This document shows, in pieces, positions 1-64,000 of a stretch of DNA of 64,000 nucleotides. Position numbers and translations under genes: made by a program. Origin of the DNA: Ensifer sesbaniae (lineage in GTDB: Bacteria; Pseudomonadota; Alphaproteobacteria; Rhizobiales; Rhizobiaceae); contig NZ_JABEKU010000001.1 of assembly GCF_013283665.1 (NCBI RefSeq), positions 806,001 to 870,000 of the forward strand, in the 5' to 3' direction. Numbering within the stretch: position 1 is the first letter of the stretch; every line of letters begins with the position of its first letter. The notes below the pieces were generated by a model. The model was not told the origin of the DNA. It searched no databases and worked only from the letters and a program-made list of their open reading frames with translations.

Positions 1-3000
1 CGTTCCCGGCTCGCTTCCGAGTGGACGGCCTGATGATCGAGCGTGGCATCGCTGATGAAGTTGGCGCCAAGGGCAGCCTCGTCGCCGGCCTGGAGAGCAT
101 CGAGGCGCGCAAGGGCCTCCGCATAGGCATTGTTGATCAACACCGCCTCGACGGCGCGGTCGGACCGCTCACCGTAGAGTTCGCGCAGGATCTCCGGGAC
201 GCCTGGCAAATTGAAGTCTTGAGCAACAGTCCAGATGCCGTCCTTGTGCTCGCAGAGACCGGCGTCTTCCAGCACATAGAGGCAGCTCGTCAGGAAACAC
301 TGGAAGGCAAAATCGCCAGGAAGGCTGTTGCCTTGGATGGTCGATCGGCCCTTGGCGAGCTTGAGGGCAATCTCCTGGCAGGCGCGATAGATGGCCGCAT
401 TGAAGAGCAACGTCGTGTTGTCGACGCCGGCTTCGCGGGCAGCAGGCATGGCGATCTTGATCGGCGCCGGCGACTTGGTCTGCAGGCCCGGCAGTGCCGC
501 TTCGGATTGCACGGCCTCGTAGTGGAAGGACAGCGCATCGAGCGTCTTGTGCTTGCGCAGATAGGTCCGGCGGAAGCGGCAATCCTCGAAATGCGCGACC
601 GGTGCGCCCGACTTGTCGAAGAAGTGGAATTTCGCCTTGATCGAATTGGCGCTGACGCGCTCGATCTCGATCATCGCGCGCGCGATCGGCTGGCTGCCGT
701 TGACGACCCGCACCGAACCGAAGCGAACGGGGATATAGGGGGCGCCGCTCTTGTCGCCGGTGAAACGATCGAAGAGGGCGACGAGACCGTGGAAAGTCGC
801 ATCGACGGAGATCGGGTTCAAGGCGTAGGTGATGAGCGGGTGGCCGGCCGCATCAGGCGACTTCAGCTCGACATCGACCAGCCGATCGCCATAGGCGACC
901 GCCTTGGCCAGCAGCTGGAAGCGCGGGCCGTAGTCGAGGCCGAACTGTTTCGCCGTCTCATAGGCGCGCCCAGGCGCGACCGTTGCGGTCTTCGCCAAGC
1001 CGGCGAGCGACGGATAGGCGCGCTCCTCGGCCGGCAATGGCTTGCGGCAGCGGGCAACTGCATGCACGGCCCAATCGTCTTCCGAAAGACGTTCGCGCGA
1101 GCGGATCTCGATGTCGCCGGTCTCCGGCGAAAGCACCGTCGACAGTTCCATGATCTTCGTATCGCTGAGCTCCAGCGGACGAACGATCTCCAGATTGGTG
1201 ATCTCGACCTCGTCGCTACCGTAGAACTGCTGCGCGGCCGCAACGGCGATTTCGATGAAGCCGCTGCCCGGCAGGATCGCCTTGCCGTCGACCACGTGTT
1301 CGGCGAGGTCGGGGAAGAGATGGGCGTCGACGTGGTTCTTCCAGCTGCCGCTGTTCGGGTCGCTGCGCCAGCCGGTCAGGCGGTAGGGCTTGGCAGTCCG
1401 GCCGAAGAGGTCGGTGGCGTCGGTCGTAGCTGCGGGGCGCAGTTCGACGGGCTCGAACGGCAGGCTGGGCAGCGCGATCGATGCGTTGCGCTTGCCGAAG
1501 ACACGGGCCGTGTCGACGACCGCGCCGTGCGCGACGGCACGCGCCATCGCCGCCGAGATCGGATCCTGGCCGGTTTCGCCGACGTCCCGCAGGAGGGTCG
1601 GCACGACCATGCCCGGGGCCGCGGCCTGCTTGATCGTCTCCTTCACATAGGACGACAGGATCGGGCGCGGCGAAATTTCGATGAACAGGCGGCAACCCAT
1701 CTCGATTGCGGCCTCGGCCGCCGCCTGGAAGCGGACCGGCTCGCGCACGTTCTTCCACCAGTAGTCCGGGTCGAGCTGCGTGCCCTCGAGGGCGGCGCCC
1801 GTGACCGTCGAGAGGTAAGCGAGCTCGGTGCGGCGCGGTGCGATGTCCGGAATGTCGGAGAGGAAGGCGTCCTTCGCCCGATCGATGATCGGGTGGTGGA
1901 AGGGATAGTTGATGTCGAGGATCTGGACCGGGATCTTCGCCTTGCGTGCAGCGTCGCGGAAGGTCGAGATCTGGTCTGCTGGTCCCGATATCGTCACGGA
2001 GTTATGCGCATTGACCGCGGCGACGCAGAGGTCGTCGAGACCGCGCGCCTCGGCAAAGGCGCGAGCGGCTTCCTCGCCGAGCATAACGGCGGCCATGGTG
2101 CCGCTGCCGGCAAGCAGGTCCTGATGCAGCGAGCGCTTCGCCACGATCGAAACGGCGTCGACGAGCGACAGCGCGCCGGCGGCGTAGGCGGCTGCGATTT
2201 CACCGACGGAATGGCCGAACACCGCGACCGGCTTGATGCCCATGGCGACAAGCGAATCGGAGAGGGCAGCCTGGACCGCGAAGAGCAGCGGCTGCGCGAT
2301 CTTCGTGTCGGCAAGCTTCTTGTCGAGATCGGGATCGGTGAGGAGATCGGTCAATGCGATGTCGGAGTGGAATTTGAACAGCGCGCTGACGGACGTGAAA
2401 CACTGGCGGAAATGCAGGTTTTCACGGAAGGCTTCGACACCCATGCCGGCCCATTGCGAGCCGTTGCCGGAGAAGACGAAGGCGACCTTCGCGTCGCGGA
2501 CGACGGCTTCGCCGACCTCGCCGATACCGGAACCCGGTTTTTCCAGGTGGCTGGCGATCGCGCGGACGATATCTTCGGGCTGGTCGCTGCGGGCGGCGAA
2601 GCGATGGCGCATATGGGTGCGGTTTGCACCCGATGCGGCGATCATTGCGCGCGCCTCACCCTTGGAAGCATGTGCGAAAGCCGTCTTGTAATCGCTGAGA
2701 AGCGCTTCCAGGCTCGATGCCGTGTGGGCGCTTGCCAGGAAGACATGGCCGGAAGACGACGGGTTCGACGTCCCTTCGTCGGCGGCCGGTTCCGGATCGC
2801 TGATGACGACATGTGCGTTGGCACCGCCGAAGCCGAAGGAATTGATGCCGGCGAGCCGGGCGCGTTTTCCCCGCAGGAGCTCGATCGGGTTTGCCGTGAC
2901 GCGCACGTTGAGACCGTCGAAGTCGATGTGCTCGTTCGGCGTGTCGAAGTGCAGCGAGGCCGGCAGATAGTTGTTTTCGAGCGCCATCACGGCCTTCAGC

Positions 3001-4061
3001 ATGCCGAAGAGGCCGGAAGCGGGCTCGGTGTGGCCGATGTTCGACTTGATCGACCCAATCGGCACCGGTGCCCGGCGCTTCGCGCCGATGACCGTTCCGA
3101 TCGACCAGACTTCGGCGGGATCGCCGACCTTGGTGCCGGTGCCGTGGCCTTCGACGAAGGCGACCTGGTTGGCGTCGATGCCGTTGCCTTCGTAGATTGC
3201 CCTGAGCAGATTGGCCTGCGCCTCGCGGGAGGGGAGCGAAATGCCGTTGGTGCGGCCGGCCGAATTCACCCCGGTCGCGACGATCCGCGCGTAGCTGCGG
3301 TCTTTCTCGCGGCGGGCCCGGTCCGAGCGGCGCAGGATGAAGACAACGCCGCCTTCGGCGCGCACATAGCCGGCGCCGTCGTTGTCGTAGGCGCGGCAGA
3401 GCCCTTCCGGCGAAAGCATGCGCGCCTGCGCAAAGCCAACGAAGGGCAGGGGATGGGCGAGAATATTGACGCCACCGACGATCGCCGTGTCGATCTCGCC
3501 CAATGTCAATGCCCGCATCGCTTGGTCCAGCGCGACCAGCGAGGAAGAGCAGGCGGTATCGACCGTCATGCTCGGGCCGCTGAGCCCGAAGATGTGCGAG
3601 ATGCGGTTCGATACGATCGACAGCGTGTTGCCGGTCATGAAGTAAGGGCCGGCGGCCGCCGGATCTTCGACCGTCAGGTTGGCGTGGTCGAGGCTCGATG
3701 CGCCGATGTAGACGCCGACATTCTCACCCTGCAGCGAGGTGGTCGAAATGTTGGCATCTTCGAGCGCGCGCCAGGCGAGTTGCAGCAATACGCGCTGCTG
3801 CGGATCCATATACATGGCTTCGCGCTGCGACATGCCGAACACGGCAGGGTCGAAATCATAGAGCTGGTCCAGGACGCCGGCGGCGAAGGAATAGGTCTTG
3901 CCCTGCGTGCCCATGACCGGATGCCAGAATCGCGCAACGTCCCAGCGATCCGATGGAATGCTGGTGACGGTGCACTTGCCCTGACGAAGAAGTTTGAACA
4001 ACGCCGAAGGCGATTCTGCTCCAGGGGCGAGGCATGCACGCCCAATAATCTCAACAGCCAT
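1..4061 (-). CDS. rkpA: Modular fatty acid/polyketide synthase, RkpA-like (N-terminal part, truncated by window edge)
   Basis: The minus strand is open from an ATG at 4061 to the left edge, giving the first 1353 residues of a larger protein. A ketosynthase domain (about 1-430) has the nucleophile in VDTACSSS (Cys171) and the later motifs EGHGTGTKVGDP and NIGHTEP. An acyltransferase follows (about 520-830) with GHSVGE (Ser618), then a dehydratase-like domain with HVVDGKAILP (His922). Residues after about 1190 carry no motif I recognise. In Sinorhizobium, RkpA is a multidomain synthase thought to make a fatty acyl part needed for capsular (K-antigen) polysaccharide, and such genes lie beside polysaccharide export genes, as here. 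The domains are seen; the rkpA name is inferred from domains plus the divergent export lipoprotein. A different secondary-metabolite type I synthase remains possible. Confidence 0.72.
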   Translation of the reverse strand, partial: MAVEIIGRACLAPGAESPSALFKLLRQGKCTVTSIPSDRWDVARFWHPVMGTQGKTYSFAAGVLDQLYDFDPAVFGMSQREAMYMDPQQRVLLQLAWRALEDANISTTSLQGENVGVYIGASSLDHANLTVEDPAAAGPYFMTGNTLSIVSNRISHIFGLSGPSMTVDTACSSSLVALDQAMRALTLGEIDTAIVGGVNILAHPLPFVGFAQARMLSPEGLCRAYDNDGAGYVRAEGGVVFILRRSDRARREKDRSYARIVATGVNSAGRTNGISLPSREAQANLLRAIYEGNGIDANQVAFVEGHGTGTKVGDPAEVWSIGTVIGAKRRAPVPIGSIKSNIGHTEPASGLFGMLKAVMALENNYLPASLHFDTPNEHIDFDGLNVRVTANPIELLRGKRARLAGINSFGFGGANAHVVISDPEPAADEGTSNPSSSGHVFLASAHTASSLEALLSDYKTAFAHASKGEARAMIAASGANRTHMRHRFAARSDQPEDIVRAIASHLEKPGSGIGEVGEAVVRDAKVAFVFSGNGSQWAGMGVEAFRENLHFRQCFTSVSALFKFHSDIALTDLLTDPDLDKKLADTKIAQPLLFAVQAALSDSLVAMGIKPVAVFGHSVGEIAAAYAAGALSLVDAVSIVAKRSLHQDLLAGSGTMAAVMLGEEAARAFAEARGLDDLCVAAVNAHNSVTISGPADQISTFRDAARKAKIPVQILDINYPFHHPIIDRAKDAFLSDIPDIAPRRTELAYLSTVTGAALEGTQLDPDYWWKNVREPVRFQAAAEAAIEMGCRLFIEISPRPILSSYVKETIKQAAAPGMVVPTLLRDVGETGQDPISAAMARAVAHGAVVDTARVFGKRNASIALPSLPFEPVELRPAATTDATDLFGRTAKPYRLTGWRSDPNSGSWKNHVDAHLFPDLAEHVVDGKAILPGSGFIEIAVAAAQQFYGSDEVEITNLEIVRPLELSDTKIMELSTVLSPETGDIEIRSRERLSEDDWAVHAVARCRKPLPAEERAYPSLAGLAKTATVAPGRAYETAKQFGLDYGPRFQLLAKAVAYGDRLVDVELKSPDAAGHPLITYALNPISVDATFHGLVALFDRFTGDKSGAPYIPVRFGSVRVVNGSQPIARAMIEIERVSANSIKAKFHFFDKSGAPVAHFEDCRFRRTYLRKHKTLDALSFHYEAVQSEAALPGLQTKSPAPIKIAMPAAREAGVDNTTLLFNAAIYRACQEIALKLAKGRSTIQGNSLPGDFAFQCFLTSCLYVLEDAGLCEHKDGIWTVAQDFNLPGVPEILRELYGERSDRAVEAVLINNAYAEALARLDALQAGDEAALGANFISDATLDHQAVHSEASRE

Positions 4062-4468
4062 ATATGATCGAACGCTCTAAACTGCCGTTAAAGTTGCATC
4101 TGCGATTGCGTGTCGAGGGACGAAATGCAATCGCCAATCGTCATGCTGCGGGGCTTTCCCCAGCTATATTCGTTCCGCCTCATTAGTCAGCTTTTAACTT
4201 AAAGTCCCTAGCTTTCAACCCTAAAGACTGAAGATATACACGCTGTCAACGCCAGTCCAAGGCGGATAGGGCGATAAACCACGCTCAAGGTAGAGAAGGT
4301 ATGACCAGAAAGACGCGGCCCCAAATATTTTGGCCGTCTTGGTCTTCGGGTGACTTGTTGTGGGACGGCGATTGTGCTTTTCAGAGACCGGCGAATTCCC
4401 GGTCGGGAGAGGATGCGGCGCGGAACTGTGAGTAAAATCATGGCTGTGTCGAATTTGGAGTGTCGTAG
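4062..4468. promoter_or_regulatory. Divergent control region between synthase and export lipoprotein
   Basis: This 407-base gap separates two divergent genes and must hold both promoters. I see no promoter I would place with confidence. A short inverted repeat, GACCGG/CCGGTC at 4386-4404, lies in the leader of the plus-strand gene. Confidence 0.4.
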
Positions 4469-5650
4469 TTGAAACGAGTCAGTGCCCTTCTGCTTTGTAC
4501 CGCCCTCGTGGGATGCCAGGCTGTTCCGGGTGAAGGGCCGCTGGCCGGAGCGATCGTCAAGGATGCCGGCCATTCGGGCGCCGAGATCGGCCGCCAGAAT
4601 GCGACCGTCTTCGATATCGTCGATGTGGACGGCCGCTCCGCGCGCCTCGTTTCCGACTATGTTTCTTCGACGCTTAACCGCCGCTTCGGCATTGGCGGCG
4701 GCGTCGGCCGAGTCGTGATCGGCGTCGGCGACCAACTCAGGGTCTCGATCTTCGAAGCCGGCAGCGATGGGCTCTTCTCAACGTCGGAGTCCAAGCAGAC
4801 AAGCATCGATCTCGTCGTCCAGCCGGACGGCAAGGCCGCGATCCCCTATGTCGGTCCGGTCAGCTTCGCCGGCCTGACGCTGGAGCAGGCGCGCCAGGAG
4901 ATCCTGGAGGCGCTGAAGCAGAAGGCGGTCGAGCCGGACGTCATCGTCACCAGCATGAGCACCGCATCGCGCAACGTCACGGTTTCCGGGGCCGTCGGCA
5001 AATCGTCGGTTGTACCACTCAGCCTCGTCGACGAGACGATCAACGAGGTCATCGCCAAGGCGGGCGGTCCCGTCGCGCAACCCTATGAGACCTATGTCAC
5101 GCTGGTGCGCGGCAAGAAGACCGGTACGGTCCTCCTGAAGTCCATCATCGAACATCCGTCGGAAAACATCCACGTCAAGCCGGGCGACCAGATCTTCGTC
5201 ACGCGGGATCCGCGTCGCTTCACCATCCTCGGTGCGGTCAAGGCCAACCAGCGCGTCGAGTTTGGCGCCAACGACCTGAACCTGCTCGAGGCGATGGGTC
5301 TTGCTGGCGGCGGCGCGGACTATACGCTCGATATGAAGGGCTATTTCATCTTCCGTTACGAAGAGCCTGACGTCGTCATGAGCCTGCTCGGCCAGCAACG
5401 CTTCAATGAGATGCTGCGCAAGGGCATGAAGACCGACAGCATGGGCCGCTATCCAATCGTCTACCGCTTCGACATGAGCAAGCCGGATAGCCTGATCGTC
5501 GGCCAGACCTTCCCGATCAAGAACCGCGACGTCATTTATGCCTCGCGCCATCCGTCGGTCGACTTCTCGAAGTTCCTCAACTTCATTGCGCAGCCGGTCG
5601 GCATTGCCAATTCCGGTTTCGCGATCGCCGACAACATCAACGGCAATTGA
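4469..5650 (+). CDS. Outer-membrane polysaccharide export lipoprotein (OPX/Wza-KpsD type)
   Basis: A 393-residue protein starting at TTG, chosen because GGAG lies 8 bases upstream and the reading begins at once with a short signal peptide and lipobox (LVGC, Cys16). Residues about 80-170 look like a polysaccharide export domain (VGVGDQLRVSIFEAG, then VQPDGKAAIPYVGPV), followed by repeats of the SLBB type (for example PVSLVDETINEVIAKAGG and LNLLEAMGLAGGGADY). Proteins of this family form the outer-membrane channel for capsule or exopolysaccharide. It is divergent from the RkpA-like synthase, which suggests a shared capsule function. It may correspond to the gene called rkpU near rkpA in other Sinorhizobium, but I am not sure of that match. 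A strong terminator follows. Confidence 0.85.
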   Translation: MKRVSALLLCTALVGCQAVPGEGPLAGAIVKDAGHSGAEIGRQNATVFDIVDVDGRSARLVSDYVSSTLNRRFGIGGGVGRVVIGVGDQLRVSIFEAGSDGLFSTSESKQTSIDLVVQPDGKAAIPYVGPVSFAGLTLEQARQEILEALKQKAVEPDVIVTSMSTASRNVTVSGAVGKSSVVPLSLVDETINEVIAKAGGPVAQPYETYVTLVRGKKTGTVLLKSIIEHPSENIHVKPGDQIFVTRDPRRFTILGAVKANQRVEFGANDLNLLEAMGLAGGGADYTLDMKGYFIFRYEEPDVVMSLLGQQRFNEMLRKGMKTDSMGRYPIVYRFDMSKPDSLIVGQTFPIKNRDVIYASRHPSVDFSKFLNFIAQPVGIANSGFAIADNINGN

Positions 5651-5671
5651 TCCCGGTCAATGGCTTTATCC

Positions 5672-5703
5672 GGGGCGTCGGCCGCAAGGTCGGCGCCCCT
5701 TTG
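5672..5703 (+). terminator. Rho-independent terminator after the export lipoprotein
   Basis: A 12-base-pair stem with two G-T pairs closes on a GCAA tetraloop (5672-5699) and runs into TTTG. It lies 21 bases after the stop codon of the export lipoprotein. Confidence 0.8.
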
Positions 5704-5826
5704 CTTATCTATCGCCCTGATTTCCAAACCCTACGGAAGCGACTTGTCGTCGCTCAAATTCTGTGATTGATCTTGGACTTAAATCGATTTTGGTGATCGA
5801 TGGGCATAGGCAGGCAGGGATGAATT

Positions 5827-6426
5827 ATGGCGGATAACGCGTTGATCGTCGTGGACATGCAGAACGATTTCTGCCCGGGGGGAGCGCTTCCCGTCGCAGG
5901 CGGCGATGAGATCGTGCCTATGGTCAATGGCCTGATTGGCCGTTTCGAGCATGTGGTGCTGACCCAGGACTGGCATCCCGCCGGCCATTCGAGTTTTGCC
6001 TCCAGCCATCCCGGCAAGGCACCCTTCGAGATGATCGCCATGCCCTACGGAGCGCAGACGCTCTGGCCGGATCACTGCATCCAGGGAAGCGCCGGTGCCG
6101 ATTTCCACCCGATGCTCGAATGGACTCGGGCCGAACTCCTGATCCGCAAGGGCTTCCGGCCTCAGATCGACAGTTATTCGGCCTTTTTCGAAAACGACCG
6201 CCGGACGCCGACGGGTCTTGCGGGTTATCTCAGGGATCGCGGCATCAAGAAGGTGACGCTGTGCGGGCTGGCGACGGATTTCTGCGTGGCCTTTTCTGCG
6301 CTCGATGCGGTTGCGCAGGGTTTCTCGACGTCTGTCATTCTCGACGCCTGTCGAGGCATCGACCTCAACGGTTCGCTTCAAGCAATGGTCACGCGCATGC
6401 GCGATGCCGGTGTCGAGCTGGACTAG
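5827..6426 (+). CDS. pncA: Nicotinamidase
   Basis: A 199-residue protein of the isochorismatase-like cysteine hydrolase family. It converts nicotinamide to nicotinic acid and ammonia in NAD salvage. The start of the family is clear ([17 protein letters not shown], catalytic Asp10), metal-binding Asp and His lie in TQDWHPAGH, and the nucleophilic Cys is in [14 protein letters not shown]. The length is close to that of E. coli PncA (about 213). The next gene, pncB, uses its product, and only 37 bases separate them, so the two are probably co-transcribed. Confidence 0.92.
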
Positions 6427-6463
6427 TGTCGAGCCTCGCCTTGATGAAGGAGCGATTTCACCA

Positions 6464-7768
6464 ATGACGAAGACCGATATCGCCAGGCGTGTCTACAATC
6501 ATGCCTGGAAGCTCGACCCGATCGTGCGCAGCCTGCTGGACACGGACTTCTACAAGCTGCTGATGCTGCAGATGATCTGGCAGCTTTATCCGGATGTCGA
6601 TGCGACCTTCTCGCTGATCAATCGCACGAAGACGGTGCGGCTTGCCGACGAGATCGACGAGCAGGAACTGCGCGACCAGCTTGATCATGCGCGCGAACTG
6701 CGCTTCTCCAAGAAGGAGATGATCTGGCTCGCCGGTAACACGTTCTACGGTCGCAAGCAGATCTTCTCGCCGGAATTTCTTGCCTGGCTTGCCAACTTCC
6801 GCCTGCCGGAATACGAGCTGAAACGCAGCGATGGCCAGTTCGAGCTGACGTTCAGCGGCCGCTGGGCCGAGACCACCATGTGGGAGATCCCGGCGCTTGC
6901 GATCATCAACGAGTTGCGTTCGCGCTCGGCGATGAAGGGCCTCGGGCCCTTTACGCTCGATGTGCTCTATGCCCGCGCCAAGGCGAAGATGTGGTCCAAG
7001 GTCGAGCGCCTCCGGCAATATCCGAACTTGCGCATTTCCGATTTCGGCACGCGGCGCCGGCACAGTTTTCTTTGGCAACGGTGGTGCGTCGAGGCGCTGA
7101 AGGAAGGGATCGGAAGCTCCTTTTCGGGTTCCAGCAACGTGCTGCTTGCCATGGATACGGATCTGGAAGCGCTCGGCACCAACGCGCATGAACTGCCGAT
7201 GGTGGCGGCAGCCCTTGCCCGCAACGACAAGGAACTGGCCGCCGCACCCTACAAGGTGCTGCAGGACTGGAATCAGCTTTATGGCGGTAACCTTTTGATC
7301 GTGCTGCCGGATGCCTTCGGAACGGCGGCATTCCTGCGCAATGCGCCCAAATGGGTCGCGGACTGGACGGGCTTCCGACCGGACAGCGCGCCGCCGATCG
7401 AGGGTGGTGAGAAGATTCTCGCCTGGTGGAAGAAGATGGGCAAGGACCCACGTGAGAAGCTCCTGATCTTCTCCGATGGCCTGGACGTCGACACGATCAT
7501 CGAGACCTATCGCCATTTCGAGGGACGCGTGCGCATGAGCTTCGGCTGGGGCACCAATCTCACCAACGATTTCGCCGGTTGTGCCCCGACGGAAATCAGC
7601 GGCCTCAATCCGATCTCGATCGTCTGCAAGGTCAGCGAGGCCGACGGCCGCCCGGCGGTCAAGCTCTCCGACAATCCGCGCAAGGCCACCGGCGACCCGG
7701 CCGAGGTTAAGCGCTACCTCAAGTTCTTCGGCTCGGAAGATTTCGTCGAACAGGCCGTCAGGGTCTAG
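6464..7768 (+). CDS. pncB: Nicotinate phosphoribosyltransferase
   Basis: A 434-residue enzyme that joins nicotinic acid to PRPP to give nicotinate mononucleotide, the entry step of the Preiss-Handler route. The ATG at 6464 is chosen because GAAGGAG lies 11 bases upstream and the protein then begins like other rhizobial PncB proteins. The open frame extends upstream into pncA but that part has no independent support. Recognisable segments include [13 protein letters not shown] near the N-terminus, [10 protein letters not shown] in the middle and [11 protein letters not shown] in the C-terminal half. It is slightly longer than E. coli PncB (400). It follows pncA, which makes its substrate. Confidence 0.92.
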
Positions 7769-7814
7769 CCGCGAAGCGATTCCGTGTGAGCGGCTTTCCG
7801 GCTTTCCATCGCTC

Positions 7815-7841
7815 AAAAAGAAACCGGCAAACGCCGGTTTC
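7815..7841 (-). terminator. Terminator hairpin (T-run on the minus strand)
   Basis: A perfect 9-base-pair stem, GAAACCGGC/GCCGGTTTC, encloses a 4-base loop (7820-7841). Read on the minus strand it is followed by TTTTT, so it ends transcripts from the microprotein gene to its right. It may also stop pncB transcripts from the left, as it starts about 50 bases after the pncB stop. Confidence 0.75.
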
Positions 7842-7948
7842 AAAAGGGGATCAAAGATGTTGCGACTGTCCATCATCGCGATGTCAAATCTGGCAGTGGA
7901 ATCTTAAGGTTGCGTTAAGGCGCCAACCTGCCGTTGCGTTTCATCTCT

Positions 7949-8023
7949 CTAAAACACGAAGATGTAGAGAAGAATGATGACGATCAGCGGCACGCCCATG
8001 AGCCAGAGAATGATGCCCTTCAT
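7949..8023 (-). CDS. 24-residue single-span membrane microprotein
   Basis: The frame encodes 24 residues beginning MKGIILWLMGVP and ending in VF, almost all of them hydrophobic, so it forms one membrane span with hardly any loop. GGAGA lies about 7 bases upstream of the ATG, and a clean minus-strand terminator lies downstream at 7815-7841, which makes a short dedicated transcription unit. I recall very similar tiny proteins annotated as hypothetical in rhizobial genomes, but no function is known to me. Confidence 0.7.
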   Translation of the reverse strand: MKGIILWLMGVPLIVIILLYIFVF

Positions 8024-8260
8024 TTGAAAGTCTCCGCGTGACTGCCTTTGAAACGGTAACGCGGTGTCGGGAGATACGTTCCCGGCGTCAGCTGGGCGGG
8101 ATGGCGCCTCAGTTCATGGCCTGGACCCGGCCTCTCCCTTGCTCGCACAGTTTCATCTAACCTCCCGATGCGCCCGAGCAGCCGGTTCAATCGTGAAGAC
8201 CGATTTAGGCTTTGCAGTGGACGTACAGGAGTTAAGCGTTTGAATGTCTTGAGAGAAAAC

Positions 8261-8335
8261 TGGTGCTGCTAGAGAGATTTGAACTCTCGGCCTCTCCCTT
8301 ACCAAGGGAGTGCTCTACCCCTGAGCTATAGCAGC
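8261..8335 (-). tRNA. tRNA-Thr (GGT anticodon)
   Basis: The minus strand folds into a full cloverleaf. The acceptor stem GCTGCTA pairs with TAGCAGC, the D arm is GCTC/GAGC, the anticodon stem CTCCC/GGGAG holds loop TTGGTAA (anticodon GGT), and the T arm GAGAG/CTCTC holds TTCAAAT. The discriminator is A and the 3' CCA is encoded (8261-8263). Confidence 0.97.
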
Positions 8336-8486
8336 ATCTGGCGGCCGGTTCGTGTGTCAGCCGCATCAAGCGAGGGGGCTATTGCCATAGCTGAGCGGGG
8401 AGTGCAAGCCGGTTTTCAAAGTTTTTCGTGAAGACCTGTGAGAAAAGTCCCCGCCGCTTCCGAAGGCCCTGGTTTTGCGCTAATGC

Positions 8487-8738
8487 ATGACCATGCAGAT
8501 AGACGACAAAGATGGCGAAAAAAGCCGACCGGCGCCCGATGCGTTGCAGGCCGAAGGCAAGACGCGCCAGAAGAAGAAAAAGGATACGACCGAGGCGGAC
8601 CTGAAAAAGGCGCGTCTTGCCAGGAACTTGCGCGACAATCTCCAGCGCCGCAAGCAGCAGATGCGGGCGCGCCGTTCCGGCGCCGCCGATGAGGCAAGCG
8701 GCCTTCCTGCCGCAAAAACGGACGAATCCCAAGATTAG
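8487..8738 (+). CDS. Conserved small, highly charged hypothetical protein
   Basis: An 83-residue protein with no membrane segment or signal. It is rich in Lys, Arg, Asp and Glu; residues about 25-60 form a strongly basic helix-prone stretch (TRQKKKKDTTEADLKKARLA, then RDNLQRRKQQMRARR). The ATG at 8487 or the one 6 bases on (8493) could be the start. Small proteins of this kind lie upstream of murA in related genomes as far as I recall. The function is unknown; the basic helix could bind nucleic acid, which is only a guess. Confidence 0.65.
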   Translation: MTMQIDDKDGEKSRPAPDALQAEGKTRQKKKKDTTEADLKKARLARNLRDNLQRRKQQMRARRSGAADEASGLPAAKTDESQD

Positions 8739-8990
8739 TACGAAGGAGGGGCGGCATTCGCCGGCTCCTTCCCGTTTGCGGGCGGCTCAGCCGTCTGGCG
8801 TCCAATTGCATAAATGTCCTCGGTCGGGTTGGCCGAGGGTAGCGACTTCACGGTTATGGCGACCTTCGCGTCCGAATGGGCGCGCGGCGTTCAAGGCACT
8901 TCTAATTTCGCGGCGTCTCCACTAAAGAGGCGCCTTCAGACAACACAGTAAATTTTTGGAAAGGCGGGCCAAGCCCGTTCGAGAGGCCTC

Positions 8991-10283
8991 ATGGATCGCA
9001 TCAGGATTGTAGGCGGCAACCAGCTTAACGGCGTCATCCCGATTTCCGGCGCCAAGAATGCGGCCCTGCCGCTGATGATCGCGTCGCTTCTGACCGACGA
9101 CACGCTGACGCTCGAAAACGTGCCGCATCTTGCCGATGTCGAGCAACTGATCCGCATCCTCGGCAACCATGGCGTCGACATCTCCGTCAATGGCCGCCGC
9201 GAACGCCAGAGCGAGAGCTATGCCCGCACCATCCATTTCACCTGCCGCAACATCGTCGATACGACCGCCCCTTACGAACTGGTCTCGAAGATGCGTGCAA
9301 GCTTCTGGGTGATCGGCCCGCTGCTCGCCCGTGAAGGCAAGGCACGCGTTTCGCTGCCGGGCGGCTGCGCCATCGGCACGCGCCCGGTCGATCTGTTTAT
9401 CGAGGGGCTGACGGCGCTCAGCGCCAACATCGAGATCGACGGCGGCTATGTCAACGCGACGGCGCCGGAAGGCGGCCTGATCGGCGCGCGCTACACTTTC
9501 CCGAAGGTATCGGTCGGCGCCACCCACGTGCTGATGATGGCCGCGACGCTTGCAAACGGCACGACGGTGCTCGGCAACGCCGCGCGCGAGCCGGAAGTCG
9601 TCGACCTCGCCAACTGCTTGAACGCCATGGGCGCCAAGATCACCGGCCAGGGCACACCGACGATCACCATCGAAGGTGTGCGTTCGCTTTCCGGCGCCCG
9701 CCACCGCGTGCTGCCGGACCGGATCGAGACCGGAACCTATGCCATGGCCGTTGCCATGACTGGCGGTGACGTCATCCTCGAAGACACCAATATGGCGCTG
9801 CTCGACACTGCATTGGAAGCGATCCGTCGGGCCGGTGCCGAGATCACCGAGACCAACAGCGGCATCCGCGTCGTGCGCAACGGCGCCGGCATCAAGCCGG
9901 TCGATATCGTCACCGATCCCTTCCCGGGTTTCCCGACCGACTTGCAGGCGCAGTTCATGGGCCTGATGACCAAGGCGAATGGCACCTCGCATATCACTGA
10001 AACGATCTTCGAAAACCGCTTCATGCACGTGCAGGAACTGGCCCGCCTCGGCGCCAAGATCTCGCTCTCCGGCCAGACGGCCAAGATCGAGGGCGTCAGC
10101 CGGCTGAAGGGCGCGCCGGTCATGGCGACAGACCTTCGTGCATCGGTCTCGCTCGTCATCGCCGGTCTTGCTGCCGAAGGCGAAACCATGGTCTCGCGTG
10201 TCTATCATCTCGATCGCGGCTTTGAACGGCTCGAGGAAAAGCTCACCCGTTGCGGCGCGCATGTCGAGCGCGTTAGCGACTGA
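8991..10283 (+). CDS. murA: UDP-N-acetylglucosamine 1-carboxyvinyltransferase
   Basis: A 430-residue cytoplasmic enzyme that transfers enolpyruvate from PEP to UDP-GlcNAc, the first committed step of peptidoglycan synthesis. The N-terminus shows [20 protein letters not shown] (Lys22 in GAKN). The active-site loop is [15 protein letters not shown] with catalytic Cys126, so the enzyme should be sensitive to fosfomycin. A GAGAGG ribosome-binding site precedes the ATG. The length matches the family. It heads the housekeeping cluster running to yacG. Confidence 0.97.
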
Positions 10284-10388
10284 TTTGATCGGTTGCGCCT
10301 GATACCGTTGCGGTTTCAGGCGCAACATCCTATGTCCATTTCAATTGTGGCACGGAAGATGTGCGGCGAAACGAAAGGAATGGACGGC

Positions 10389-10829
10389 ATGAATGGTCTG
10401 AAGCTGCTGGCGCTCGACGAGGAAGATCTCGCTGTCGTCTCCGCCCATGTCCAGGACGCCGTGTTCAAGGTATCGGGTCTCGAATACGACGCCCGCCGCA
10501 AGCAGTTCTCGCTCGTCGTCAACCGCTTCGTCTGGGAGACGGCCGACGGCAAGCGGCGCTCTTTCGAGCGTCGGCGCGCGCTGCTCCTGTTCAAGCGGGT
10601 GAATGCGGTCCGCTCGGTCGGCTTTGACCGGCGCGACGATGAAACGGTGCTCGACCTGCTGGCGCTCAAGTTCACGGTCAGCGGCGAGGGGCCGGAAGGC
10701 ACGCTCGAACTGGTTCTTGCCGGCGATGCGTCGATCGCGCTTGACGTCGAATGCATCGAAACGCAGCTTGCGGATACCGGCGGGGCGTGGGAAACCGCTT
10801 TCAAGCCCAAGCATCCCGAAGGTGCTTGA
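10389..10829 (+). CDS. DUF2948 family protein
   Basis: A 146-residue protein that begins MNGLKLLALDEEDLAVVSAH, the usual start of the alphaproteobacterial DUF2948 family. Several in-frame upstream starts exist (10332, 10359, 10380). I chose the ATG at 10389 because AAAGGA sits 9 bases upstream, whereas it abuts the ATG at 10380. Family members commonly lie between murA and hisD. No catalytic motif is visible and the function is not known. Confidence 0.85.
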   Translation: MNGLKLLALDEEDLAVVSAHVQDAVFKVSGLEYDARRKQFSLVVNRFVWETADGKRRSFERRRALLLFKRVNAVRSVGFDRRDDETVLDLLALKFTVSGEGPEGTLELVLAGDASIALDVECIETQLADTGGAWETAFKPKHPEGA

Positions 10830-10840
10830 GCCCGCTACTG

Positions 10841-10943
10841 CATAATTCCTTAAATCGGCATCGATTTAAGGGCAAAATTATGCAGCAGCTTTAAAGTGTT
10901 ACAGCGACCCTAGCGCGCCTTACAAAGACGCGCGGCGCTGTAG
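10841..10943. repeat. RIME-type intergenic palindromic element, copy 1
   Basis: About 103 bases with two palindromes: CATAATT...AATTATG around a TTAAATCG/CGATTTAA core, then CGCGC/GCGCG arms ending in GCGGCGCTGTAG. The size and two-palindrome plan fit the rhizobial intergenic mosaic elements (RIME). A diverged copy lies at 13283-13384 and fragments at 17760-17776 and 18760-18786. Confidence 0.75.
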
Positions 10944-10977
10944 ACCCGAACGACACTGGCATACAAGGACGTCCCCT

Positions 10978-12282
10978 TTGGCAATCAGGCTCAATTTTCT
11001 CGATGATGACTTCGAACAAAAGTTCGCGTCATTCCTGACGACCAAGCGTGAGGTGTCCGAGGACGTCAATGCGGTGGTCAAGGCGATCATCGACGACGTG
11101 CGCGCGCGCGGTAACGCGGCGCTTGCCGAATACTCCAAGCGTTTCGACGGCGTCGATTTCGCCGTAACGCCGATGGCCGTCAGCGCCGCCGAGATCGATG
11201 CGGCGATCCAGGCGGTCGAGCCGGAGGTTCTGGGCGCGCTCAAGGTCGCAGCCACCCGTATCGAGGCGCACCATGCCCGCCAGCGCCCGAAGGATGATAT
11301 CTACGAGGACGCCATGGGCGTCGGCCTCGGTTCGCGCTGGACGGCGGTCGATGCCGTCGGCCTCTATGTGCCTGGCGGTACGGCGAGCTATCCGAGCTCG
11401 GTGCTGATGAATGCGCTGCCGGCGAAGGTGGCGGGCGTTCCCCGCATCGTCATGGTGGTGCCGGCAACCGGCGGTGAGATCAATCCGGCGGTGCTTGCCG
11501 CAGCGAGGCTTGCCGGCGTTGAGGAAATCTACCGTATTGGTGGCGCGCAGGCCGTTGCCGCCCTTGCCTATGGCACCGAGACGATCGCGCCGGTCGCCAA
11601 GATCGTCGGCCCGGGCAATGCCTATGTGGCCGCCGCCAAGCGCCAGGTCTTCGGCACAGTCGGCATCGACATGATCGCCGGCCCGTCCGAAGTGCTCGTG
11701 ATCGCCGACGGCGACAACGATCCCGACTGGATCGCCGCCGATCTCCTCGCTCAGGCCGAGCACGATGTCGGCGCCCAGTCGATCCTGATTACCGACGATC
11801 CGGCCTTCGGCCAGGCGGTCGAGGATGCGGTCGAGCGGCAACTGAAGACGCTGCCGCGCGCCGATACCGCATCTGCGAGCTGGCGCGACTTCGGCGCCGT
11901 CATTCTCGTTCCCGATCTCGAAAAGGCCGTGCCGCTGGCCAACCGCATCGCCGCCGAACATCTCGAACTGGCGCTCGCCGATCCCGAGCCGATGATCGCC
12001 AAGATCCGCAATGCCGGCGCGATCTTCGTCGGCCGTCACACGCCGGAGGTCATCGGCGATTACGTCGGCGGCTCCAACCATGTGTTGCCGACGGCGCGCT
12101 CGGCGCGCTTTTCCTCCGGCCTCGGCGTGCTCGACTACATGAAGCGCACGTCGATCCTGCGGCTTGATCCGGAGCAGTTGCGGATCCTGGGGCCGGCGGC
12201 GATCGTGCTTGCCAAATCCGAGGGCCTTGAGGCCCATGCGCGCTCCGTCGCCATCCGCCTCAATCTCGGGGACGCTGGATGA
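10978..12282 (+). CDS. hisD: Histidinol dehydrogenase
   Basis: A 434-residue zinc enzyme that oxidises L-histidinol twice to L-histidine using NAD. The start is TTG at 10978, with AAGGA about 9 bases upstream and a family-typical beginning ([16 protein letters not shown]). Visible signatures are [55 protein letters not shown] and AEHDVGAQS, the last two around the active site and zinc ligands. It overlaps the UPF0262 gene by 4 bases (ATGA), so the two are translationally coupled. Confidence 0.96.
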
Positions 12283-12755
12283 AGGCGGACCGCAACCTGC
12301 GCCTCTGCGATGTCGTTCTGGACGAGACCATCGGCCGCTCGACGCCTGACGTGGAGCACGAGCGCGCGGTTGCGATCTTCGATCTGCTCGAAGAGAACCT
12401 GTTCGAACCCGTCGGCCATCCTGGCGGACCCTACAGGCTCAATCTCTCGCTCGTCGATGCGAAGCTGGTCTTCGCGATCTCGACCGAAAAAGGTGGCGAC
12501 GTCGCCACCCACATCCTGTCGCTGACGCCGTTCCGCCGGATCGTGAAGGACTACTTCATGATCTGCGAAAGTTATTATGAGGCGATCCGCTCGGCGACGC
12601 CAAGTCAGATCGAGGCGATCGACATGGGGCGCCGCGGCATCCACAACGAGGGTTCGCAGACCCTGATGGATCGCCTGTCCGGCAAGATCCGGCTGGACTT
12701 CGACACCGCCCGCCGCCTGTTCACGCTCGTCTGCGTGCTCTATTGGCGCGGGTAG
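12279..12755 (+). CDS. UPF0262 family protein
   Basis: A 158-residue protein whose ATG overlaps the hisD stop by 4 bases. Its sequence ([20 protein letters not shown] near the N-terminus and [17 protein letters not shown] near residue 125) matches what I know of the alphaproteobacterial UPF0262 family, which typically follows hisD. No signal, membrane span or catalytic motif is evident. The function is unknown. Confidence 0.88.
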
Positions 12756-12769
12756 AGGCGGGAACCGGC

Positions 12770-13237
12770 ATGACGGGAACCGAGGCACCGCAGTTGAAAA
12801 CGCCCCGCTCGGTCCTCTTCATGTGCGGCATGAATGCTATCCGCTCCCCGATGGCCGAGGCGCTTGCCAAGGCGGCGCTGCCAGCGGGCACCTATGTCGC
12901 CTCCGCCGGTGTCCGGCACGGCGAACGCGATCCCTTTGTCGACGTGGTCATGGCCGAGGTCGGCCTGAGCCTTGGCCGTCACCAGCCCCACACGCTGGAC
13001 GAACTCGAAGACGATTACTTCGACCTTATCGTCACCTTGGCGCCCGAGGCGCACCACAAGGCGCTCGAATTGACTCGCTCGATGGCCGTCGACGTGGTCT
13101 ACTGGCCGACGCCGGACCCGACGGTGGCCGTCGGCACCCGCGAGCAGATCGTCGATGCGTACCGCGCCGTACGCGATCACCTTTCGACGCTGATCAAGCA
13201 TCGGTTGGTCGGCTCGCACAGGCGAGGGAAAACTTAG
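12770..13237 (+). CDS. Low-molecular-weight phosphotyrosine phosphatase / ArsC-like protein
   Basis: A 155-residue protein with the P-loop CGMNAIRSPMAE, which fits C-x5-R-S, and the general-acid segment WPTPDPT. These are the two catalytic signatures of low-molecular-weight protein tyrosine phosphatases and the related thioredoxin-type arsenate reductases. The second cysteine of the usual phosphatase loop is Ile here, so its redox behaviour would differ. The ATG at 12770 follows the UPF0262 stop by 14 bases with GGCGGG upstream; a TTG at 12743 would overlap that gene and is less likely. The substrate cannot be told from sequence. Confidence 0.82.
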   Translation: MTGTEAPQLKTPRSVLFMCGMNAIRSPMAEALAKAALPAGTYVASAGVRHGERDPFVDVVMAEVGLSLGRHQPHTLDELEDDYFDLIVTLAPEAHHKALELTRSMAVDVVYWPTPDPTVAVGTREQIVDAYRAVRDHLSTLIKHRLVGSHRRGKT

Positions 13238-13282
13238 GAGCTTCATCGAAATCCGTAGCTGGTTTCCGACGACGGCTCTTTT

Positions 13283-13384
13283 GCATGTCTTCTTAGATCC
13301 CAAGCGATTTGAGGCTAAAGACATGCAGCGGTTCAAAGTGCTATAGCGACCTCCGCGCCTCTGATAGGACGCGCGGCGCCGTAG
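13283..13384. repeat. RIME-type intergenic palindromic element, copy 2
   Basis: A diverged copy of the element at 10841-10943. GCATGTC/GACATGC closes the first palindrome, then comes AAAGTGCTATAGCGACC and the GC-rich arm GACGCGCGGCGCCGTAG. It lies between the phosphatase-like gene and infA. Confidence 0.7.
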
Positions 13385-13508
13385 CCGTCACAAAAGCGCA
13401 AAAGCCGGTGTTAGACGGTTCACAAATCCTCGTCGATTGTGTAGTTTCCGGCGAATTTTTCGGGATGCCTGACGTATCCCTAAGCAAAGATGGAAAGAAC
13501 AGTCCTAC

Positions 13509-13727
13509 ATGGCGAAAGAAGAAGTCCTTGAATTTCCGGGCGTGGTCACGGAATTGCTTCCCAATGCGACCTTCCGTGTGAAGCTCGAAAACGAGCATGA
13601 GATCATTGCTCACACGGCGGGCCGTATGCGCAAAAACCGTATCCGCGTGCTGGCCGGCGACAAGGTTCTCGTTGAAATGACCCCGTACGACCTCACCAAG
13701 GGCCGTATCACCTACCGCTTCAAGTAA
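13509..13727 (+). CDS. infA: Translation initiation factor IF-1
   Basis: A 72-residue single-domain S1/OB-fold protein. The sequence is typical for the family throughout: [20 protein letters not shown], then [20 protein letters not shown] and the ending [11 protein letters not shown]-1 binds the 30S A site during initiation. It stands alone between two intergenic repeats but keeps the usual rhizobial position just before maf. Confidence 0.98.
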
Positions 13728-13741
13728 GCCGCTCCGGCTCT

Positions 13742-13862
13742 ACGCAATTCCTGGAGCATTTCCGCTTTCTTCTTCGAATCGCGAAAACGCTCTAACCTTC
13801 GGTTGGATTGCAATTCCAGACGCAAAACCGCCTAACGCATTTTTGCTGGAATTGCTCTGGAG
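13742..13862. repeat. Intergenic mosaic repeat with two palindromes
   Basis: The gap between infA and maf holds two inverted repeats. The first pairs GAGCATTTTC-like and GAAAACGCTC arms, and the second pairs GCAATTCCAG with CTGGAATTGC (about 13810-13859). The second palindrome resembles a repeat seen many times in Rhizobiaceae genomes. Confidence 0.65.
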
Positions 13863-13877
13863 TGACGGCTCGTTCCG

Positions 13878-14498
13878 ATGACAGTGGCCAAGAAACTGAT
13901 ACTGGCGTCCGGCTCGCCGCGTCGCGTCGAAATTCTGGCGCAGGCGGGCATCGAGCCCGCGCGCCTGATGCCGATGGATCTCGACGAGACGCCGAAGCGT
14001 GCCGAACATCCGCGTTCGCTCGCAAGGCGCCTGTCGGCTGAGAAGGCGCGGGCGGCACTTGCCGCGATCAAGGGCGAGCCCGGCTGGGACGGAAGTTATA
14101 TCCTGGCGGCCGATACGGTCGTCTGCGTCGGTCGGCGTATCCTGCCGAAGCCGGAACTCGTCAGCGAAGCCTCCAGCGCCCTGCACCTTCTCTCCGGCCG
14201 CAGCCATCGCGTCTATACCGGCGTGTGCCTGATCACCCCGGACAAGACGCTCAGGCAGAAGGTGGTCGACACCAAGGTGCGCTTCAAGCGCCTGTCCGGT
14301 TTCGATATCGAAAGCTATCTCGCCTCGGGCCAATGGCGCGGCAAGGCGGGCGGCTACGGCATCCAGGGCATTGCCGGCAGCTTCGTGGTAAAACTCGTCG
14401 GTTCCTACAGCAACGTCGTCGGCCTGCCGCTCTACGAAACCGTCAGTCTGCTTGTCGGCGAAGGCTATGACGTGCACAATCGTTGGCTGGAAGGCTGA
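13878..14498 (+). CDS. maf: Maf-family nucleoside triphosphate pyrophosphatase
   Basis: A 206-residue protein with the family N-terminal loop [12 protein letters not shown] and the conserved ADTVVCVG segment, plus the C-terminal [20 protein letters not shown]. Maf proteins hydrolyse non-canonical or modified nucleoside triphosphates and have been linked to septum control. The gene is followed after 5 bases by yacG, an arrangement common in Rhizobiales, and the two are likely co-transcribed. Confidence 0.93.
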
Positions 14499-14503
14499 AA
14501 CCG

Positions 14504-14713
14504 GTGACCGAGGAGACGAAGAAGAGCGGTTCGAACGTCGCGCCCCTGCGGGCGCCTCGACCCTGTCCGGAATGCGGGCGGCCGTCGCATCGGGAGCACT
14601 ATCCCTTCTGCTCCGATCGCTGCCGCAACGTCGACCTCAACCGCTGGCTCTCCGGCTCCTATGCCATTCCGGTTGCCGACGACGAGTCGAAGGCCGACGA
14701 CGACGACCGCTGA
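14504..14713 (+). CDS. yacG: DNA gyrase inhibitor YacG (zinc-binding)
   Basis: A 69-residue protein with four zinc-ligand cysteines in CPEC and FCSDRC, the YacG pattern, followed by VDLNRWLSGSYAIP and an acidic tail. GTG at 14504 is preferred because GGAAGG ends 9 bases upstream, while the alternative TTG at 14483 overlaps maf. In E. coli YacG binds GyrB and blocks DNA binding. It closes the housekeeping cluster. Confidence 0.9.
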   Translation: MTEETKKSGSNVAPLRAPRPCPECGRPSHREHYPFCSDRCRNVDLNRWLSGSYAIPVADDESKADDDDR

Positions 14714-14954
14714 GGCGTAGCGCTGCGGCCGGGGCGTAGGCCCGGCCTTCCCCTCCGCACACCTCTTTGCCGTGAAGGACGCCCGAAAGATCCTGCGCGC
14801 CGGCAGGTGAATGCGGCCGCCATTTTCGGTCTCCGAAGACGGCTTCTCTCGCGGAGCGTACGAGGGGAGCGAACACGATCTGCCTGAATCTCTTTGTCTT
14901 TTTGGTTTTATCAACTGTCCACAGGATTTCGGTCAAAAAACTTTCATTTGGCGC

Positions 14955-14982
14955 TGGACACCGCCGAACAAGATGCTATAAC
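14955..14982 (+). promoter_or_regulatory. Predicted sigma-70 promoter of tRNA-Phe
   Basis: TGGACA (14955-14960) and TATAAC (14977-14982) are 16 bases apart and lie 72 bases upstream of the tRNA. This is one of the best -35/-10 pairs in the window. Confidence 0.65.
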
Positions 14983-15054
14983 CCCGCTCGCTTCCGGGGC
15001 AAACAGAAGCGCCCCGATGGTTCCGCAAGGGACCGCTGCCAGAAACGGCAGGAT

Positions 15055-15130
15055 GCCCGGATAGCTCAGTTGGTAGAGCAGCGGATTGAAAATCCGCGTG
15101 TCGGTGGTTCAAATCCGCCTCCGGGCACCA
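15055..15130 (+). tRNA. tRNA-Phe (GAA anticodon)
   Basis: A complete cloverleaf. The acceptor GCCCGGA pairs with TCCGGGC, the anticodon stem GCGGA/TCCGC holds loop TTGAAAA (anticodon GAA), and the T arm GGTGG/CCGCC holds TTCAAAT. The discriminator is A and the CCA end is encoded. Confidence 0.98.
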
Positions 15131-15654
15131 TTTTTCTTCTCGAAAATCTGGTTTCCATGGACGCTTGAAGCGTCAATGACGCGGTCCGTCCAGAAGATTT
15201 TCAAGGAAGCCAGAGATTGGTTCAGGACAAGAGATGGCCGCGTGCGCTGGAACCCGTTCGTTGCCACCTCGTTTCCCAAATCGGCCTGGAAGCGAATGTT
15301 CGTAGCAATCGACTTTCGACGCTGATGGCCACCATCGAAGTGGCGTCGGAGCATCCTGCAACTGTTTCCGTTGAGTGGTCGCGTCTGCGCGAAGGGAGCG
15401 CGATGACGAGGGCATGCCAGCCGAGCGTTGAGTAGGCTTGCGAAATGGGTCCGGCCGTTCGCTGAACCTGGCATCGATCCTCCTTTTTACCGCAGACGAG
15501 AATGGGCGGCTGTCACCTGCGTTACACGTCCGTCGCAGCTTCCGCCTATTCTCACGCCCGGGAGGACCTGAGCGGCGAATGTCTTCGCCGCGTCATCGAT
15601 GCCACGAAACCGCAATAAAAACAGGGTCGTGGCAGGGTCAACCGAGGATTAGAA
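15131..15654. other. Non-coding stretch after tRNA-Phe
   Basis: I see no credible gene in these 524 bases. The open frames present have no ribosome-binding site or recognisable content, and the longest (minus strand) runs into the tRNA. No repeat of the tRNA 3' end was found that would mark an integrated element. Confidence 0.5.
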
Positions 15655-15843
15655 ATGCGTAAATTTGCCAGGCTCTCTTTAGCAACGCTCGTCGCAGCAA
15701 CGATCGCCACCGGCGCGCCTGTTCCCGCTCTCGCAGGAGGCAGCTACTACAAGGGCGTGAGAAGTACAATCCGCCTGGAAAAACGGTAAACCGCCCGCCG
15801 CCGAGAAACGGTTCCTACTACAAGGGCATCATGCGCAAGTAGG
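15655..15843 (+). CDS. Small secreted protein with two GSYYKG repeats
   Basis: A 62-residue frame starts at ATG with GAGGA upstream. It begins with a signal peptide (MRKFARLSLATLVAATIATG, then AxA-type cleavage near residue 27, ALAGG). The mature part is about 35 residues, with GGSYYKG at its start and NGSYYKG near its end, joined by a Pro/Arg-rich linker. A terminator hairpin follows about 90 bases on. Small secreted proteins with SYY motifs occur in rhizobia, as far as I recall, without known function. The middle (VRSTIRLEK) reads as EKYNPPGK in another frame, so a local pair of compensating indels is possible. Confidence 0.6.
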
Positions 15844-15935
15844 AAGGGCACGTGAGAGGATGCCGATGGGCCGAATTGCCGTTAGGCTATCGACCGCCGG
15901 TCAGCCTCTCAGGCGGTGACATCCATGAAAACAGG

Positions 15936-15957
15936 AAAGGGCGCCGTGGCGCCCTTT
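15936..15957. terminator. Bidirectional terminator hairpin
   Basis: A perfect 10-base-pair stem AAAGGGCGCC/GGCGCCCTTT with a 2-base centre, followed by CGTTT on the plus strand. It lies between the convergent small secreted protein gene and the glycosyltransferase gene (stop at 15962) and can serve both. Confidence 0.8.
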
Positions 15958-15961
15958 CGTT

Positions 15962-17209
15962 TCAGATCAGAACATGACTGAGGATATCGCCTTCGCTGAC
16001 CACCAGGTTCGGCGGATGACCGTTGCGCAGGTAATGCTTGCGGTCGCTGTCGGCAGTAATGAACACGGCGGTGCGGGCAATCTCGTCCGCTGTCATTTGT
16101 GGCGTTGGCGGAACGACGGCGATATCGGAGCGTAGGCCAAGCTCGCGCAACAGTGCCTCGATCGCGCTATGGTCGTCCACGCCGTGAAGGACGAGCCGAT
16201 CGATTTCCGCGATCGCGTTCGTGTGCCACGTGACGGTTTGAAGAGCGACCAGGAGGGGCAGCGCCCCTCGTACCTGCTGCACGTCGGGATGGTGCTCGAA
16301 ACCGCCCAGCATCAGCCGCGTGTAGAGTTCATAGGCGCGAACGTAGTCCTTCTTCATCATCCACATGCGCAAGGCGACGCTCATGCGGACCATGGTGAAG
16401 TCCTTGATCTGCGCGTCGAGGTAGGCGCGGCGATCGGCAGTCAGCTTCACAGCGCCGCGTTTGGCGCCGCTATAGAGGAAGTATTCAAGGCCGCCGCGAT
16501 AGGTGTCCCAGCCGGTCAGCGTTTCAGCGTGGCCAGCCTGCGGCCGATCGCGGATGATCTTGGACCGTACCACCTGACGATAGAACGGCTTCTTCAGGAA
16601 GGCGACGGCGCCCAGTTCCAGAAAATGCGCGAGATAGGCGAAGGCCCAATAGGCGAAGTGCCGGGGTGCCCAAGCGGAGCGCAGAGCCGAGGTCCGGTAA
16701 ATGCCGATCTCGGGAAAGACGTGTCGGTCGATGAGAAAATCGAAAACCGGCTCGAATTCCCGTTTCTTGAATTTCGTATCCCTGTCGACCGAGTAGAATG
16801 GTGCTCCGTCACGTCCGTCGATCTCGTCATGCGTGTACCAGGGCGCAAAGCAGGCGGTCACTTCGGGATTGAGGTCCAGATAGCGGATCGCCTCGCGCAA
16901 GCCATCGTTGATGAGCACGTCGTCGTCAGCGAGGTAGAGGGCGTACTCACCGACCGCGCGGCTGACGGCGCTGATGACGTTGGAAATCGCGCCGAAATTC
17001 TCCGACTGGCGGAAATAGCGGATTGGCAGCCCCTTGGCGATAAAGCGATCGACGATCTCCCGGGTGCTGTCGGTCGAGGCATTGTCGGAGATGACGATCT
17101 CGTACTTGCAGGAGAATTGGTAGAGTTCGACGAAGTAGTCGAGCGCCTTTTCGAGGAAGGGCGCGCGGTTATAGGTGGGAATGCAGATGCTCAGCTTAAC
17201 CTGGCTCAC
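15962..17209 (-). CDS. Family 2 glycosyltransferase
   Basis: A 415-residue protein with an N-terminal GT-A domain of family GT2: KLSICIPTYNRAPFLEKAL at the start, VISDNASTDSTREIVDRF, and the metal- and nucleotide-binding LADDDVLINDG near residue 100. GTG at 17209 is chosen because GGAGAGG lies just upstream with good spacing; the ATG at 17221 overlaps that site and lacks one of its own. The C-terminal 200 residues are helical and without known motifs, and no membrane span is obvious. No sugar-pathway genes are adjacent, so donor and acceptor are unknown; a role in surface polysaccharide is likely for the family. Confidence 0.82.
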   Translation of the reverse strand: MSQVKLSICIPTYNRAPFLEKALDYFVELYQFSCKYEIVISDNASTDSTREIVDRFIAKGLPIRYFRQSENFGAISNVISAVSRAVGEYALYLADDDVLINDGLREAIRYLDLNPEVTACFAPWYTHDEIDGRDGAPFYSVDRDTKFKKREFEPVFDFLIDRHVFPEIGIYRTSALRSAWAPRHFAYWAFAYLAHFLELGAVAFLKKPFYRQVVRSKIIRDRPQAGHAETLTGWDTYRGGLEYFLYSGAKRGAVKLTADRRAYLDAQIKDFTMVRMSVALRMWMMKKDYVRAYELYTRLMLGGFEHHPDVQQVRGALPLLVALQTVTWHTNAIAEIDRLVLHGVDDHSAIEALLRELGLRSDIAVVPPTPQMTADEIARTAVFITADSDRKHYLRNGHPPNLVVSEGDILSHVLI

Positions 17210-17589
17210 TCGCCTCTCCATTGTCAGTCACATGCGACATCGGGCTCTCGGCAGACCGTTCGCATCGCGTTTGCTTGCGCCGCCGGCACGAATACAGCAG
17301 TGGCTGGCGATGCATCGGCAGGAGCTGGACACCTCCAGGCGCAAGGGGCAATGCGTGGAGGGCCTACCGACGTTCCCTTATTCCGCTTCGATCTTGCGTG
17401 AGCCTTATCTTGAATGGAGGTCGGGCAGCGGACGACGGTTACAGAGGGCGAGCAGAACCCCTGTTAGCGATTTGTTAACCATGCTGGGGGCAGTCTCGAT
17501 GGCTGTACAACGACGCTCGAACCCCGTGTCATCGAGCGCCCCCCCAAAAGCAGACGCATTCGTTCATTCCTGAGGGAGCAGAGACGAGG
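17210..17589. other. Intergenic stretch upstream of the glycosyltransferase
   Basis: These 380 bases hold the promoter region of the minus-strand glycosyltransferase and the leader of a small plus-strand frame. No convincing gene or repeat is seen. Confidence 0.4.
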
Positions 17590-17685
17590 ATGTACGAAAT
17601 GGCAGCGCATATGATGAAGATGCTGATGAGCATCATGGCCGCGCTGTCGCTCGGCTCGCTGCTGTTTCTGATGGCCGTTCTCTAA
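17590..17685 (+). CDS. Possible 31-residue Met-rich membrane peptide
   Basis: The frame begins MYEMAAHMMKMLMSIMAALS and ends LMAVL. Residues about 10-31 form one hydrophobic helix, and eight methionines occur in 31 residues. GGGAG lies about 12 bases upstream, which is rather far. Coding status is uncertain, and conservation in relatives would decide it. Confidence 0.42.
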   Translation: MYEMAAHMMKMLMSIMAALSLGSLLFLMAVL

Positions 17686-17758
17686 CAACGGCCGGAAGTT
17701 CGGGCGGCGCGCCCGTCAGGGGAAGAAGTGGAACTGGTCCCAGCTCTCGTGCGGTACA

Positions 17759-17956
17759 TTAAGATGCGCGGCGCTGTAGGTGCTCCGCGTCGGTACGGCA
17801 CCTGAACTTCAGTTTGTACCACTCCCCCTTGCTGCGGAAGATCGCGGCGATGACCTTGTCCGGTTTGAAGGTTGACTTGTCGGCGTTGATGCGTGGACCC
17901 GGCAAATCACTCCCGGACGCGCCTGCGGTTTCAGCTAAGCATTGTGGCCATTCCAA
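17759..17956 (-). pseudogene. Possible gene fragment abutting half a RIME element
   Basis: A 65-residue minus-strand frame whose middle (STFKPDKVIAAIFRSKGEWY) looks like a piece of a real protein; the pattern VIAAIFRxxGEW is reminiscent of TerD-like stress proteins. The C-terminal residues read through a sequence resembling the right half of the RIME repeats at 10841 and 13283 (AAGATGCGCGGCGCTGTAG, 17760-17778 region). I infer a truncated remnant, not a working gene. Confidence 0.28.
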
Positions 17957-17966
17957 TGGGCGGGGA

Positions 17967-18428
17967 TCACGCTTCGGAAACGTCGATCCACTCGGCGCCC
18001 GTCAGTTCGACGATCCGGGCGGGGCTGATATGCACGGCCGCATTGGTGGCGCCGGCCGCCGGCACGACGATGTCGTAGGCCTTCAGGGACTCATCGCAAT
18101 AGATGCTGTGCGGCTTGGCAAGGCCGAAGGGGCAGACGCCGCCGACCGGATGCCCGGTCTCCGCTTCCACTTCGTCGAAGCCGAGCATGCGGGCCTTGGT
18201 GCCGAAGCGGGCCTTGTACTTCTTGTTGTCGAGGCGGGCGTCGCCGCGCGTGACGATCAGGATCACTTCGTCGCCGACACGCAGCGCCAGCGTCTTTGCG
18301 ATCTGCGCCGGCTCGACACCGTGGCCCTCAGCCGCAAGCGCAACCGTGGCGGTGCTCTGTTGCAGCTCGATGACGTCGATGTCGGGGGCGTGCTGGGAAA
18401 AGAAGTCTTTGACGGAGGCAAGGCTCAT
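17967..18428 (-). CDS. YbaK/EbsC-family aminoacyl-tRNA deacylase-like protein
   Basis: A 153-residue stand-alone editing-domain protein. The signature GHPVGGVCPFGL is clear, and the N-terminal half carries AQIAKTLALRVGDEVILIVT, the conserved Lys-bearing strand of the fold. Family members hydrolyse mischarged tRNAs such as Cys- or Ala-tRNA(Pro). Which tRNA this one edits cannot be told from sequence. It is a single-gene unit on the minus strand. Confidence 0.85.
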   Translation of the reverse strand: MSLASVKDFFSQHAPDIDVIELQQSTATVALAAEGHGVEPAQIAKTLALRVGDEVILIVTRGDARLDNKKYKARFGTKARMLGFDEVEAETGHPVGGVCPFGLAKPHSIYCDESLKAYDIVVPAAGATNAAVHISPARIVELTGAEWIDVSEA

Positions 18429-18513
18429 GGCGAACGGTTCACGTTATCAAAAAAAATCTAGCGCGATCGGCCGCGGGGCGAAGATCATGTTCTGCGCCGG
18501 GCGCGCAAATCTC

Positions 18514-18702
18514 TCAATCGTCGTTGGAGGCGTCAAGGTCTTCCGGGCGAAGACCTTCCTGCTGCGGCGGAAGGTAGCCGTGGCTGGTGAACCAGTTCTC
18601 GAGGATTGCGATGATCGCCTGGTCTCGCGTCTGCATGCCTGGATGATCTGCGATGAAAGACTTGAGCGCCGTTTCGATCTTGTCGGTGTAAAGCGCGTTC
18701 AT
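18514..18702 (-). CDS. Small conserved hypothetical protein (62 residues)
   Basis: The start ATG at 18702 has a strong GGGAGG site 7 bases upstream, so the longer frame from 18831 is rejected. The protein begins MNALYTDKIETALKSFIADH and has an acidic, Pro- and Gln-containing tail. It has no signal or membrane span and is predicted mostly helical in its first 45 residues. The function is unknown. Confidence 0.65.
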   Translation of the reverse strand: MNALYTDKIETALKSFIADHPGMQTRDQAIIAILENWFTSHGYLPPQQEGLRPEDLDASNDD

Positions 18703-18759
18703 GCTTGCCTCCCTCTGGCAATATGCGATTTCCGTCCGGTGACCCGTCCAGCAGATTAC

Positions 18760-18786
18760 AGTGCTACAGCCCCCTTCGCGCGTCCA
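18760..18786. repeat. Fragment of a RIME-type element
   Basis: AGTGCTACAGCCCCCTTCGC and the following CGCGTC match the left arm of the elements at 10841 and 13283 (AAAGTGYTAYAGCGACC...CGCGC). The right arm is degenerate. Confidence 0.45.
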
Positions 18787-18827
18787 GATGGAACGCAGGC
18801 GCAAAAGGATGACCGCGCCGGTCTGGA

Positions 18828-19082
18828 TCACGCCTGTTTGACGATGCGGATCAGCACAAGGAGAATGATCGCGCCGATCGTCGCGTGCAGGATTGCGGAG
18901 AGAATGCCGCTACCGAGGCTGATGCCGATCGCCGGAAAGAGGAAGCCGGCGATGAAAGCGCCGATGATGCCGACGACCATATTGCCGATGAGGCCGAACC
19001 CGCCGCCCTTGACGATGAGGCCGGCGAGCCAGCCGGCCACTGCGCCGACGATCAGGAAGACGAGAATGCTTTCAATGCCCAT
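18828..19082 (-). CDS. GlsB/YeaQ/YmgE-family membrane protein
   Basis: An 84-residue protein with three hydrophobic segments separated by Gly-rich turns: VFLIVGAVAGWLAGLIVKG, GLIGNMVVGIIGAFIAGFLF and a C-terminal ATIGAIILLVLIRIVKQA. This is the transglycosylase-associated / GlsB family, small inner-membrane proteins linked to envelope stress. The ATG at 19082 is preferred because GGGGA lies 6 bases upstream; the frame extends upstream to 19100 without support. Confidence 0.88.
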   Translation of the reverse strand: MGIESILVFLIVGAVAGWLAGLIVKGGGFGLIGNMVVGIIGAFIAGFLFPAIGISLGSGILSAILHATIGAIILLVLIRIVKQA

Positions 19083-19232
19083 GAATTGTCCCCTTTCCAT
19101 TGGATCTCGATTGGAAAGATAGATCAGGAATCGAAATCAGATAGGGGGCAATTTCATCGCACGGCGATTTTTTGAGCGGTCGGGCCCAGGCGGCAGCGCC
19201 GGTCCCCGCGGGCACGGCGCCGCTCGATGGTA

Positions 19233-20528
19233 TCAGACGATGCCGCCACCGCCGCCGGCAACGGCCGGGCGCTCAGCCGCGACTTTCGCGCGGTAGCCGC
19301 TGTGGCGATAGGCCGCGACGGGCGCCACCGCCCCGCCATTCTCAAGTCGCGCCATTGCAAGGATCGGCTCGACGTCGGTGCGGAAGGCGGTCTTCAGCGT
19401 TTCGCTCGCCATCAGGGCGTCGTTGTCTTCCTGGCAGCCTTCGAGCGCCTTGCGGTCGACGATCAGCGCCTGCGCATAGGCGCGGCAGACCTCGGTCGCG
19501 CTCGTCATCAGGCTCTCGATCGGATCGGTGACATTGTGGCTCTGGTCGAGCATATGCGCGGGCCTGAAGCCCTTGGCGCCGCGCGTTTCCGCATCCACCA
19601 GCTCGTTGAAGACGAGGAACAGGCGGTAGGGATCGATCACGCCCGTGTCGAGATCGTCGTCGCCGTACTTCGAATCGTTGAAATGGAAGCCGCCGAGCTT
19701 GCCGAACTGGATGAGGCGGGCAACGATCATTTCGATATTGACGTTGGGCGCATGGTGGCCGAGGTCGACGAGGCAGAAGGCCTTGGGGCCGAGCTCCTGG
19801 GCGATCAGGTAATTGGTGCCCCAGTCCTGGACGACGGTCGAATAGAAGGCCGGCTCGAACATCTTGTGTTCGGTAAAGACGCGCCAGTCATCAGGCAATG
19901 CCGCATAGACCGATTTCATCGCATCGAGATAACGCTCGAAGGCGCGGGTGAAATTGCTCTGGCCGGGAAAGTTCGAGCCGTCGCCGACCCAGACGGTCAG
20001 CGCCTTCGAACCGAGCTGCCGGCCAATCTCGATGCATTCGAGATTGTGTTCCACCGCCTGGCGGCGCGTGGCGGCGTCCGTATGCGACAGCGAACCGAAC
20101 TTGTAGGAATGTTCCTGGCCAGGCGCGTCGGAGAAGGTATTGGAGTTCATCGCGTCGAAGCCGAGGCCGAGCGACGTGCCTTTCTGCTTCAGTTCCGAGA
20201 TGTCGCTGACCTTGTCCCAGGGGATATGCAGCGAGACAGTCGGCGTCGCCCTGGTCAATTGCTGGATGACCGCGCAATCCTCGAGCTTGTCGAAGATGTT
20301 GCGCGGCTCGCCCTTGCCGGGGAAGCGGGCAAAGCGCGTGCCGCCGGTGCCGACGCCCCAGGAGGGGACGGCGACGCCATAGGCGGCGACCTTGCGCTTG
20401 ATCTCGTCGATCGCGAAACCGCGCCGGTCGAGCCGCTCGCCGAGGCTCTCATAGTCCCGGCGAAGTGCCGCAAGACGGCTGTCGTTCTCCGCCTCGACCG
20501 TTGCCTGGCTGATCATGGTGGTCGTCAT
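19233..20528 (-). CDS. rhaI: L-rhamnose catabolism isomerase
   Basis: A 431-residue TIM-barrel sugar isomerase that converts L-rhamnose to L-rhamnulose. The ATG at 20528 has GAGGAG about 7 bases upstream and lies 14 bases after the rhaD stop; the open frame continues into rhaD but that part is a shadow. Conserved-looking metal and substrate segments include VFTEHKMFEPAFYSTVVQDW, LVDLGHHAPNVNIEMIVARL and GGFHFNDSKYGDDDLDTG. The last residues are Gly-rich. It is the second gene of the rhaDI operon. Confidence 0.92.
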   Translation of the reverse strand: MTTTMISQATVEAENDSRLAALRRDYESLGERLDRRGFAIDEIKRKVAAYGVAVPSWGVGTGGTRFARFPGKGEPRNIFDKLEDCAVIQQLTRATPTVSLHIPWDKVSDISELKQKGTSLGLGFDAMNSNTFSDAPGQEHSYKFGSLSHTDAATRRQAVEHNLECIEIGRQLGSKALTVWVGDGSNFPGQSNFTRAFERYLDAMKSVYAALPDDWRVFTEHKMFEPAFYSTVVQDWGTNYLIAQELGPKAFCLVDLGHHAPNVNIEMIVARLIQFGKLGGFHFNDSKYGDDDLDTGVIDPYRLFLVFNELVDAETRGAKGFRPAHMLDQSHNVTDPIESLMTSATEVCRAYAQALIVDRKALEGCQEDNDALMASETLKTAFRTDVEPILAMARLENGGAVAPVAAYRHSGYRAKVAAERPAVAGGGGGIV

Positions 20529-20542
20529 GGCGCTCTCCTCGA

Positions 20543-22642
20543 TCAACGCGTGAACGACTGGGCGTTGCCCGCGTCGACATTGATGATGTTGCCTGTCGAT
20601 TTCGCCGACATGTCGGAGGCAAGGAAATAGATCGCCTCGGCGATGTCCTCCGGGAAGACGCTGAGTTTCAGCATCGAACGCTCGCGATAATGCGCTTCCA
20701 GGTCGTCGACATCCATCTTGTAGGCGGCGGCGCGCTGCTCCTTCCATTCGCCCGTCCAGATCTTCGAGCCGCGCAGCACCGCGTCCGGATTGACGACATT
20801 GACGCGGATCTGCGCTGCCGCGCCCTCGAGCGCCAGGCAGCGGGCGAGATGGATCTCGGCCGCCTTGGCGGTGCAATAGGCCGAGGCTCCGGGCGAGGCG
20901 GCAAGGCCGTTCTTGGAGGCGACGAAGACGACGTTGCCGCCGGCCTTCTGCTGGCGGAAGATGCGGAAGGCCTCGCGCGAGACGAGGAAATAGCCGGTTG
21001 TCAGGATCTCGATGTTCTTGTTCCAGAGCGCCAGTGTCGTGTCCTCGACTGCGGCGGAGGAAGCAAGGCCGGCATTGGAAACGAGGATGTCGAGGCCGCC
21101 GAAGGCGAGCAGCGTGTCGCGGAAGCCGTTCTCGACGGCTTCTTCGCTGGTGACGTTCATGCTGACGGAGCGCACGAAATCCGTGCCGTAGCGTGCGGAA
21201 AGCTCGCTCGTCGCGCCGGCGAGCGCAGCCTCGTCGATATCGGCCAGCACCACGCAGGCGCCTTCCTGCATCAGCCGGTTGGCCGTGGCCTTGCCGATGC
21301 CGCCGGCGCCGCCGGTGACGAGCGCGATGCGGCCCGCAAGGCTCTTCGGTTTCGGCATGCGCTGGAGCTTGGCTTCTTCGAGCAGCCAGTATTCGATGTC
21401 GAAGGCCTCCTGTTCCGGCAGGCCGACATAGGTGGAGACGCCGGAGGCACCGCGCATGACGTTGATGGCGTTGACGTAGAATTCGCCGGAGATGCGGGCG
21501 GTTGCCTTGTCCTTGGCAAAGGTGATCATGCCGACGCCGGGCACGAGGTAGACGACCGCGTTCGGGTCACGCATGGCAGGGCTGTCGGCATGCTTGCAGC
21601 GCTCGTAATAGGCCGCATAGTCGGCGCGATAGGCGGCGATCGCCTCAGGCAGCGCGGAAAGCGTCCTGTCGATATCGGGATTGGCCGGATCGAAATCGAT
21701 CACCAGCGGCCGGATCTTGGTGCGCAGGAAATGGTCGGGGCAGCTCGTACCCAGCGCCGCGAGCGGCCTCAGGTCGCGCGCGGTAACGAAGTCGAGCACC
21801 GCCTGGCTGTCGTCGAAATGGCCAACCTTGCGCTCGTCGGCGCTGATCAGCCCGCGGATGACAGGCAGCAGCTTGCGGGCGACATCGGCGCGGGCGTCGT
21901 CGTCGAGCACCGGCTTCACCGCGCCGCCGAAGGCGGGCTTGGTGTTTTCGGCTTCGAACCAGGCGATCGCCTTGTTGATGATCTCGATCGTCGTCTCATA
22001 GGCTTCCTTGGCCGTGTCGCCCCAGGTGAAGAGGCCGTGGCTTTCGAGCACCACGCCGCGTGCCTTGGGGTTTTCCAGGCAGAACTTCTCCAGCCACAGG
22101 CCGAGCTCGTAACCCGGACGCTTCCAGGGCAGCCAGCCGATGTCGTCACCGAAGATCTTCGCGGTCAGCTCGCGGCTGTTCTGCGATGCGGCGATCGCGA
22201 TGATCGCGTCGGGATGCATGTGATCGACATGCTTCTTCGGCACATAGGCGTGCAGCGGGGTATCGATGGAGGCGGCGCGTGGGTTGAGGTTGAAGGTGCA
22301 GTGCGGCAGGTAGCCGACCATCTCGTCTTCGAACGCGATGCCACGATAGATCGACTTCAGCGCGTTGAGCTTGTCCATGTAGAGCGTCGCGAAGCCGTCG
22401 AGCTTGATCGTGCCGACGTCGCCGCCCGAACCCTTGACCCAGAGAACTTCGACCGTGCCGCCGCCGAGCGGATCCTTCTCCATCACCTTGGCCGAGGTGT
22501 TGCCGCCGCCGTAATTGGTGATGCGCTTGTCGGAACCGAGCAGGTTGGAGCGGTAGAGCAAACGCTCGGATTCGCTCATGCCGGCAGCCTTTGCCTCGTC
22601 CCAAAGGTTTGCAAGTCGTGCGCCCTGCTGCTTGTCGAGCAT
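20543..22642 (-). CDS. rhaD: Bifunctional rhamnulose-1-phosphate aldolase / lactaldehyde dehydrogenase
   Basis: A 699-residue fusion. Residues about 1-420 are a class II aldolase with zinc ligands in KKHVDHMHPDAI (His141, His143) and SHGLFTWGD (His202). Residues about 435-699 are a short-chain dehydrogenase with TGGAGGIG (443-450), NAG, and the catalytic YCTAK (Tyr589, Lys593). The aldolase part splits rhamnulose 1-phosphate to DHAP and L-lactaldehyde, and the dehydrogenase part probably oxidises the lactaldehyde. It leads the minus-strand operon rhaD-rhaI, divergent from rhaR. Confidence 0.93.
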   Translation of the reverse strand: MLDKQQGARLANLWDEAKAAGMSESERLLYRSNLLGSDKRITNYGGGNTSAKVMEKDPLGGGTVEVLWVKGSGGDVGTIKLDGFATLYMDKLNALKSIYRGIAFEDEMVGYLPHCTFNLNPRAASIDTPLHAYVPKKHVDHMHPDAIIAIAASQNSRELTAKIFGDDIGWLPWKRPGYELGLWLEKFCLENPKARGVVLESHGLFTWGDTAKEAYETTIEIINKAIAWFEAENTKPAFGGAVKPVLDDDARADVARKLLPVIRGLISADERKVGHFDDSQAVLDFVTARDLRPLAALGTSCPDHFLRTKIRPLVIDFDPANPDIDRTLSALPEAIAAYRADYAAYYERCKHADSPAMRDPNAVVYLVPGVGMITFAKDKATARISGEFYVNAINVMRGASGVSTYVGLPEQEAFDIEYWLLEEAKLQRMPKPKSLAGRIALVTGGAGGIGKATANRLMQEGACVVLADIDEAALAGATSELSARYGTDFVRSVSMNVTSEEAVENGFRDTLLAFGGLDILVSNAGLASSAAVEDTTLALWNKNIEILTTGYFLVSREAFRIFRQQKAGGNVVFVASKNGLAASPGASAYCTAKAAEIHLARCLALEGAAAQIRVNVVNPDAVLRGSKIWTGEWKEQRAAAYKMDVDDLEAHYRERSMLKLSVFPEDIAEAIYFLASDMSAKSTGNIINVDAGNAQSFTR

Positions 22643-22844
22643 CTCGAATTCCTCCCGGTCTGATGCCGCGCGGCTTGGCGGCCGCGCAGAGATGTGGTTG
22701 GCATCAGATCATAGGACTTGAGCGTTAAAGTCAATCAAAAACGATCAAGTCCGCGCATAGTGCACTGCACAATGAAAAAATATGATTGATTGTGATTGAC
22801 AATGGTCGATCGTGATGGAAGCATTGCTGGTATCGGAGGAGCGC
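22643..22844. promoter_or_regulatory. Divergent rhaD/rhaR control region with TGATTGA repeats
   Basis: The AT-rich core holds GTCAATCA (22730-22737) and its exact inverse TGATTGAC (22793-22800), with a further TGATTGAT at 22783-22790, ten bases from its neighbour, or one helical turn. CGATCA (22742-22747) and GGTCGATCG (22804-22812) are weaker variants. These are good candidates for operators of the DeoR-type RhaR. The spacing would allow both divergent promoters to be repressed at once. Confidence 0.6.
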
Positions 22845-23657
22845 ATGCACGAAAAAGAAAGACACCGGATCATTCTGTCGGCGGTTCAGGAAAAACCCGT
22901 CGTCACCGTCCAGGAACTGGTCGATCTGACCGATAGTTCCGAGGCGACGATCCGGCGCGACATCGCGGCGCTTCACGTGCAGAAGAAGCTGCGCCGCGTG
23001 CGCGGCGGCGCCGAGGCGATCAATCCGCCGCAGTTCGTCGGGCTTGCCGGCCGTCCGTTCAAGGTCAACGAGGGGCTGCATGCCCGCGAGAAGCAGGCGA
23101 TTGCCAAGGAGGCGGTGGCGCTCTGCGAGGATGGCGAGCCGATCATCATCAATGGCGGAACCACCACCTTCCAGATGGTGCATTTCCTCAGCAATCGCCG
23201 CATGCAGGTGTTCACCAATTCCTTCCCGATCGCCGAGCATCTGCTGAAGCACTCGAAGAACACGGTGATGCTGTCGGGCGGCACGATCTACCGCGAACAG
23301 AACATCATCCTCAGTCCCTTCGATAACGACGTGACGCGCAACTTCTATGCGCGCCGCATGTTCATGGGCGCTCAAGGGCTGGGGCCGCTCGGCCTGATGG
23401 AGGCCGATCCGCTTCTGATCCAGGCGGAACAGAAGCTCATCGACCAGGCCGACGAACTCGTCGTGCTGGTCGACTCGTCGAAATTTCACAAGCGCTCCAG
23501 CCTCATCCTCTGCGGGCTGAAGCGGATCGCCACGGTGATCACGGATTCGGGCATCGAGGACAGGCATGCCGCGATGCTTGAAAATGCCGGCGTGAGGCTG
23601 ATCGTTGCCAGCAGCAGGGCCGGCATGGATGCGGAGAACATGTCCTCGTCCGCCTGA
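22845..23657 (+). CDS. rhaR: DeoR-family rhamnose regulator
   Basis: A 270-residue repressor-type regulator. The start MHEKERHRIILSAVQEKPVV is placed at 22845 because GGAGGAG lies directly upstream; an ATG at 22815 is in frame but lacks a site. The N-terminal winged helix shows VQELVDLTDSSEATIRRDIA, the DeoR hallmark, followed by the sugar-phosphate sensor domain with NGGTTTFQMVHFL and the C-terminal LVVLVDSSKF segment. In Rhizobium leguminosarum the orthologue represses both rha transcripts and responds to rhamnose. It leads the rhaRSTPQUK operon. Confidence 0.92.
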   Translation: MHEKERHRIILSAVQEKPVVTVQELVDLTDSSEATIRRDIAALHVQKKLRRVRGGAEAINPPQFVGLAGRPFKVNEGLHAREKQAIAKEAVALCEDGEPIIINGGTTTFQMVHFLSNRRMQVFTNSFPIAEHLLKHSKNTVMLSGGTIYREQNIILSPFDNDVTRNFYARRMFMGAQGLGPLGLMEADPLLIQAEQKLIDQADELVVLVDSSKFHKRSSLILCGLKRIATVITDSGIEDRHAAMLENAGVRLIVASSRAGMDAENMSSSA

Positions 23658-23668
23658 GGCGGGCGAGG
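23644..23668 (+). terminator. GC hairpin over the rhaR stop codon
   Basis: CCTCGTCCGCC and GGCGGGCGAGG form an 11-base-pair stem with one G-T pair around the TGA stop. There is no T-run, so it may stabilise an mRNA end or attenuate, and not end, transcription into rhaS. Confidence 0.4.
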
Positions 23669-23775
23669 TGAGGGGAAGGTGACGGTCACGGTCAATGAGG
23701 GGCCGGGTCGTTGCCGAACGGAGGAAGTCGCGCCGGATGCGTGTTTCGCGCACCGGTCAATGGGAGGAAATGAGC

Positions 23776-24765
23776 ATGAAGATCCTGAAATCACTGATGG
23801 TCACGGCCGCTGTTTCGCTGGCGCTGATGGCCAATGCCGCACATGCGGAAAACAAGAAGATCGCCCTTGTCGTCAAGGCGCTGGGCATCGGCTTCTTCGA
23901 GGCTGCCAACAAGGGCGCCCAGGAAGCGGCCAAGGAATTGGGCGATGTCGAGGTGATCTACACCGGCCCGACCTCGACGACGGCGGAAGGCCAGATCGAA
24001 GTGATCAATTCGCTGATCGCCCAGAAGGTTGATGCGATCGCCGTCTCCGCCAACGACACCGACGCCCTGGTGCCGGCGCTGAAGAAGGCGATGGACCGCG
24101 GCATCAAGGTGATCTCCTGGGATTCCGGTGTCGCCAAGGAAGGCCGGATGATGCATCTCAACCCGTCCTCGAATGCGCTGATCGGCAACATGATCATCAA
24201 GCTTGCCGCCGACAACCTGCCTGAGGGCGGCGACGTCGCTGTGCTGTCCGCTTCGGCAACCGCGACCAACCAGAACACCTGGATCGCGGAGATGAAGAAG
24301 GTCCAGGGCAACTACAAGGGCATCAACGTCGTTGCCACCGTCTATGGCGACGACCTTGCCGACAAGTCCTATCGCGAGACGCAAGGGCTCATCCAGTCCT
24401 ATCCGAACCTGAAGGCGATCATTGCGCCGACCTCCGTCGGCATCGTCGCAGCGGCGCAGGCCGTCACCGACGCCGGCAAGATCGGCCAGATCAACGTCAC
24501 CGGCCTCGGCCTTCCCTCGGAAATGGCCGGCCACGTGAAGTCGGGCGCCTCCAAGTCCTTTGCGATCTGGAATCCGATCGACCTCGGCTATTCCGCGACG
24601 ATGCTTTCCTACGACCTGATCAACGGTGCGGAGGCCAAGCCTGGTGCCGAGTTGAAGATGGGCCGCATGGGCACGGTCAAGCTCGATGACAACAATGAAG
24701 GCGCCATGGCCGATCCGTTCGTCTACGACGCCAAGAATGTCGAGGAATTCGCCAAGATCTTCTGA
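23776..24765 (+). CDS. rhaS: Rhamnose ABC transporter, periplasmic substrate-binding protein
   Basis: A 329-residue protein with a clear Sec signal peptide (MKILKSLMVTAAVSLALMA, cleavage after AHA near residue 24) followed by a type I periplasmic sugar-binding fold (KKIALVVKALGIGFFEAANK, then IAVSANDTDALVPALKKA). The ATG at 23776 has GGAGG 8 bases upstream; the ATG at 23770 is too close to that site. It delivers rhamnose to the RhaT/RhaP/RhaQ importer. A long palindromic repeat separates it from rhaT. Confidence 0.92.
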   Translation: MKILKSLMVTAAVSLALMANAAHAENKKIALVVKALGIGFFEAANKGAQEAAKELGDVEVIYTGPTSTTAEGQIEVINSLIAQKVDAIAVSANDTDALVPALKKAMDRGIKVISWDSGVAKEGRMMHLNPSSNALIGNMIIKLAADNLPEGGDVAVLSASATATNQNTWIAEMKKVQGNYKGINVVATVYGDDLADKSYRETQGLIQSYPNLKAIIAPTSVGIVAAAQAVTDAGKIGQINVTGLGLPSEMAGHVKSGASKSFAIWNPIDLGYSATMLSYDLINGAEAKPGAELKMGRMGTVKLDDNNEGAMADPFVYDAKNVEEFAKIF

Positions 24766-24787
24766 TCTGGCGAACGATCAAAGCGAC

Positions 24788-24967
24788 GCTGCCCCTCATC
24801 CGCGCGGTGAGGGCTGCCCCTCATCCGCCTGCCGGCACCTTCTCCCCGCTCGCGGGGAAAAGGGACAAGCGGCAACCGCTCGCTCCCGTTCAAATCGGGA
24901 GTTGATGGCCGCGGTGTTCTCGTCCCCTCTCCCTGCCTGCGGGGAGAGGGTTAGGGTGAGGGGCAGC
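24788..24967. repeat. Palindromic REP-like element between rhaS and rhaT
   Basis: The ends are exact inverse repeats, GCTGCCCCTCA (24788-24798) and TGAGGGGCAGC (24957-24967), and a second copy of the left end follows inside. Inner parts pair TTCTCCCCGC-like and CGGGGAGAGG-like arms. Similar GCCCCTCATCC...GGTGAGGGGC elements are common between rhizobial genes. Confidence 0.75.
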
Positions 24968-25021
24968 CCAAACTGCCGCAGCCCTTGCGTTATCGAAACG
25001 ACTGGATTGGTGGACTGACTC

Positions 25022-26545
25022 TTGCTCCAGGATACGCTCACATCGCGGATAAAGCCCGCCATCGCGCTCAAGGGGATCTCGAAGTCCTTCCCTGGCGTCA
25101 AGGCGCTCTCCGACGTTTCGCTGTCGCTCTATCCGGGATCGGTGACCGCCCTGATCGGTGAAAACGGCGCCGGCAAATCGACGCTGGTGAAGATCCTGAC
25201 CGGTATATATCAGCCGGACCAGGGCACGATCTCCGTCGGCGATCAGGAGGTGCATTTCCCGACGGCGCTTGCCGCGGCCCGCGCCGGCGTCACCGCCATC
25301 CACCAGGAAACCGTGCTCTTCGATGAGCTTTCGGTTGCCGAGAACATCTTCCTCGGCCACGCCCCGCGCAACCGTTTCGGGCTGATCGACTGGAAGAAGC
25401 TTAATGCCGATGCGCGCGCACTGCTGGCGCGAGCCGGTGCCGATTTCGATCCGACGATCCGGCTTCGTGATCTCGGCATTGCCAGGAAACACCTCGTCGC
25501 GATCGCCCGCGCCCTTTCCGTCGACGCCCAGGTCGTCATCATGGACGAGCCGACGGCCGCGCTGTCGCACAAGGAAATCCATGAACTCTATGCTCTCGTC
25601 GAGCGGCTTAAGGCCGACGGCAAGGCGATCCTCTTCATCAGCCACAAGTTCGACGAGATCTTCCGCATTGCCGATCGATATACTGTCTTCCGTGACGGAA
25701 CCATGGTGGACGAGGGGCTGATCGCCGATGTCAGCCAGGACAAGCTGGTGCGCCTCATGGTCGGCCGCGCCGTCGGCTCGGTCTACCCGAAAAAGGAAGT
25801 GGCGATCGGCGAGCCGATCCTGACCGTCTCGGGCTACCGCCACCCGACCGAATTCGAGGACATCAACTTCGAGCTTCGCCGTGGCGAAATCCTCGGATTC
25901 TACGGCCTCGTCGGCGCCGGCCGCTCGGAGTTCATGCAATCGCTGATCGGCGTCACCCGGCCCTCCGCCGGTGCGGTTCGGCTCGACGGCGAGGTGCTGG
26001 TGATCCGCAGCCCGTCCGAAGCGATCCGCAGCGGCATCGTCTATGTGCCCGAAGAGCGCGGCCGGCAGGGTGCGATCATCGGATTGCCGATCTTCCAGAA
26101 CGTCACATTGCCGTCGCTGTCGCGCACCTCGCGCTCGGGTTTCCTGAAACTTGCCAACGAGTTCGCGCTTGCCCGCGAATACACCTCGCGTCTCGATCTG
26201 CGCGCCGCTTCGCTCGACCAGGATGTCGGGACGCTGTCAGGCGGCAACCAGCAGAAGGTCGTCATCGCCAAGTGGCTGGCGACGAGGCCGAAGGTGATCA
26301 TTCTCGACGAGCCGACCAAGGGCATCGATATCGGTTCCAAGGCGGCGGTCCATGCCTTCATGAGCGAACTGGCGTCCGAAGGCCTCAGCGTCATCATGGT
26401 CTCGTCGGAAATCCCCGAAATCATGGGCATGTCCGACCGCGTCATCGTCATGCGCGAGGGCCGGATCGCCGGGCGGTTCGAGCGCGCCGAACTGACGGCG
26501 GAAAAGCTGGTTCGCGCTGCCGCCGGCATTCGGGAGGCCGCGTGA
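25022..26545 (+). CDS. rhaT: Rhamnose ABC transporter, ATP-binding protein (two ATPase domains)
   Basis: A 507-residue protein with two tandem ABC domains, as in ribose-type importers. The first (about 13-245) has Walker A GENGAGKST (46-54) and Walker B VVIMDEPTAAL. The second (about 260-500) has a degenerate Walker A (GLVGAGRSE), the signature LSGGNQQKV and Walker B VIILDEPTKGI. The start is TTG at 25022 with GGTGGA about 8 bases upstream. It powers rhamnose uptake with RhaP and RhaQ. Its stop overlaps the rhaP start. Confidence 0.92.
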   Translation: MLQDTLTSRIKPAIALKGISKSFPGVKALSDVSLSLYPGSVTALIGENGAGKSTLVKILTGIYQPDQGTISVGDQEVHFPTALAAARAGVTAIHQETVLFDELSVAENIFLGHAPRNRFGLIDWKKLNADARALLARAGADFDPTIRLRDLGIARKHLVAIARALSVDAQVVIMDEPTAALSHKEIHELYALVERLKADGKAILFISHKFDEIFRIADRYTVFRDGTMVDEGLIADVSQDKLVRLMVGRAVGSVYPKKEVAIGEPILTVSGYRHPTEFEDINFELRRGEILGFYGLVGAGRSEFMQSLIGVTRPSAGAVRLDGEVLVIRSPSEAIRSGIVYVPEERGRQGAIIGLPIFQNVTLPSLSRTSRSGFLKLANEFALAREYTSRLDLRAASLDQDVGTLSGGNQQKVVIAKWLATRPKVIILDEPTKGIDIGSKAAVHAFMSELASEGLSVIMVSSEIPEIMGMSDRVIVMREGRIAGRFERAELTAEKLVRAAAGIREAA

Positions 26546-27522
26546 TGGCGAAGTTTCTCAAGAATCGTGAGCTCCTGCTCGTCGGCGCGATCACCGTTCT
26601 GCTCGCGCTGATCACCTTGCGCTTTCCCCCCTTCGTGGCGCCCGCCAATCTCGCGCGCGTCTACAACGACACGTCGATCCTGATCATTCTGGCGCTTGGC
26701 CAGATGGCCGTGATCCTGACGCGATGCATCGACCTTTCGATGGCCGCCAACCTGGCGCTTTCGGGCATGGTGGCAGCGATGCTGAACGCCGCCTTTCCGG
26801 GCCTGCCGATCCCGCTGATCATCCTTGCAGCGATCACGCTCGGCACCGCGCTCGGCATGATCAACGGAGCGCTCGTCTGGAAGCTCGACATTCCGCCGAT
26901 CGTCGTCACGCTTGGCACCCTCACCATCTATCGCGGCCTGATCTTCCTCTTGAGCGGCGGCAAGTGGATCAATGCCCATCAGATGAGCGACGCGTTCAAG
27001 GCGCTGCCGCGTGACGAGCTTGTCGGATTTCCGGTTCTCTCCTGGCTATCGCTGGTCATGATCGGGCTCATCTTCCTGCTGATGAGCCGGACGGCGCTCG
27101 GGCGCGCCTTCTATGCCGTCGGCGGTAATCCGCATGCGGCCGTCTATACCGGCATCGACGTCGGCCGAACCCGCTTCTCGGCCTATTGCCTTTCGGGTGC
27201 GCTCGCCGGGCTTTCCGGTTACCTCTGGGTGTCGCGCTACGCCGTCGCCTATGTCGACATCGCTGCCGGCTTCGAGCTCGACATAATCGCGGCCTGCGTC
27301 ATCGGCGGCATATCGATCGCCGGCGGTATCGGCTCTGTCGCGGGCGCCGTGCTCGGCGCGCTGTTTCTTGGCGTGATCAAGAATGCCCTGCCGGTCATCA
27401 ACATCTCGCCCTTCGCACAGATGGCGATTTCGGGCATGGTCATCATCATTGCCGTCGCCGTCAACGCTCGCGCCGAACGGCGCAAGGGACGTGTCATCTT
27501 GAGAAAGGCGGAGGCTGTCTGA
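26545..27522 (+). CDS. rhaP: Rhamnose ABC transporter permease
   Basis: A 325-residue inner-membrane permease of the ribose/xylose type with about eight to ten hydrophobic spans. The ATG overlaps the rhaT stop by one base, and the N-terminus MAKFLKNRELLLVGAITVLL is typical. The family motif around the cytoplasmic loop is GRAFYAVGGNPHAAVYTGI, the site that contacts the ATPase. It forms the channel together with RhaQ. The upstream open frame inside rhaT is a shadow. Confidence 0.9.
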   Translation: MAKFLKNRELLLVGAITVLLALITLRFPPFVAPANLARVYNDTSILIILALGQMAVILTRCIDLSMAANLALSGMVAAMLNAAFPGLPIPLIILAAITLGTALGMINGALVWKLDIPPIVVTLGTLTIYRGLIFLLSGGKWINAHQMSDAFKALPRDELVGFPVLSWLSLVMIGLIFLLMSRTALGRAFYAVGGNPHAAVYTGIDVGRTRFSAYCLSGALAGLSGYLWVSRYAVAYVDIAAGFELDIIAACVIGGISIAGGIGSVAGAVLGALFLGVIKNALPVINISPFAQMAISGMVIIIAVAVNARAERRKGRVILRKAEAV

Positions 27523-28526
27523 TGGCCGAGACCCACCTTACCCCCCGCAACATCCCCGATCGGCTGGAAGGCCGCGGCGCGCGCCTGTTGAAGAGCTGGG
27601 AAAGCCTGCTGTTCGTCGTCGCCTGCCTGATCTTCCTCGGCAACTCGCTGGCATCGCCCTATTTCCTCGATCCCTGGAACCTTTCGGACGCGACCTTCAA
27701 CTTCACCGAAAAGGCGATGATCGCCTTTGCCATGGCTCTGGTGATCATCGCGGGCGAGATCGATCTCTCGGTGGCCTCGGTCATCGCGCTCGCCTCGACG
27801 GCGATGGGCTATGCCGTCCAGCTCGGTTTCGATACGCCGGCGCTGGTGGCGATCGGCCTCTCCGTCGGCCTCCTTTGCGGCGCCATCAACGGCCTTTTGA
27901 TCACCGGTCTCGGGCTGCCGTCCATCGTCGTGACCATCGGCACCATGAGCCTTTTCCGCGGGCTCTCCTTCATCATCCTGGGAGATCAGGCTTTTACCGG
28001 CTATCCCGACAGCTTCTCCTGGTTCGGCCAGGGATATGTCTGGTGGGTGTTCTCCTTCGAGTTCACGCTCTTCGTGGTCCTTGCTGTCGTCTACGGCGTC
28101 GTGCTGCACAAGACCAATTTCGGCCGTGCGGTCTATGCCATCGGCAACAACCAGACGGCGGCGCTCTTCTCCGGCATCCGGGTCGGGCGCATCAAGTTCA
28201 TCCTATTCCTGTTGACCGGGCTGATGGCGGGGCTCGCCTCGATCTGCCTGACCTCGCGCCTCGGCTCCACCCGCCCGTCGATTGCGCTCGGCTGGGAGCT
28301 CGAAGTGGTGACGATGGTCGTGCTCGGCGGCGTCAACATTCTCGGCGGCTCCGGAACCATTCCCGGCGTCGTGCTCGCGGCGCTGATCATGGGCATGGTG
28401 ACCTTCGGCTTCGGCCTGCTCAACGTGCCTGGCATTGTCATGTCGATCTTCATCGGCCTGCTGCTGATCTCGGTGATCGCACTTCCGATCCTCTGGCGGC
28501 GCGCCCGCCACCGTCTTGCGCATTGA
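27522..28526 (+). CDS. rhaQ: Rhamnose ABC transporter permease
   Basis: A 334-residue paralogue of RhaP, with a longer polar N-terminus ([20 protein letters not shown]) before the first span. It carries the same loop signature, [19 protein letters not shown], and the conserved [17 protein letters not shown] segment. The ATG overlaps the rhaP stop by one base. It is the second half of the heterodimeric channel. Confidence 0.9.
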
Positions 28527-28533
28527 GGTTACA

Positions 28534-28848
28534 ATGGAAAAATATGCGTTCCGCATGCGGCTGAACCCGGGCATGGCGGCCGAATATAAGGCGCGGCACG
28601 ACGCCATCTGGCCGGAGCTGGCGGCACTCTTGAAGGAGGCCGGCGTCTCCGATTATTCCATCCATCTGGACGAGGAGACGAACCTGCTCTTCGGCGTGCT
28701 CTGGCGGACCGACGATCACCGCATGGCCGACCTGCCGTCCCATCCGATCATGCGGAAATGGTGGGCCTACATGGCCGATATCATGGAAACCAAAGCCGAC
28801 AACGAGCCGGTGGCCGTACCGCTCAAGACCGTCTTTCATATGGATTGA
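28534..28848 (+). CDS. rhaU: L-rhamnose mutarotase
   Basis: A 104-residue protein that interconverts the anomers of L-rhamnose. It starts [20 protein letters not shown], the typical RhaM/RhaU opening with the HDAIWPEL motif (His in the active site) next, and ends with [23 protein letters not shown] lies 6 bases before the ATG, and rhaQ ends 7 bases upstream. It is named rhaU in the Rhizobium rha operon. Confidence 0.93.
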
Positions 28849-28852
28849 TGTG

Positions 28853-30241
28853 ATGCGGGTCGTTGGCGTCATCGATATCGGCAAGACCAATGCCAAGGTC
28901 GCGGCTGTCGATCTCGACCGTTTCGAGGAGATCGCCGTCCGCAAGACGGCGAATGCGGTGCTCACCGACGGTCCCTATCCGCATTTCGATATCGAGCATC
29001 TCTGGGCCTTCGTGCTCGACAGTCTGGCGGCACTGAATGCCGAGCACGCCTTCGAGGCAATCTCGATCACCACCCATGGCGCGACGGCTGTCGTGCTCGA
29101 TGCGGCCGGCGATCTGGCGCTGCCGGTGTTGGATTACGAATATGTCGGTCCCGACGGCCTTGCCGCTGAATATGATGCGGTGCGGCCGCCGTTTTCCGAG
29201 ACCGGTTCCGCGCGCCTGCCGATGGGCCTCAATGTCGGTGCGCAGCTCTTCTGGCAGCAGAAGACCTTTCCGGATGATTTTGCGCGGGTCTCCTCGATCC
29301 TCACCTACGCGCAATACTGGACCTATCGCCTGACGGGCGTGCTCTGCAACGAACTGACCTCGCTCGGCTGCCATACGGATCTCTGGAACCCGCGAGCCGG
29401 GACCTTCTCGTCCCTGGTCGAGCGCCAGGGCTGGCGGCCGCTTTTCGCGCCGGTGCTGAAGGCAAGCGATATCGCTGGCACCTTGCGGCCGGAACTCTGC
29501 GCCGCGACCGGGATTGCTGCCGAGACTTCAGTCTATTGCGGAATCCATGACTCCAACGCCTCTCTGCTCCCGCATCTGCTGACGCGTGCCTCGCCCTTCA
29601 CGGTGGTCTCCACTGGCACCTGGGTCGTCATGCTGGCGGTCGGCGCGGAGCCGAAGCCACTCGACGAACATCGCGACACGCTCATCAACGTCAATGCGCT
29701 TGGCGATCCCGTGCCCTCGGCCCGCTTCATGGGCGGCCGGGCGTTCCAGCTTCTATTGGGGGAAGGGGCAGTTCCCGCATCGCCGGAGGTGGAGGCGGCC
29801 GTCGCCAAAGGCGGCCATATGCTGCTGCCGTCGATACCCGAGGGCTCCGGTCCCTTTCCGGCTTCGAAGGCGATCTGGACGACCGGCGAGAAGGCGCTTG
29901 GCCCCGCCGAGCGTTTTGCCGTCGTGTCGTTTCACCTGGCGTTGATGACGGCCACCTGCCTCGATCTGATCGGAGCGCGCGGAGAGATCGTCGTCGAGGG
30001 ACCGTTTGCGGTCAATACGGCCTATCTGCGCATGCTGGCAGCGGCGACCGGTCGGCCGGTCTTCGCCGATCCCCAGAATGTTACGGGTACGAGCCTTGGC
30101 GCGGCAAGCCTGGTCGCGGGGTCCAAGGTCAGGACCGGCGTTCAGCCACTCGCGGGCGAGGTTCCCGAGAGTTTCGCAAATTATGCAAGGGCGTGGCGAA
30201 AGGCGGCACTGGACCATGCAGGCAAAGAAAAGCGGCTGTAG
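28853..30241 (+). CDS. rhaK: FGGY-family rhamnose kinase
   Basis: A 462-residue sugar kinase with the N-terminal ATPase loop VIDIGKTNAKVAAVD and the second-domain segments GIHDSNASLLPH and TVVSTGTWVVM. The position fits the last gene of rhaRSTPQUK. In R. leguminosarum the equivalent RhaK is needed both for phosphorylation and for activity of the ABC transporter, a known unusual coupling. Whether it acts on rhamnose or rhamnulose cannot be read from sequence. The ATG at 28853 is used; a GTG three bases earlier would add one residue. Confidence 0.9.
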   Translation: MRVVGVIDIGKTNAKVAAVDLDRFEEIAVRKTANAVLTDGPYPHFDIEHLWAFVLDSLAALNAEHAFEAISITTHGATAVVLDAAGDLALPVLDYEYVGPDGLAAEYDAVRPPFSETGSARLPMGLNVGAQLFWQQKTFPDDFARVSSILTYAQYWTYRLTGVLCNELTSLGCHTDLWNPRAGTFSSLVERQGWRPLFAPVLKASDIAGTLRPELCAATGIAAETSVYCGIHDSNASLLPHLLTRASPFTVVSTGTWVVMLAVGAEPKPLDEHRDTLINVNALGDPVPSARFMGGRAFQLLLGEGAVPASPEVEAAVAKGGHMLLPSIPEGSGPFPASKAIWTTGEKALGPAERFAVVSFHLALMTATCLDLIGARGEIVVEGPFAVNTAYLRMLAAATGRPVFADPQNVTGTSLGAASLVAGSKVRTGVQPLAGEVPESFANYARAWRKAALDHAGKEKRL

Positions 30242-30302
30242 AGCAGCGCCCTCGGCCATAGACATGCTTGGTTGTGCCAGTAAGAGACGGACCTTGGTCC
30301 TA

Positions 30303-30416
30303 TCAGAACACGGAACTGCGCTTTGCCGATCGGTTGTGTTCGATGTTGAGCACGATCGATACTGCCGTCATTGTCAGGATTGCGGTGAGAGCGGCGCCGA
30401 TTCCAAGAACAATCAT
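30303..30416 (-). CDS. Possible 37-residue membrane peptide
   Basis: The frame starts MIVLGIGAALTAILTMTAVS with a single hydrophobic helix (about 1-24) and ends in a short basic tail (EHNRSAKRSSVF). GGGA lies about 9 bases upstream of the ATG. It lies alone between rhaK and the che operon. Coding is plausible but unproven. Confidence 0.4.
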   Translation of the reverse strand: MIVLGIGAALTAILTMTAVSIVLNIEHNRSAKRSSVF

Positions 30417-30930
30417 TGTTCGTTTCCCGTAAGCGCATCGTCATGATGTCGCTTTGCTTGGTGCGAAGGTTTCCTCGCGCATGCAGCGCCCACTCCACTT
30501 TCGCTTCGATACGCGAGCGCAAGTGCAAGTGCAATTCTAAACTCTTGTGATTGAGAACCTGTTGTAGTTCGGCGGCTATATTACAGTTTTGTTGCAGCGC
30601 AAGAACGACCCGCTAAAACACCCCCGCGAACTTTAGTGAATCCGATTTGAGGCGAGGGACCGTTAACCTTCAAGCAAGGAATTAACCATAAACATGGTCC
30701 CACACGTCGGAATGGGATAATTCACAAGTCTCCTCAAGGCATGATGCCGCCCCGCCGTACCGGTTCCGGTCCGGTATCCAATCTTCACCGAATTTACTTG
30801 CGGGATGAACGATGGCAGACGCCGCCGGCGGGGGCTGATCTCATCAATGTGGCGTGCACGTCTGGTGGACCGTAGCTCCCCTTGATCCTCCCAGGCAAAT
30901 TCCGAACGCGCAAATACCCGGGGATCAGCG
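30417..30930. promoter_or_regulatory. Upstream region of the chemotaxis operon
   Basis: The 514 bases before icpA hold no convincing gene. The region must contain the operon promoter, but I cannot assign boxes with confidence. Two TTAACC segments (30662-30688 region) recall the TTAAC-rich stretches before the flagellin genes. Confidence 0.35.
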
Positions 30931-32544
30931 TTGAGGCAGGAAGCGTCGTCAGAACAGGCAAGGAAAGGCCAGGCAGGCAGCCTGCTGGAGCGCCTGCGTT
31001 TTGCCGGGCTCGACGACGAGAGCTGCAACCGCGTCCGGGACCACAGACAGAAGCTTTCCCCCCGCATCGACCAGGCGCTTCGTGACCTTTTCCAGCGCCT
31101 GCAGACCTATCCCGATGCTGCCCGCCATTTCGACAGCGATCGCCAGATCGATCGTCTTCAAGACCTGCAATCGTCGCACTGGAATGTGCTGACAGACGCG
31201 CGTTTCGACGGGCTCTATGCCGAGCGCGTCAAGGTGCTCGCCGATACGGCCAGCCGCATGGGTCTCGATCCGCGCTGGCAGATGGCAAGCCATGCGGTCG
31301 TGCTCGAACATCTCCTCGTCGGTCTCATCGAAGAGGCCTGGCCGAGATCCTTCCTGCCGATGGGCAAGGCACGTCGTCGTGAGCTCTGCGACCTCGTCGC
31401 CGCGCTCGTGCGTACGGTCTTCGTCGACACAGAGATCGGCGTCTCGCTCCGTTTCAATGCCCTTCGCCAGCAGCACCAGCGGCAATTGACCGAGCAGCGC
31501 AGCGCCGACGAACAGGAAGTCAAGGCGCTCTTCGGCGACTTTGCCGAGAGCTTGAGTCAGGGCGATCTCGGCGCGCGGCTGCCGGAAGCGGCAGCGGAGG
31601 CCTACCAGCCGATCGTTGCCAGCCTCAATACGGCACTGGAACAGATTCAGCAGAGCCTGCAGGCATCCGATCGCCACAATCGTTCTGCCGAGGCCCTGGT
31701 CGATCACATGCGTGGAAACGCAGCCGCTTTCTCGGACAAGGCGGGCGCCGAAGCCAATGCGCTGTCCGGGCAACTTGCGGCGCTCTCGGACATGGCGGGC
31801 CGCATGGCATCCGGCTCCGGCCGCATCAGCGCGACGGAAACGAAGGCCAACGAAACTCGTATCGCCGTCGAGCGCAGCGGCGAGATCGCCGGCCAGGCGA
31901 TCACCGCCATGGCCGATATCGAAGCTTCGGCCGAAAAGATCGGCCAGATCATCGGCGTCATCGACGAGATCGCCTTCCAGACCAACCTGCTGGCGCTCAA
32001 TGCCGGCATCGAAGCGGCGCGGGCCGGCGACAGCGGTCGCGGCTTTGCCGTCGTCGCCCAGGAAGTGCGTGCCCTGGCGCAGCGCTCCGGTGAGGCGGCC
32101 CGTGAAATCAAGCAGCTCGTCTCCGGCACCAAGGCCCAGGTCGAGACCGGCGTCGAGATCGTCGGCCGAACCCAGGACGCGATCAGCAGCATCGTCGAGC
32201 AGGTCACGTCGATTAATTCGGCGGTTTCCGGCATCGCCCGCGAAGCGGAGCAGCAGGTCGGTGATCTCAGGGGCGTCGCTGCCGAGATCGGCACGATCTC
32301 CGAGCGCGTGCAAGCAAGCGCCGCCCTGGCCAGCGAAGCCACCCGTTCGTCGGACGATCTCCACACCGTCATCGTCGAGCTTGGCGAAACGATCCGCCGG
32401 TTCCGCCTGGAGCGGCGTCATCCCGTTTCGTCAGCCGCCGGTCGCGAGCCGCACAGGCCGACTCCGGGCGTGATTGCCGAGGAGCCGACGGTTGCGCTGT
32501 TCGACGACGGACCGCAGCGGCAGCTCGCCGGATGGCAGCGCTGA
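30931..32544 (+). CDS. icpA: Cytoplasmic chemoreceptor with globin-like sensor domain
   Basis: A 537-residue chemoreceptor without membrane spans, so it is cytoplasmic. Residues about 20-175 resemble a globin-coupled sensor ([20 protein letters not shown], then [11 protein letters not shown]), but where heme-binding members carry the proximal His before the MGLDPRW-type motif this protein has Thr-Ala-Ser (106-108), so heme binding is doubtful. The signalling hairpin tip [20 protein letters not shown] is intact, so it can couple to CheA and CheW. There is no C-terminal CheR-binding pentapeptide. TTG at 30931 follows GGGGA by 8 bases. As in S. meliloti, where the gene is icpA, it opens the che operon. 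Confidence 0.85.
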
Positions 32545-32585
32545 TTTCGAGAACAGCACAGGGTTAGCAGTCGAGGAAGACAGGA

Positions 32586-32879
32586 ATGGCCAGCAACAAG
32601 ACCGCTCAAAAGACGCTCAGCCTCGCTCCGGTGTTGGATCTTAACGAGGCGACGACGCTGCATGAGAAGCTGCTCGCTCTCAAGGGCAGCGACGTCGCGA
32701 TCGACGCTTCGGCGGTCGAGCGGGTGGGGACGCTTTGCGTTCAGGTGCTGATGGCCGGCGCCAAGACCTGGGAAGAGGATCATTTGTCTTTCACCTTCAG
32801 CAAGGTGTCGGACGCTTTCGAGAAAACGACACAGCTCATCGGGGTCGAGATCGACCATCTGGTGGCCAAGGAGATTTGA
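32586..32879 (+). CDS. cheS: CheS, STAS-domain chemotaxis protein
   Basis: A 97-residue protein of STAS type (anti-sigma-factor-antagonist fold), with VLDLNEATTLHEKLLALKGS and AVERVGTLCVQVLMAGAKTW. In S. meliloti the product at this place, CheS, binds CheA and speeds removal of phosphate from CheY1 through CheA, serving the signal termination done by CheZ elsewhere. It sits 3 bases before cheY1. Confidence 0.85.
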   Translation: MASNKTAQKTLSLAPVLDLNEATTLHEKLLALKGSDVAIDASAVERVGTLCVQVLMAGAKTWEEDHLSFTFSKVSDAFEKTTQLIGVEIDHLVAKEI

Positions 32880-32882
32880 GAA

Positions 32883-33248
32883 ATGAAGAAGCGAGTTCTG
32901 ACGGTCGACGACTCCCGGACGATCCGAAACATGCTGCTGGTCACGTTGAACAATGCCGGGTTCGAAACGATCCAGGCCGAGGATGGCGTCGAGGGCCTCG
33001 AGGTTCTCGAGGAAGCCAATCCCGATGTGATCGTCACCGACATCAACATGCCGCGTTTGGACGGCTTCGGGTTCATCGAAGGCGTGCGCAAGAACGATCG
33101 TTACCGCGCCATTCCGATCCTGGTGCTGACCACCGAAAGTGATGCCGAAAAGAAGAACCGTGCGCGTCAGGCGGGCGCAACCGGCTGGATCGTCAAGCCG
33201 TTCGACCCGACGAAACTCATCGACGCAATCGAGCGCGTAACGGCCTGA
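32883..33248 (+). CDS. cheY1: Response regulator CheY1 (phosphate sink type)
   Basis: A 121-residue single-domain receiver with acidic pocket LTVDDSRT, phospho-acceptor Asp53 in IVTDINMPRLDG, Thr in VLTTES and Lys in IVKPFDP. In S. meliloti CheY1 does not drive the motor but drains phosphate from CheY2 via CheA. It precedes cheA by 19 bases. Confidence 0.92.
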   Translation: MKKRVLTVDDSRTIRNMLLVTLNNAGFETIQAEDGVEGLEVLEEANPDVIVTDINMPRLDGFGFIEGVRKNDRYRAIPILVLTTESDAEKKNRARQAGATGWIVKPFDPTKLIDAIERVTA

Positions 33249-33267
33249 AGTCCGGGGATAGCCTCCA

Positions 33268-35556
33268 ATGGATATGAACGAAATCAAAGAGATCTTCTTC
33301 CAGGAATGCGAGGAGCAACTCGCCGAGCTGGAATCGGGTCTGCTGAAGCTCAATGACGGCGACCGCGACCCGGAAACGGTCAATGCGGTGTTCCGCGCGG
33401 TGCACTCGATCAAGGGTGGTGCCGGTGCCTTTGGGCTCGACGACCTCGTCTCGTTCGCGCATGTGTTCGAGACGACCCTTGATTGCGTTCGTTCCAACCG
33501 GCTGGATCCCGGGCCGGAAGTTCTGAAGGTCATGCTGAAGTCGGCCGACGTGCTGGCCGATCTCACCAATGCCGCTCGCGATGGCGGCAGCGTCGACGAG
33601 GCGCGCAGCCGACAGCTCATCAAGGAACTCGAAGCTCTGGCGAACGGCGAAGTGCCGCAAGCATCCGCAGCGCCGGTCGAAGTGGTCGCCAAACCCGTTG
33701 CCGCCGTGGCCGCGCCGCCGGTCAACGAGGAAGGCTTCCAGCCGGTCGCTTTCTCCTTCGACGACTTCGAAGCGGCCGAAGAACCGCCGCTGATGGAAAC
33801 GCCGACCTACGAGATCGTCTTCAGGCCGAAGTCCGATCTCTATGCCAAGGGCAATGAGGCAACGCTGCTTCTGCGCGACCTCTCCCGCCTTGGCGATATG
33901 AGCATCCATTGCGACATGGAAGCGCTGCCGACACTCGATCGGCTGAGTCCGGAGAGCGCCTACTTCTTCTGGAAGATCCAACTCGCGACCGACAAGGGCG
34001 AGGACGCGATCCGTGCCGTCTTCGAATTCGCCGAGTGGGATTGCGACCTGGAGATTTCCCTCGCGTCGGACGAAGCTGCGTCGTCCGACGAAGAGCTGCC
34101 GATGCAGCCAGTGCCCTTCGATCTGTCGATCCTCGATGACGAGCCGGCGGTATCGGTCGGTGTCGTCGAGGAGGAAGAACAGCTCGCGTCCCAGCAGCTC
34201 GGCAACGCCGCGGTTTCGGTTGCGGGGACTGCCAGCAACGTGCTGCAGATGGCGCAATCCGCAGCCCGCGCCCCGGCCGAGAAGGCAGCACCCGCCGCCA
34301 GTGCCGCTGCTCAGGGCGCTGCCGGCCAACAGGCCGCCGCATCGGCCGCCACGCCGACGATCCGCGTCGATCTCGACCGTGTCGATCGGCTGATCAACCT
34401 CGTCGGCGAGCTCGTCATCAACCAGGCGATGCTCTCGCAAAGCGTCGTCGAGAACGACACCAACGGCACGTCCTCGATCAACATGGGCCTCGAAGAGCTG
34501 CAGCAGCTCACCCGCGAGATCCAGGACTCGGTGATGGCGATCCGTGCGCAGCCGGTGAAGCCGGTGTTCCAGCGCATGTCGCGCATCGTCCGCGAAATCG
34601 CCGACATGACCGGCAAGTCGGTCCGCCTCATCACCGAGGGTGAAAACACCGAAGTCGACAAGACGGTTATCGACAAGCTTGCCGAGCCGCTGACCCACAT
34701 GATCCGCAACGCGGTCGACCACGGCCTCGAAACGCCGGAGAAGCGCCTTGCCGCCGGCAAGAGCGCCGAAGGTACGGTCCGCCTGACGGCGAAGCACCGC
34801 TCCGGCCGCATCGTCATCGAACTTGCCGACGACGGCGCCGGCATCAACCGCGAGAAGGTGCGCCAGAAGGCGATCGACAACGATCTGATCGCCGCCGATG
34901 CCAATCTTTCGGACGAAGAGATCGACAACCTGATCTTCCACGCCGGCTTCTCGACGGCGGACAAGATCTCCGACATCTCCGGCCGCGGCGTCGGCATGGA
35001 CGTGGTCAAGCGTTCGATCCAGGCGCTTGGCGGCCGCATCAACATTTCCTCGAAACCGGGCCACGGCTCGGTCTTCACCATGAGCCTGCCGCTGACGCTC
35101 GCCGTACTCGACGGCATGGTGGTCACCGTCGCCAACCAGACGCTCGTCGTGCCGCTGACCGCGATCGTCGAGACCCTGCAGCCGGAAGCGTCGGCGATCC
35201 ACTCCTTCGGCGCCAACCAGCGGCTGATCTCGATCCGCAACTCCTTCTGCCCCCTCGTCGACGTCGGCCGCATCCTCAACTTCCGCGCCATCCAGGCGAA
35301 CCCGGTCGAGGGCGTCGCACTTCTGGTGGAATCGGAAGGCGGCGGCCAGCGCGCCCTGATGGTCGATGCGATCCAAGGGCAGCGCCAGGTGGTGATCAAG
35401 AGCCTCGAAGCCAACTACACCCACGTGCCGGGCATCGCCGCCGCGACCATTCTCGGCGACGGCCGCGTGGCGCTCATCCTCGATGTCGATGCGATCGTCG
35501 CCGCCTCGCGCGGGCAGTCGCTGAAGCCTGAAATGTCACTTGCTGCAGTCGGATAA
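33268..35556 (+). CDS. cheA: Chemotaxis histidine kinase CheA
   Basis: A 762-residue kinase. The HPt domain has the phosphorylated His46 in [14 protein letters not shown] CheY-binding P2-like region spans about 180-270, after an Ala/Pro-rich linker. The dimerisation and ATPase domains follow with [12 protein letters not shown] (N box), [12 protein letters not shown] (G1) and [11 protein letters not shown] (G2), and a CheW-like regulatory domain ends the protein. It is autophosphorylated under receptor control and passes phosphate to CheY1, CheY2 and CheB. It overlaps cheW by one base. Confidence 0.97.
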
Positions 35557-36032
35557 TGACAATGACCTATGCCGCAAAAAATCTGACGACGGATGGACGG
35601 GAGCTGATCGCTTTCCGCGTCGGCGCTCAGGAATTCTGCGTGAACATCATGTCGGTGCGCGAGATCCGTGGCTGGACACCCGCGACGCCGATGCCGCATG
35701 CGCCGTCCTATGTGCTCGGCGTGATCAATCTGCGTGGCGCCGTGCTGCCGATCGTCGATCTTTCGGCCCGTCTCGGCATGACGCCGGCCGATCCGACGGT
35801 CCGCCACGTCATCATCGTCGCGCAGGTGAAGAGCCAGGTCGTCGGCCTTCTGGTGGACGCGGTCTCCGACATCCTGACGATCACCAACGACAAGATCCAG
35901 CCGACGCCGGATGTCGTGTCCTCGGAGTTTGAGAAGAGCTTCGCCCGCGGCGTGCTCGCGATCGAAGGCCGGATGATCTGCCTCATCGAGCTGGAAGCCA
36001 TCTTCCCACAGGAAGAAAGGGAAGCGGCATGA
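35556..36032 (+). CDS. cheW: Chemotaxis coupling protein CheW
   Basis: A 158-residue single CheW domain linking receptors to Che[21 protein letters not shown] at the start and [19 protein letters not shown] in the core, both typical. The ATG overlaps the cheA stop by one base; another in-frame ATG lies 6 bases on. It overlaps cheR by 4 bases. Confidence 0.95.
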
Positions 36033-36937
36033 GGAACCAGGTCGCATTCGAACAGAAGCTGTCGCCGGACGAGTGCCTGGCAAGCGGCGAGTATCCGTTG
36101 ACCCGTCGTGACCTCAACGAGATCGCCGCGATGATCTATGCGGATGCCGGTATCTATCTCAACGAGAGCAAGGCGTCGCTGGTCTATTCGCGGCTGTCGA
36201 AGCATATCCGCAATCTCGGGCTCAGGGGCTTCCGTGATTATTGCCAACTGGTTGCTTCACCTGCCGGTGCCGCCGCGCGCCGCGACATGCTTTCGCATCT
36301 GACCACCAACTTCACGCGGTTCTTTCGCGAGAACCACCACTTCGAGCACCTGAAGACCGAGGTGTTGCCGGAACTGATCGCACGCGCCAAGGCCGGCGGT
36401 CGCGTGCGCATCTGGTCGGCCGCCTGCTCCGACGGGCAGGAGCCCTATTCGATCGCGCTGACCGTTCTGTCGCTGCTACCGAACGCGGCCGACTACGACT
36501 TCCGCATCCTCGCGACCGACATCGATCCGAAGATCCTGGCGCTCGCCCGCGCCGGCGCCTACGACGCGACGGCGCTCGAAACGGTCAACCCGGCGATGCG
36601 CAAGCAATGGTTCTCCGAGGTCAATGTCGGCGGCCGCTTCAAGTGGCAGATCGATGACCGCGTCAAGCGGCTGATCACCTTCAACGAGTTGAACCTGATG
36701 GCGCAGTGGCCGTTCAAGGGTCCGTTCGACGTCATCTTCTGCCGCAACGTCGTCATCTATTTCGACGAGCCGACGCAGATGAAGATCTGGTCGCGCTTCG
36801 CCGGCATGCTGAACACTGACGGTCATCTTTATATCGGCCATTCCGAGCGGGTGTCGGGTGACGCCAAGTCGCACTTCGACAACATCGGCATCACCACCTA
36901 CCGCCATACCGGCAAGTTTCATGGAGGACGGGCATGA
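36029..36937 (+). CDS. cheR: Chemoreceptor methyltransferase CheR
   Basis: A 302-residue SAM-dependent methyltransferase that methylates receptor glutamates. It shows the CheR hallmarks [17 protein letters not shown], the SAM site [15 protein letters not shown] and [13 protein letters not shown]. It overlaps cheW upstream and cheB downstream by 4 bases each, so translation is coupled. Confidence 0.96.
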
Positions 36938-37995
36938 CAGCTCCCGCTCGTGTTCTCGTCGTCGACGACTCGGCCACCATGCGTGGCCTGATTACCGCTG
37001 TCCTGAATGCCGACCCCGACGTGACCGTCGTCGGCCAGGCGGCCGATGCCATGGAAGCGCGCCAGGCGATCAAGCAGCTCGACCCCGACGTCGTCACGCT
37101 CGACATCGAAATGCCGAACATGAACGGCCTCGAATTCCTCGACAAGATCATGCGGCTGAGGCCAATGCCGGTCATCATGGTCTCGACGCTGACGCACAAG
37201 GGCGCGGAAGCGACGATCGCCGCGCTCGAAATCGGCGCCTTCGATTGCGTCGGCAAGCCGCATCCGGGCGACCCGCATCCCTTCGCCGGCCTAGTCGACA
37301 AGGTAAAGGCGGCCGCTCGTTCGCAGCGCAAGTTCATCATCACCGGTAACAAGATCGCGGGCTCGCCTGCTGCCGCCAATGCGAACACGGCTTCGGAATA
37401 CCGGGCCGGTCGCAAGGTCATCGCCATCGGTGCTTCGACCGGCGGCGTGGAGGCGTTGATCACGGTGTTGCAGAAGTTCCCGGCCAATTGCCCGCCGACC
37501 GTCATCACGCAGCACATGCCGCACACCTTCACCAGGAGCTTTGCCGAGCGGCTGAACCGCCTGTGCGCGCCGACGGTGCAGGAGGCGACGGATGGCGCGC
37601 GGCTCGAAATCGGCAAGGTTTACCTGGCGCCCGGCGGCGAGCGCCATCTGCAGGTCGCGAATGCGACGGCACCTTGCTGCCGCCTGGTCGAACGCGATCC
37701 GGTCAACGGCCATCGCCCGTCGGTGGATGTGCTGTTCGATTCCGTTGCCGAACTCGCCGGCCGCAACGCGATCGGCGTCATTCTGACCGGCATGGGGCGC
37801 GATGGCGCCTCCGGTCTCCTGAAAATGCGGCATGCCGGAGCAAAGACCTTCGGACAAAACGAAAAGACATGCGTCGTCTACGGCATGCCGAGAGTCGCCT
37901 ATGAATTGGGCGCCGTTGAAACCCAGCTTCCCCTCGGTTCCATCGGGGAGGAGGTCCTGAAAGCTGCGGCGCTCCGCAAGGAAGGAAGCGAATAA
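36934..37995 (+). CDS. cheB: Chemoreceptor methylesterase/deamidase CheB
   Basis: A 353-residue protein. The N-terminal receiver has VVDDSATM and phospho-acceptor Asp57 in [12 protein letters not shown]. The C-terminal esterase has the catalytic Ser in [12 protein letters not shown], His in [10 protein letters not shown] and Asp in [11 protein letters not shown]. Phosphorylation by CheA activates removal of receptor methyl groups, giving adaptation. Confidence 0.97.
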
Positions 37996-38384
37996 TGTCC
38001 ATCGCCGAAAAAATCAAAGTTCTGATCGTCGACGATCAGGTGACGAGCCGCCTGCTGCTGGGTGATGCCCTGCAGCAGCTCGGTTTCAAGCAGATCACCG
38101 CTGCCGGTGACGGGGAGCAGGGCATGAAGATCATGGCCCAGAACCCGCATCATCTGGTGATCTCCGACTTCAACATGCCGAAGATGGACGGTCTTGGCCT
38201 CTTGCAGGCGGTCCGTTCCAACCCGACGACCAAGAAGGCGGCCTTTATCATCCTGACGGCCCAGGGCGATCGCGCGCTGGTCCAGAAGGCGGCGGCCCTC
38301 GGTGCCAACAACGTACTCGCCAAGCCCTTCACCATCGAAAAGATGAAGGCTGCGATCGAGGCGGTATTCGGGGCGCTCAAATGA
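37995..38384 (+). CDS. cheY2: Response regulator CheY2 (motor-binding type)
   Basis: A 129-residue receiver with LIVDDQVTS, Asp58 in [12 protein letters not shown], Thr in ILTAQGD and Lys in LAKPFTI. By position and sequence it matches S. meliloti CheY2, the regulator that slows the motor through FliM. It overlaps the cheB stop by one base and cheD by 4. Confidence 0.93.
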
Positions 38385-38935
38385 ACATGGAAGCCGCCGG
38401 CAAGCGCGTGCATGTCATCCAGGGCGAGTACAAGGTCTTCAACGATCCGAATATCGTACTGTCGACTATTCTCGGCTCCTGCGTGGCTGCATGCATGCGC
38501 GATCCCGTGGTCGGCGTCGGCGGCATGAACCATTTCCTGCTGCCTGGTTCCGCGACGTCGCCCGCTTCCGGCGGCGACGCCACGCGCTACGGGGTCCATC
38601 TCATGGAACTCCTGATCAATGGACTGCTGAAGCAGGGCGCACGTCGAGATCGTCTCGAAGCCAAGATCTTTGGCGGCGCCAAGACGATTGCGCGTTTCTC
38701 CAATGTCGGCGAACAGAATGCCGCCTTCGCACGGCAATTCTTGCTCGACGAAGGCATCCGCATCGTTGGCGAGAGCACCGGCGGCGAGCACGGCCGCAAG
38801 CTCGAATATTGGCCGTCCAGCGGCCGGGCCCGGCAATATGCCCTGACCGGCGTCGAGACGCAGCGCACCGTACAGATGGAGGAACGCCCGATCGTCGCGC
38901 CGAAGCCGGCCGAAAGCTCGATTGAATTCTTCTGA
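38381..38935 (+). CDS. cheD: Chemoreceptor glutamine deamidase CheD
   Basis: A 184-residue enzyme with catalytic Cys in [12 protein letters not shown] and His in [10 protein letters not shown], the CheD signature, plus the segment [20 protein letters not shown]. It deamidates glutamines on chemoreceptors. The C-terminal 20 residues extend beyond the core. Confidence 0.95.
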
Positions 38936-39009
38936 TCCCGCGAGGCAGGCGCCTCGCAGGCCGCAAATACGACCTTCTACCGAAGCTCCGAGCCACGTGA
39001 GACATACCG

Positions 39010-39402
39010 ATGCAGACTGACTACCAGGGCCACATGCCGCACGTGGAAGAAGCACTGCCCGAAGTGCTGATGCGAATCGTCACCGAACTGCACGACGTCG
39101 CCTATCTGATCGAACGGGTCGAACCGCAGCTTCTGGGTGACGAGGGCGTTGATGCGCTCGCAAACCCGGACAAGATGATGGTGCTCCAGGGCATCGACCT
39201 CGCCGTGCAGAAGACGCGTGGCCTCGCGGAATTCATCGACACCATAACGGCGTCGATCCCTGACAACTGGTTGGTCGACGTGACCACCGCGGTCAGCCTC
39301 GTCAAGCTTGCCGATATGAAGAAGGCACTTGGCAACGGCATGTTGCGCCACGGCCACTCCCAGCCATTGACCAAGGCAGCCGGTGATTTCGAGGCGTTCT
39401 GA
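39010..39402 (+). CDS. cheT: CheT-like chemotaxis protein
   Basis: A 130-residue soluble helical protein at the position of cheT (formerly orf10) in the S. meliloti che operon. It has the segment ALPEVLMRIVTELHDVAYLI, which vaguely resembles CheZ-like helices, but no CheZ catalytic motif (D-x3-Q) that I can place with confidence. The 74-base gap after cheD is the widest in the operon's second half. The name rests mainly on position. Confidence 0.75.
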   Translation: MQTDYQGHMPHVEEALPEVLMRIVTELHDVAYLIERVEPQLLGDEGVDALANPDKMMVLQGIDLAVQKTRGLAEFIDTITASIPDNWLVDVTTAVSLVKLADMKKALGNGMLRHGHSQPLTKAAGDFEAF

Positions 39403-39763
39403 CGCTCGTCGGGAGCCCTGCTGACGCCGCGCCCGGACGATAAGTCTTTAGAATCAGGCATTTAATGGCGCGATAACTCATGGCCTGGCAAGGCTGCTTG
39501 TCCCGGATATCCGTCGCCCTGGGCTCTTGTTAGGCCGGTGGACAACTCCGCCGGCGCCGCCATCCGATCGGCCATCAAGCCGGATCAAGCCAAGTTCGCG
39601 CAAGTTTCGTTTCCTACGGTCCCGACCGGGGCTGGTAGATTCGCGCGCATTGGAAGTCGATACGAAGCATGTCGATACCCAGCAAACCCGAATGTTGGAA
39701 CTGCGCAGGGCGCTCGGCCGATGACCGGTCCGAATGTCCTGCGATACTGGGTGCGGAAACAGA
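39403..39763. other. Gap between cheT and fliF
   Basis: The 361 bases hold the likely fliF promoter. Small open frames here run into fliF out of frame or lack ribosome-binding sites, so I call none of them. Confidence 0.4.
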
Positions 39764-41434
39764 ATGAGTCTGTTGGATCAACTCTCCACGGTCACGAAGA
39801 ACCTGAGCAATCTCGGGCAGGGCAAGCTGATCGCGCTGGCGGCAGCCGGCGTTGTCGCGGTCGGCCTGGTGCTCGGGGCGGGCATTTACGTCAACAGACC
39901 CTCGTTCGAAACGCTTTATGTCGGGCTCGAACGCAGCGATGTCACCCAGATCAGCATTGCGCTGGCCGAGGCCAATATCGACTTCAATGTCGGCTCCGAT
40001 GGCGCCAGCCTCCAGGTTCCCGTCGGCATGACGAGCAAGGCGCGCCTGCTGCTTGCCGAGCGCGGCCTGCCGAGCAGCGCCAATGCCGGTTACGAACTCT
40101 TCGACAATGTCGGCTCGCTCGGCCTCACCTCCTTCATGCAGGAAGTGACGCGGGTACGTGCCCTCGAAGGCGAAATCGGCCGCACGATCCAGCAGATCTC
40201 GGGCATCGCCGCCGCCCGCGTCCACATCGTGATGCCGGAGCGCGGCAGTTTCCGCAAGGCTGACCAGAACCCCACTGCCTCGGTCATGATCCGTGCCAGC
40301 GCAACCGTGGGCCGCAGCGCCGCCGCCTCGATCCGCCATCTCGTCGCCTCTTCCGTGCCCGGGCTCGACGTCGATGACGTGACGGTGCTCGATTCGACGG
40401 GACAGTTGCTCGCCTCCGGTGACGACCCGGCCAACAGCGCTCTCAACCAGTCGCTCGGCGTTGTCCAGAACGTCCAGACCGAACTTGAGAAGAAGATCGA
40501 CAATGCGCTGGCGCCCTTCCTCGGAATGGACAATTTCCGTTCGAGCGTCACTGCGCGGCTGAACACCGATACGCAGCAGATCCAGGAAACGGTCTTCGAT
40601 CCGGAATCGCGGGTTGAGCGCTCCACGCGCGTGACCAAGGAAGAACAGAAGTCCAGCCAGCAGCAGCCGGACAATGCCGCGACCGTCCAGCAAAACATTC
40701 CGCAGGCTGCCCCCAGCGGCGGCGCCGGCCCGAAGTCCAGCGACGAGGCCGAGAAGAAGGAAGAGCAGACCAACTACGAGATCAACAGCAAGACGATCGC
40801 CACCGTCAAGAACAGCTACACGATCGAACGCCTCTCCGTCGCGGTCGTCGTCAACCGGGGCCGTCTGGCCGCGATGGTTGGCGAACCGGCCGATCAGGCG
40901 AAGATCGACGCCTATCTGCAGGACATGCAGAAGATCGTTGCGTCCGCCGCCGGCCTCGATACGAGCCGCGGTGACGTCGTTACCCTGACGGCCATGGACT
41001 TCGTCGAAACGCAGTTGCTCGACCAGGCCGTCGCCGGCCCCGGCGTGATGGAAACGCTGACCCGCAATCTCGGCGGCATCATCAATGCCCTTGCCTTTAT
41101 CGTGGTGGCCGCTCTGGTTGTCTGGGGCATGCGGCCGCTCGCCCGCCAGCTCGGGTTCGGCAGCACCGCCGGCCAGCTCGAAGGCGAAGCCGCCGGTCTC
41201 GAATTGCCCGACTTCTCTCCGGCCAATGCCGGTGCCGGCGGGGCGCTCATGGAAGGCTTCGGGTCGGACTTCGGCTTCGACAGCACCGACGACCTGCTCA
41301 ACATGGGCGAGGACGGTGGCTTCAACCGCCGCGTCAAGGAAGGGCCGGAAAGGCGCCTGGCCCGGATGGTCGAGATCAGCGAAGAACGCGCGGCGAAGAT
41401 CCTGCGCAAATGGGCCCTCGACAAGGCCGCCTGA
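39764..41434 (+). CDS. fliF: Flagellar MS-ring protein FliF
   Basis: A 556-residue inner-membrane ring protein. The N-terminal span (LIALAAAGVVAVGLVLGAGI, about 22-45) is followed by the ring-building domain with PVGMTSKARLLLAERGLP and SYELFD-like YELFDNVGSLG, a long periplasmic part, and a second span near residue 430-455 (ALAFIVVAALVVWGM). The C-terminal tail, which binds FliG, contains an FGSDFGFDS segment. The ATG at 39764 is used; the ten codons upstream are not family-like. A strong terminator follows. Confidence 0.95.
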   Translation: MSLLDQLSTVTKNLSNLGQGKLIALAAAGVVAVGLVLGAGIYVNRPSFETLYVGLERSDVTQISIALAEANIDFNVGSDGASLQVPVGMTSKARLLLAERGLPSSANAGYELFDNVGSLGLTSFMQEVTRVRALEGEIGRTIQQISGIAAARVHIVMPERGSFRKADQNPTASVMIRASATVGRSAAASIRHLVASSVPGLDVDDVTVLDSTGQLLASGDDPANSALNQSLGVVQNVQTELEKKIDNALAPFLGMDNFRSSVTARLNTDTQQIQETVFDPESRVERSTRVTKEEQKSSQQQPDNAATVQQNIPQAAPSGGAGPKSSDEAEKKEEQTNYEINSKTIATVKNSYTIERLSVAVVVNRGRLAAMVGEPADQAKIDAYLQDMQKIVASAAGLDTSRGDVVTLTAMDFVETQLLDQAVAGPGVMETLTRNLGGIINALAFIVVAALVVWGMRPLARQLGFGSTAGQLEGEAAGLELPDFSPANAGAGGALMEGFGSDFGFDSTDDLLNMGEDGGFNRRVKEGPERRLARMVEISEERAAKILRKWALDKAA

Positions 41435-41461
41435 TCCCGCCGCAGCCATGGCCGCCGCAAT

Positions 41462-41500
41462 CAAACACGAATCCCGCCCTGGTGGCGGGATTCGTGTTTG
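41462..41500 (+). terminator. Terminator hairpin after fliF
   Basis: A perfect 17-base-pair inverted repeat (CAAACACGAATCCCGCC and its complement) with a 5-base loop, starting 27 bases after the fliF stop. The right arm ends GTGTTTG, giving a weak T-rich tail. Confidence 0.8.
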
Positions 41501-41640
41501 TGGGCGCCACCACGGCATCCTTCGCGGCGGCGTTCATGTTCGGGCCAAATATTATGAGAGTCCGGGCGCCTCCGTCGTCATCGTCGCGAAATTTGCTTCA
41601 AGTTTCGAAGCGAGGTCGCTGAGTCCCGCCGGATGCCGCG

Positions 41641-42261
41641 AATGGTAATATTTTAACGATATCTTAATTTATAGATTCGGCGCGGGCCCATGGCGTGCAT
41701 CAGCTGCGCTCATGTACTGTACCGGATTCCCTCTATACATAGTCAAATCGAAATATAACTTTATCGAAAATCAGGATTTATTCTGACAATTTCACAATTT
41801 ATATATCGGTAAAATGAGAAAATCCGAAAATCTCCTGGTGCATTTCAGCAACAGCCGTGAAAACAAAGTATAATTTCTCGAGGTTCTAATTTTCGGATAT
41901 CGGCAACAAACGCCTGTTTTCCGGGCACAATGACGCCGGTAGGTCCTATCCGGAATTGCGGCAATCGTGGCGGAAAGCCAAGTTTTCGAACGGAAATGCG
42001 TTTTCTGTCAATTGGTTGCGCTTTGGCGCCGGCAATGAACGTAGCTGGCCCGAACGTGCGAGGCGTGCTTGGCCCGAGCGCCGGACGTGAAGTAAGTAGC
42101 CAGGACGGGGCGGTGGTATTTTTCTCGTGGCCATGTACATTTTTAGCAGTTGATTCGCGTCCTGATCTGCGACTGGTGGTAATAATCGGCTTCGGCCGGC
42201 TGTTGGCGGCGACAGTGCAAGTGCAGTTCCGGGATGTGAATCCGGTACGGGGGCTGAATTC
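41641..42261 (+). promoter_or_regulatory. AT-rich upstream region of visN
   Basis: About 41641-41900 is far richer in A and T than the rest of the window, with runs such as AATATTTTAACGATATCTTA and TTTATATATCGGT. No convincing gene lies here. It is the control region of the master regulators visNR, and its composition suggests bound regulatory or nucleoid proteins. Exact promoter boxes are not assignable by eye. Confidence 0.55.
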
Positions 42262-43002
42262 ATGGACATTTCGCAAGCAGACATCGCTGTCTGGCCTTTG
42301 CCGACGGCACCGACACGTGCGCGCGGCGGCGGGTTCTCGCGCGAGCAGCTTTTGCGAAGGCTGGGGGAAGTCGCCGGGCGGGGCGGCCTCGGCAGCGGTC
42401 TCTCGGCGCTGACGGAGTATGTCGGCGCGAGCCACTATATGCTGGCGCGTTACGACATCTCGCAGGACAACGGGCTCGATTTCGTGGTCTGCTCCGATTG
42501 GCCCTTTGATGTCGTCCGACGCCTCTCCGGCGTCGTCACGTCGCTCCACGCCAAGACGACCGAGCTGGAGAAATGTCTGGCGGTGCTGCAGCCGTGCTTC
42601 TACGCATTGCCCGATGATATCGACCTGCCGCGCGGCATCAGCCGCGAATACTGCGCGATCACCTTCAATGTCGGACGCCTGCGCTTCTCGCTGATGCTAC
42701 TCGTACCGGAAGACGTGATCCTGTCGCAGGAGAGCCTGCGCGACGTCACGCTGCTTGCGGGCTACCTCGCAAGCTTCACCACGCGCACAGAGGTCCGGCA
42801 CGACCGGGATTTCGAGTTGACCGAACGCGAGCTCGAATGCCTCTTCTGGATCGCCGAGGGCAAGACCAGCGAAGAGATCGCGGTGATCCTCGGAATTTCG
42901 CGCAACACCATCAACAACTACATCACCAGTGTCATGCGCAAGACCGCGACCAGGACGCGATCGGAGGCGATCGCCTACGCGGTGCGCAACAATCTTGTGT
43001 AA
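42262..43002 (+). CDS. visN: LuxR-type motility master regulator VisN
   Basis: A 246-residue transcription regulator. The N-terminal part resembles autoinducer-binding-like LuxR domains, and the C-terminal helix-turn-helix is LTERELECLFWIAEGKTSEE followed by ISRNTINNYITSVMRK. In S. meliloti VisN works with VisR as the top-level activator of flagellar, motility and chemotaxis genes through rem. It is followed by visR after 12 bases. The ATG at 42262 has GGGGG 8 bases upstream. Confidence 0.93.
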   Translation: MDISQADIAVWPLPTAPTRARGGGFSREQLLRRLGEVAGRGGLGSGLSALTEYVGASHYMLARYDISQDNGLDFVVCSDWPFDVVRRLSGVVTSLHAKTTELEKCLAVLQPCFYALPDDIDLPRGISREYCAITFNVGRLRFSLMLLVPEDVILSQESLRDVTLLAGYLASFTTRTEVRHDRDFELTERELECLFWIAEGKTSEEIAVILGISRNTINNYITSVMRKTATRTRSEAIAYAVRNNLV

Positions 43003-43014
43003 GGAACGGGCGCG

Positions 43015-43755
43015 ATGACGCATTTTCTCGGTGGTGGGCGGATTGACGACGACCACAAGCTCGCCAGACAGGGCAACCGCGCCGCCCGTGCCGCAACCCT
43101 GGTCACGCGTCTTCAAGCCATGCAGCGGCAGATCAATGCCAAGCACTTCGCCGTGCTGCGCCTCAACGGCAAGGGCACCGCCCGAAAGCTGACCTGCGTG
43201 CTCGACAATTGGGGCATTTCGGCCGAAGCGAACGCGCATGATCTCATCACCGCCTATGGCGAGGAACTGGTTACCCATCTCGATCAGTCGCTGCTGCCGG
43301 TGCTCTGGAATGGGGCAGGGGAACACCAGGCGGTCGAGGTCTCGGAACTCGCGCCCTTTGCGTACCGCTTGAAAGCGCGCAAGCTCGCCTATTCGGGCAT
43401 CGCCTTTCCCGTCAGGCTCGGCGCCCAGGGCAACGGCTACGTGATATTTGCTGGCAGCTACGTCGATGCCTCGACGGAACAGGTGGTGGATCTGCACGGC
43501 CGCAGTTGCATGATCATGACCGACCTGCTGGCTGCCGACGAAAAGCGCATGGCACCGGCCGAAACCCTGAGCGACCGCGAGATCGCCTGCCTGCAGATGG
43601 CAGGCGACGGCCATATCAGCGAAGAGATCGCCGAGCGCATGGGCCTCTCCGTCCACACGGTCAACGCCTATCTGGGGGCGGCGACCACGAAGCTCGACTC
43701 GGTCAATCGCATCCAGGCGATCGCCAAGGCCATTCGCCTTGGTTACATCAGCTAA
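43015..43755 (+). CDS. visR: LuxR-type motility master regulator VisR
   Basis: A 246-residue partner of VisN with a similar plan: an N-terminal sensor-like domain and a C-terminal helix-turn-helix (LSDREIACLQMAGDGHISEE, then MGLSVHTVNAYLGAATTK). It shares the operon with visN. The ligand, if any, is not known. Confidence 0.93.
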   Translation: MTHFLGGGRIDDDHKLARQGNRAARAATLVTRLQAMQRQINAKHFAVLRLNGKGTARKLTCVLDNWGISAEANAHDLITAYGEELVTHLDQSLLPVLWNGAGEHQAVEVSELAPFAYRLKARKLAYSGIAFPVRLGAQGNGYVIFAGSYVDASTEQVVDLHGRSCMIMTDLLAADEKRMAPAETLSDREIACLQMAGDGHISEEIAERMGLSVHTVNAYLGAATTKLDSVNRIQAIAKAIRLGYIS

Positions 43756-43846
43756 GAGCGCTCGGCGGGATCGGGCGCTGCGCCTCCCACAAGGGCATTA
43801 AGCGCTGGCGCCCTCGGCAAGTTGAGGGGGCTCTGGCGCGGTTCTC

Positions 43847-44287
43847 TCAGCTTGCGAGCGGCAATTCGTAGGACTTGATGAACTTTGCGTCCGCCAGGCT
43901 TCGGGCCAGGAATGCCGTGTTCTCGTCCGGGTCGGCGGACGGGTTCTGGAAGCTGATATGGCTGATCTCGATACCGGCCGTCTCGTTGCCGAGCGACAGG
44001 CGCGCATAGATGGTGACGCCGCGGGGCTTGAGCTCCAGGTCGAGGACGATTTCCGGCTCGCAATCCCAATCCAGATTGTAGTTGCCGCCGAGGCCGAAGT
44101 TGACCGTGCCGGGCAGAAAGTAAAGTTCTGCCGCCGATTCGACGAGATCGGCGAGGCTTGCGTAGGATTCGAACCGCAAGAGTGCGATGAAATCGGCGGC
44201 GTCGATGAGCCGCAGTTCGGTCGCCACGGGGCGGATTGCTTCAGCGACGATCTGTTCCCGTTTCTCGGAGAATTCGCACTTTTTCAT
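43847..44287 (-). CDS. Conserved hypothetical protein at the end of the motA-flhB operon
   Basis: A 146-residue soluble protein starting MKKCEFSEKREQIVAEAIRP, five bases after flhB, so it is the last gene of the minus-strand operon motA-fliM-fliN-fliG-flhB. No signal, membrane span or catalytic motif is seen; the second half is beta-rich (VNFGLGGNYNLDWDCEPEIV). I recall a gene at this place in S. meliloti, also without known function. Context suggests a role in motor or export. Confidence 0.8.
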   Translation of the reverse strand: MKKCEFSEKREQIVAEAIRPVATELRLIDAADFIALLRFESYASLADLVESAAELYFLPGTVNFGLGGNYNLDWDCEPEIVLDLELKPRGVTIYARLSLGNETAGIEISHISFQNPSADPDENTAFLARSLADAKFIKSYELPLAS

Positions 44288-44292
44288 CGGAG

Positions 44293-45369
44293 TTATGTCA
44301 TCCGTTTTGGTTGCGACGCATGCACCCTGTGAATGAGCTCGGCAACAGCCTTGTAAAACACGGGTGGAATCACACTATCGACCGAGACTTGTGCAAACAT
44401 GGAGCGTGCGAGTGGCGGGTCCTCGAAGACGGGCACGCCATTTTTCTCCGCAATTTCACGGATTTTCAGGGCAACCAGATCCTGGCCCATCGCCACGACG
44501 ACGGGCGCGTCGTTTTCCTCGCGGACATAGCGCAAGGCGACGGCGTAGTGGGTCGGGTTGGCGATGACCAGCGTGGCGCGTGGTACGGACGAGATCATCC
44601 GCTTGCGCGCCCGATCACGCTGCATCGAGCGCAGGCGCGATTTGACGATTGGATCGCCCTGGGCCTGCTTCATTTCCTCCTTCACTTCCTGCTTGGTCAT
44701 CATCAGTTCGGTGTACCAATGATGGCGCGACCAGAAGAGGTCGGCGATCGCCAGAACTGCGGTGGCAAACAGGATGACGATCATGATCTCGTTGAGGTCG
44801 CTCGTCATCGTCGAAAATATCGTGACCGGATCGGAGAACATCAGGTCGAGCGTCGCAAAGTAGTCGTTCCACAGCACCAGCACGACGACGACGGAGACGA
44901 TGATGATCTTGAACAGGGACTTGCCGAACTCGACCAGTCCCTGCACGCCGAAGATGCGCTTGAACCCAGCCATCGGTGAAATGCGATTGAGCTTCGGCTG
45001 GATGCGGTCCAGGACCGGCCGCGGCAGGTTCTGGAAGATCGAGGAACCGACGCCGAAGATGATGAGCAGCACGAAGGCCGGGACGAGCAGCGCGGTCGAT
45101 TTCCATGCGAGATGGGTGATGAGCGCCACCACGTCGGTCGAATTTTCCAGCCGCCACGCTTCGGGCTGCTCGAAGATGTCCTTGAGCGCCTCCGCCATGG
45201 TGCTGACGCCGTCGGCGAGGAAGAAGACGAAGAAGATGTAGATCGCCAGCGTCGAGGCGAACATTGTCGCCTCGCGAGAGAAAGGCACATTACCCTTCTC
45301 GGCGGCGTCGGAGATCTTCTTCTCGGACGGGGCCTCTGTTTTGCTGTCTTTATCCTGATCATCAGACAT
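44293..45369 (-). CDS. flhB: Flagellar export switch protein FlhB
   Basis: A 358-residue membrane protein of the flagellar type III export gate. A charged N-terminus with [19 protein letters not shown] precedes four spans, and the cytoplasmic domain carries the self-cleavage motif NPTH (271-274) in [14 protein letters not shown]. It switches export from rod/hook to filament substrates. A 259-base gap with a hairpin separates it from fliG. Confidence 0.96.
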
Positions 45370-45549
45370 GAAGCAGGAAGGCTCCGGTTACACCAGCGCA
45401 GCCTCGTTCGCGTTTTCCATCAGCGCCGCGCGCCTGTTCAGGCGCAAGAAGCCTGCTGCACCACGTTGAGCTGCCGCATCATTATCCCTCAATCGATTCC
45501 GATCTCGGAAGCCATGCAGTAGTGAACCCGAAACGCAGGGCAGACAAGC

Positions 45550-45579
45550 GTTGAGCCCCGGCATATGCAGGGGCTCAAC
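45550..45579 (-). terminator. Hairpin between fliG and flhB
   Basis: A perfect 10-base-pair stem, GTTGAGCCCC/GGGGCTCAAC, with a 10-base loop. There is no T-run on the minus strand, so it may be an mRNA-stability or attenuation structure. Confidence 0.5.
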
Positions 45580-45628
45580 AGGAAATACCGTGGCGAAAGG
45601 GGGGTCAGGCCGTCTGCGCGCTGTGCGA

Positions 45629-46660
45629 TCAGGCTGCTTGCGCGTCCTTCTCCTTGAGCTCGAGCTGGCCGCTGGCTGCCAGGCGGATGGCCTCCTGGGT
45701 GATCGAACGCCGTGCGATCGCGATGTCGCGCGGGTTGATGCCGGCATCGCCCATGGCGAGATCGGATTCGATCATGCGGCGCTGGCGTGCGCCGATCGAG
45801 GCGAGTACCGATTCGCGCAATTCGGCCGTCGAACCGCGCAGCGCCATCGTGATGATGTCGGTCGACACGTCGTTGAAGAGCTGTACGCGGCTGCGCTGCG
45901 GCATGTAGAGCACGTCGTCGAACAGGAAGATCTTCGGACGCACCTTGTTGGCGGAAGCGGTGCTGAGCGATTCGAGCGACGCGAGCAGGGTGTCCACCTG
46001 CGGCTTGTCGAGTTCGTTCATCACCTCGGCGATCTTGGCCGGGCCGGCCGAATTGCGTTCCGCTTCCATCTCGCCGATCATTTCCATGACGCGCTTCTCG
46101 ATGATCGCGGCTGCCTTCGGGTTGACGTCCTTCATGTTGACGGCGCGCTTGAGGATGTCCGGGCGCTGTTCTTCGGAAAGCTGCAGCAGCACCTTGGCGC
46201 CGAAGCCCGACGGCATCATCGACAGAACGTAGGCGATCGTCTGCGGATGTTCCTTGGCAAGCTGTACCGAAACGGCGACCGGGTCGCATTCCTGCAGGCG
46301 GTCCCAGATGCTGGCCTCGTAGGACTGGAACGTGGCGCGGCGGCCGAGCAGGCCGTCGACCTCGTCCGGGGTCAGGCCTTCTTCGAGGATGCTTTCGATC
46401 GCCTTGGCATTGTCCATCAGCCCGGCGCCCTCGGTGAAGAGGTCTTCGAATTCGTTGACGAGCGCTTCGAGCTCATGCGGCGGAATGGCGCGCAGCGACT
46501 GCGCCGCGGCGATGATCGACTGCAACTCGCTCTGGGTGAAGAACTTCAAGAGCTTGCTTGCGACGCCCTTGCCCATGGCAAGCAGGACGGCCGCTGCCTT
46601 GTCCGTCTGGCTCAGCGGCCTTGATAGCGCCTGAGCCTCGAAACTTTCGAAATCCATCAT
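45629..46660 (-). CDS. fliG: Flagellar motor switch protein FliG
   Basis: A 343-residue rotor protein between FliF and FliM. The middle domain shows LAKEHPQTIAYVLSMMPSGF (the EHPQ motif), and the C-terminal domain carries the charged torque helix PKIFLFDDVLYMPQRSRVQL, although it differs somewhat from the E. coli pattern. The start could be either of two adjacent ATG codons (46660 or 46657). A palindromic repeat lies upstream. Confidence 0.96.
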   Translation of the reverse strand: MMDFESFEAQALSRPLSQTDKAAAVLLAMGKGVASKLLKFFTQSELQSIIAAAQSLRAIPPHELEALVNEFEDLFTEGAGLMDNAKAIESILEEGLTPDEVDGLLGRRATFQSYEASIWDRLQECDPVAVSVQLAKEHPQTIAYVLSMMPSGFGAKVLLQLSEEQRPDILKRAVNMKDVNPKAAAIIEKRVMEMIGEMEAERNSAGPAKIAEVMNELDKPQVDTLLASLESLSTASANKVRPKIFLFDDVLYMPQRSRVQLFNDVSTDIITMALRGSTAELRESVLASIGARQRRMIESDLAMGDAGINPRDIAIARRSITQEAIRLAASGQLELKEKDAQAA

Positions 46661-46685
46661 GGATTCATCCTTCGCCCGGTCACAA

Positions 46686-46797
46686 GATCACGATGATTTT
46701 GGGTCGGATCGACCCAAAATCATAAACGTGATCGATTCTCATAAGTTAGAGCGGGATGCGGGCGGAAAACCGTAAACACTTTTCCTCATCCCGCTCT
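46686..46797. repeat. RIME-like element between fliN and fliG
   Basis: Two palindromes within 112 bases. The first, 46686-46733, pairs GATCACG with CGTGATC around GGGTCGGATCGACCC-type arms. The second, 46748-46797, pairs AGAGCGGGATG exactly with CATCCCGCTCT. I recall near-identical elements between many rhizobial genes. It fills most of the gap between two co-oriented motor genes. Confidence 0.8.
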
Positions 46798-46802
46798 TGG
46801 CT

Positions 46803-47408
46803 CTATGACTTCTTGCTGCCCTTGATCTCGATGAGCTTGACGCCGAAGCGCGTATCGTCGCCTTCGAGAACGGTAATTTCACCGCGGCCGATCACCCGGC
46901 CGTTGACCATGATCTCGACAGGCTCGCCAATCCGGCGATCCAGCGCGATCGTTGCACCTTCGCTCAAGCCCATGAGACCGGAAACCTGCATGCGGCTCGT
47001 GCCGAGCACGATCTGGACATCGATCGGGATATCCATGATCAGGTCGAGATTGGCCGTCATGCCGCTGCCGGGCGGCGTGTCGATCGCCGCTTCAGCGCCA
47101 TCGAAGGACGTCGTGCCGAAATCCGCGCCGCCGAAGTCGCCCGAAACGGAACCGCCGCTGAGATCGGCGCCGAAGTCGCTGGAGCCGAAGTTGCCGCCGA
47201 ACGCGTCGAGGCCGCCGGCCGGGGTGCCGAATTCGCTGCCGAAATCGGTTGCCGCGCCCGTGGGTTCGCTGCCGAAATCCGAGCCGAAGGCTGCCGGCGC
47301 ATCCGAATCCTGCTTGAGGACACCGCGCAGGTCATTGATCGCCTGGTCGAGTTCCATGTCTCCGACCGCGACGTCTGCCTCGTTGATAGGTGCTTTCTTG
47401 GGTGCCAT
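46803..47408 (-). CDS. fliN: Flagellar switch protein FliN with long FG-repeat linker
   Basis: A 201-residue protein, against about 137 in E. coli. Residues 120-201 form the SpoA/FliN core ([20 protein letters not shown], then [17 protein letters not shown]). Residues 41-101 are a low-complexity linker with nine FG dipeptides in a Ser/Gly/Asp-rich setting. The start [20 protein letters not shown] (47408) is chosen as more family-like than the ATG at 47444. It forms the rotor C-ring with FliM and FliG. Confidence 0.93.
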
Positions 47409-47468
47409 GTGAGAACTATTCCAGTTGAAGCTTGCCTCAGGCATGCTGCGAGCGCGCGGCAGGCCGAT

Positions 47469-48404
47469 TTAACTCATGATGTGGCGAAGGATGTCCTGTT
47501 CCGAGCCGTGGGTGTCCTTGACCCTGACCGTGTATTTCGATCCCGACCGTCCGAATTCGCAGACATAGAGGTCGCGGCCGTTGGCGTTGACGTCGACGCG
47601 AACATCCTGGGCGTCGTGGAAGGGAATGACGTCGCCCGCCTGCAGCCGGCTGATCGTTTCGAGCGTCAGGCTTTCGAGCCGGATCCGCGCCTCGATCGTG
47701 ACGGCGGAGCGGCGCACCTGTTCCTCGAGCTGCTCGGTCCATTCGGCCTTTGCGTTGCGCTGCTGACCGCTGCCCTTCGGGAAGACGATGGTGGTCTTCA
47801 GGAGCACGCTCTGTGGAACGATGACGGAGAAGGTGGACATGACCGGGCCGAAGCCGATCGTCATGTCGATGGCGCCCGCATGGATGTCCTCGATCATCGG
47901 ATCGGGCTTGGGACGCGAAGCGCTGTTGAGCGGACGTTCGACGATCGGTTCGAAACCACCCGGCGCATTGACGGCGGTGCGCAGCACGTCGGCGATCTTT
48001 TCGAAAAGCGGCACCGCGACATCGATCTCGATCTGCGAGAGCGCACGCGGCTGCGGCTCCTCGATCCCGGCTGGCTCGGCGCCGAGCAGCGCCTCGACGA
48101 GAGTGATGATGATCGGGCTGTCGCAGCCGATCTGGAAATCCGCGCACCAGTTGCGCAACGACACGTCACTGATCACCACGCCGGTGCCGAGGCCGGCGAT
48201 CAACTCCTGCCGGAGTCCCGTCCGGAAACCGGCATAGCCGATCGTGATGTCGAGGCCCGTTTCCGCCCGGCAGATGTCGGGCAGGAATTCGCCGAAGACC
48301 TGGCCGAGTTCGAGCGCCAGCCGGCCGATCACCCGGTCGTCACCGAGCGCGCCGGTCATGCGCGCCAGGAGTTTCCGGTCGAATGCGTGAACGTTGGAAC
48401 TCAT
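47469..48404 (-). CDS. fliM: Flagellar motor switch protein FliM
   Basis: A 311-residue C-ring protein. The C-terminal SpoA-like domain has LESLTLETISRLQAGDVIPF, and the middle domain has LSQIEIDVAVPLFEKIADVL. The ATG at 48404 lies 4 bases after the motA stop; upstream codons overlap motA and are not used. The classical N-terminal CheY-binding motif (LSQxEID) is not at the extreme N-terminus, and the copy LSQIEID lies near residue 140, so CheY docking may differ. Confidence 0.92.
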   Translation of the reverse strand: MSSNVHAFDRKLLARMTGALGDDRVIGRLALELGQVFGEFLPDICRAETGLDITIGYAGFRTGLRQELIAGLGTGVVISDVSLRNWCADFQIGCDSPIIITLVEALLGAEPAGIEEPQPRALSQIEIDVAVPLFEKIADVLRTAVNAPGGFEPIVERPLNSASRPKPDPMIEDIHAGAIDMTIGFGPVMSTFSVIVPQSVLLKTTIVFPKGSGQQRNAKAEWTEQLEEQVRRSAVTIEARIRLESLTLETISRLQAGDVIPFHDAQDVRVDVNANGRDLYVCEFGRSGSKYTVRVKDTHGSEQDILRHIMS

Positions 48405-48408
48405 GGGA

Positions 48409-49287
48409 TCAGGCCGCCTTGCTTTCGCTGCCACCGCCGGGGTTCATCATTTCCTGCTCGACCGCGTCGATCGACGGACGCTCATAGGCCGAGATGGTCT
48501 TGCGGCCGTATTCGAGAGCGACCTGCGGTACCGAGCCATTCATGTAGGCAAGCAGCGTCTGCTTGACGATGACATAGAGCCGGTTCTGCTTTTCGCGCAC
48601 CGATTTGATGTTGGCGACAACCGGCGCCACGATCGAATAGGACAGGAACACGCCGAGCAGCGTGCCGACGAGTGCGGCTGCGATCTTGGCGCCGAGAACT
48701 TCCGGCGCCTCGCTGATCGCGCCCATGGCCTTGATGACGCCGAGAACCGCGGCGACGATGCCGATGGCCGGGAAGGCATCGCCCATCGTCGTCAGCGCGT
48801 GGTAGCACTTCATCTTGTCGTGGGTGATGGTCTGGATTTCCTCGTCCATCAGCGCTTCGATCTCGTGCGAACGGGCGTTGCCGATGATGATCAGGCGCAC
48901 ATAGTCGCAGATGAAGGCCGTCAGTTCCTTGTTCTTCAGAACCGTCGGCGCCGACTGGAAGATCGAGGATTCTTCCGGGTTGTCGATGTGGCTTTCGATC
49001 TCGTTGCGCGACTTGGTGCGCAGGTCCCGCATCAGCGAATAGAGAACGCCGAGCGTGTCGAGATATTCGCGCTCCTTCGGTACCCTGTGGCGAAAGGCTT
49101 CGCCGAGTGCCTTGCCGGTATCCTTCACCACCTTCATCGAATTGGCCATGATGAAGCCGCCGACGCCGGCCCCGCCGATGATCAACAGTTCGAAGGGCTG
49201 GTTGAGGACCTCCATGTGGCCGCCCATCGCCAGATAGCCGCCGAGAATGCAGCCGAACGTCACAAGAAGCCCGATGATGATGTTCAT
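48409..49287 (-). CDS. motA: Flagellar stator protein MotA
   Basis: A 292-residue inner-membrane proton channel subunit with four spans: [20 protein letters not shown] at the N-terminus and the third and fourth spans in the second half ([20 protein letters not shown] with the conserved Pro/Ala core, then [20 protein letters not shown]). The cytoplasmic loop contains charged residues that contact FliG. MotB is not in the window. It leads the minus-strand operon. Confidence 0.96.
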
Positions 49288-49470
49288 TTTCGATACCTGT
49301 CGCGATCTTATTTTCCGCTAACGGGATACGGTTTCATCCTTGCGTGAGGCTGGCCGGTACGGGCGGCGGAGCCTTTCGCTGGAACAGGTTCGCGCAAGGC
49401 TATCCGGTCAGGATTTGCCAAGGCAGGGCGCATGCTCTGTCTCAGTCATTCCGGCAGGGGCGAACCGATC

Positions 49471-50250
49471 GTGACCACGACCTATACGAGCTACAAGCTG
49501 ATAACGGCCGACTTGATGAAGTCGCTGGCCCGTGTTGCCGAGCAGCCGGATGTGGCGCGCGAGACGGAATACTACCTGTCGAAGATCGGTGACGTGAAAA
49601 CGATCGACGATTTCTTTGCCGATACCAGGCTCTATAACTACGCCATGAAGGCCCACGGTCTCGAAGACATGGCCTATGCCAAGGCTTTCATGCGCAAGGT
49701 ACTGACCGAAGGCATCGACAATGACGACGCCTTCGCCAACAAGCTGACCGACCACCGCTACAAGCAACTCGTCGAATCGCTGAACTTTGCCGCCCACGGT
49801 GCGGCCGCCACATCCTTCGACCGGGCGCAGAAGGGCGTTGCCGACAAATATGCCCGCCAGACGCTGGAGCAGAATGCCGGTGAGGAGAATGCCGGCGTAC
49901 GGCTCGCCCTTTACTTTGCGCGCATGGCGCCGACGATCAGCAGTGGTTATGCCATCATCGCCGACGAGGCGCTGGCCCAGGTAGTACGCACCGCCCTGCA
50001 ACTGCCCGACGAATTCGCCGCGACCGATGTCGATCGGCAGGCCGAGGCCTATGAAGAGGCGATCGATTTCAAGGATTTCCAGAACCCGAGCAAGGTGACC
50101 GAGTTTCTCGACCGGTTCACGGCGCTCTGGGAAACCAAAAATTCAACGGACGGTTATGATCCGCTCGCAGTCTTCGGTTCTTCGAGCGGCTACGGCATCT
50201 CTTCCGATCTTCTCCTGTCCATCAACAGCCTGAAACTCGGGGGACGCTGA
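49471..50250 (+). CDS. DUF1217 flagellar-locus protein
   Basis: A 259-residue protein of the DUF1217 family, which is tied to flagellar clusters in alphaproteobacteria. It is helical and soluble, with ARETEYYLSKIGDVKTIDDF and FANKLTDHRYKQLVESLNFA typical of the family. GTG at 49471 gives the family-like start VTTTYTSYKLITADLMKSLA; an ATG at 49432 would add 13 unlikely residues. It starts the plus-strand operon and is followed by flgF after 2 bases. Precise function is unknown. Confidence 0.85.
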   Translation: MTTTYTSYKLITADLMKSLARVAEQPDVARETEYYLSKIGDVKTIDDFFADTRLYNYAMKAHGLEDMAYAKAFMRKVLTEGIDNDDAFANKLTDHRYKQLVESLNFAAHGAAATSFDRAQKGVADKYARQTLEQNAGEENAGVRLALYFARMAPTISSGYAIIADEALAQVVRTALQLPDEFAATDVDRQAEAYEEAIDFKDFQNPSKVTEFLDRFTALWETKNSTDGYDPLAVFGSSSGYGISSDLLLSINSLKLGGR

Positions 50251-50252
50251 AC

Positions 50253-50978
50253 GTGCAGACCGGTCTTTACGTCGCGATTTCGTCGCAGATGGCGCTCGAA
50301 AAGCGCCTCAACACGCTCGCCGACAACATCGCGAATGCCAGCACCGTCGGCTTCCGCGGTACCGAGGTGAAGTTCAACCAGATGCTCGGCGATACGAAGC
50401 CGACCAAGGTTGCCTATGTCAGCAAGGGCGAGGAGTTCCTGAACACCAGCAACGGCTCGCTGACGCGGACCGGCTCGGCGCTCGACTTCGCCGTCAAGGG
50501 CGACGCCTGGTTTCAGATCGAGACGCCGGCCGGCCCGGCGCTCACGCGCGACGGGCGCTTCACGCTGACGGACGCCGGAGAACTCGTGACGATCCGCGGC
50601 TATCCGGTACTCGACGCCGGTGGTGCGCCGATCCAGCTCAACGGCAATAGCGGGGAAATCACGGTTGGCGCCGATGGTGCGCTTCACCAGAACGGCGTCG
50701 CGGTCGCCTCGCTCGGCCTCTACCAGGCCGATTTCAGCAACGGCTTCGTCCGTCTCGACAACAGCGCCGTGCAGCCGGCGATGCAGCCGGAGCCGGTGGT
50801 CGACCGCTTCGATGTCGGCGTGATGCAGGGTTTCGTCGAGGAGTCCAACGTCAATGCCGTCCAGGAAATGTCGCAGCTGATCATGGTCACGCGCGCCTTC
50901 GACAACATCACCGCCCTGTTGCGTGATAGCGAAGGATCGCTCGAGGAAGCGGTCAAGACGCTCGGCGGCAGTCGCTAA
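50253..50978 (+). CDS. flgF: Flagellar basal-body rod protein FlgF
   Basis: A 241-residue proximal-rod protein. It starts at GTG (50253) after a GGGGGA site. The N-terminal rod motif is KRLNTLADNIANASTVGFRG, and the C-terminal motif is FVEESNVNAVQEMSQLIMVT, both typical of axial proteins. It is exported through the flagellar type III system. Confidence 0.94.
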   Translation: MQTGLYVAISSQMALEKRLNTLADNIANASTVGFRGTEVKFNQMLGDTKPTKVAYVSKGEEFLNTSNGSLTRTGSALDFAVKGDAWFQIETPAGPALTRDGRFTLTDAGELVTIRGYPVLDAGGAPIQLNGNSGEITVGADGALHQNGVAVASLGLYQADFSNGFVRLDNSAVQPAMQPEPVVDRFDVGVMQGFVEESNVNAVQEMSQLIMVTRAFDNITALLRDSEGSLEEAVKTLGGSR

Positions 50979-50996
50979 TTTCTGACGGGTACCGGC

Positions 50997-52388
50997 ATGC
51001 AACGCGAAGGCCTGAAGACAAGCGCGGGATCGACCTCTCTGGCAGCACTTGCCGGCCTCGTCGAGCGCTATGCAAAGCCCGAATTCTCGATCGCTCCCGG
51101 CGGTCACGTGCAGACGATCTCGCCCGGTCACTACACGGTAACCGGCCTGTCGCGGCATGTGCGGCTCGGTGATTTCGTCGCCCACAAGAGCGTCACCGGA
51201 ACCCATCTCGGCGAAGTGGTGCGGGTCGAGCCCGAGCGGGTGGTCGTCTGCCCGATCGAGCCGGGTGATCCCATCGGTATCCACGACACCGTGATCCGCA
51301 AGGGCGCTTTCCGCGTCGCGCCGACAGACCAATGGTGCGGCCGCACCATCAATGCGCTCGGCGAGCCGATCGACGGTCTCGGGCCGCTGCTGCAGGGCGA
51401 GGTGCGCCGCTCGATCTCCAACACCGCGCCGCCGTCGATGAGCCGCAAGCGGGTGGAGAAGGGCTTTGTCACCGGCGTCAGGGCGATCGACATCTTTTCG
51501 CCCCTCTGCCTCGGCCAGCGTCTCGGCATCTTCGCCGGTTCCGGCGTCGGCAAGTCGACGCTGCTGTCCATGCTGGCGCGAGCAGACGCCTTCGACAAGG
51601 TGGTGATCGCGCTGGTCGGCGAGCGCGGCCGTGAAGTGCGCGAATTCATCGAAGATACGCTCGGCGACAATCTCGCAAAGTCGGTCGCGGTGGTGGCGAC
51701 CAGCGACGAAAGCCCGATGCTGCGCAAGATGGCGCCGCTGACCGCCGTCACCATCGCCGAGCACTACCGCGACAATGGCGACAACGTGCTGCTGATCGTC
51801 GACAGCGTGACGCGTTTCGCACATGCGATCCGCGAAGTGGCGACGGCTTCCGGCGAGCCCCCGATCGCCCGCGGCTACCCGGCCTCCGTCTTCACCGAAC
51901 TGCCGCGCCTGCTGGAGCGTGCCGGACCCGGCACTGAAGGCACGGGCACGATCACGGCGATCATCTCCATCCTCGTCGACGGCGACAACCACAACGACCC
52001 GGTCGCCGACTCGACGCGTGGCATTCTCGACGGTCACATCGTTCTCGAACGCAGCCTTGCGGAAGAGGGGCGTTATCCCCCGATCAATCCGCTCGCCTCG
52101 ATCTCGCGTCTGGCGCGCAAGGCCTGGACGCCGGATCAGGAAAAGCTGGTGGCGCGTCTGAAGGCGCTGATCCACCGCTTCGAGGAAACCCGCGATCTTC
52201 GCCTGATCGGCGGTTACCGCCCCGGTGGCGATCCTGACCTCGACATGGCGATCAAGCAGGTGCCGGTCATCTACGACGTGCTGACGCAGACCGCCGGTGA
52301 GCGCCCGGCGCAGGACGCCTTTGCCGATCTTGCGAATGCATTGAAGGCGGCGGCGATGGGCAATCAACCGGGCGCGAGGGCGAGGTGA
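50997..52388 (+). CDS. fliI: Flagellar export ATPase FliI
   Basis: A 463-residue F1-beta-like ATPase that drives export. Walker A is GSGVGKST (181-188), with VVIALVGERGREVREFIEDT next and the DSVTRFAHAIRE Walker B region, then GSGTEGTGTI-like PGTEGTGTITAIISILVDGD. The stop overlaps the next gene by one base. Confidence 0.96.
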   Translation: MQREGLKTSAGSTSLAALAGLVERYAKPEFSIAPGGHVQTISPGHYTVTGLSRHVRLGDFVAHKSVTGTHLGEVVRVEPERVVVCPIEPGDPIGIHDTVIRKGAFRVAPTDQWCGRTINALGEPIDGLGPLLQGEVRRSISNTAPPSMSRKRVEKGFVTGVRAIDIFSPLCLGQRLGIFAGSGVGKSTLLSMLARADAFDKVVIALVGERGREVREFIEDTLGDNLAKSVAVVATSDESPMLRKMAPLTAVTIAEHYRDNGDNVLLIVDSVTRFAHAIREVATASGEPPIARGYPASVFTELPRLLERAGPGTEGTGTITAIISILVDGDNHNDPVADSTRGILDGHIVLERSLAEEGRYPPINPLASISRLARKAWTPDQEKLVARLKALIHRFEETRDLRLIGGYRPGGDPDLDMAIKQVPVIYDVLTQTAGERPAQDAFADLANALKAAAMGNQPGARAR

Positions 52389-52945
52389 TGGCGGTGACCG
52401 ATTACGATGCGGATGAAAAGGTGCATCAGCGCAAGCGAAGCAGCCGCATGCCGATGACCGACAAGTTCCTGGCCGCGACCGGCGTCGCGCTTGCCGCTTT
52501 CGCGACCTTCTTTCCCTGGTACGCCTTCTTCCATCAGGATAAGTTCACCATGCCGCCGCTCTGGCAGGGTTCCACGCGCGATCTGCCGGAGCGCGCCGCC
52601 CGCAACGTCGTCTCGGTCTCGCCGCTGGCGATGCCCGATGCCGACGGCGAGACGCTTGCCGCGGTCGATCAGCTGACGACGGCGACGGTGCCCGGCATCG
52701 GTGCTGGTCCGGCTCCCGAAGGGTCGGCTGCGGAAGAGGGGCTGACGCAGCCCTTTCCCGGCAAGTCGGGTTTCAAGCTGATGCATGTCGCCAATGGCCG
52801 GGCGCTGATCGAGGATGCGAGCGGCATGTACATCGTGCGCATCGGCTCGGTTCTGCCCGACAATACCCGGCTCGCCACGCTCGAGCAGCGCGACGGCCAT
52901 TGGGTGATGATCACCTCGTCAGGCGAAGTCTACCAAGCCGACTGA
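52388..52945 (+). CDS. Flagellar-locus membrane-anchored hypothetical protein
   Basis: A 185-residue protein with a polar N-terminus of about 25 residues, one hydrophobic span (FLAATGVALAAFATFFPWYA), and a larger extracytoplasmic part. The C-terminal 60 residues look like a small beta-rich domain (LMHVANGRALIEDASGMYIV, then HWVMITSSGEVYQAD). It overlaps fliI by one base and precedes flgB. The homologue in this place in related bacteria has no assigned role that I recall. Confidence 0.8.
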   Translation: MAVTDYDADEKVHQRKRSSRMPMTDKFLAATGVALAAFATFFPWYAFFHQDKFTMPPLWQGSTRDLPERAARNVVSVSPLAMPDADGETLAAVDQLTTATVPGIGAGPAPEGSAAEEGLTQPFPGKSGFKLMHVANGRALIEDASGMYIVRIGSVLPDNTRLATLEQRDGHWVMITSSGEVYQAD

Positions 52946-52971
52946 TTTGCCAGCGCATCGTCAGGATGATG

Positions 52972-52997
52972 GTCGCGCATCTCCTCGGATGCGCGAC
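52972..52997 (+). terminator. Hairpin before flgB
   Basis: GTCGCGCATC and GATGCGCGAC pair perfectly over 10 bases with a 6-base loop. No T-run follows. It lies 27 bases after the stop of the membrane-anchored protein, in a 173-base gap before flgB. Confidence 0.45.
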
Positions 52998-53118
52998 GTG
53001 CTGCCGTTCGCCCGCCGGCCGCCCGTGGGATGCAGGCATCCCGATCGCAGCCGCTTCCGACGAAAGTCCCACGCAAGATTACCGGCCTAGGTTCGCATCA
53101 CCAAGCATGGAGCTTCTG

Positions 53119-53496
53119 ATGCAAATTCAGCTTTTCGACCTCGCGTCCCGGCAGGCCCAGTGGCTGACCGTTCGCCAGAACGTGGTGGCCGGCAACATCG
53201 CCAATGCGAACACGCCGCACTACAAGGCGAAGGACGTCAAGCCGTTCGAAAGCGTGCTGCAGGATACCGGCATGCAGATGGCCGCGACCCACAAGGCGCA
53301 TTTCACCGATGGCCTCGAAGCCTCGCAGGTGGCCGAAGTCGGCATGGTCGACGGCGTGCAGATCCAGCAATCCGGCAACAGCGTCGCGATCGAGCAGGAA
53401 ATGATGAAGACCGGCGAGATCAAGCGCGACTACGAGCTCAGCGCCGGGCTTGTGAAGGCGTTTCACCGCATGATGCTGATGACGGTACGGAAGTAA
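53119..53496 (+). CDS. flgB: Flagellar basal-body rod protein FlgB
   Basis: A 125-residue proximal-rod protein with the axial motif [20 protein letters not shown] and the C-terminal heptad-rich segment [18 protein letters not shown]. The ATG at 53119 is preferred because GGAG lies 6 bases upstream; an ATG at 53107 in frame has no site. flgC follows after 5 bases. Confidence 0.93.
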
Positions 53497-53501
53497 GAAC
53501 C

Positions 53502-53921
53502 ATGGATCCATTGACCTCGGCCCTCAAGGTATCGGCCTCCGGCCTCCAGGCGGAATCGACCCGTCTGCGCATCGTCTCCGAGAATATCGCCAACGCCCGC
53601 TCGACCGGCGACACCCCGGGTTCGGAGCCCTACCGCCGCAAGACCATCAGCTTCGCAGCCGAAGTGGATCGCGCAAGCGGCGCCTCGCTGGTCGAGATCG
53701 AGCGGCAGGGCACGGATGATTCGGATTTCAACATCGAGTTCGATCCGGGCAATCCGGCCGCCGACGACAAGGGCATGGTCAAGATGCCGAACGTGAACAT
53801 CCTGGTCGAGATGGCCGACATGCGCGAAGCCAACCGCGCCTATGAGGCCAACCTCCAGACCATCAAGCAGTCCCGTGACCTGATTTCACAGACAATCGAC
53901 CTGTTGAGAGCCTCGCAATAA
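53502..53921 (+). CDS. flgC: Flagellar basal-body rod protein FlgC
   Basis: A 139-residue rod protein with [20 protein letters not shown] near the start and the conserved end segment [20 protein letters not shown]. The length is typical. Its stop overlaps fliE by one base. Confidence 0.95.
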
Positions 53922-54262
53922 TGATCGATGCAGTCAAATCCCTCGGCGCGTTCTCGGTCACCAAAGAGACCGACGGCACCCGTTCCACATCTTCCTCGTC
54001 GTCGATCTTCAGCATGCCGGCGGCCACGCCGGGCGTGCCGCAGGGGCAAAGCTTCGCCTCGGTCCTCGGGGATATGGCAACCGATACCATCAACGCGATG
54101 AAAAAGGCCGAGGGCGCATCGCTCGATGGCATTCGCGGTCAGGCAAACACCCGTGAAGTTGTCGATGCCGTCATGAATGCCGAGCAGTCGCTCCAGACGG
54201 CGATCGCCATCCGCGACAAGGTGGTCACCGCCTATCTCGAAATCGCGCGCATGCAGATCTGA
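53921..54262 (+). CDS. fliE: Flagellar hook-basal body protein FliE
   Basis: A 113-residue adaptor joining the MS ring to the rod. The N-terminal third is Ser/Pro-rich, and the C-terminal part is the conserved helix pair ([20 protein letters not shown], then [20 protein letters not shown]). It overlaps flgC by one base. Confidence 0.94.
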
Positions 54263-54273
54263 AGGAACGAGAC

Positions 54274-55062
54274 ATGAAGGCCCTTTCCATTGCCGCCACC
54301 GGCATGAACGCCCAGCAGCTGAACCTCGAGGTAATCGCGAACAACATCGCGAACATCAACACGACCGGTTACAAGCGTGCGCGCGCCGAATTCTCCGATC
54401 TGCTTTATCAGACCGAGCGTGCCCAGGGCGTGCCGAACCGCTCCAACCAGGCAATCGTTCCGGAAGGCGCGATCATCGGTCTCGGCGTCCAGACGGCGGC
54501 CGTGCGCAACCTGCATATCCAGGGCAGCCTGGTCAACACCGGCAATGACTATGACCTGGCACTGATGGGTCGCGGCTGGTTCCAGGTCGAAACGCCTGAT
54601 GGCGAGACGGTCTATACGCGCTCGGGCGCGTTCAACAAGAATGCCCAGGGCCAACTCGTGACTATCGACGGCTACACGGTCGTTCCCGGCATCACGGTTC
54701 CGCAGGACGCGACGGAAATCGCCTTCACCAGTTCCGGCCAGGTGATGGTGCGTATCGGCAACGATCCCGCAATGCAGGAAATCGGTCAGTTGACGATCGC
54801 CAACTTCGTCAACGAGGCCGGCCTCGAGCCGCAGGGCGACAACCTCTTCAAGGAGACCCCGGCTTCCGGCGACGCGATCGTCGGCACCCCGGCGGACCCG
54901 GGCTTCGCCCAGATCAAGCAGAAATACCTCGAAGCGTCCAACGTCGATCCGGTCAAGGAAATTACCGACCTGATCTCGGCGCAGCGCGCCTACGAGATGA
55001 ACTCCAAGATCATTCAGGCGGCCGATGAAATGGCGGCCACGGTGAGCAAGAACCTCAGGTAA
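54274..55062 (+). CDS. flgG: Flagellar distal rod protein FlgG
   Basis: A 262-residue distal rod protein, matching the usual length (about 260). The axial N-terminal motif is [20 protein letters not shown], and the C-terminus is [21 protein letters not shown] clear ribosome-binding site (AAGGA) precedes the ATG. Confidence 0.97.
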
Positions 55063-55079
55063 CGAAAGAGGGGGCAAAC

Positions 55080-55592
55080 ATGATGTTTCGCCGAACCGCA
55101 GACATCAAGGTTTCGAAAGACGGCAGCGCATCGATGGCGCTTCGTCTGGCGGCCGGCACCTTGCTTGCCGCCGCTTTCCTGTTGCCTTCGGCGAGCCTCG
55201 CAGAACGGTTGACTGCAGTGATCCCGACGCGGACCATTTATCCGGGCGAAACGCTCGACCGCAGCCGCGTCGAGGTTGTCGACGTGACCAACCCCGATCT
55301 CGCGGACGGCTACGTCAGGACCCTCAGCGAAATCGAGGGCAAGGTCACCAAGCGCACGCTCCTGCCCGGCCGGGTGATCCTCGCAAACGCGCTGCGTGAG
55401 CAATATGCCGTCGCGCGCGGTTCCACCGTGCGCCTCGTCTTCAGCAATGGCGGCCTGACCATCAGCGCCGCCGGATCGCCGCTCCAGGATGCCGCGGTCG
55501 GTGAACTGATCCGGGCGCGCAACATCGATACCGGCGTCATCGTTTCCGGAACGGTGATGGCTGACGGCACTGTCCATGTGGTGGCGAAATGA
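55080..55592 (+). CDS. flgA: Flagellar P-ring assembly chaperone FlgA
   Basis: A 170-residue periplasmic chaperone for the P ring. A signal-like hydrophobic segment (residues about 20-40, LRLAAGTLLAAAFLLPSASL) follows a somewhat long polar N-terminus, and the SAF domain follows (IPTRTIYPGETLDRSRVEVV). GAGGGGG precedes the ATG at 55080. It overlaps flgI by 4 bases. Confidence 0.93.
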   Translation: MMFRRTADIKVSKDGSASMALRLAAGTLLAAAFLLPSASLAERLTAVIPTRTIYPGETLDRSRVEVVDVTNPDLADGYVRTLSEIEGKVTKRTLLPGRVILANALREQYAVARGSTVRLVFSNGGLTISAAGSPLQDAAVGELIRARNIDTGVIVSGTVMADGTVHVVAK

Positions 55593-56704
55593 AAATGCTT
55601 GCCTGCAAATGGTTCCTGACGCTGGCCGTCGCGATCTCCGCGGCACTGACGCCGGCTTTCGGCGCGTCCAGGATCAAGGACGTCGCGTCGCTTCAGGCGG
55701 GGCGCGACAACCAGCTCATCGGTTACGGTCTCGTCGTCGGCCTCCAGGGGACCGGTGACACCCTGCGAGCCTCGCCGTTCACCGATCAGTCGATCCGCGC
55801 GATGCTGCAGAACCTCGGCATCTCCACCCAGGGCGGCGATTCCCGCACGCGCAACGTTGCTGCGGTTCTGGTGACGGCGACGCTGCCGCCGTTTGCAAGC
55901 CCCGGCAGCCGCGTCGACGTGACTGTCGGCTCGCTCGGCGATTCCACCTCGCTTCGCGGCGGTACCCTGGTGATGACCTCGCTGTCCGGCGCGGACGGTC
56001 AGATCTACGCGGTCGCGCAAGGCTCCGTCGTCGTAACGGGCTTCTCCGCGCAGGGTGATGCGGCAACCCTCAACCAGGGTGTGACGACGGCCGGGCGCGT
56101 GCCCAACGGCGCGATCATCGAGCGCGAGCTGCCGTCCAAGTTCAAGGATGGCTTCAACCTCGTCCTGCAACTGCGCAACCCGGATTTCTCGACGGCCGTC
56201 GGCATGGCGGCGGCGATCAACAAATATGCCGCCCAGCGATATGGCGGCCGCATTGCCGAGGCGCGTGATTCCCAGGCCGTGCTCGTCGAAAAGCCGAAGA
56301 TGGCGGACCTCGCCCGGCTGATGGCCGATATCGAAAACATCGTGATCGAGACGGACGTCCCGGCCCGCGTTGTCATCAACGAACGCACCGGCACAATCGT
56401 GATCGGCCAGGACGTTCGCATCAATGAGGTAGCCGTGAGCTACGGCACCCTGACCGTCGAGGTCAGCGAGACGCCGACTGTCGTCCAGCCGCTGCCATTC
56501 TCGCGCGGGCGAACGGAGGTGGAACCGAACACGACCATCAACGCGCAGTCCGACGGCGGCACGGTGGCGATCCTCAACGGATCGAGCCTCCGCTCCCTCG
56601 TCGCCGGTCTCAACAACATCGGTGTCAAGCCGGACGGCATCATCGCCATCCTGCAAAGCATCAAAACGGCCGGGGCCCTCCAGGCGGAGCTAGTGCTGCA
56701 ATGA
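55589..56704 (+). CDS. flgI: Flagellar P-ring protein FlgI
   Basis: A 371-residue periplasmic ring protein with a Sec signal (MKMLACKWFLTLAVAISAAL, cleavage near AFG-A) and family motifs RIKDVASLQAGRDNQLIGYG and the C-terminal LNNIGVKPDGIIAILQSIK. It overlaps flgA and motE by 4 bases each. Confidence 0.97.
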   Translation: MKMLACKWFLTLAVAISAALTPAFGASRIKDVASLQAGRDNQLIGYGLVVGLQGTGDTLRASPFTDQSIRAMLQNLGISTQGGDSRTRNVAAVLVTATLPPFASPGSRVDVTVGSLGDSTSLRGGTLVMTSLSGADGQIYAVAQGSVVVTGFSAQGDAATLNQGVTTAGRVPNGAIIERELPSKFKDGFNLVLQLRNPDFSTAVGMAAAINKYAAQRYGGRIAEARDSQAVLVEKPKMADLARLMADIENIVIETDVPARVVINERTGTIVIGQDVRINEVAVSYGTLTVEVSETPTVVQPLPFSRGRTEVEPNTTINAQSDGGTVAILNGSSLRSLVAGLNNIGVKPDGIIAILQSIKTAGALQAELVLQ

Positions 56705-57240
56705 CGGCAAACATTAACCCAACTCTCGGCAAGGTCCGCAACCTGTTACTCGCCGGCGCGGCCGCAGCCTCGATGCTGACGATGCCCGGCGCCTTCGCCC
56801 AGGACGTCACCGCGCCTCCGCCGGCCGACGGGACGCAGAACGAGATTCAGCAGTTCTGCACCAACATTGCCGATGCCGCCCGTGACCAGCGCTACGTGCT
56901 GCAGCGCAAGGATCTCGAGACCCTGCAGGCAAGCATCGACGAACGCATCGCGACGCTGGAGAAGCGGCGCGACGAATACGAGGACTGGCTGAAACGCCGC
57001 AATGATTTTCTGAAACAGGCCCAACTCGGCCTTGTCGACATCTACAAGACGATGAAGCCGGATGCGGCTGCCGGCAAGCTGGAAATGGTCAATCCGGAGA
57101 TTGCGGCGGCGATCGTCATGCAACTGCCGGCACGCCAGTCGTCGCTGATCCTCAGCGAAATGACGGACGAAAAGGCGGCAACCCTTACCAACATCATCTC
57201 GAGCGCCAGCGATCCGAACACCTCGAAGGAACCATCATGA
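56701..57240 (+). CDS. motE: Motility protein MotE
   Basis: A 179-residue periplasmic protein with a Sec signal (LLLAGAAAASMLTMPGAFAQ), a charged coiled-coil stretch (about 75-120, QRKDLETLQASIDERIATLE) and an MgtE N-terminal-like domain at the end. In S. meliloti MotE is a chaperone for the periplasmic motor protein MotC. It overlaps flgI and flgH by 4 bases each. Confidence 0.9.
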   Translation: MTANINPTLGKVRNLLLAGAAAASMLTMPGAFAQDVTAPPPADGTQNEIQQFCTNIADAARDQRYVLQRKDLETLQASIDERIATLEKRRDEYEDWLKRRNDFLKQAQLGLVDIYKTMKPDAAAGKLEMVNPEIAAAIVMQLPARQSSLILSEMTDEKAATLTNIISSASDPNTSKEPS

Positions 57241-57947
57241 AAATGCGTCTAACGGCCGTGCTGACGGCGGGTCTCCTTGCCGGGTGTCAGAACCAGGCGC
57301 TCAACGAGATCGGTCGGGCGCCTTCGATGAGCCCGATCGGCAGCGGCCTGCAATACTCCCAGACCCCGCAGCTCGCCATGTATCCGAAGCAGCCGCGCCA
57401 GGTGGTGAACGGCTATTCGCTGTGGAACGACCAGCAGGCGGCCCTGTTCAAGGACGCGCGCGCCATCAATGTCGGTGACATTCTGACGGTCGATATCAAG
57501 ATCAACGAAGGGGCCACTTTCGACAACAAGACCGATCGTAGCCGCAAGAACAGCAGTGGTTTCAACGTCGGCGCAAACGGCAAGTCGGAGGCCAGCGATT
57601 TTGGCTGGGAGGGCGAGCTGAAGTATGGCTCGAACACCAAGACCGAGGGCGACGGCACGACGGAGCGTTCGGAAAAGCTGAGGGTGCTCGTCGCAGCAGT
57701 CGTGACCGGGGTTCTCGAAAACGGCAACCTCTTGATCAGCGGTTCGCAGGAGGTCCGCGTCAACCACGAACTGCGTATCCTCAATGTCGCCGGTATCGTC
57801 CGGCCGCGGGATGTCGATGCCGACAACGTCATCTCCTACGACCGCATCGCCGAGGCGCGCATTTCCTATGGCGGCCGCGGTCGCCTGACCGAGGTGCAGC
57901 AGCCGCCCTACGGCCAGCAGTTCATGGATCTATTTTCGCCGATCTGA
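57237..57947 (+). CDS. flgH: Flagellar L-ring lipoprotein FlgH
   Basis: A 236-residue outer-membrane ring protein with a lipobox LLAGC (Cys17) after a short signal. The family signature is INVGDILTVDIKINEGATFD, and the C-terminus is VNHELRILNVAGIVRPRDVD. It completes the L/P ring set with flgI. Confidence 0.96.
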   Translation: MKMRLTAVLTAGLLAGCQNQALNEIGRAPSMSPIGSGLQYSQTPQLAMYPKQPRQVVNGYSLWNDQQAALFKDARAINVGDILTVDIKINEGATFDNKTDRSRKNSSGFNVGANGKSEASDFGWEGELKYGSNTKTEGDGTTERSEKLRVLVAAVVTGVLENGNLLISGSQEVRVNHELRILNVAGIVRPRDVDADNVISYDRIAEARISYGGRGRLTEVQQPPYGQQFMDLFSPI

Positions 57948-57965
57948 TCGGCAGGGAACGGCAAG

Positions 57966-58463
57966 ATGGAAGAATTCGATTCCGCCAGCGCTCCGAAGCC
58001 GTCGTCGAAGGTGATGACCATCGCGATCGTTGCCGTGCTGACACTCGTCGCCGGCGGCGGCGGTTGGCTGGTCGGCGGCCTGCTCGCACCGCCTCCGCCG
58101 AAGGCAGAGGTGGAGGCGACCAGGGAACCGGCCGCCAACGCTACGGGCGAAGAGGGTCTGCCGAAGGTTGCGACCGAAGCGAACGGCGTCGTCCAGCTCG
58201 AGCCGATCACCACCAACCTTGCCTATCCCTCGGAAAACTGGGTACGGCTCGAGGTGGCGCTGCAGTTCGACGGCGTGCCCGATCCCAAGCTGGCGGAGCA
58301 GATCCACCAGGATATCGCCGCCTATCTGAAGACGGTTTCCCTGCAGCAGATCCAGGGGCCGCGCGGCTTTCAATATCTCCGGGATGACATCCAGGAGCGG
58401 GTTGACCTGCGCTCCGATGGGCGCGTAACCAATGTGATGTTCAGAACTTTCGTCATCCAATGA
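57966..58463 (+). CDS. fliL: Flagellar basal-body-associated protein FliL
   Basis: A 165-residue protein with one N-terminal span (MTIAIVAVLTLVAGGGGWLV, about 18-42), an Ala/Glu linker and a periplasmic FliL domain with AEQIHQDIAAYLKTVSLQQI. It associates with the stator near the MS ring. fliP follows after 8 bases. Confidence 0.94.
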   Translation: MEEFDSASAPKPSSKVMTIAIVAVLTLVAGGGGWLVGGLLAPPPPKAEVEATREPAANATGEEGLPKVATEANGVVQLEPITTNLAYPSENWVRLEVALQFDGVPDPKLAEQIHQDIAAYLKTVSLQQIQGPRGFQYLRDDIQERVDLRSDGRVTNVMFRTFVIQ

Positions 58464-58471
58464 TTCGGTAA

Positions 58472-59209
58472 ATGGTCCGGCTTGTCGCCTTCATAGTCGC
58501 CATGACGGCGATGTCCGGTATTGCCGGCGCCCAGAGTTTTCCCTCTGATATCCTGAATACGCCGATCGAAGGGTCGGCAGCCTCGTGGATCATCCGCACC
58601 TTTGGTCTTCTGACCGTACTGTCGGTGGCCCCGGGCATCCTGATCATGGTCACCAGCTTTCCGCGCTTCGTGATCGCGTTTGCGATCCTGCGCACGGGCA
58701 TGGGTCTCGCGACCACGCCATCGAACATGATCATGGTTTCGCTGGCACTGTTCATGACCTTCTATGTCATGGGGCCGACCTTCGATCGCGCATGGCGCGA
58801 CGGCATCGATCCGCTGATGAAGAACCAGATCACCGAGAGCGAGGCGATCCCACGGATCAGCGAGCCGTTCCGCGAGTTCATGCTCGCCAACACCCGCGAC
58901 AAGGATCTGCAGCTCTTCATCGATATCGCCAAGGAAAAGGGCCAGACGGTCGTCGACGACGACAAGGTCGACCTCAGGGCGGTCGTGCCGGCCTTCATGA
59001 TCTCGGAAATCCGTCGCGGCTTCGAGATCGGCTTCCTGATCATGCTGCCGTTTCTGGTGATCGACCTGATCGTTGCCACCATCACCATGGCCATGGGCAT
59101 GATGATGCTGCCGCCAACGGCGATCTCCTTGCCCTTCAAGATCCTGTTCTTCGTGCTGATCGACGGATGGAACCTGCTCGTCGGCAGCCTGGTGCGCTCC
59201 TTCAGCTAA
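58472..59209 (+). CDS. fliP: Flagellar export gate protein FliP
   Basis: A 245-residue inner-membrane export gate component with a cleavable signal (cleavage near GIAGA-Q), then the motif ATTPSNMIMVSLALFMTFYV and a C-terminal span region LIVATITMAMGMMMLPPTAI. It ends the plus-strand operon. The end of the gene faces the convergent glycosyltransferase gene. Confidence 0.97.
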   Translation: MVRLVAFIVAMTAMSGIAGAQSFPSDILNTPIEGSAASWIIRTFGLLTVLSVAPGILIMVTSFPRFVIAFAILRTGMGLATTPSNMIMVSLALFMTFYVMGPTFDRAWRDGIDPLMKNQITESEAIPRISEPFREFMLANTRDKDLQLFIDIAKEKGQTVVDDDKVDLRAVVPAFMISEIRRGFEIGFLIMLPFLVIDLIVATITMAMGMMMLPPTAISLPFKILFFVLIDGWNLLVGSLVRSFS

Positions 59210-59255
59210 ATTAAAGATCCGTCATCGAACGTTTGGCGCGCTTGGAAAAGGCGCA

Positions 59256-59286
59256 AACAAAAAGGCAGCGCCTTGGCACTGCCTTT
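59256..59286. terminator. Convergent terminator between fliP and the glycosyltransferase gene
   Basis: AAAGGCAG and CTGCCTTT form a stem around a 10-base loop (59261-59286). On the minus strand it is followed by TTTTTGTTT, so it chiefly terminates the glycosyltransferase transcript. It may also stop fliP transcripts. Confidence 0.75.
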
Positions 59287-59312
59287 CCTCGTCCGGATAA
59301 GTGTCGGACTGC

Positions 59313-61226
59313 TTAGCGCTCGAACGAACCGGTCCGCGCCGGCAGGGCCGGAACGTCGATATGACCGGGCGCCAGACCTTTTCTCGCGCGATCAGCCATC
59401 ATTTCGTAGCCCTGTTCCAGGTGGCGGCAGAAGCGTTCGGAATCGAACAGCGGCATGCGGAACCGGTTTTCCTCCAGTGTTCTGCGGTAGTCGGCGATCT
59501 TGCCGCGGTTGTTGTAGAGCGCGACCGCCTCGCGAACATAGTCTTCCGGTCCCGCGGCGACGAGTTCCGGCACGCCGATGGCGTTGAGCAGGCTCTCGCT
59601 CACGCGTGAGGCGAAGTTGGTACCCTTGAAGGTCAAGACCGGAAGGCCGGCCCAGAGCTGCTCTGACGTTGTCGTGTGGCCGTTGTAGGGATAGGTGTCG
59701 AGGCCGATGTCCGCGACGGGGATGCGGCTGATATGGTCCTGATAGACGACCTTGGGGCATATGATGATGCGCTTGGGGTTGATGCCGGCGCTCTTGAATT
59801 TTGCGATGATGTTTGCGCGCGCGTCCGGGCGGCTGCACATCAGCCACAGCACGCTGTCCGGCGTCTGCCGAAGGATCTCGATCCATAGGTTGATCGTCTG
59901 CAACGAGATCTTGCGGTTGGCGTTGAACGAGGCGAAGACGAACGCGTCTTCGGGAAGGCCGAGCTGGCGACGCGACATAGGCTGCGGAAGCGGACGGTTG
60001 ATCGGATCGTTCGGCTGGTAGGTGTCTGGAAGCCTGCAGTATTTCTCGTAGTAATGCGGTTCGCTGCCGTCCGGCAGCACGTGCGGGTCGCCGATGATAT
60101 AGTCGAGGTCGACGTTGACCGTCGTCCCGGGAAAGCCGAGCCAGCTCACCTGGACGGGAGCCGTCTGCCGGTTGAAGATGTTCACCCGGCTTTCGAGCGT
60201 GTGTCCCTTCAGGTCGACGAGAATGTCGATGTTCTCGGCACGGATGACCTCCGCCGCCTGGTCGTCGCTAAGCTCGTTGATGGAAATGATCTTGCCCCAC
60301 TTTTCGCGGGACCCGTTATCGCGCGCGACGTTGTCGGGCGATGTGTGGCAGAAGAGAGTGATATCGAAACGCGAGCGATCATGTGCCATCAGCACGGCCG
60401 CGAGGAGCTTCATGGTCGCGTGGTCGTGCCAGAAGTCGGACGAGACATAGCCGATACGGATGCGCTCACCCCAGCTATGCGGCCGGCTCCGGCGTGCCTT
60501 TGCCAGTTCCTCCGGAAGGGCGCGCTGCATGGCTCCGGCGATGTAATTGAGCTTTTCGTCGCCGCACCAGGTGACGTGATAGTAGGGCGCTTCTGCGGCG
60601 AGAATGTCGTACTGGCCGAGTTTGAGTGACCGCTGGATATCGCGATCATGCTTCTCGACCTCCGCGTAGTCATTGGCTTCGCGGGCATAGACGAGATAGG
60701 CGGAACGCAGCGTCGTGTTCTTGGGATGCGTCTTGAAGAGATTGGCGACTGCCTCGCGGTCCTGCAGGTCGCCGACGTCGGCGGTCAGCAGCTTGAAGGC
60801 CAGCGCCTGATGATGACGGTTGCTGCTGGTCGACAGCGGCGCCTTGAACAGGCCGAGTATCTCCTTCTGGTCGCGCTTGAGGAAGATCGAAGCAATGATG
60901 AATGCGATCTCCGGATCCGTCTTGGCTTTCTCTAGCAGCGGAAGGCCGATGGCCAGCGCTTCGTCCTCGTGCCCGTTGACGAAATAGAGCTTCATCGCCT
61001 CGGTCAGATAGTCCTGCGACCGCGAACCGCCGGCCTCTCCGGCGAGCTGGTAGGCGCGCGCCGCCTCGGGCTTGAAACCGAGTTTCAGGAGCACCTTGGC
61101 AAGCAGCACATAGGTCTTCGTATCCCGGTTGATGTTCATCAGGATGTTGAGCTGGTCGAGCGCGTCCGTGTACTGGCCTTTCTGGTATTGCCGGGAAGCG
61201 GTCGAGAAGATGGCTTGGGCGTTCAC
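59313..61226 (-). CDS. TPR-containing GT41 (O-GlcNAc transferase/SPINDLY-like) glycosyltransferase, candidate flagellin glycosyltransferase
   Basis: A 637-residue soluble protein. Residues about 1-240 are helical repeats of TPR type (RQYQKGQYTDALDQLNILMN, then LLKLGFKPEAARAYQLAGEA). Residues about 255-600 form a GT41 domain: RIRIGYVSSDFWHDHATMKL, VDLKGHTLESR, APVQVSWLGFPGTT, and DTYPYNGHTTTSEQLWAGLP with ASRVSESLL, closely matching the UDP-sugar site of O-GlcNAc transferases. GTG at 61226 is chosen for its GGAG site 6 bases upstream; an ATG at 61328 would add 34 residues. Lying between fliP and flaA, it resembles in plan Caulobacter FlmG, a flagellin glycosyltransferase. The target is inferred, not shown; the sugar is unknown. 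Confidence 0.85.
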   Translation of the reverse strand: MNAQAIFSTASRQYQKGQYTDALDQLNILMNINRDTKTYVLLAKVLLKLGFKPEAARAYQLAGEAGGSRSQDYLTEAMKLYFVNGHEDEALAIGLPLLEKAKTDPEIAFIIASIFLKRDQKEILGLFKAPLSTSSNRHHQALAFKLLTADVGDLQDREAVANLFKTHPKNTTLRSAYLVYAREANDYAEVEKHDRDIQRSLKLGQYDILAAEAPYYHVTWCGDEKLNYIAGAMQRALPEELAKARRSRPHSWGERIRIGYVSSDFWHDHATMKLLAAVLMAHDRSRFDITLFCHTSPDNVARDNGSREKWGKIISINELSDDQAAEVIRAENIDILVDLKGHTLESRVNIFNRQTAPVQVSWLGFPGTTVNVDLDYIIGDPHVLPDGSEPHYYEKYCRLPDTYQPNDPINRPLPQPMSRRQLGLPEDAFVFASFNANRKISLQTINLWIEILRQTPDSVLWLMCSRPDARANIIAKFKSAGINPKRIIICPKVVYQDHISRIPVADIGLDTYPYNGHTTTSEQLWAGLPVLTFKGTNFASRVSESLLNAIGVPELVAAGPEDYVREAVALYNNRGKIADYRRTLEENRFRMPLFDSERFCRHLEQGYEMMADRARKGLAPGHIDVPALPARTGSFER

Positions 61227-61630
61227 TAGGAGCTCCGTCGAGTGTACAGGCCGGCTCGGGGCGAGACACCCCGATGTCGCAAAGCAGGTCTTACGGGTAT
61301 CGTAGAGGCGAAACCTTGCCTCAGGCATGACGCCGACGGCCCCTATGAAGCCGTTGTGTCTGTCTCAGGGAGAGCCATCGCGCAGGCTCTGGCCTCAGCC
61401 CGGTAAGCTGACTTAAAGCGTTGTTAAGTATAAACTATCTCTCGCCGACCCGGCTCGGTCATTTAAGGAATTCGCAAGCATTGGACTCGATATTCGGCCT
61501 CACATGACGGGTTTGGTTTCTTCCGAGATTGTCGTTGGAACCGAGAGGCATGAAGCCGATCCGCCATCACCGGTAGTGTAAACAGTCCGGTATGTCCCCC
61601 AATCGTCTTAAGTAAAAAAGGGACACTCTA
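61227..61630 (+). promoter_or_regulatory. flaA control region and 5' leader
   Basis: The 404 bases separate the divergent glycosyltransferase and flaA. The leader contains AGGCATGAAGCCGATCCGCC (61556-61575), then CACCGGTAG and CCGGTATGTCCC, which recur with few changes before flaB (62780-62827). GGGACA lies 8 bases before the flaA ATG. The shared leader suggests common control at RNA or DNA level. Confidence 0.55.
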
Positions 61631-62572
61631 ATGACGAGCATCATGACCAATTCCGCTGCAATGGGCGCTCTTGCTACCCTGCGTTCGATCAACTCGCAGA
61701 TGGAAACCACCCAGGACCGCATTTCGTCGGGCCTGCGCGTCGGTAGCGCCGCCGACAACGCCGCTTACTGGTCGATCGCAACCACCATGCGTTCGGACAA
61801 CAAGGCTCTCTCGACCGTTCAGGACGCCCTCGGCCTCGGCGCTGCCAAGACCGACGTTGCCTACACGGCCATGGAAAACTCCAAGGACGTTGTCGACGAG
61901 ATCAAGAAGAAGCTGGTTGCCGCCAGCGAGCCGGGCGTCGACAAGAGCAAGATCCAGAAGGAAATCAAGGAGCTGCAGAATCAGCTCATCAGCATTGCTA
62001 AGTCGGCTTCGTTCTCCGGCGAAAACTGGGTCTACAACGACGCCAACAACACCGCTGCCACCAAGTCGATCGTCGGTTCGTTCAACCGTGACGCCCAGGG
62101 CAACGTCAGCCTGACGACGCTGCAGTTCGACACGAACAAGAGCTCGCTGATCGAAGTCAACGCTTCCGGCTCCTACGTCACGAACGGCACGGGTCTGCTG
62201 TCCAGCAACATGGAGTACAAGGACGCAACCGGCTCGACGGTGACGGCTACCTACAGCGTCCTGACCATGGACATCACCAACATGACGACCGGTGATCTGG
62301 CCGGAGCCATCTCGGGCGTTGACGCAACGCTCTTGCAGATGACCGACGCTGCCGCCGACCTCGGTGCGCTCAACAGCCGCGTCGAACTGCAGAAGAATTT
62401 CGTTGAGGACCTCTCGGACTCGATCGAGAAGGGCATCGGCAAGCTCGTCGACGCCGACATGAACGAAGAGTCGACCCGTCTGAAGGCTCTGCAGACGCAG
62501 CAGCAGCTCGGCATCCAGGCGCTCACGATCGCCAACTCGAACTCGCAGAACATCCTGTCGCTGTTCCGTTAA
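61631..62572 (+). CDS. flaA: Flagellin FlaA
   Basis: A 313-residue flagellin of the short rhizobial type. The N-terminal helix is MTSIMTNSAAMGALATLRSI, followed by QMETTQDRISSGLRVGSAAD, and the C-terminal helix ends NSQNILSLFR. The central part (about 130-220) is small and rich in Ser, Thr and Asn, suitable sites for O-glycosylation. It differs from FlaB only at residues 8, 12 and 15. A terminator follows. Confidence 0.97.
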   Translation: MTSIMTNSAAMGALATLRSINSQMETTQDRISSGLRVGSAADNAAYWSIATTMRSDNKALSTVQDALGLGAAKTDVAYTAMENSKDVVDEIKKKLVAASEPGVDKSKIQKEIKELQNQLISIAKSASFSGENWVYNDANNTAATKSIVGSFNRDAQGNVSLTTLQFDTNKSSLIEVNASGSYVTNGTGLLSSNMEYKDATGSTVTATYSVLTMDITNMTTGDLAGAISGVDATLLQMTDAAADLGALNSRVELQKNFVEDLSDSIEKGIGKLVDADMNEESTRLKALQTQQQLGIQALTIANSNSQNILSLFR

Positions 62573-62622
62573 TCAAGGCCAGACGGCGCGGGTTTCGGCC
62601 CGCACCCGACTGCAGAAAATCG

Positions 62623-62653
62623 AAACCGCGCTTCCAAAGAGGCGCGGTTTTTT
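62623..62653 (+). terminator. Rho-independent terminator after flaA
   Basis: AAACCGCGC and GCGCGGTTT form a 9-base-pair stem around a 10-base loop, followed by TTT. It starts 50 bases after the flaA stop. Confidence 0.88.
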
Positions 62654-62712
62654 GTCGTGCATCTATCGGATGCTGGAACGTTGGGAAAATAATCGCGGCG
62701 TCTTAGGCCGGC

Positions 62713-62862
62713 GTTAACCACAATGGTGTTTGCTGTGTCCATCGAAGGAGCGGGTTAACCAACGATATTAACCGGTTAACAGGCATGAAGCTGACCGCTG
62801 CTTCCCGGTAGCTCCCGGAATGTCCCTTTTCACGAGTATTGCCAACAAGGGGCACTCAGCCA
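62713..62862 (+). promoter_or_regulatory. flaB control region and leader, repeated after flaB
   Basis: GTTAACCACAATGGTGTTTG opens a stretch that recurs at 63938-64000, including GCGGGTTAA, AACG, and TTAACAGGCAT. It contains four GTTAAC-like boxes. The 3' part (62780-62827) matches the flaA leader. This is the likely promoter/operator and 5' leader of flaB. Confidence 0.6.
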
Positions 62863-63804
62863 ATGACCAGCATCATGACGAACACCGCCGCAATGGCCGC
62901 GCTTCAGACCCTGCGTTCGATCAACTCGCAGATGGAAACCACCCAGGACCGCATTTCGTCGGGCCTGCGCGTCGGTAGCGCCGCCGACAACGCCGCTTAC
63001 TGGTCGATCGCAACCACCATGCGTTCGGACAACAAGGCTCTCTCGACCGTTCAGGACGCCCTCGGCCTCGGCGCTGCCAAGACCGACGTTGCCTACACGG
63101 CCATGGAAAACTCCAAGGACGTTGTCGACGAGATCAAGAAGAAGCTGGTTGCCGCCAGCGAGCCGGGCGTCGACAAGAGCAAGATCCAGAAGGAAATCAA
63201 GGAGCTGCAGAATCAGCTCATCAGCATTGCTAAGTCGGCTTCGTTCTCCGGCGAAAACTGGGTCTACAACGACGCCAACAACACCGCTGCCACCAAGTCG
63301 ATCGTCGGTTCGTTCAACCGTGACGCCCAGGGCAACGTCAGCCTGACGACGCTGCAGTTCGACACGAACAAGAGCTCGCTGATCGAAGTCAACGCTTCCG
63401 GCTCCTACGTCACGAACGGCACGGGTCTGCTGTCCAGCAACATGGAGTACAAGGACGCAACCGGCTCGACGGTGACGGCTACCTACAGCGTCCTGACCAT
63501 GGACATCACCAACATGACGACCGGTGATCTGGCCGGAGCCATCTCGGGCGTTGACGCAACGCTCTTGCAGATGACCGACGCTGCCGCCGACCTCGGTGCG
63601 CTCAACAGCCGCGTCGAACTGCAGAAGAATTTCGTTGAGGACCTCTCGGACTCGATCGAGAAGGGCATCGGCAAGCTCGTCGACGCCGACATGAACGAAG
63701 AGTCGACCCGTCTGAAGGCTCTGCAGACGCAGCAGCAGCTCGGCATCCAGGCGCTCACGATCGCCAACTCGAACTCGCAGAACATCCTGTCGCTGTTCCG
63801 TTAA
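62863..63804 (+). CDS. flaB: Flagellin FlaB
   Basis: A 313-residue flagellin. It starts MTSIMTNTAAMAALQTLRSI and from residue 16 on is identical to FlaA. The ATG at 62863 is used, as it matches flaA; a TTG at 62839 in frame has no family support. AAGGGGCA lies about 13-20 bases upstream. The identity at the DNA level extends from the third codon-differing site to 10 bases past the stop. Confidence 0.97.
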   Translation: MTSIMTNTAAMAALQTLRSINSQMETTQDRISSGLRVGSAADNAAYWSIATTMRSDNKALSTVQDALGLGAAKTDVAYTAMENSKDVVDEIKKKLVAASEPGVDKSKIQKEIKELQNQLISIAKSASFSGENWVYNDANNTAATKSIVGSFNRDAQGNVSLTTLQFDTNKSSLIEVNASGSYVTNGTGLLSSNMEYKDATGSTVTATYSVLTMDITNMTTGDLAGAISGVDATLLQMTDAAADLGALNSRVELQKNFVEDLSDSIEKGIGKLVDADMNEESTRLKALQTQQQLGIQALTIANSNSQNILSLFR

Positions 63805-63814
63805 TCAAGGCCAG
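62908..63814. repeat. About 907-base direct repeat of 61676-62582 (flaA/flaB)
   Basis: The two segments are 1232 bases apart and appear identical by eye, including third codon positions and 10 bases past the stop codons. Similarity continues more weakly into the terminators. The identity starts right after the last differing codon (Ala15/Gln15). Confidence 0.9.
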
Positions 63815-63854
63815 GCGGCGCGGGTTTCGGCCCGCGCCCGACCGCAGCAAATCG

Positions 63855-63887
63855 AAACCGCGCTTCGCAGGAGGCGCGGTTTCCTTT
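63855..63887 (+). terminator. Rho-independent terminator after flaB
   Basis: AAACCGCGC and GCGCGGTTT pair as in the flaA terminator, followed by CCTTTT. The loop sequence differs. Confidence 0.85.
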
Positions 63888-63937
63888 TGGTCGAATCCGG
63901 CAGCTTCTATCGAAATATCGGCTCCGCTTCAGTCTTT

Positions 63938-64000
63938 GTTAACCACGATGGTGTTTTCTGTGGCCAACGAAACGGCGGGTTAATGAACGTTAACAGGCAT
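63938..64000 (+). promoter_or_regulatory. Leader repeat of a probable third flagellin gene
   Basis: GTTAACCACGATGGTGTTTT, then GCGGGTTAA and GTTAACAGGCAT at the edge, match the region upstream of flaB (62713-62786) in order and spacing. It is best read as the promoter/leader of a further flagellin gene just beyond the window. Confidence 0.6.

Follow-up and report, generated by a model that had tools for sequence, protein, structure and literature searches.

The window, a stretch of 64,000 nucleotides of Ensifer sesbaniae DNA, carries a gene between fliP and the flagellin gene flaA whose product is, with good probability, a cytoplasmic protein O-glycosyltransferase dedicated to flagellin and paired with flaA and flaB as an exchangeable cassette. 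As judged from sequence comparison, the protein has the architecture and the conserved motifs of a GT41 enzyme, the gene is linked to flagellin in eight genera, and the enzyme and flaA appear to share a history unlike that of the flanking genes. Flagellin had already been named as the substrate in the initial annotation, and we also regard it as the likely one because of the linkage in eight genera, the apparent co-exchange with flaA and the co-variation of the N-terminal part with flagellin; this evolutionary evidence is the best for the proposal.

According to the proposed mechanism, the N-terminal TPR-like superhelix would bind newly made FlaA and FlaB, and the C-terminal GT41 domain would use a common nucleotide sugar, likeliest UDP-GlcNAc or another UDP-hexose, to glycosylate Ser/Thr residues on the exposed outer portion of flagellin. 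The modification would take place before export through the gate containing FliP; catalysis, the acceptor residues, the sugar and this timing are the parts that we infer. The enzyme and flaA/flaB would form one exchangeable cassette, which diverges with the flagellins and not with the basal-body genes on the other side.

Organization of the GT41 locus

The GT41 gene occupies positions 59313..61226 on the minus strand (637 residues, 638 codons with the stop, GTG start), exactly the strand and coordinates at which an open reading frame had been placed between fliP and flaA, and it is the sole GT41 gene of its genome. On one flank, it is convergent with the export-gate gene fliP (58472..59209, plus strand), which would lie outside the exchanged unit and is preceded by flgI, flgH and fliL, all of them confirmed by Pfam. 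The terminator attributed to the gene proved to be real: a hairpin with a U-tract was present downstream on the minus strand (59255..59286), with a fold z-score of -3.5 and none of 200 shuffles equally stable. The other flank contained flaA (61631..62572) and flaB (62863..63804), both on the plus strand, identified by Pfam as flagellins and proposed as acceptor substrates. FlaB was identical to FlaA at 310 of 313 residues, and two further flagellins followed flaB beyond the window end.

The GT41 gene and flaA diverge from a 404-bp intergenic region (61227..61630), in which several conserved blocks were found across eight aligned loci. A conserved word was also observed upstream of the GT41 gene and traced in the genome. 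A sigma-70 promoter scan of positions 58900-63900 found no promoter. The GTG at 61226 was preferred as the start codon over an in-frame upstream ATG at 61328, because the corresponding position is GTG in 2 and TTG in 13 of 15 relatives (L003-L017), each preceded by GGAG at equal spacing; the ATG was missing from some of the eight aligned loci. The GC and GC3 contents of the GT41 gene (61.1% and 81%) were near those of fliP (59.5% and 85%) and flaA (59.7% and 84%), and the gene therefore does not have the look of a recent foreign insert.

Structural features of the protein

The protein was divided into the following two parts: an N-terminal helical TPR-like part (residues 1-212; 60591..61226, minus strand), proposed as the flagellin-binding module on the basis of its predicted helices and its co-variation with flagellin, and a GT41 catalytic region (residues 250-637; 59316..60479, minus strand). 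PF13844 (GT41) was matched with an E-value of 1.2e-70 and at 238.8 bits, the curated cut-off being 25. Both segments reported for this domain in the initial annotation, NGHTT and ASRV, were present, and H269, K439, H517-T518-T519, R541 and V542 did not vary among the 19 sequences aligned, while A539 was nearly invariant. From the alignments, we take H269, K439 and the HTT segment to correspond to H498, K842 and HTT of human OGT, and we assume that these residues function as in OGT. The sequence thus gave no sign of a dead enzyme, and the protein is presumably catalytic.

In the AlphaFold2 model, which was built from 19 sequences and showed a mean pLDDT of 78.6 and a pTM of 0.76 (residues 363-405 below 50), 12 helices were found at residues 3-202 and an α/β region after residue 255. 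Among the 50 matches listed from a Foldseek search of the PDB, all were OGT, SPINDLY, XcOGT or Thermobaculum OGT chains. The nearest PDB entries by sequence were Drosophila OGT, XcOGT and human OGT (2e-60 to 6e-56), followed by Thermobaculum OGT (4e-48) and SPINDLY (4e-46). The TPR-like repeats that had been described are evident by fold, from the 12 helices and the OGT and SPINDLY matches, and weak by sequence; the term "TPR-like" rests on the fold because the TPR-type Pfam matches (ANAPC3, 1.2e-3; TPR_20, 0.057) were below the cut-offs. Neither Pfam nor the model added a domain beyond the TPR-like and GT parts. A Maf flagellin glycosyltransferase route was set aside, as PF01973 (MptE-like), the Maf domain, had no match in the protein and none in the genome, the genome test being weak because its controls gave matches only in archaea.

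Shared history of the enzyme and flagellin genes

A full-length GT41 gene was found in 12 of 33 Sinorhizobium genomes, at 72-74% identity, and the flagellins of all 12 were 84-87% identical to FlaA. In the 21 genomes without a full-length gene, the best-scoring flagellin was 58-64% identical to FlaA; partial matches in the initial portion of flagellin went up to 67-69%, and the contrast between the flagellins is therefore smaller at the N-terminus. Flagellin directly followed fliP in 18 of these 21 gene-less stretches, which fits the order given for S. meliloti in the initial annotation, with flaA directly after fliP. One further stretch (L098) had 1.75 kb between fliP and flagellin with neither gene inside, and two ended at contig ends. 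Presence of the gene and flagellin type, when mapped on the fliP tree, required three changes, with one independent pair on well-supported branches and three on all branches. The other flagellin type accordingly accompanies absence of the gene; with one to three events behind it, this association is consistent with the proposed pairing rather than a strong test of it.

At this locus, the window's genus, whose records bear either Ensifer or Sinorhizobium in their titles, splits into what we term Ensifer clade 1 (eight loci, including the window) and clade 2 (seven loci). Mean identities showed that clade 1 was closer to clade 2 than to the 12 GT41-bearing Sinorhizobium in FliP (96.7% against 91.1%) and FliL (88.0% against 82.8%), whereas it was closer to Sinorhizobium than to clade 2 in GT41 (71.5% against 60.9%) and in the adjacent flagellin (82.1% against 72.5%). 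A DNA tree of fliP, fliL, flgH and flgI, built from the 34 rows in which all four genes were complete (with L117, a Sinorhizobium without the gene, and L121 counted as "other"), placed clades 1 and 2 together with support of 98/97. The same tree rejected a grouping of clade 1 with GT41-bearing Sinorhizobium, for which the lnL was 178 lower, part of this figure stemming from the parting of GT41-bearing from GT41-lacking Sinorhizobium; in a tree of fliP only, the two genus clades were unresolved. Clade 1 instead joined Sinorhizobium in the GT41 tree (99/98) and in the flaA tree (96/94), and constraining the genus to stay together lowered the log-likelihood by 14.4 (p 0.015) and 11.8 (p 0.035), respectively. 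These trees used only the flagellin nearest to GT41, and the L003 and L015 stretches contained incomplete flagellins. Since the GT41 and flaA trees both contradict the flanking genes, it seems that enzyme and flagellin were transferred together, as a cassette.

The simplest reading of these comparisons is that GT41 and the flanking flagellin genes were exchanged as a block, the left edge of which would be located between fliP and GT41, and flaB presumably moved along with GT41 and flaA. The last flagellin departs from the GT41/flaA pattern in a manner that is ambiguous and settles little: its tree placed the genus together with support that is not strong (81/92), the alternative topology was not rejected (p 0.069), and the identities were 83.4% between clades 1 and 2, 81.8% between clade 1 and Sinorhizobium and 84.6% between clade 2 and Sinorhizobium. 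Alternatively, GT41 and flaA may have diverged rapidly in parallel in clade 2, which would likewise count as co-evolution. As a general point, adjacent genes can be co-exchanged without a functional link.

We also compared pairwise distances across 34 loci. They were drawn from the 39 in which fliP, GT41 and a flagellin next to it were all present, by discarding loci that repeated the final 600 residues of GT41; a linked locus had to include fliP to be counted. The GT41 and FlaA distances were correlated at 0.96, with a partial correlation of 0.88 given FliP, and none of 2000 label permutations gave as high a value, although such permutation ignores relatedness. Given the GT domain, the N-terminal part showed partial correlations of 0.67 with flagellin D0/D1 and 0.60 with the outer part, while the corresponding values of the GT domain given the N-terminal part were 0.07 and 0.26, all of these being figures without a significance test. 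Flagellin divergence is thus mirrored better by the N-terminal part than by the GT domain, the pattern to be expected of a module that binds flagellin. The N-terminal co-variation could also be due to faster evolution of this part, with a mean distance of 0.39 compared with 0.31 for the GT domain, which would resolve the same history better.

The history and the co-variation described above are shared with flaA and not with the flanking flagellar genes, and the protein consists of TPR-like and GT parts with no added domain. Both points argue against a regulator of the GmaR or SPINDLY kind, which would act on a flagellar transcription factor by modification or binding and would not have flagellin as its main substrate. 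This reading draws on the position of the GT41 gene at a flagellin locus and on GmaR, which couples glycosyltransferase activity with flagellar regulation (PMC9638930, in the passages cited); we consider it improbable and prefer a flagellin-directed transferase.

Proposed sugar donor and candidate acceptor sites

A profile search for NeuB (PF03102) found none in the window's own genome, and the Caulobacter control gave a match. The genome-wide absence of NeuB makes a nonulosonic acid donor derived through this enzyme, as for FlmG, unlikely, and such a donor was set aside. The donor is UDP-GlcNAc for enzymes of the OGT type and GDP-fucose for SPINDLY, in agreement with the PDB titles. As the donor of the window enzyme, we lean slightly towards a UDP-sugar, with GlcNAc first.

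The outer part of the window FlaA was 30% Ser/Thr (26 of 88 residues). Upon comparison of 50 distinct flagellins from GT41-bearing Ensifer/Sinorhizobium genomes with 48 from gene-less genomes, we found that columns 74, 79, 162, 168, 191, 203 and 216 were Ser/Thr in at least 90% of the former and in at most 35% of the latter. The same seven columns were Ser/Thr in 31-64% of 39 flagellins from other GT41-linked genera, and columns 162, 168, 191 and 203 in 77-100% of last flagellins. Ser/Thr columns specific to GT41-bearing flagellins are few, and we treat them as leads, not sites. The flagellin structure model, with a mean pLDDT of 65.6, was too poor for placing acceptor sites.

GT41 includes NGTs, and the view that the enzyme belongs to the HMW1C/NGT branch and N-glycosylates flagellin at core N-X-S/T sequons gains some credit from the sequon counts. 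The 88-residue outer part of the window FlaA contained five sequons against a shuffle mean of 2.3 (P 0.044), and the count per outer part was 2.7 in flagellins of GT41-bearing Ensifer/Sinorhizobium (1.8 after shuffling) and 1.95 in the last flagellins of these genomes (0.98 after shuffling). The sequons of flagellins were, however, only slightly above chance overall, and the other GT41-linked genera showed no clear excess (1.41 against 1.29). The protein itself scored 32.4 with the NCBIfam NGT model, for which the cut-off is 1000, its PDB matches were OGT-like (2e-60 for OGT, 2e-7 or weaker for NGT-type chains), and its NGHTT segment matched that of OGT. N-glycosylation was mostly rejected on these grounds and is very improbable, and O-glycosylation of Ser/Thr residues is the reading that we retain.

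Distribution of the gene and its linkage to flagellin

The GT41 gene was present once per genome in 16 of 16 members of the window's genus and was located between fliP and a flagellin in 15 of the 16 loci, the remaining locus (L018) having flanks without flagellin. In a draw of Rhizobiaceae, 76 of 297 genomes, representing 29 of 109 genera, matched at an E-value of 1e-20 or better, and many of the matches among those listed spanned only the GT domain. Among the best 30 family genomes for which a locus was available, flagellin was found within 1.5 kb in 20. The other ten loci contained full-length relatives away from flagellin, with neighbours including znuA, cobW, a zincin and GH43; the architecture taken alone therefore does not imply a flagellin substrate. 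The flagellin-linked loci belonged to the genera coded g1, g18, g30, g48, g55, g92 and g97 and to Sinorhizobium, which was reached through named loci, making eight genera. In particular, flagellin adjoined the GT41 gene in g18 and g97 (L031, L033-L037) with no fliP within 1.5 kb, and the bond is therefore to flagellin.

A GT-domain tree of 66 rows was built from 62 loci and the extra copies in L018 and L127, matches without a fetched locus being left out. The 22 linked genes formed one clade with support of 98/88; they filled 23 rows because L035 and L127_1 are an identical gene, and L127_2, an ALTTAQ-linked paralog, was excluded. The sister to this clade was one unlinked sequence (L027). In a search of the class, 129 of 385 alphaproteobacterial genomes matched, and 29 relatives from other families fell outside the linked clade. 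Among the matches listed from other genomes, all but one (at 85) began at query residue 158 or later, which makes the N-terminal part look Rhizobiaceae-specific. The gene had been suggested to be an insertion or a lineage-specific retention; an insertion peculiar to one lineage is ruled out by its presence in all members of the genus, by the clade of eight genera and by its neighbour-like GC content.

Another GT41 type was observed in Rhizobiaceae, its GT domain being 37-40% identical to that of the window protein in six Sinorhizobium loci. Giant Ser/Thr-rich proteins with ALTTAQ repeats were located near this type in seven of seven loci examined (L127, L169-L174), with Pfam confirmation for four proteins in three loci, and a UDP-galactopyranose mutase gene was found within ~2 kb of the ALTTAQ-linked GT41 in all seven (Pfam in L127, L172 and L174). 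In L127, the ALTTAQ-linked locus was located between cheB and fliF. The word ALTTAQ was not found in the open-licence literature searched. The window's genome contained no ALTTAQ protein, and such proteins were ruled out as its substrate.

That the enzyme modifies some other protein or glycan and neighbours flaA by chance or shared regulation is highly unlikely: full-length relatives do exist away from flagellin and linked genes can hitch-hike, but the flagellin neighbourhood is kept in eight genera, even without fliP within 1.5 kb, the linked genes form one clade, and the genome contains no ALTTAQ-type alternative substrate.

Beyond a flagellin-dedicated enzyme, we tentatively propose, at somewhat less than even chances, that a flagellin and its own TPR-GT41 enzyme constitute in Rhizobiaceae a self-contained, horizontally exchangeable "glycotype cassette". 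Filament and matching modifier would be swapped in one step while the export machine is kept, the TPR part would be the matched specificity element, and related GT41 enzymes would on more than one occasion have taken on substrates encoded at flagellar loci, among them the giant ALTTAQ-repeat proteins that stand with a UDP-galactopyranose mutase. Should such a cassette exist, naturally matched and mismatched enzyme-flagellin pairs would be available for asking how a TPR domain picks its substrate, and soil bacteria could change the face that they show to plants and to flagellum-binding phages.

Comparison with known systems

The flagellins of R. leguminosarum are probably glycosylated, as indicated by staining (PMC2936354), and flagellin glycosylation in Agrobacterium sp. 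H13-3 is mentioned as preliminary data not shown (PMC8310070), according to the cited passages of these sources. In the open-licence literature, subscription papers being outside the scope, we found no enzyme named for rhizobial or agrobacterial flagellin glycosylation and no description of the fliP-GT41-flaA arrangement of Rhizobiaceae. The GT41 gene very probably puts sugar on the flagellum and provides a concrete, deletable candidate enzyme.

The protein resembles FlmG of Caulobacter crescentus, likewise a cytoplasmic alphaproteobacterial protein of ~600 residues with an N-terminal TPR part and a C-terminal GT-B part; in the cited passages, FlmG is required for flagellin modification and its TPR part binds flagellin in a two-hybrid assay (PMC7591256). 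In contrast, FlmG needs pseudaminic acid (PMC7591256), whereas the window's genome is without NeuB, and GT41 is divergent from flaA in the order fliP-GT41-flaA, unlike FlmG, which we liken by architecture. The parallel with FlmG drawn in the initial annotation thus stands for the TPR-like and GT-B parts and fails for the sugar.

In the predicted flagellin glycosylation islands of enterobacteria, a SPINDLY-family GT41 gene is similarly present at the flagellin locus, and the island sugar is predicted to be a GlcNAc derivative (PMC4875605). Nearly all of these enzymes have methyltransferase domains, and the islands contain more genes, as far as the cited passages describe them (PMC4875605), whereas a single gene is present here. 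Human OGT, Drosophila OGT and XcOGT share a TPR superhelix followed by a GT41 region, and the His, Lys and HTT residues align; the window enzyme differs in being linked to flagellin and in sequence, with 20-28% identity in the structural matches listed. GmaR of Listeria is also a flagellin GlcNAc transferase with a TPR domain, and the likeness claimed for it holds at the level of function only: its GT domain comes first and is followed by TPR, linker and antirepressor domains (PMC9638930, in the passages cited), while the window protein has the reverse order and is without an antirepressor.

As far as these sources go, what is already known is a GT41 enzyme at a flagellin locus as an enterobacterial prediction (PMC4875605) and a TPR plus GT-B flagellin enzyme demonstrated experimentally in Caulobacter (PMC7591256). 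Apparently new is a third, single-gene arrangement in Rhizobiaceae, which is linked to flagellin in eight genera, is accompanied by no NeuB in the genome of the window and shows apparent co-exchange of enzyme and flagellin.

Flagellin genes and the upstream region of the GT41 gene

The two flagellin genes proposed to encode the substrates of the GT41 glycosyltransferase, flaA (61631-62572, plus strand) and flaB (62863-63804, plus strand), differed at 10 of 942 bases; their 313-residue products differed at 3 positions, all of which fell within residues 1-15. As judged by comparison of the sequences, this near-identity, with residue changes confined to the first 15 positions, indicated that the pair recently arose by duplication or underwent gene conversion.

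Upstream of the GT41 gene, we found the word CTTGCCTCAGGCA (61315-61327), which has the palindromic core TGCCTCAGGCA; a second copy (47431-47443) was located where two FliM/FliN-type genes meet. Exactly two zero-mismatch copies were present in the 6.9-Mb genome, both within the flagellar region, and, among the fetched loci, the exact word was found upstream of GT41 only in clade 1, the window's own. This pattern was noticed post hoc and may be due to chance.

GT41 genes in other genomes

Full-length relatives of the window protein were also observed away from flagellin genes at L128, L134, L137 and other loci; the neighboring gene was the zinc-uptake gene znuA in L134 and L137 and a cobW-type gene in L128. 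In Allorhizobium undicola (L018), an 8-kb stretch contained three GT41 genes; no flagellin match was found within the 10.4 kb fetched, and flagellin matches were present elsewhere in that genome.

A second GT41 type was found in Rhizobiaceae genomes other than that of the window (L127, 2814-13575; L169-L174), and all seven loci examined carried nearby both a UDP-galactopyranose mutase gene and giant ALTTAQ-repeat proteins of about 1700-2400 aa with a Ser/Thr content of 24-28%. Several of these proteins begin with MTSI, as do flagellins, and in L127 the group lies between cheB and fliF. These features suggest that the giant protein is glycosylated and possibly flagellum-exported.
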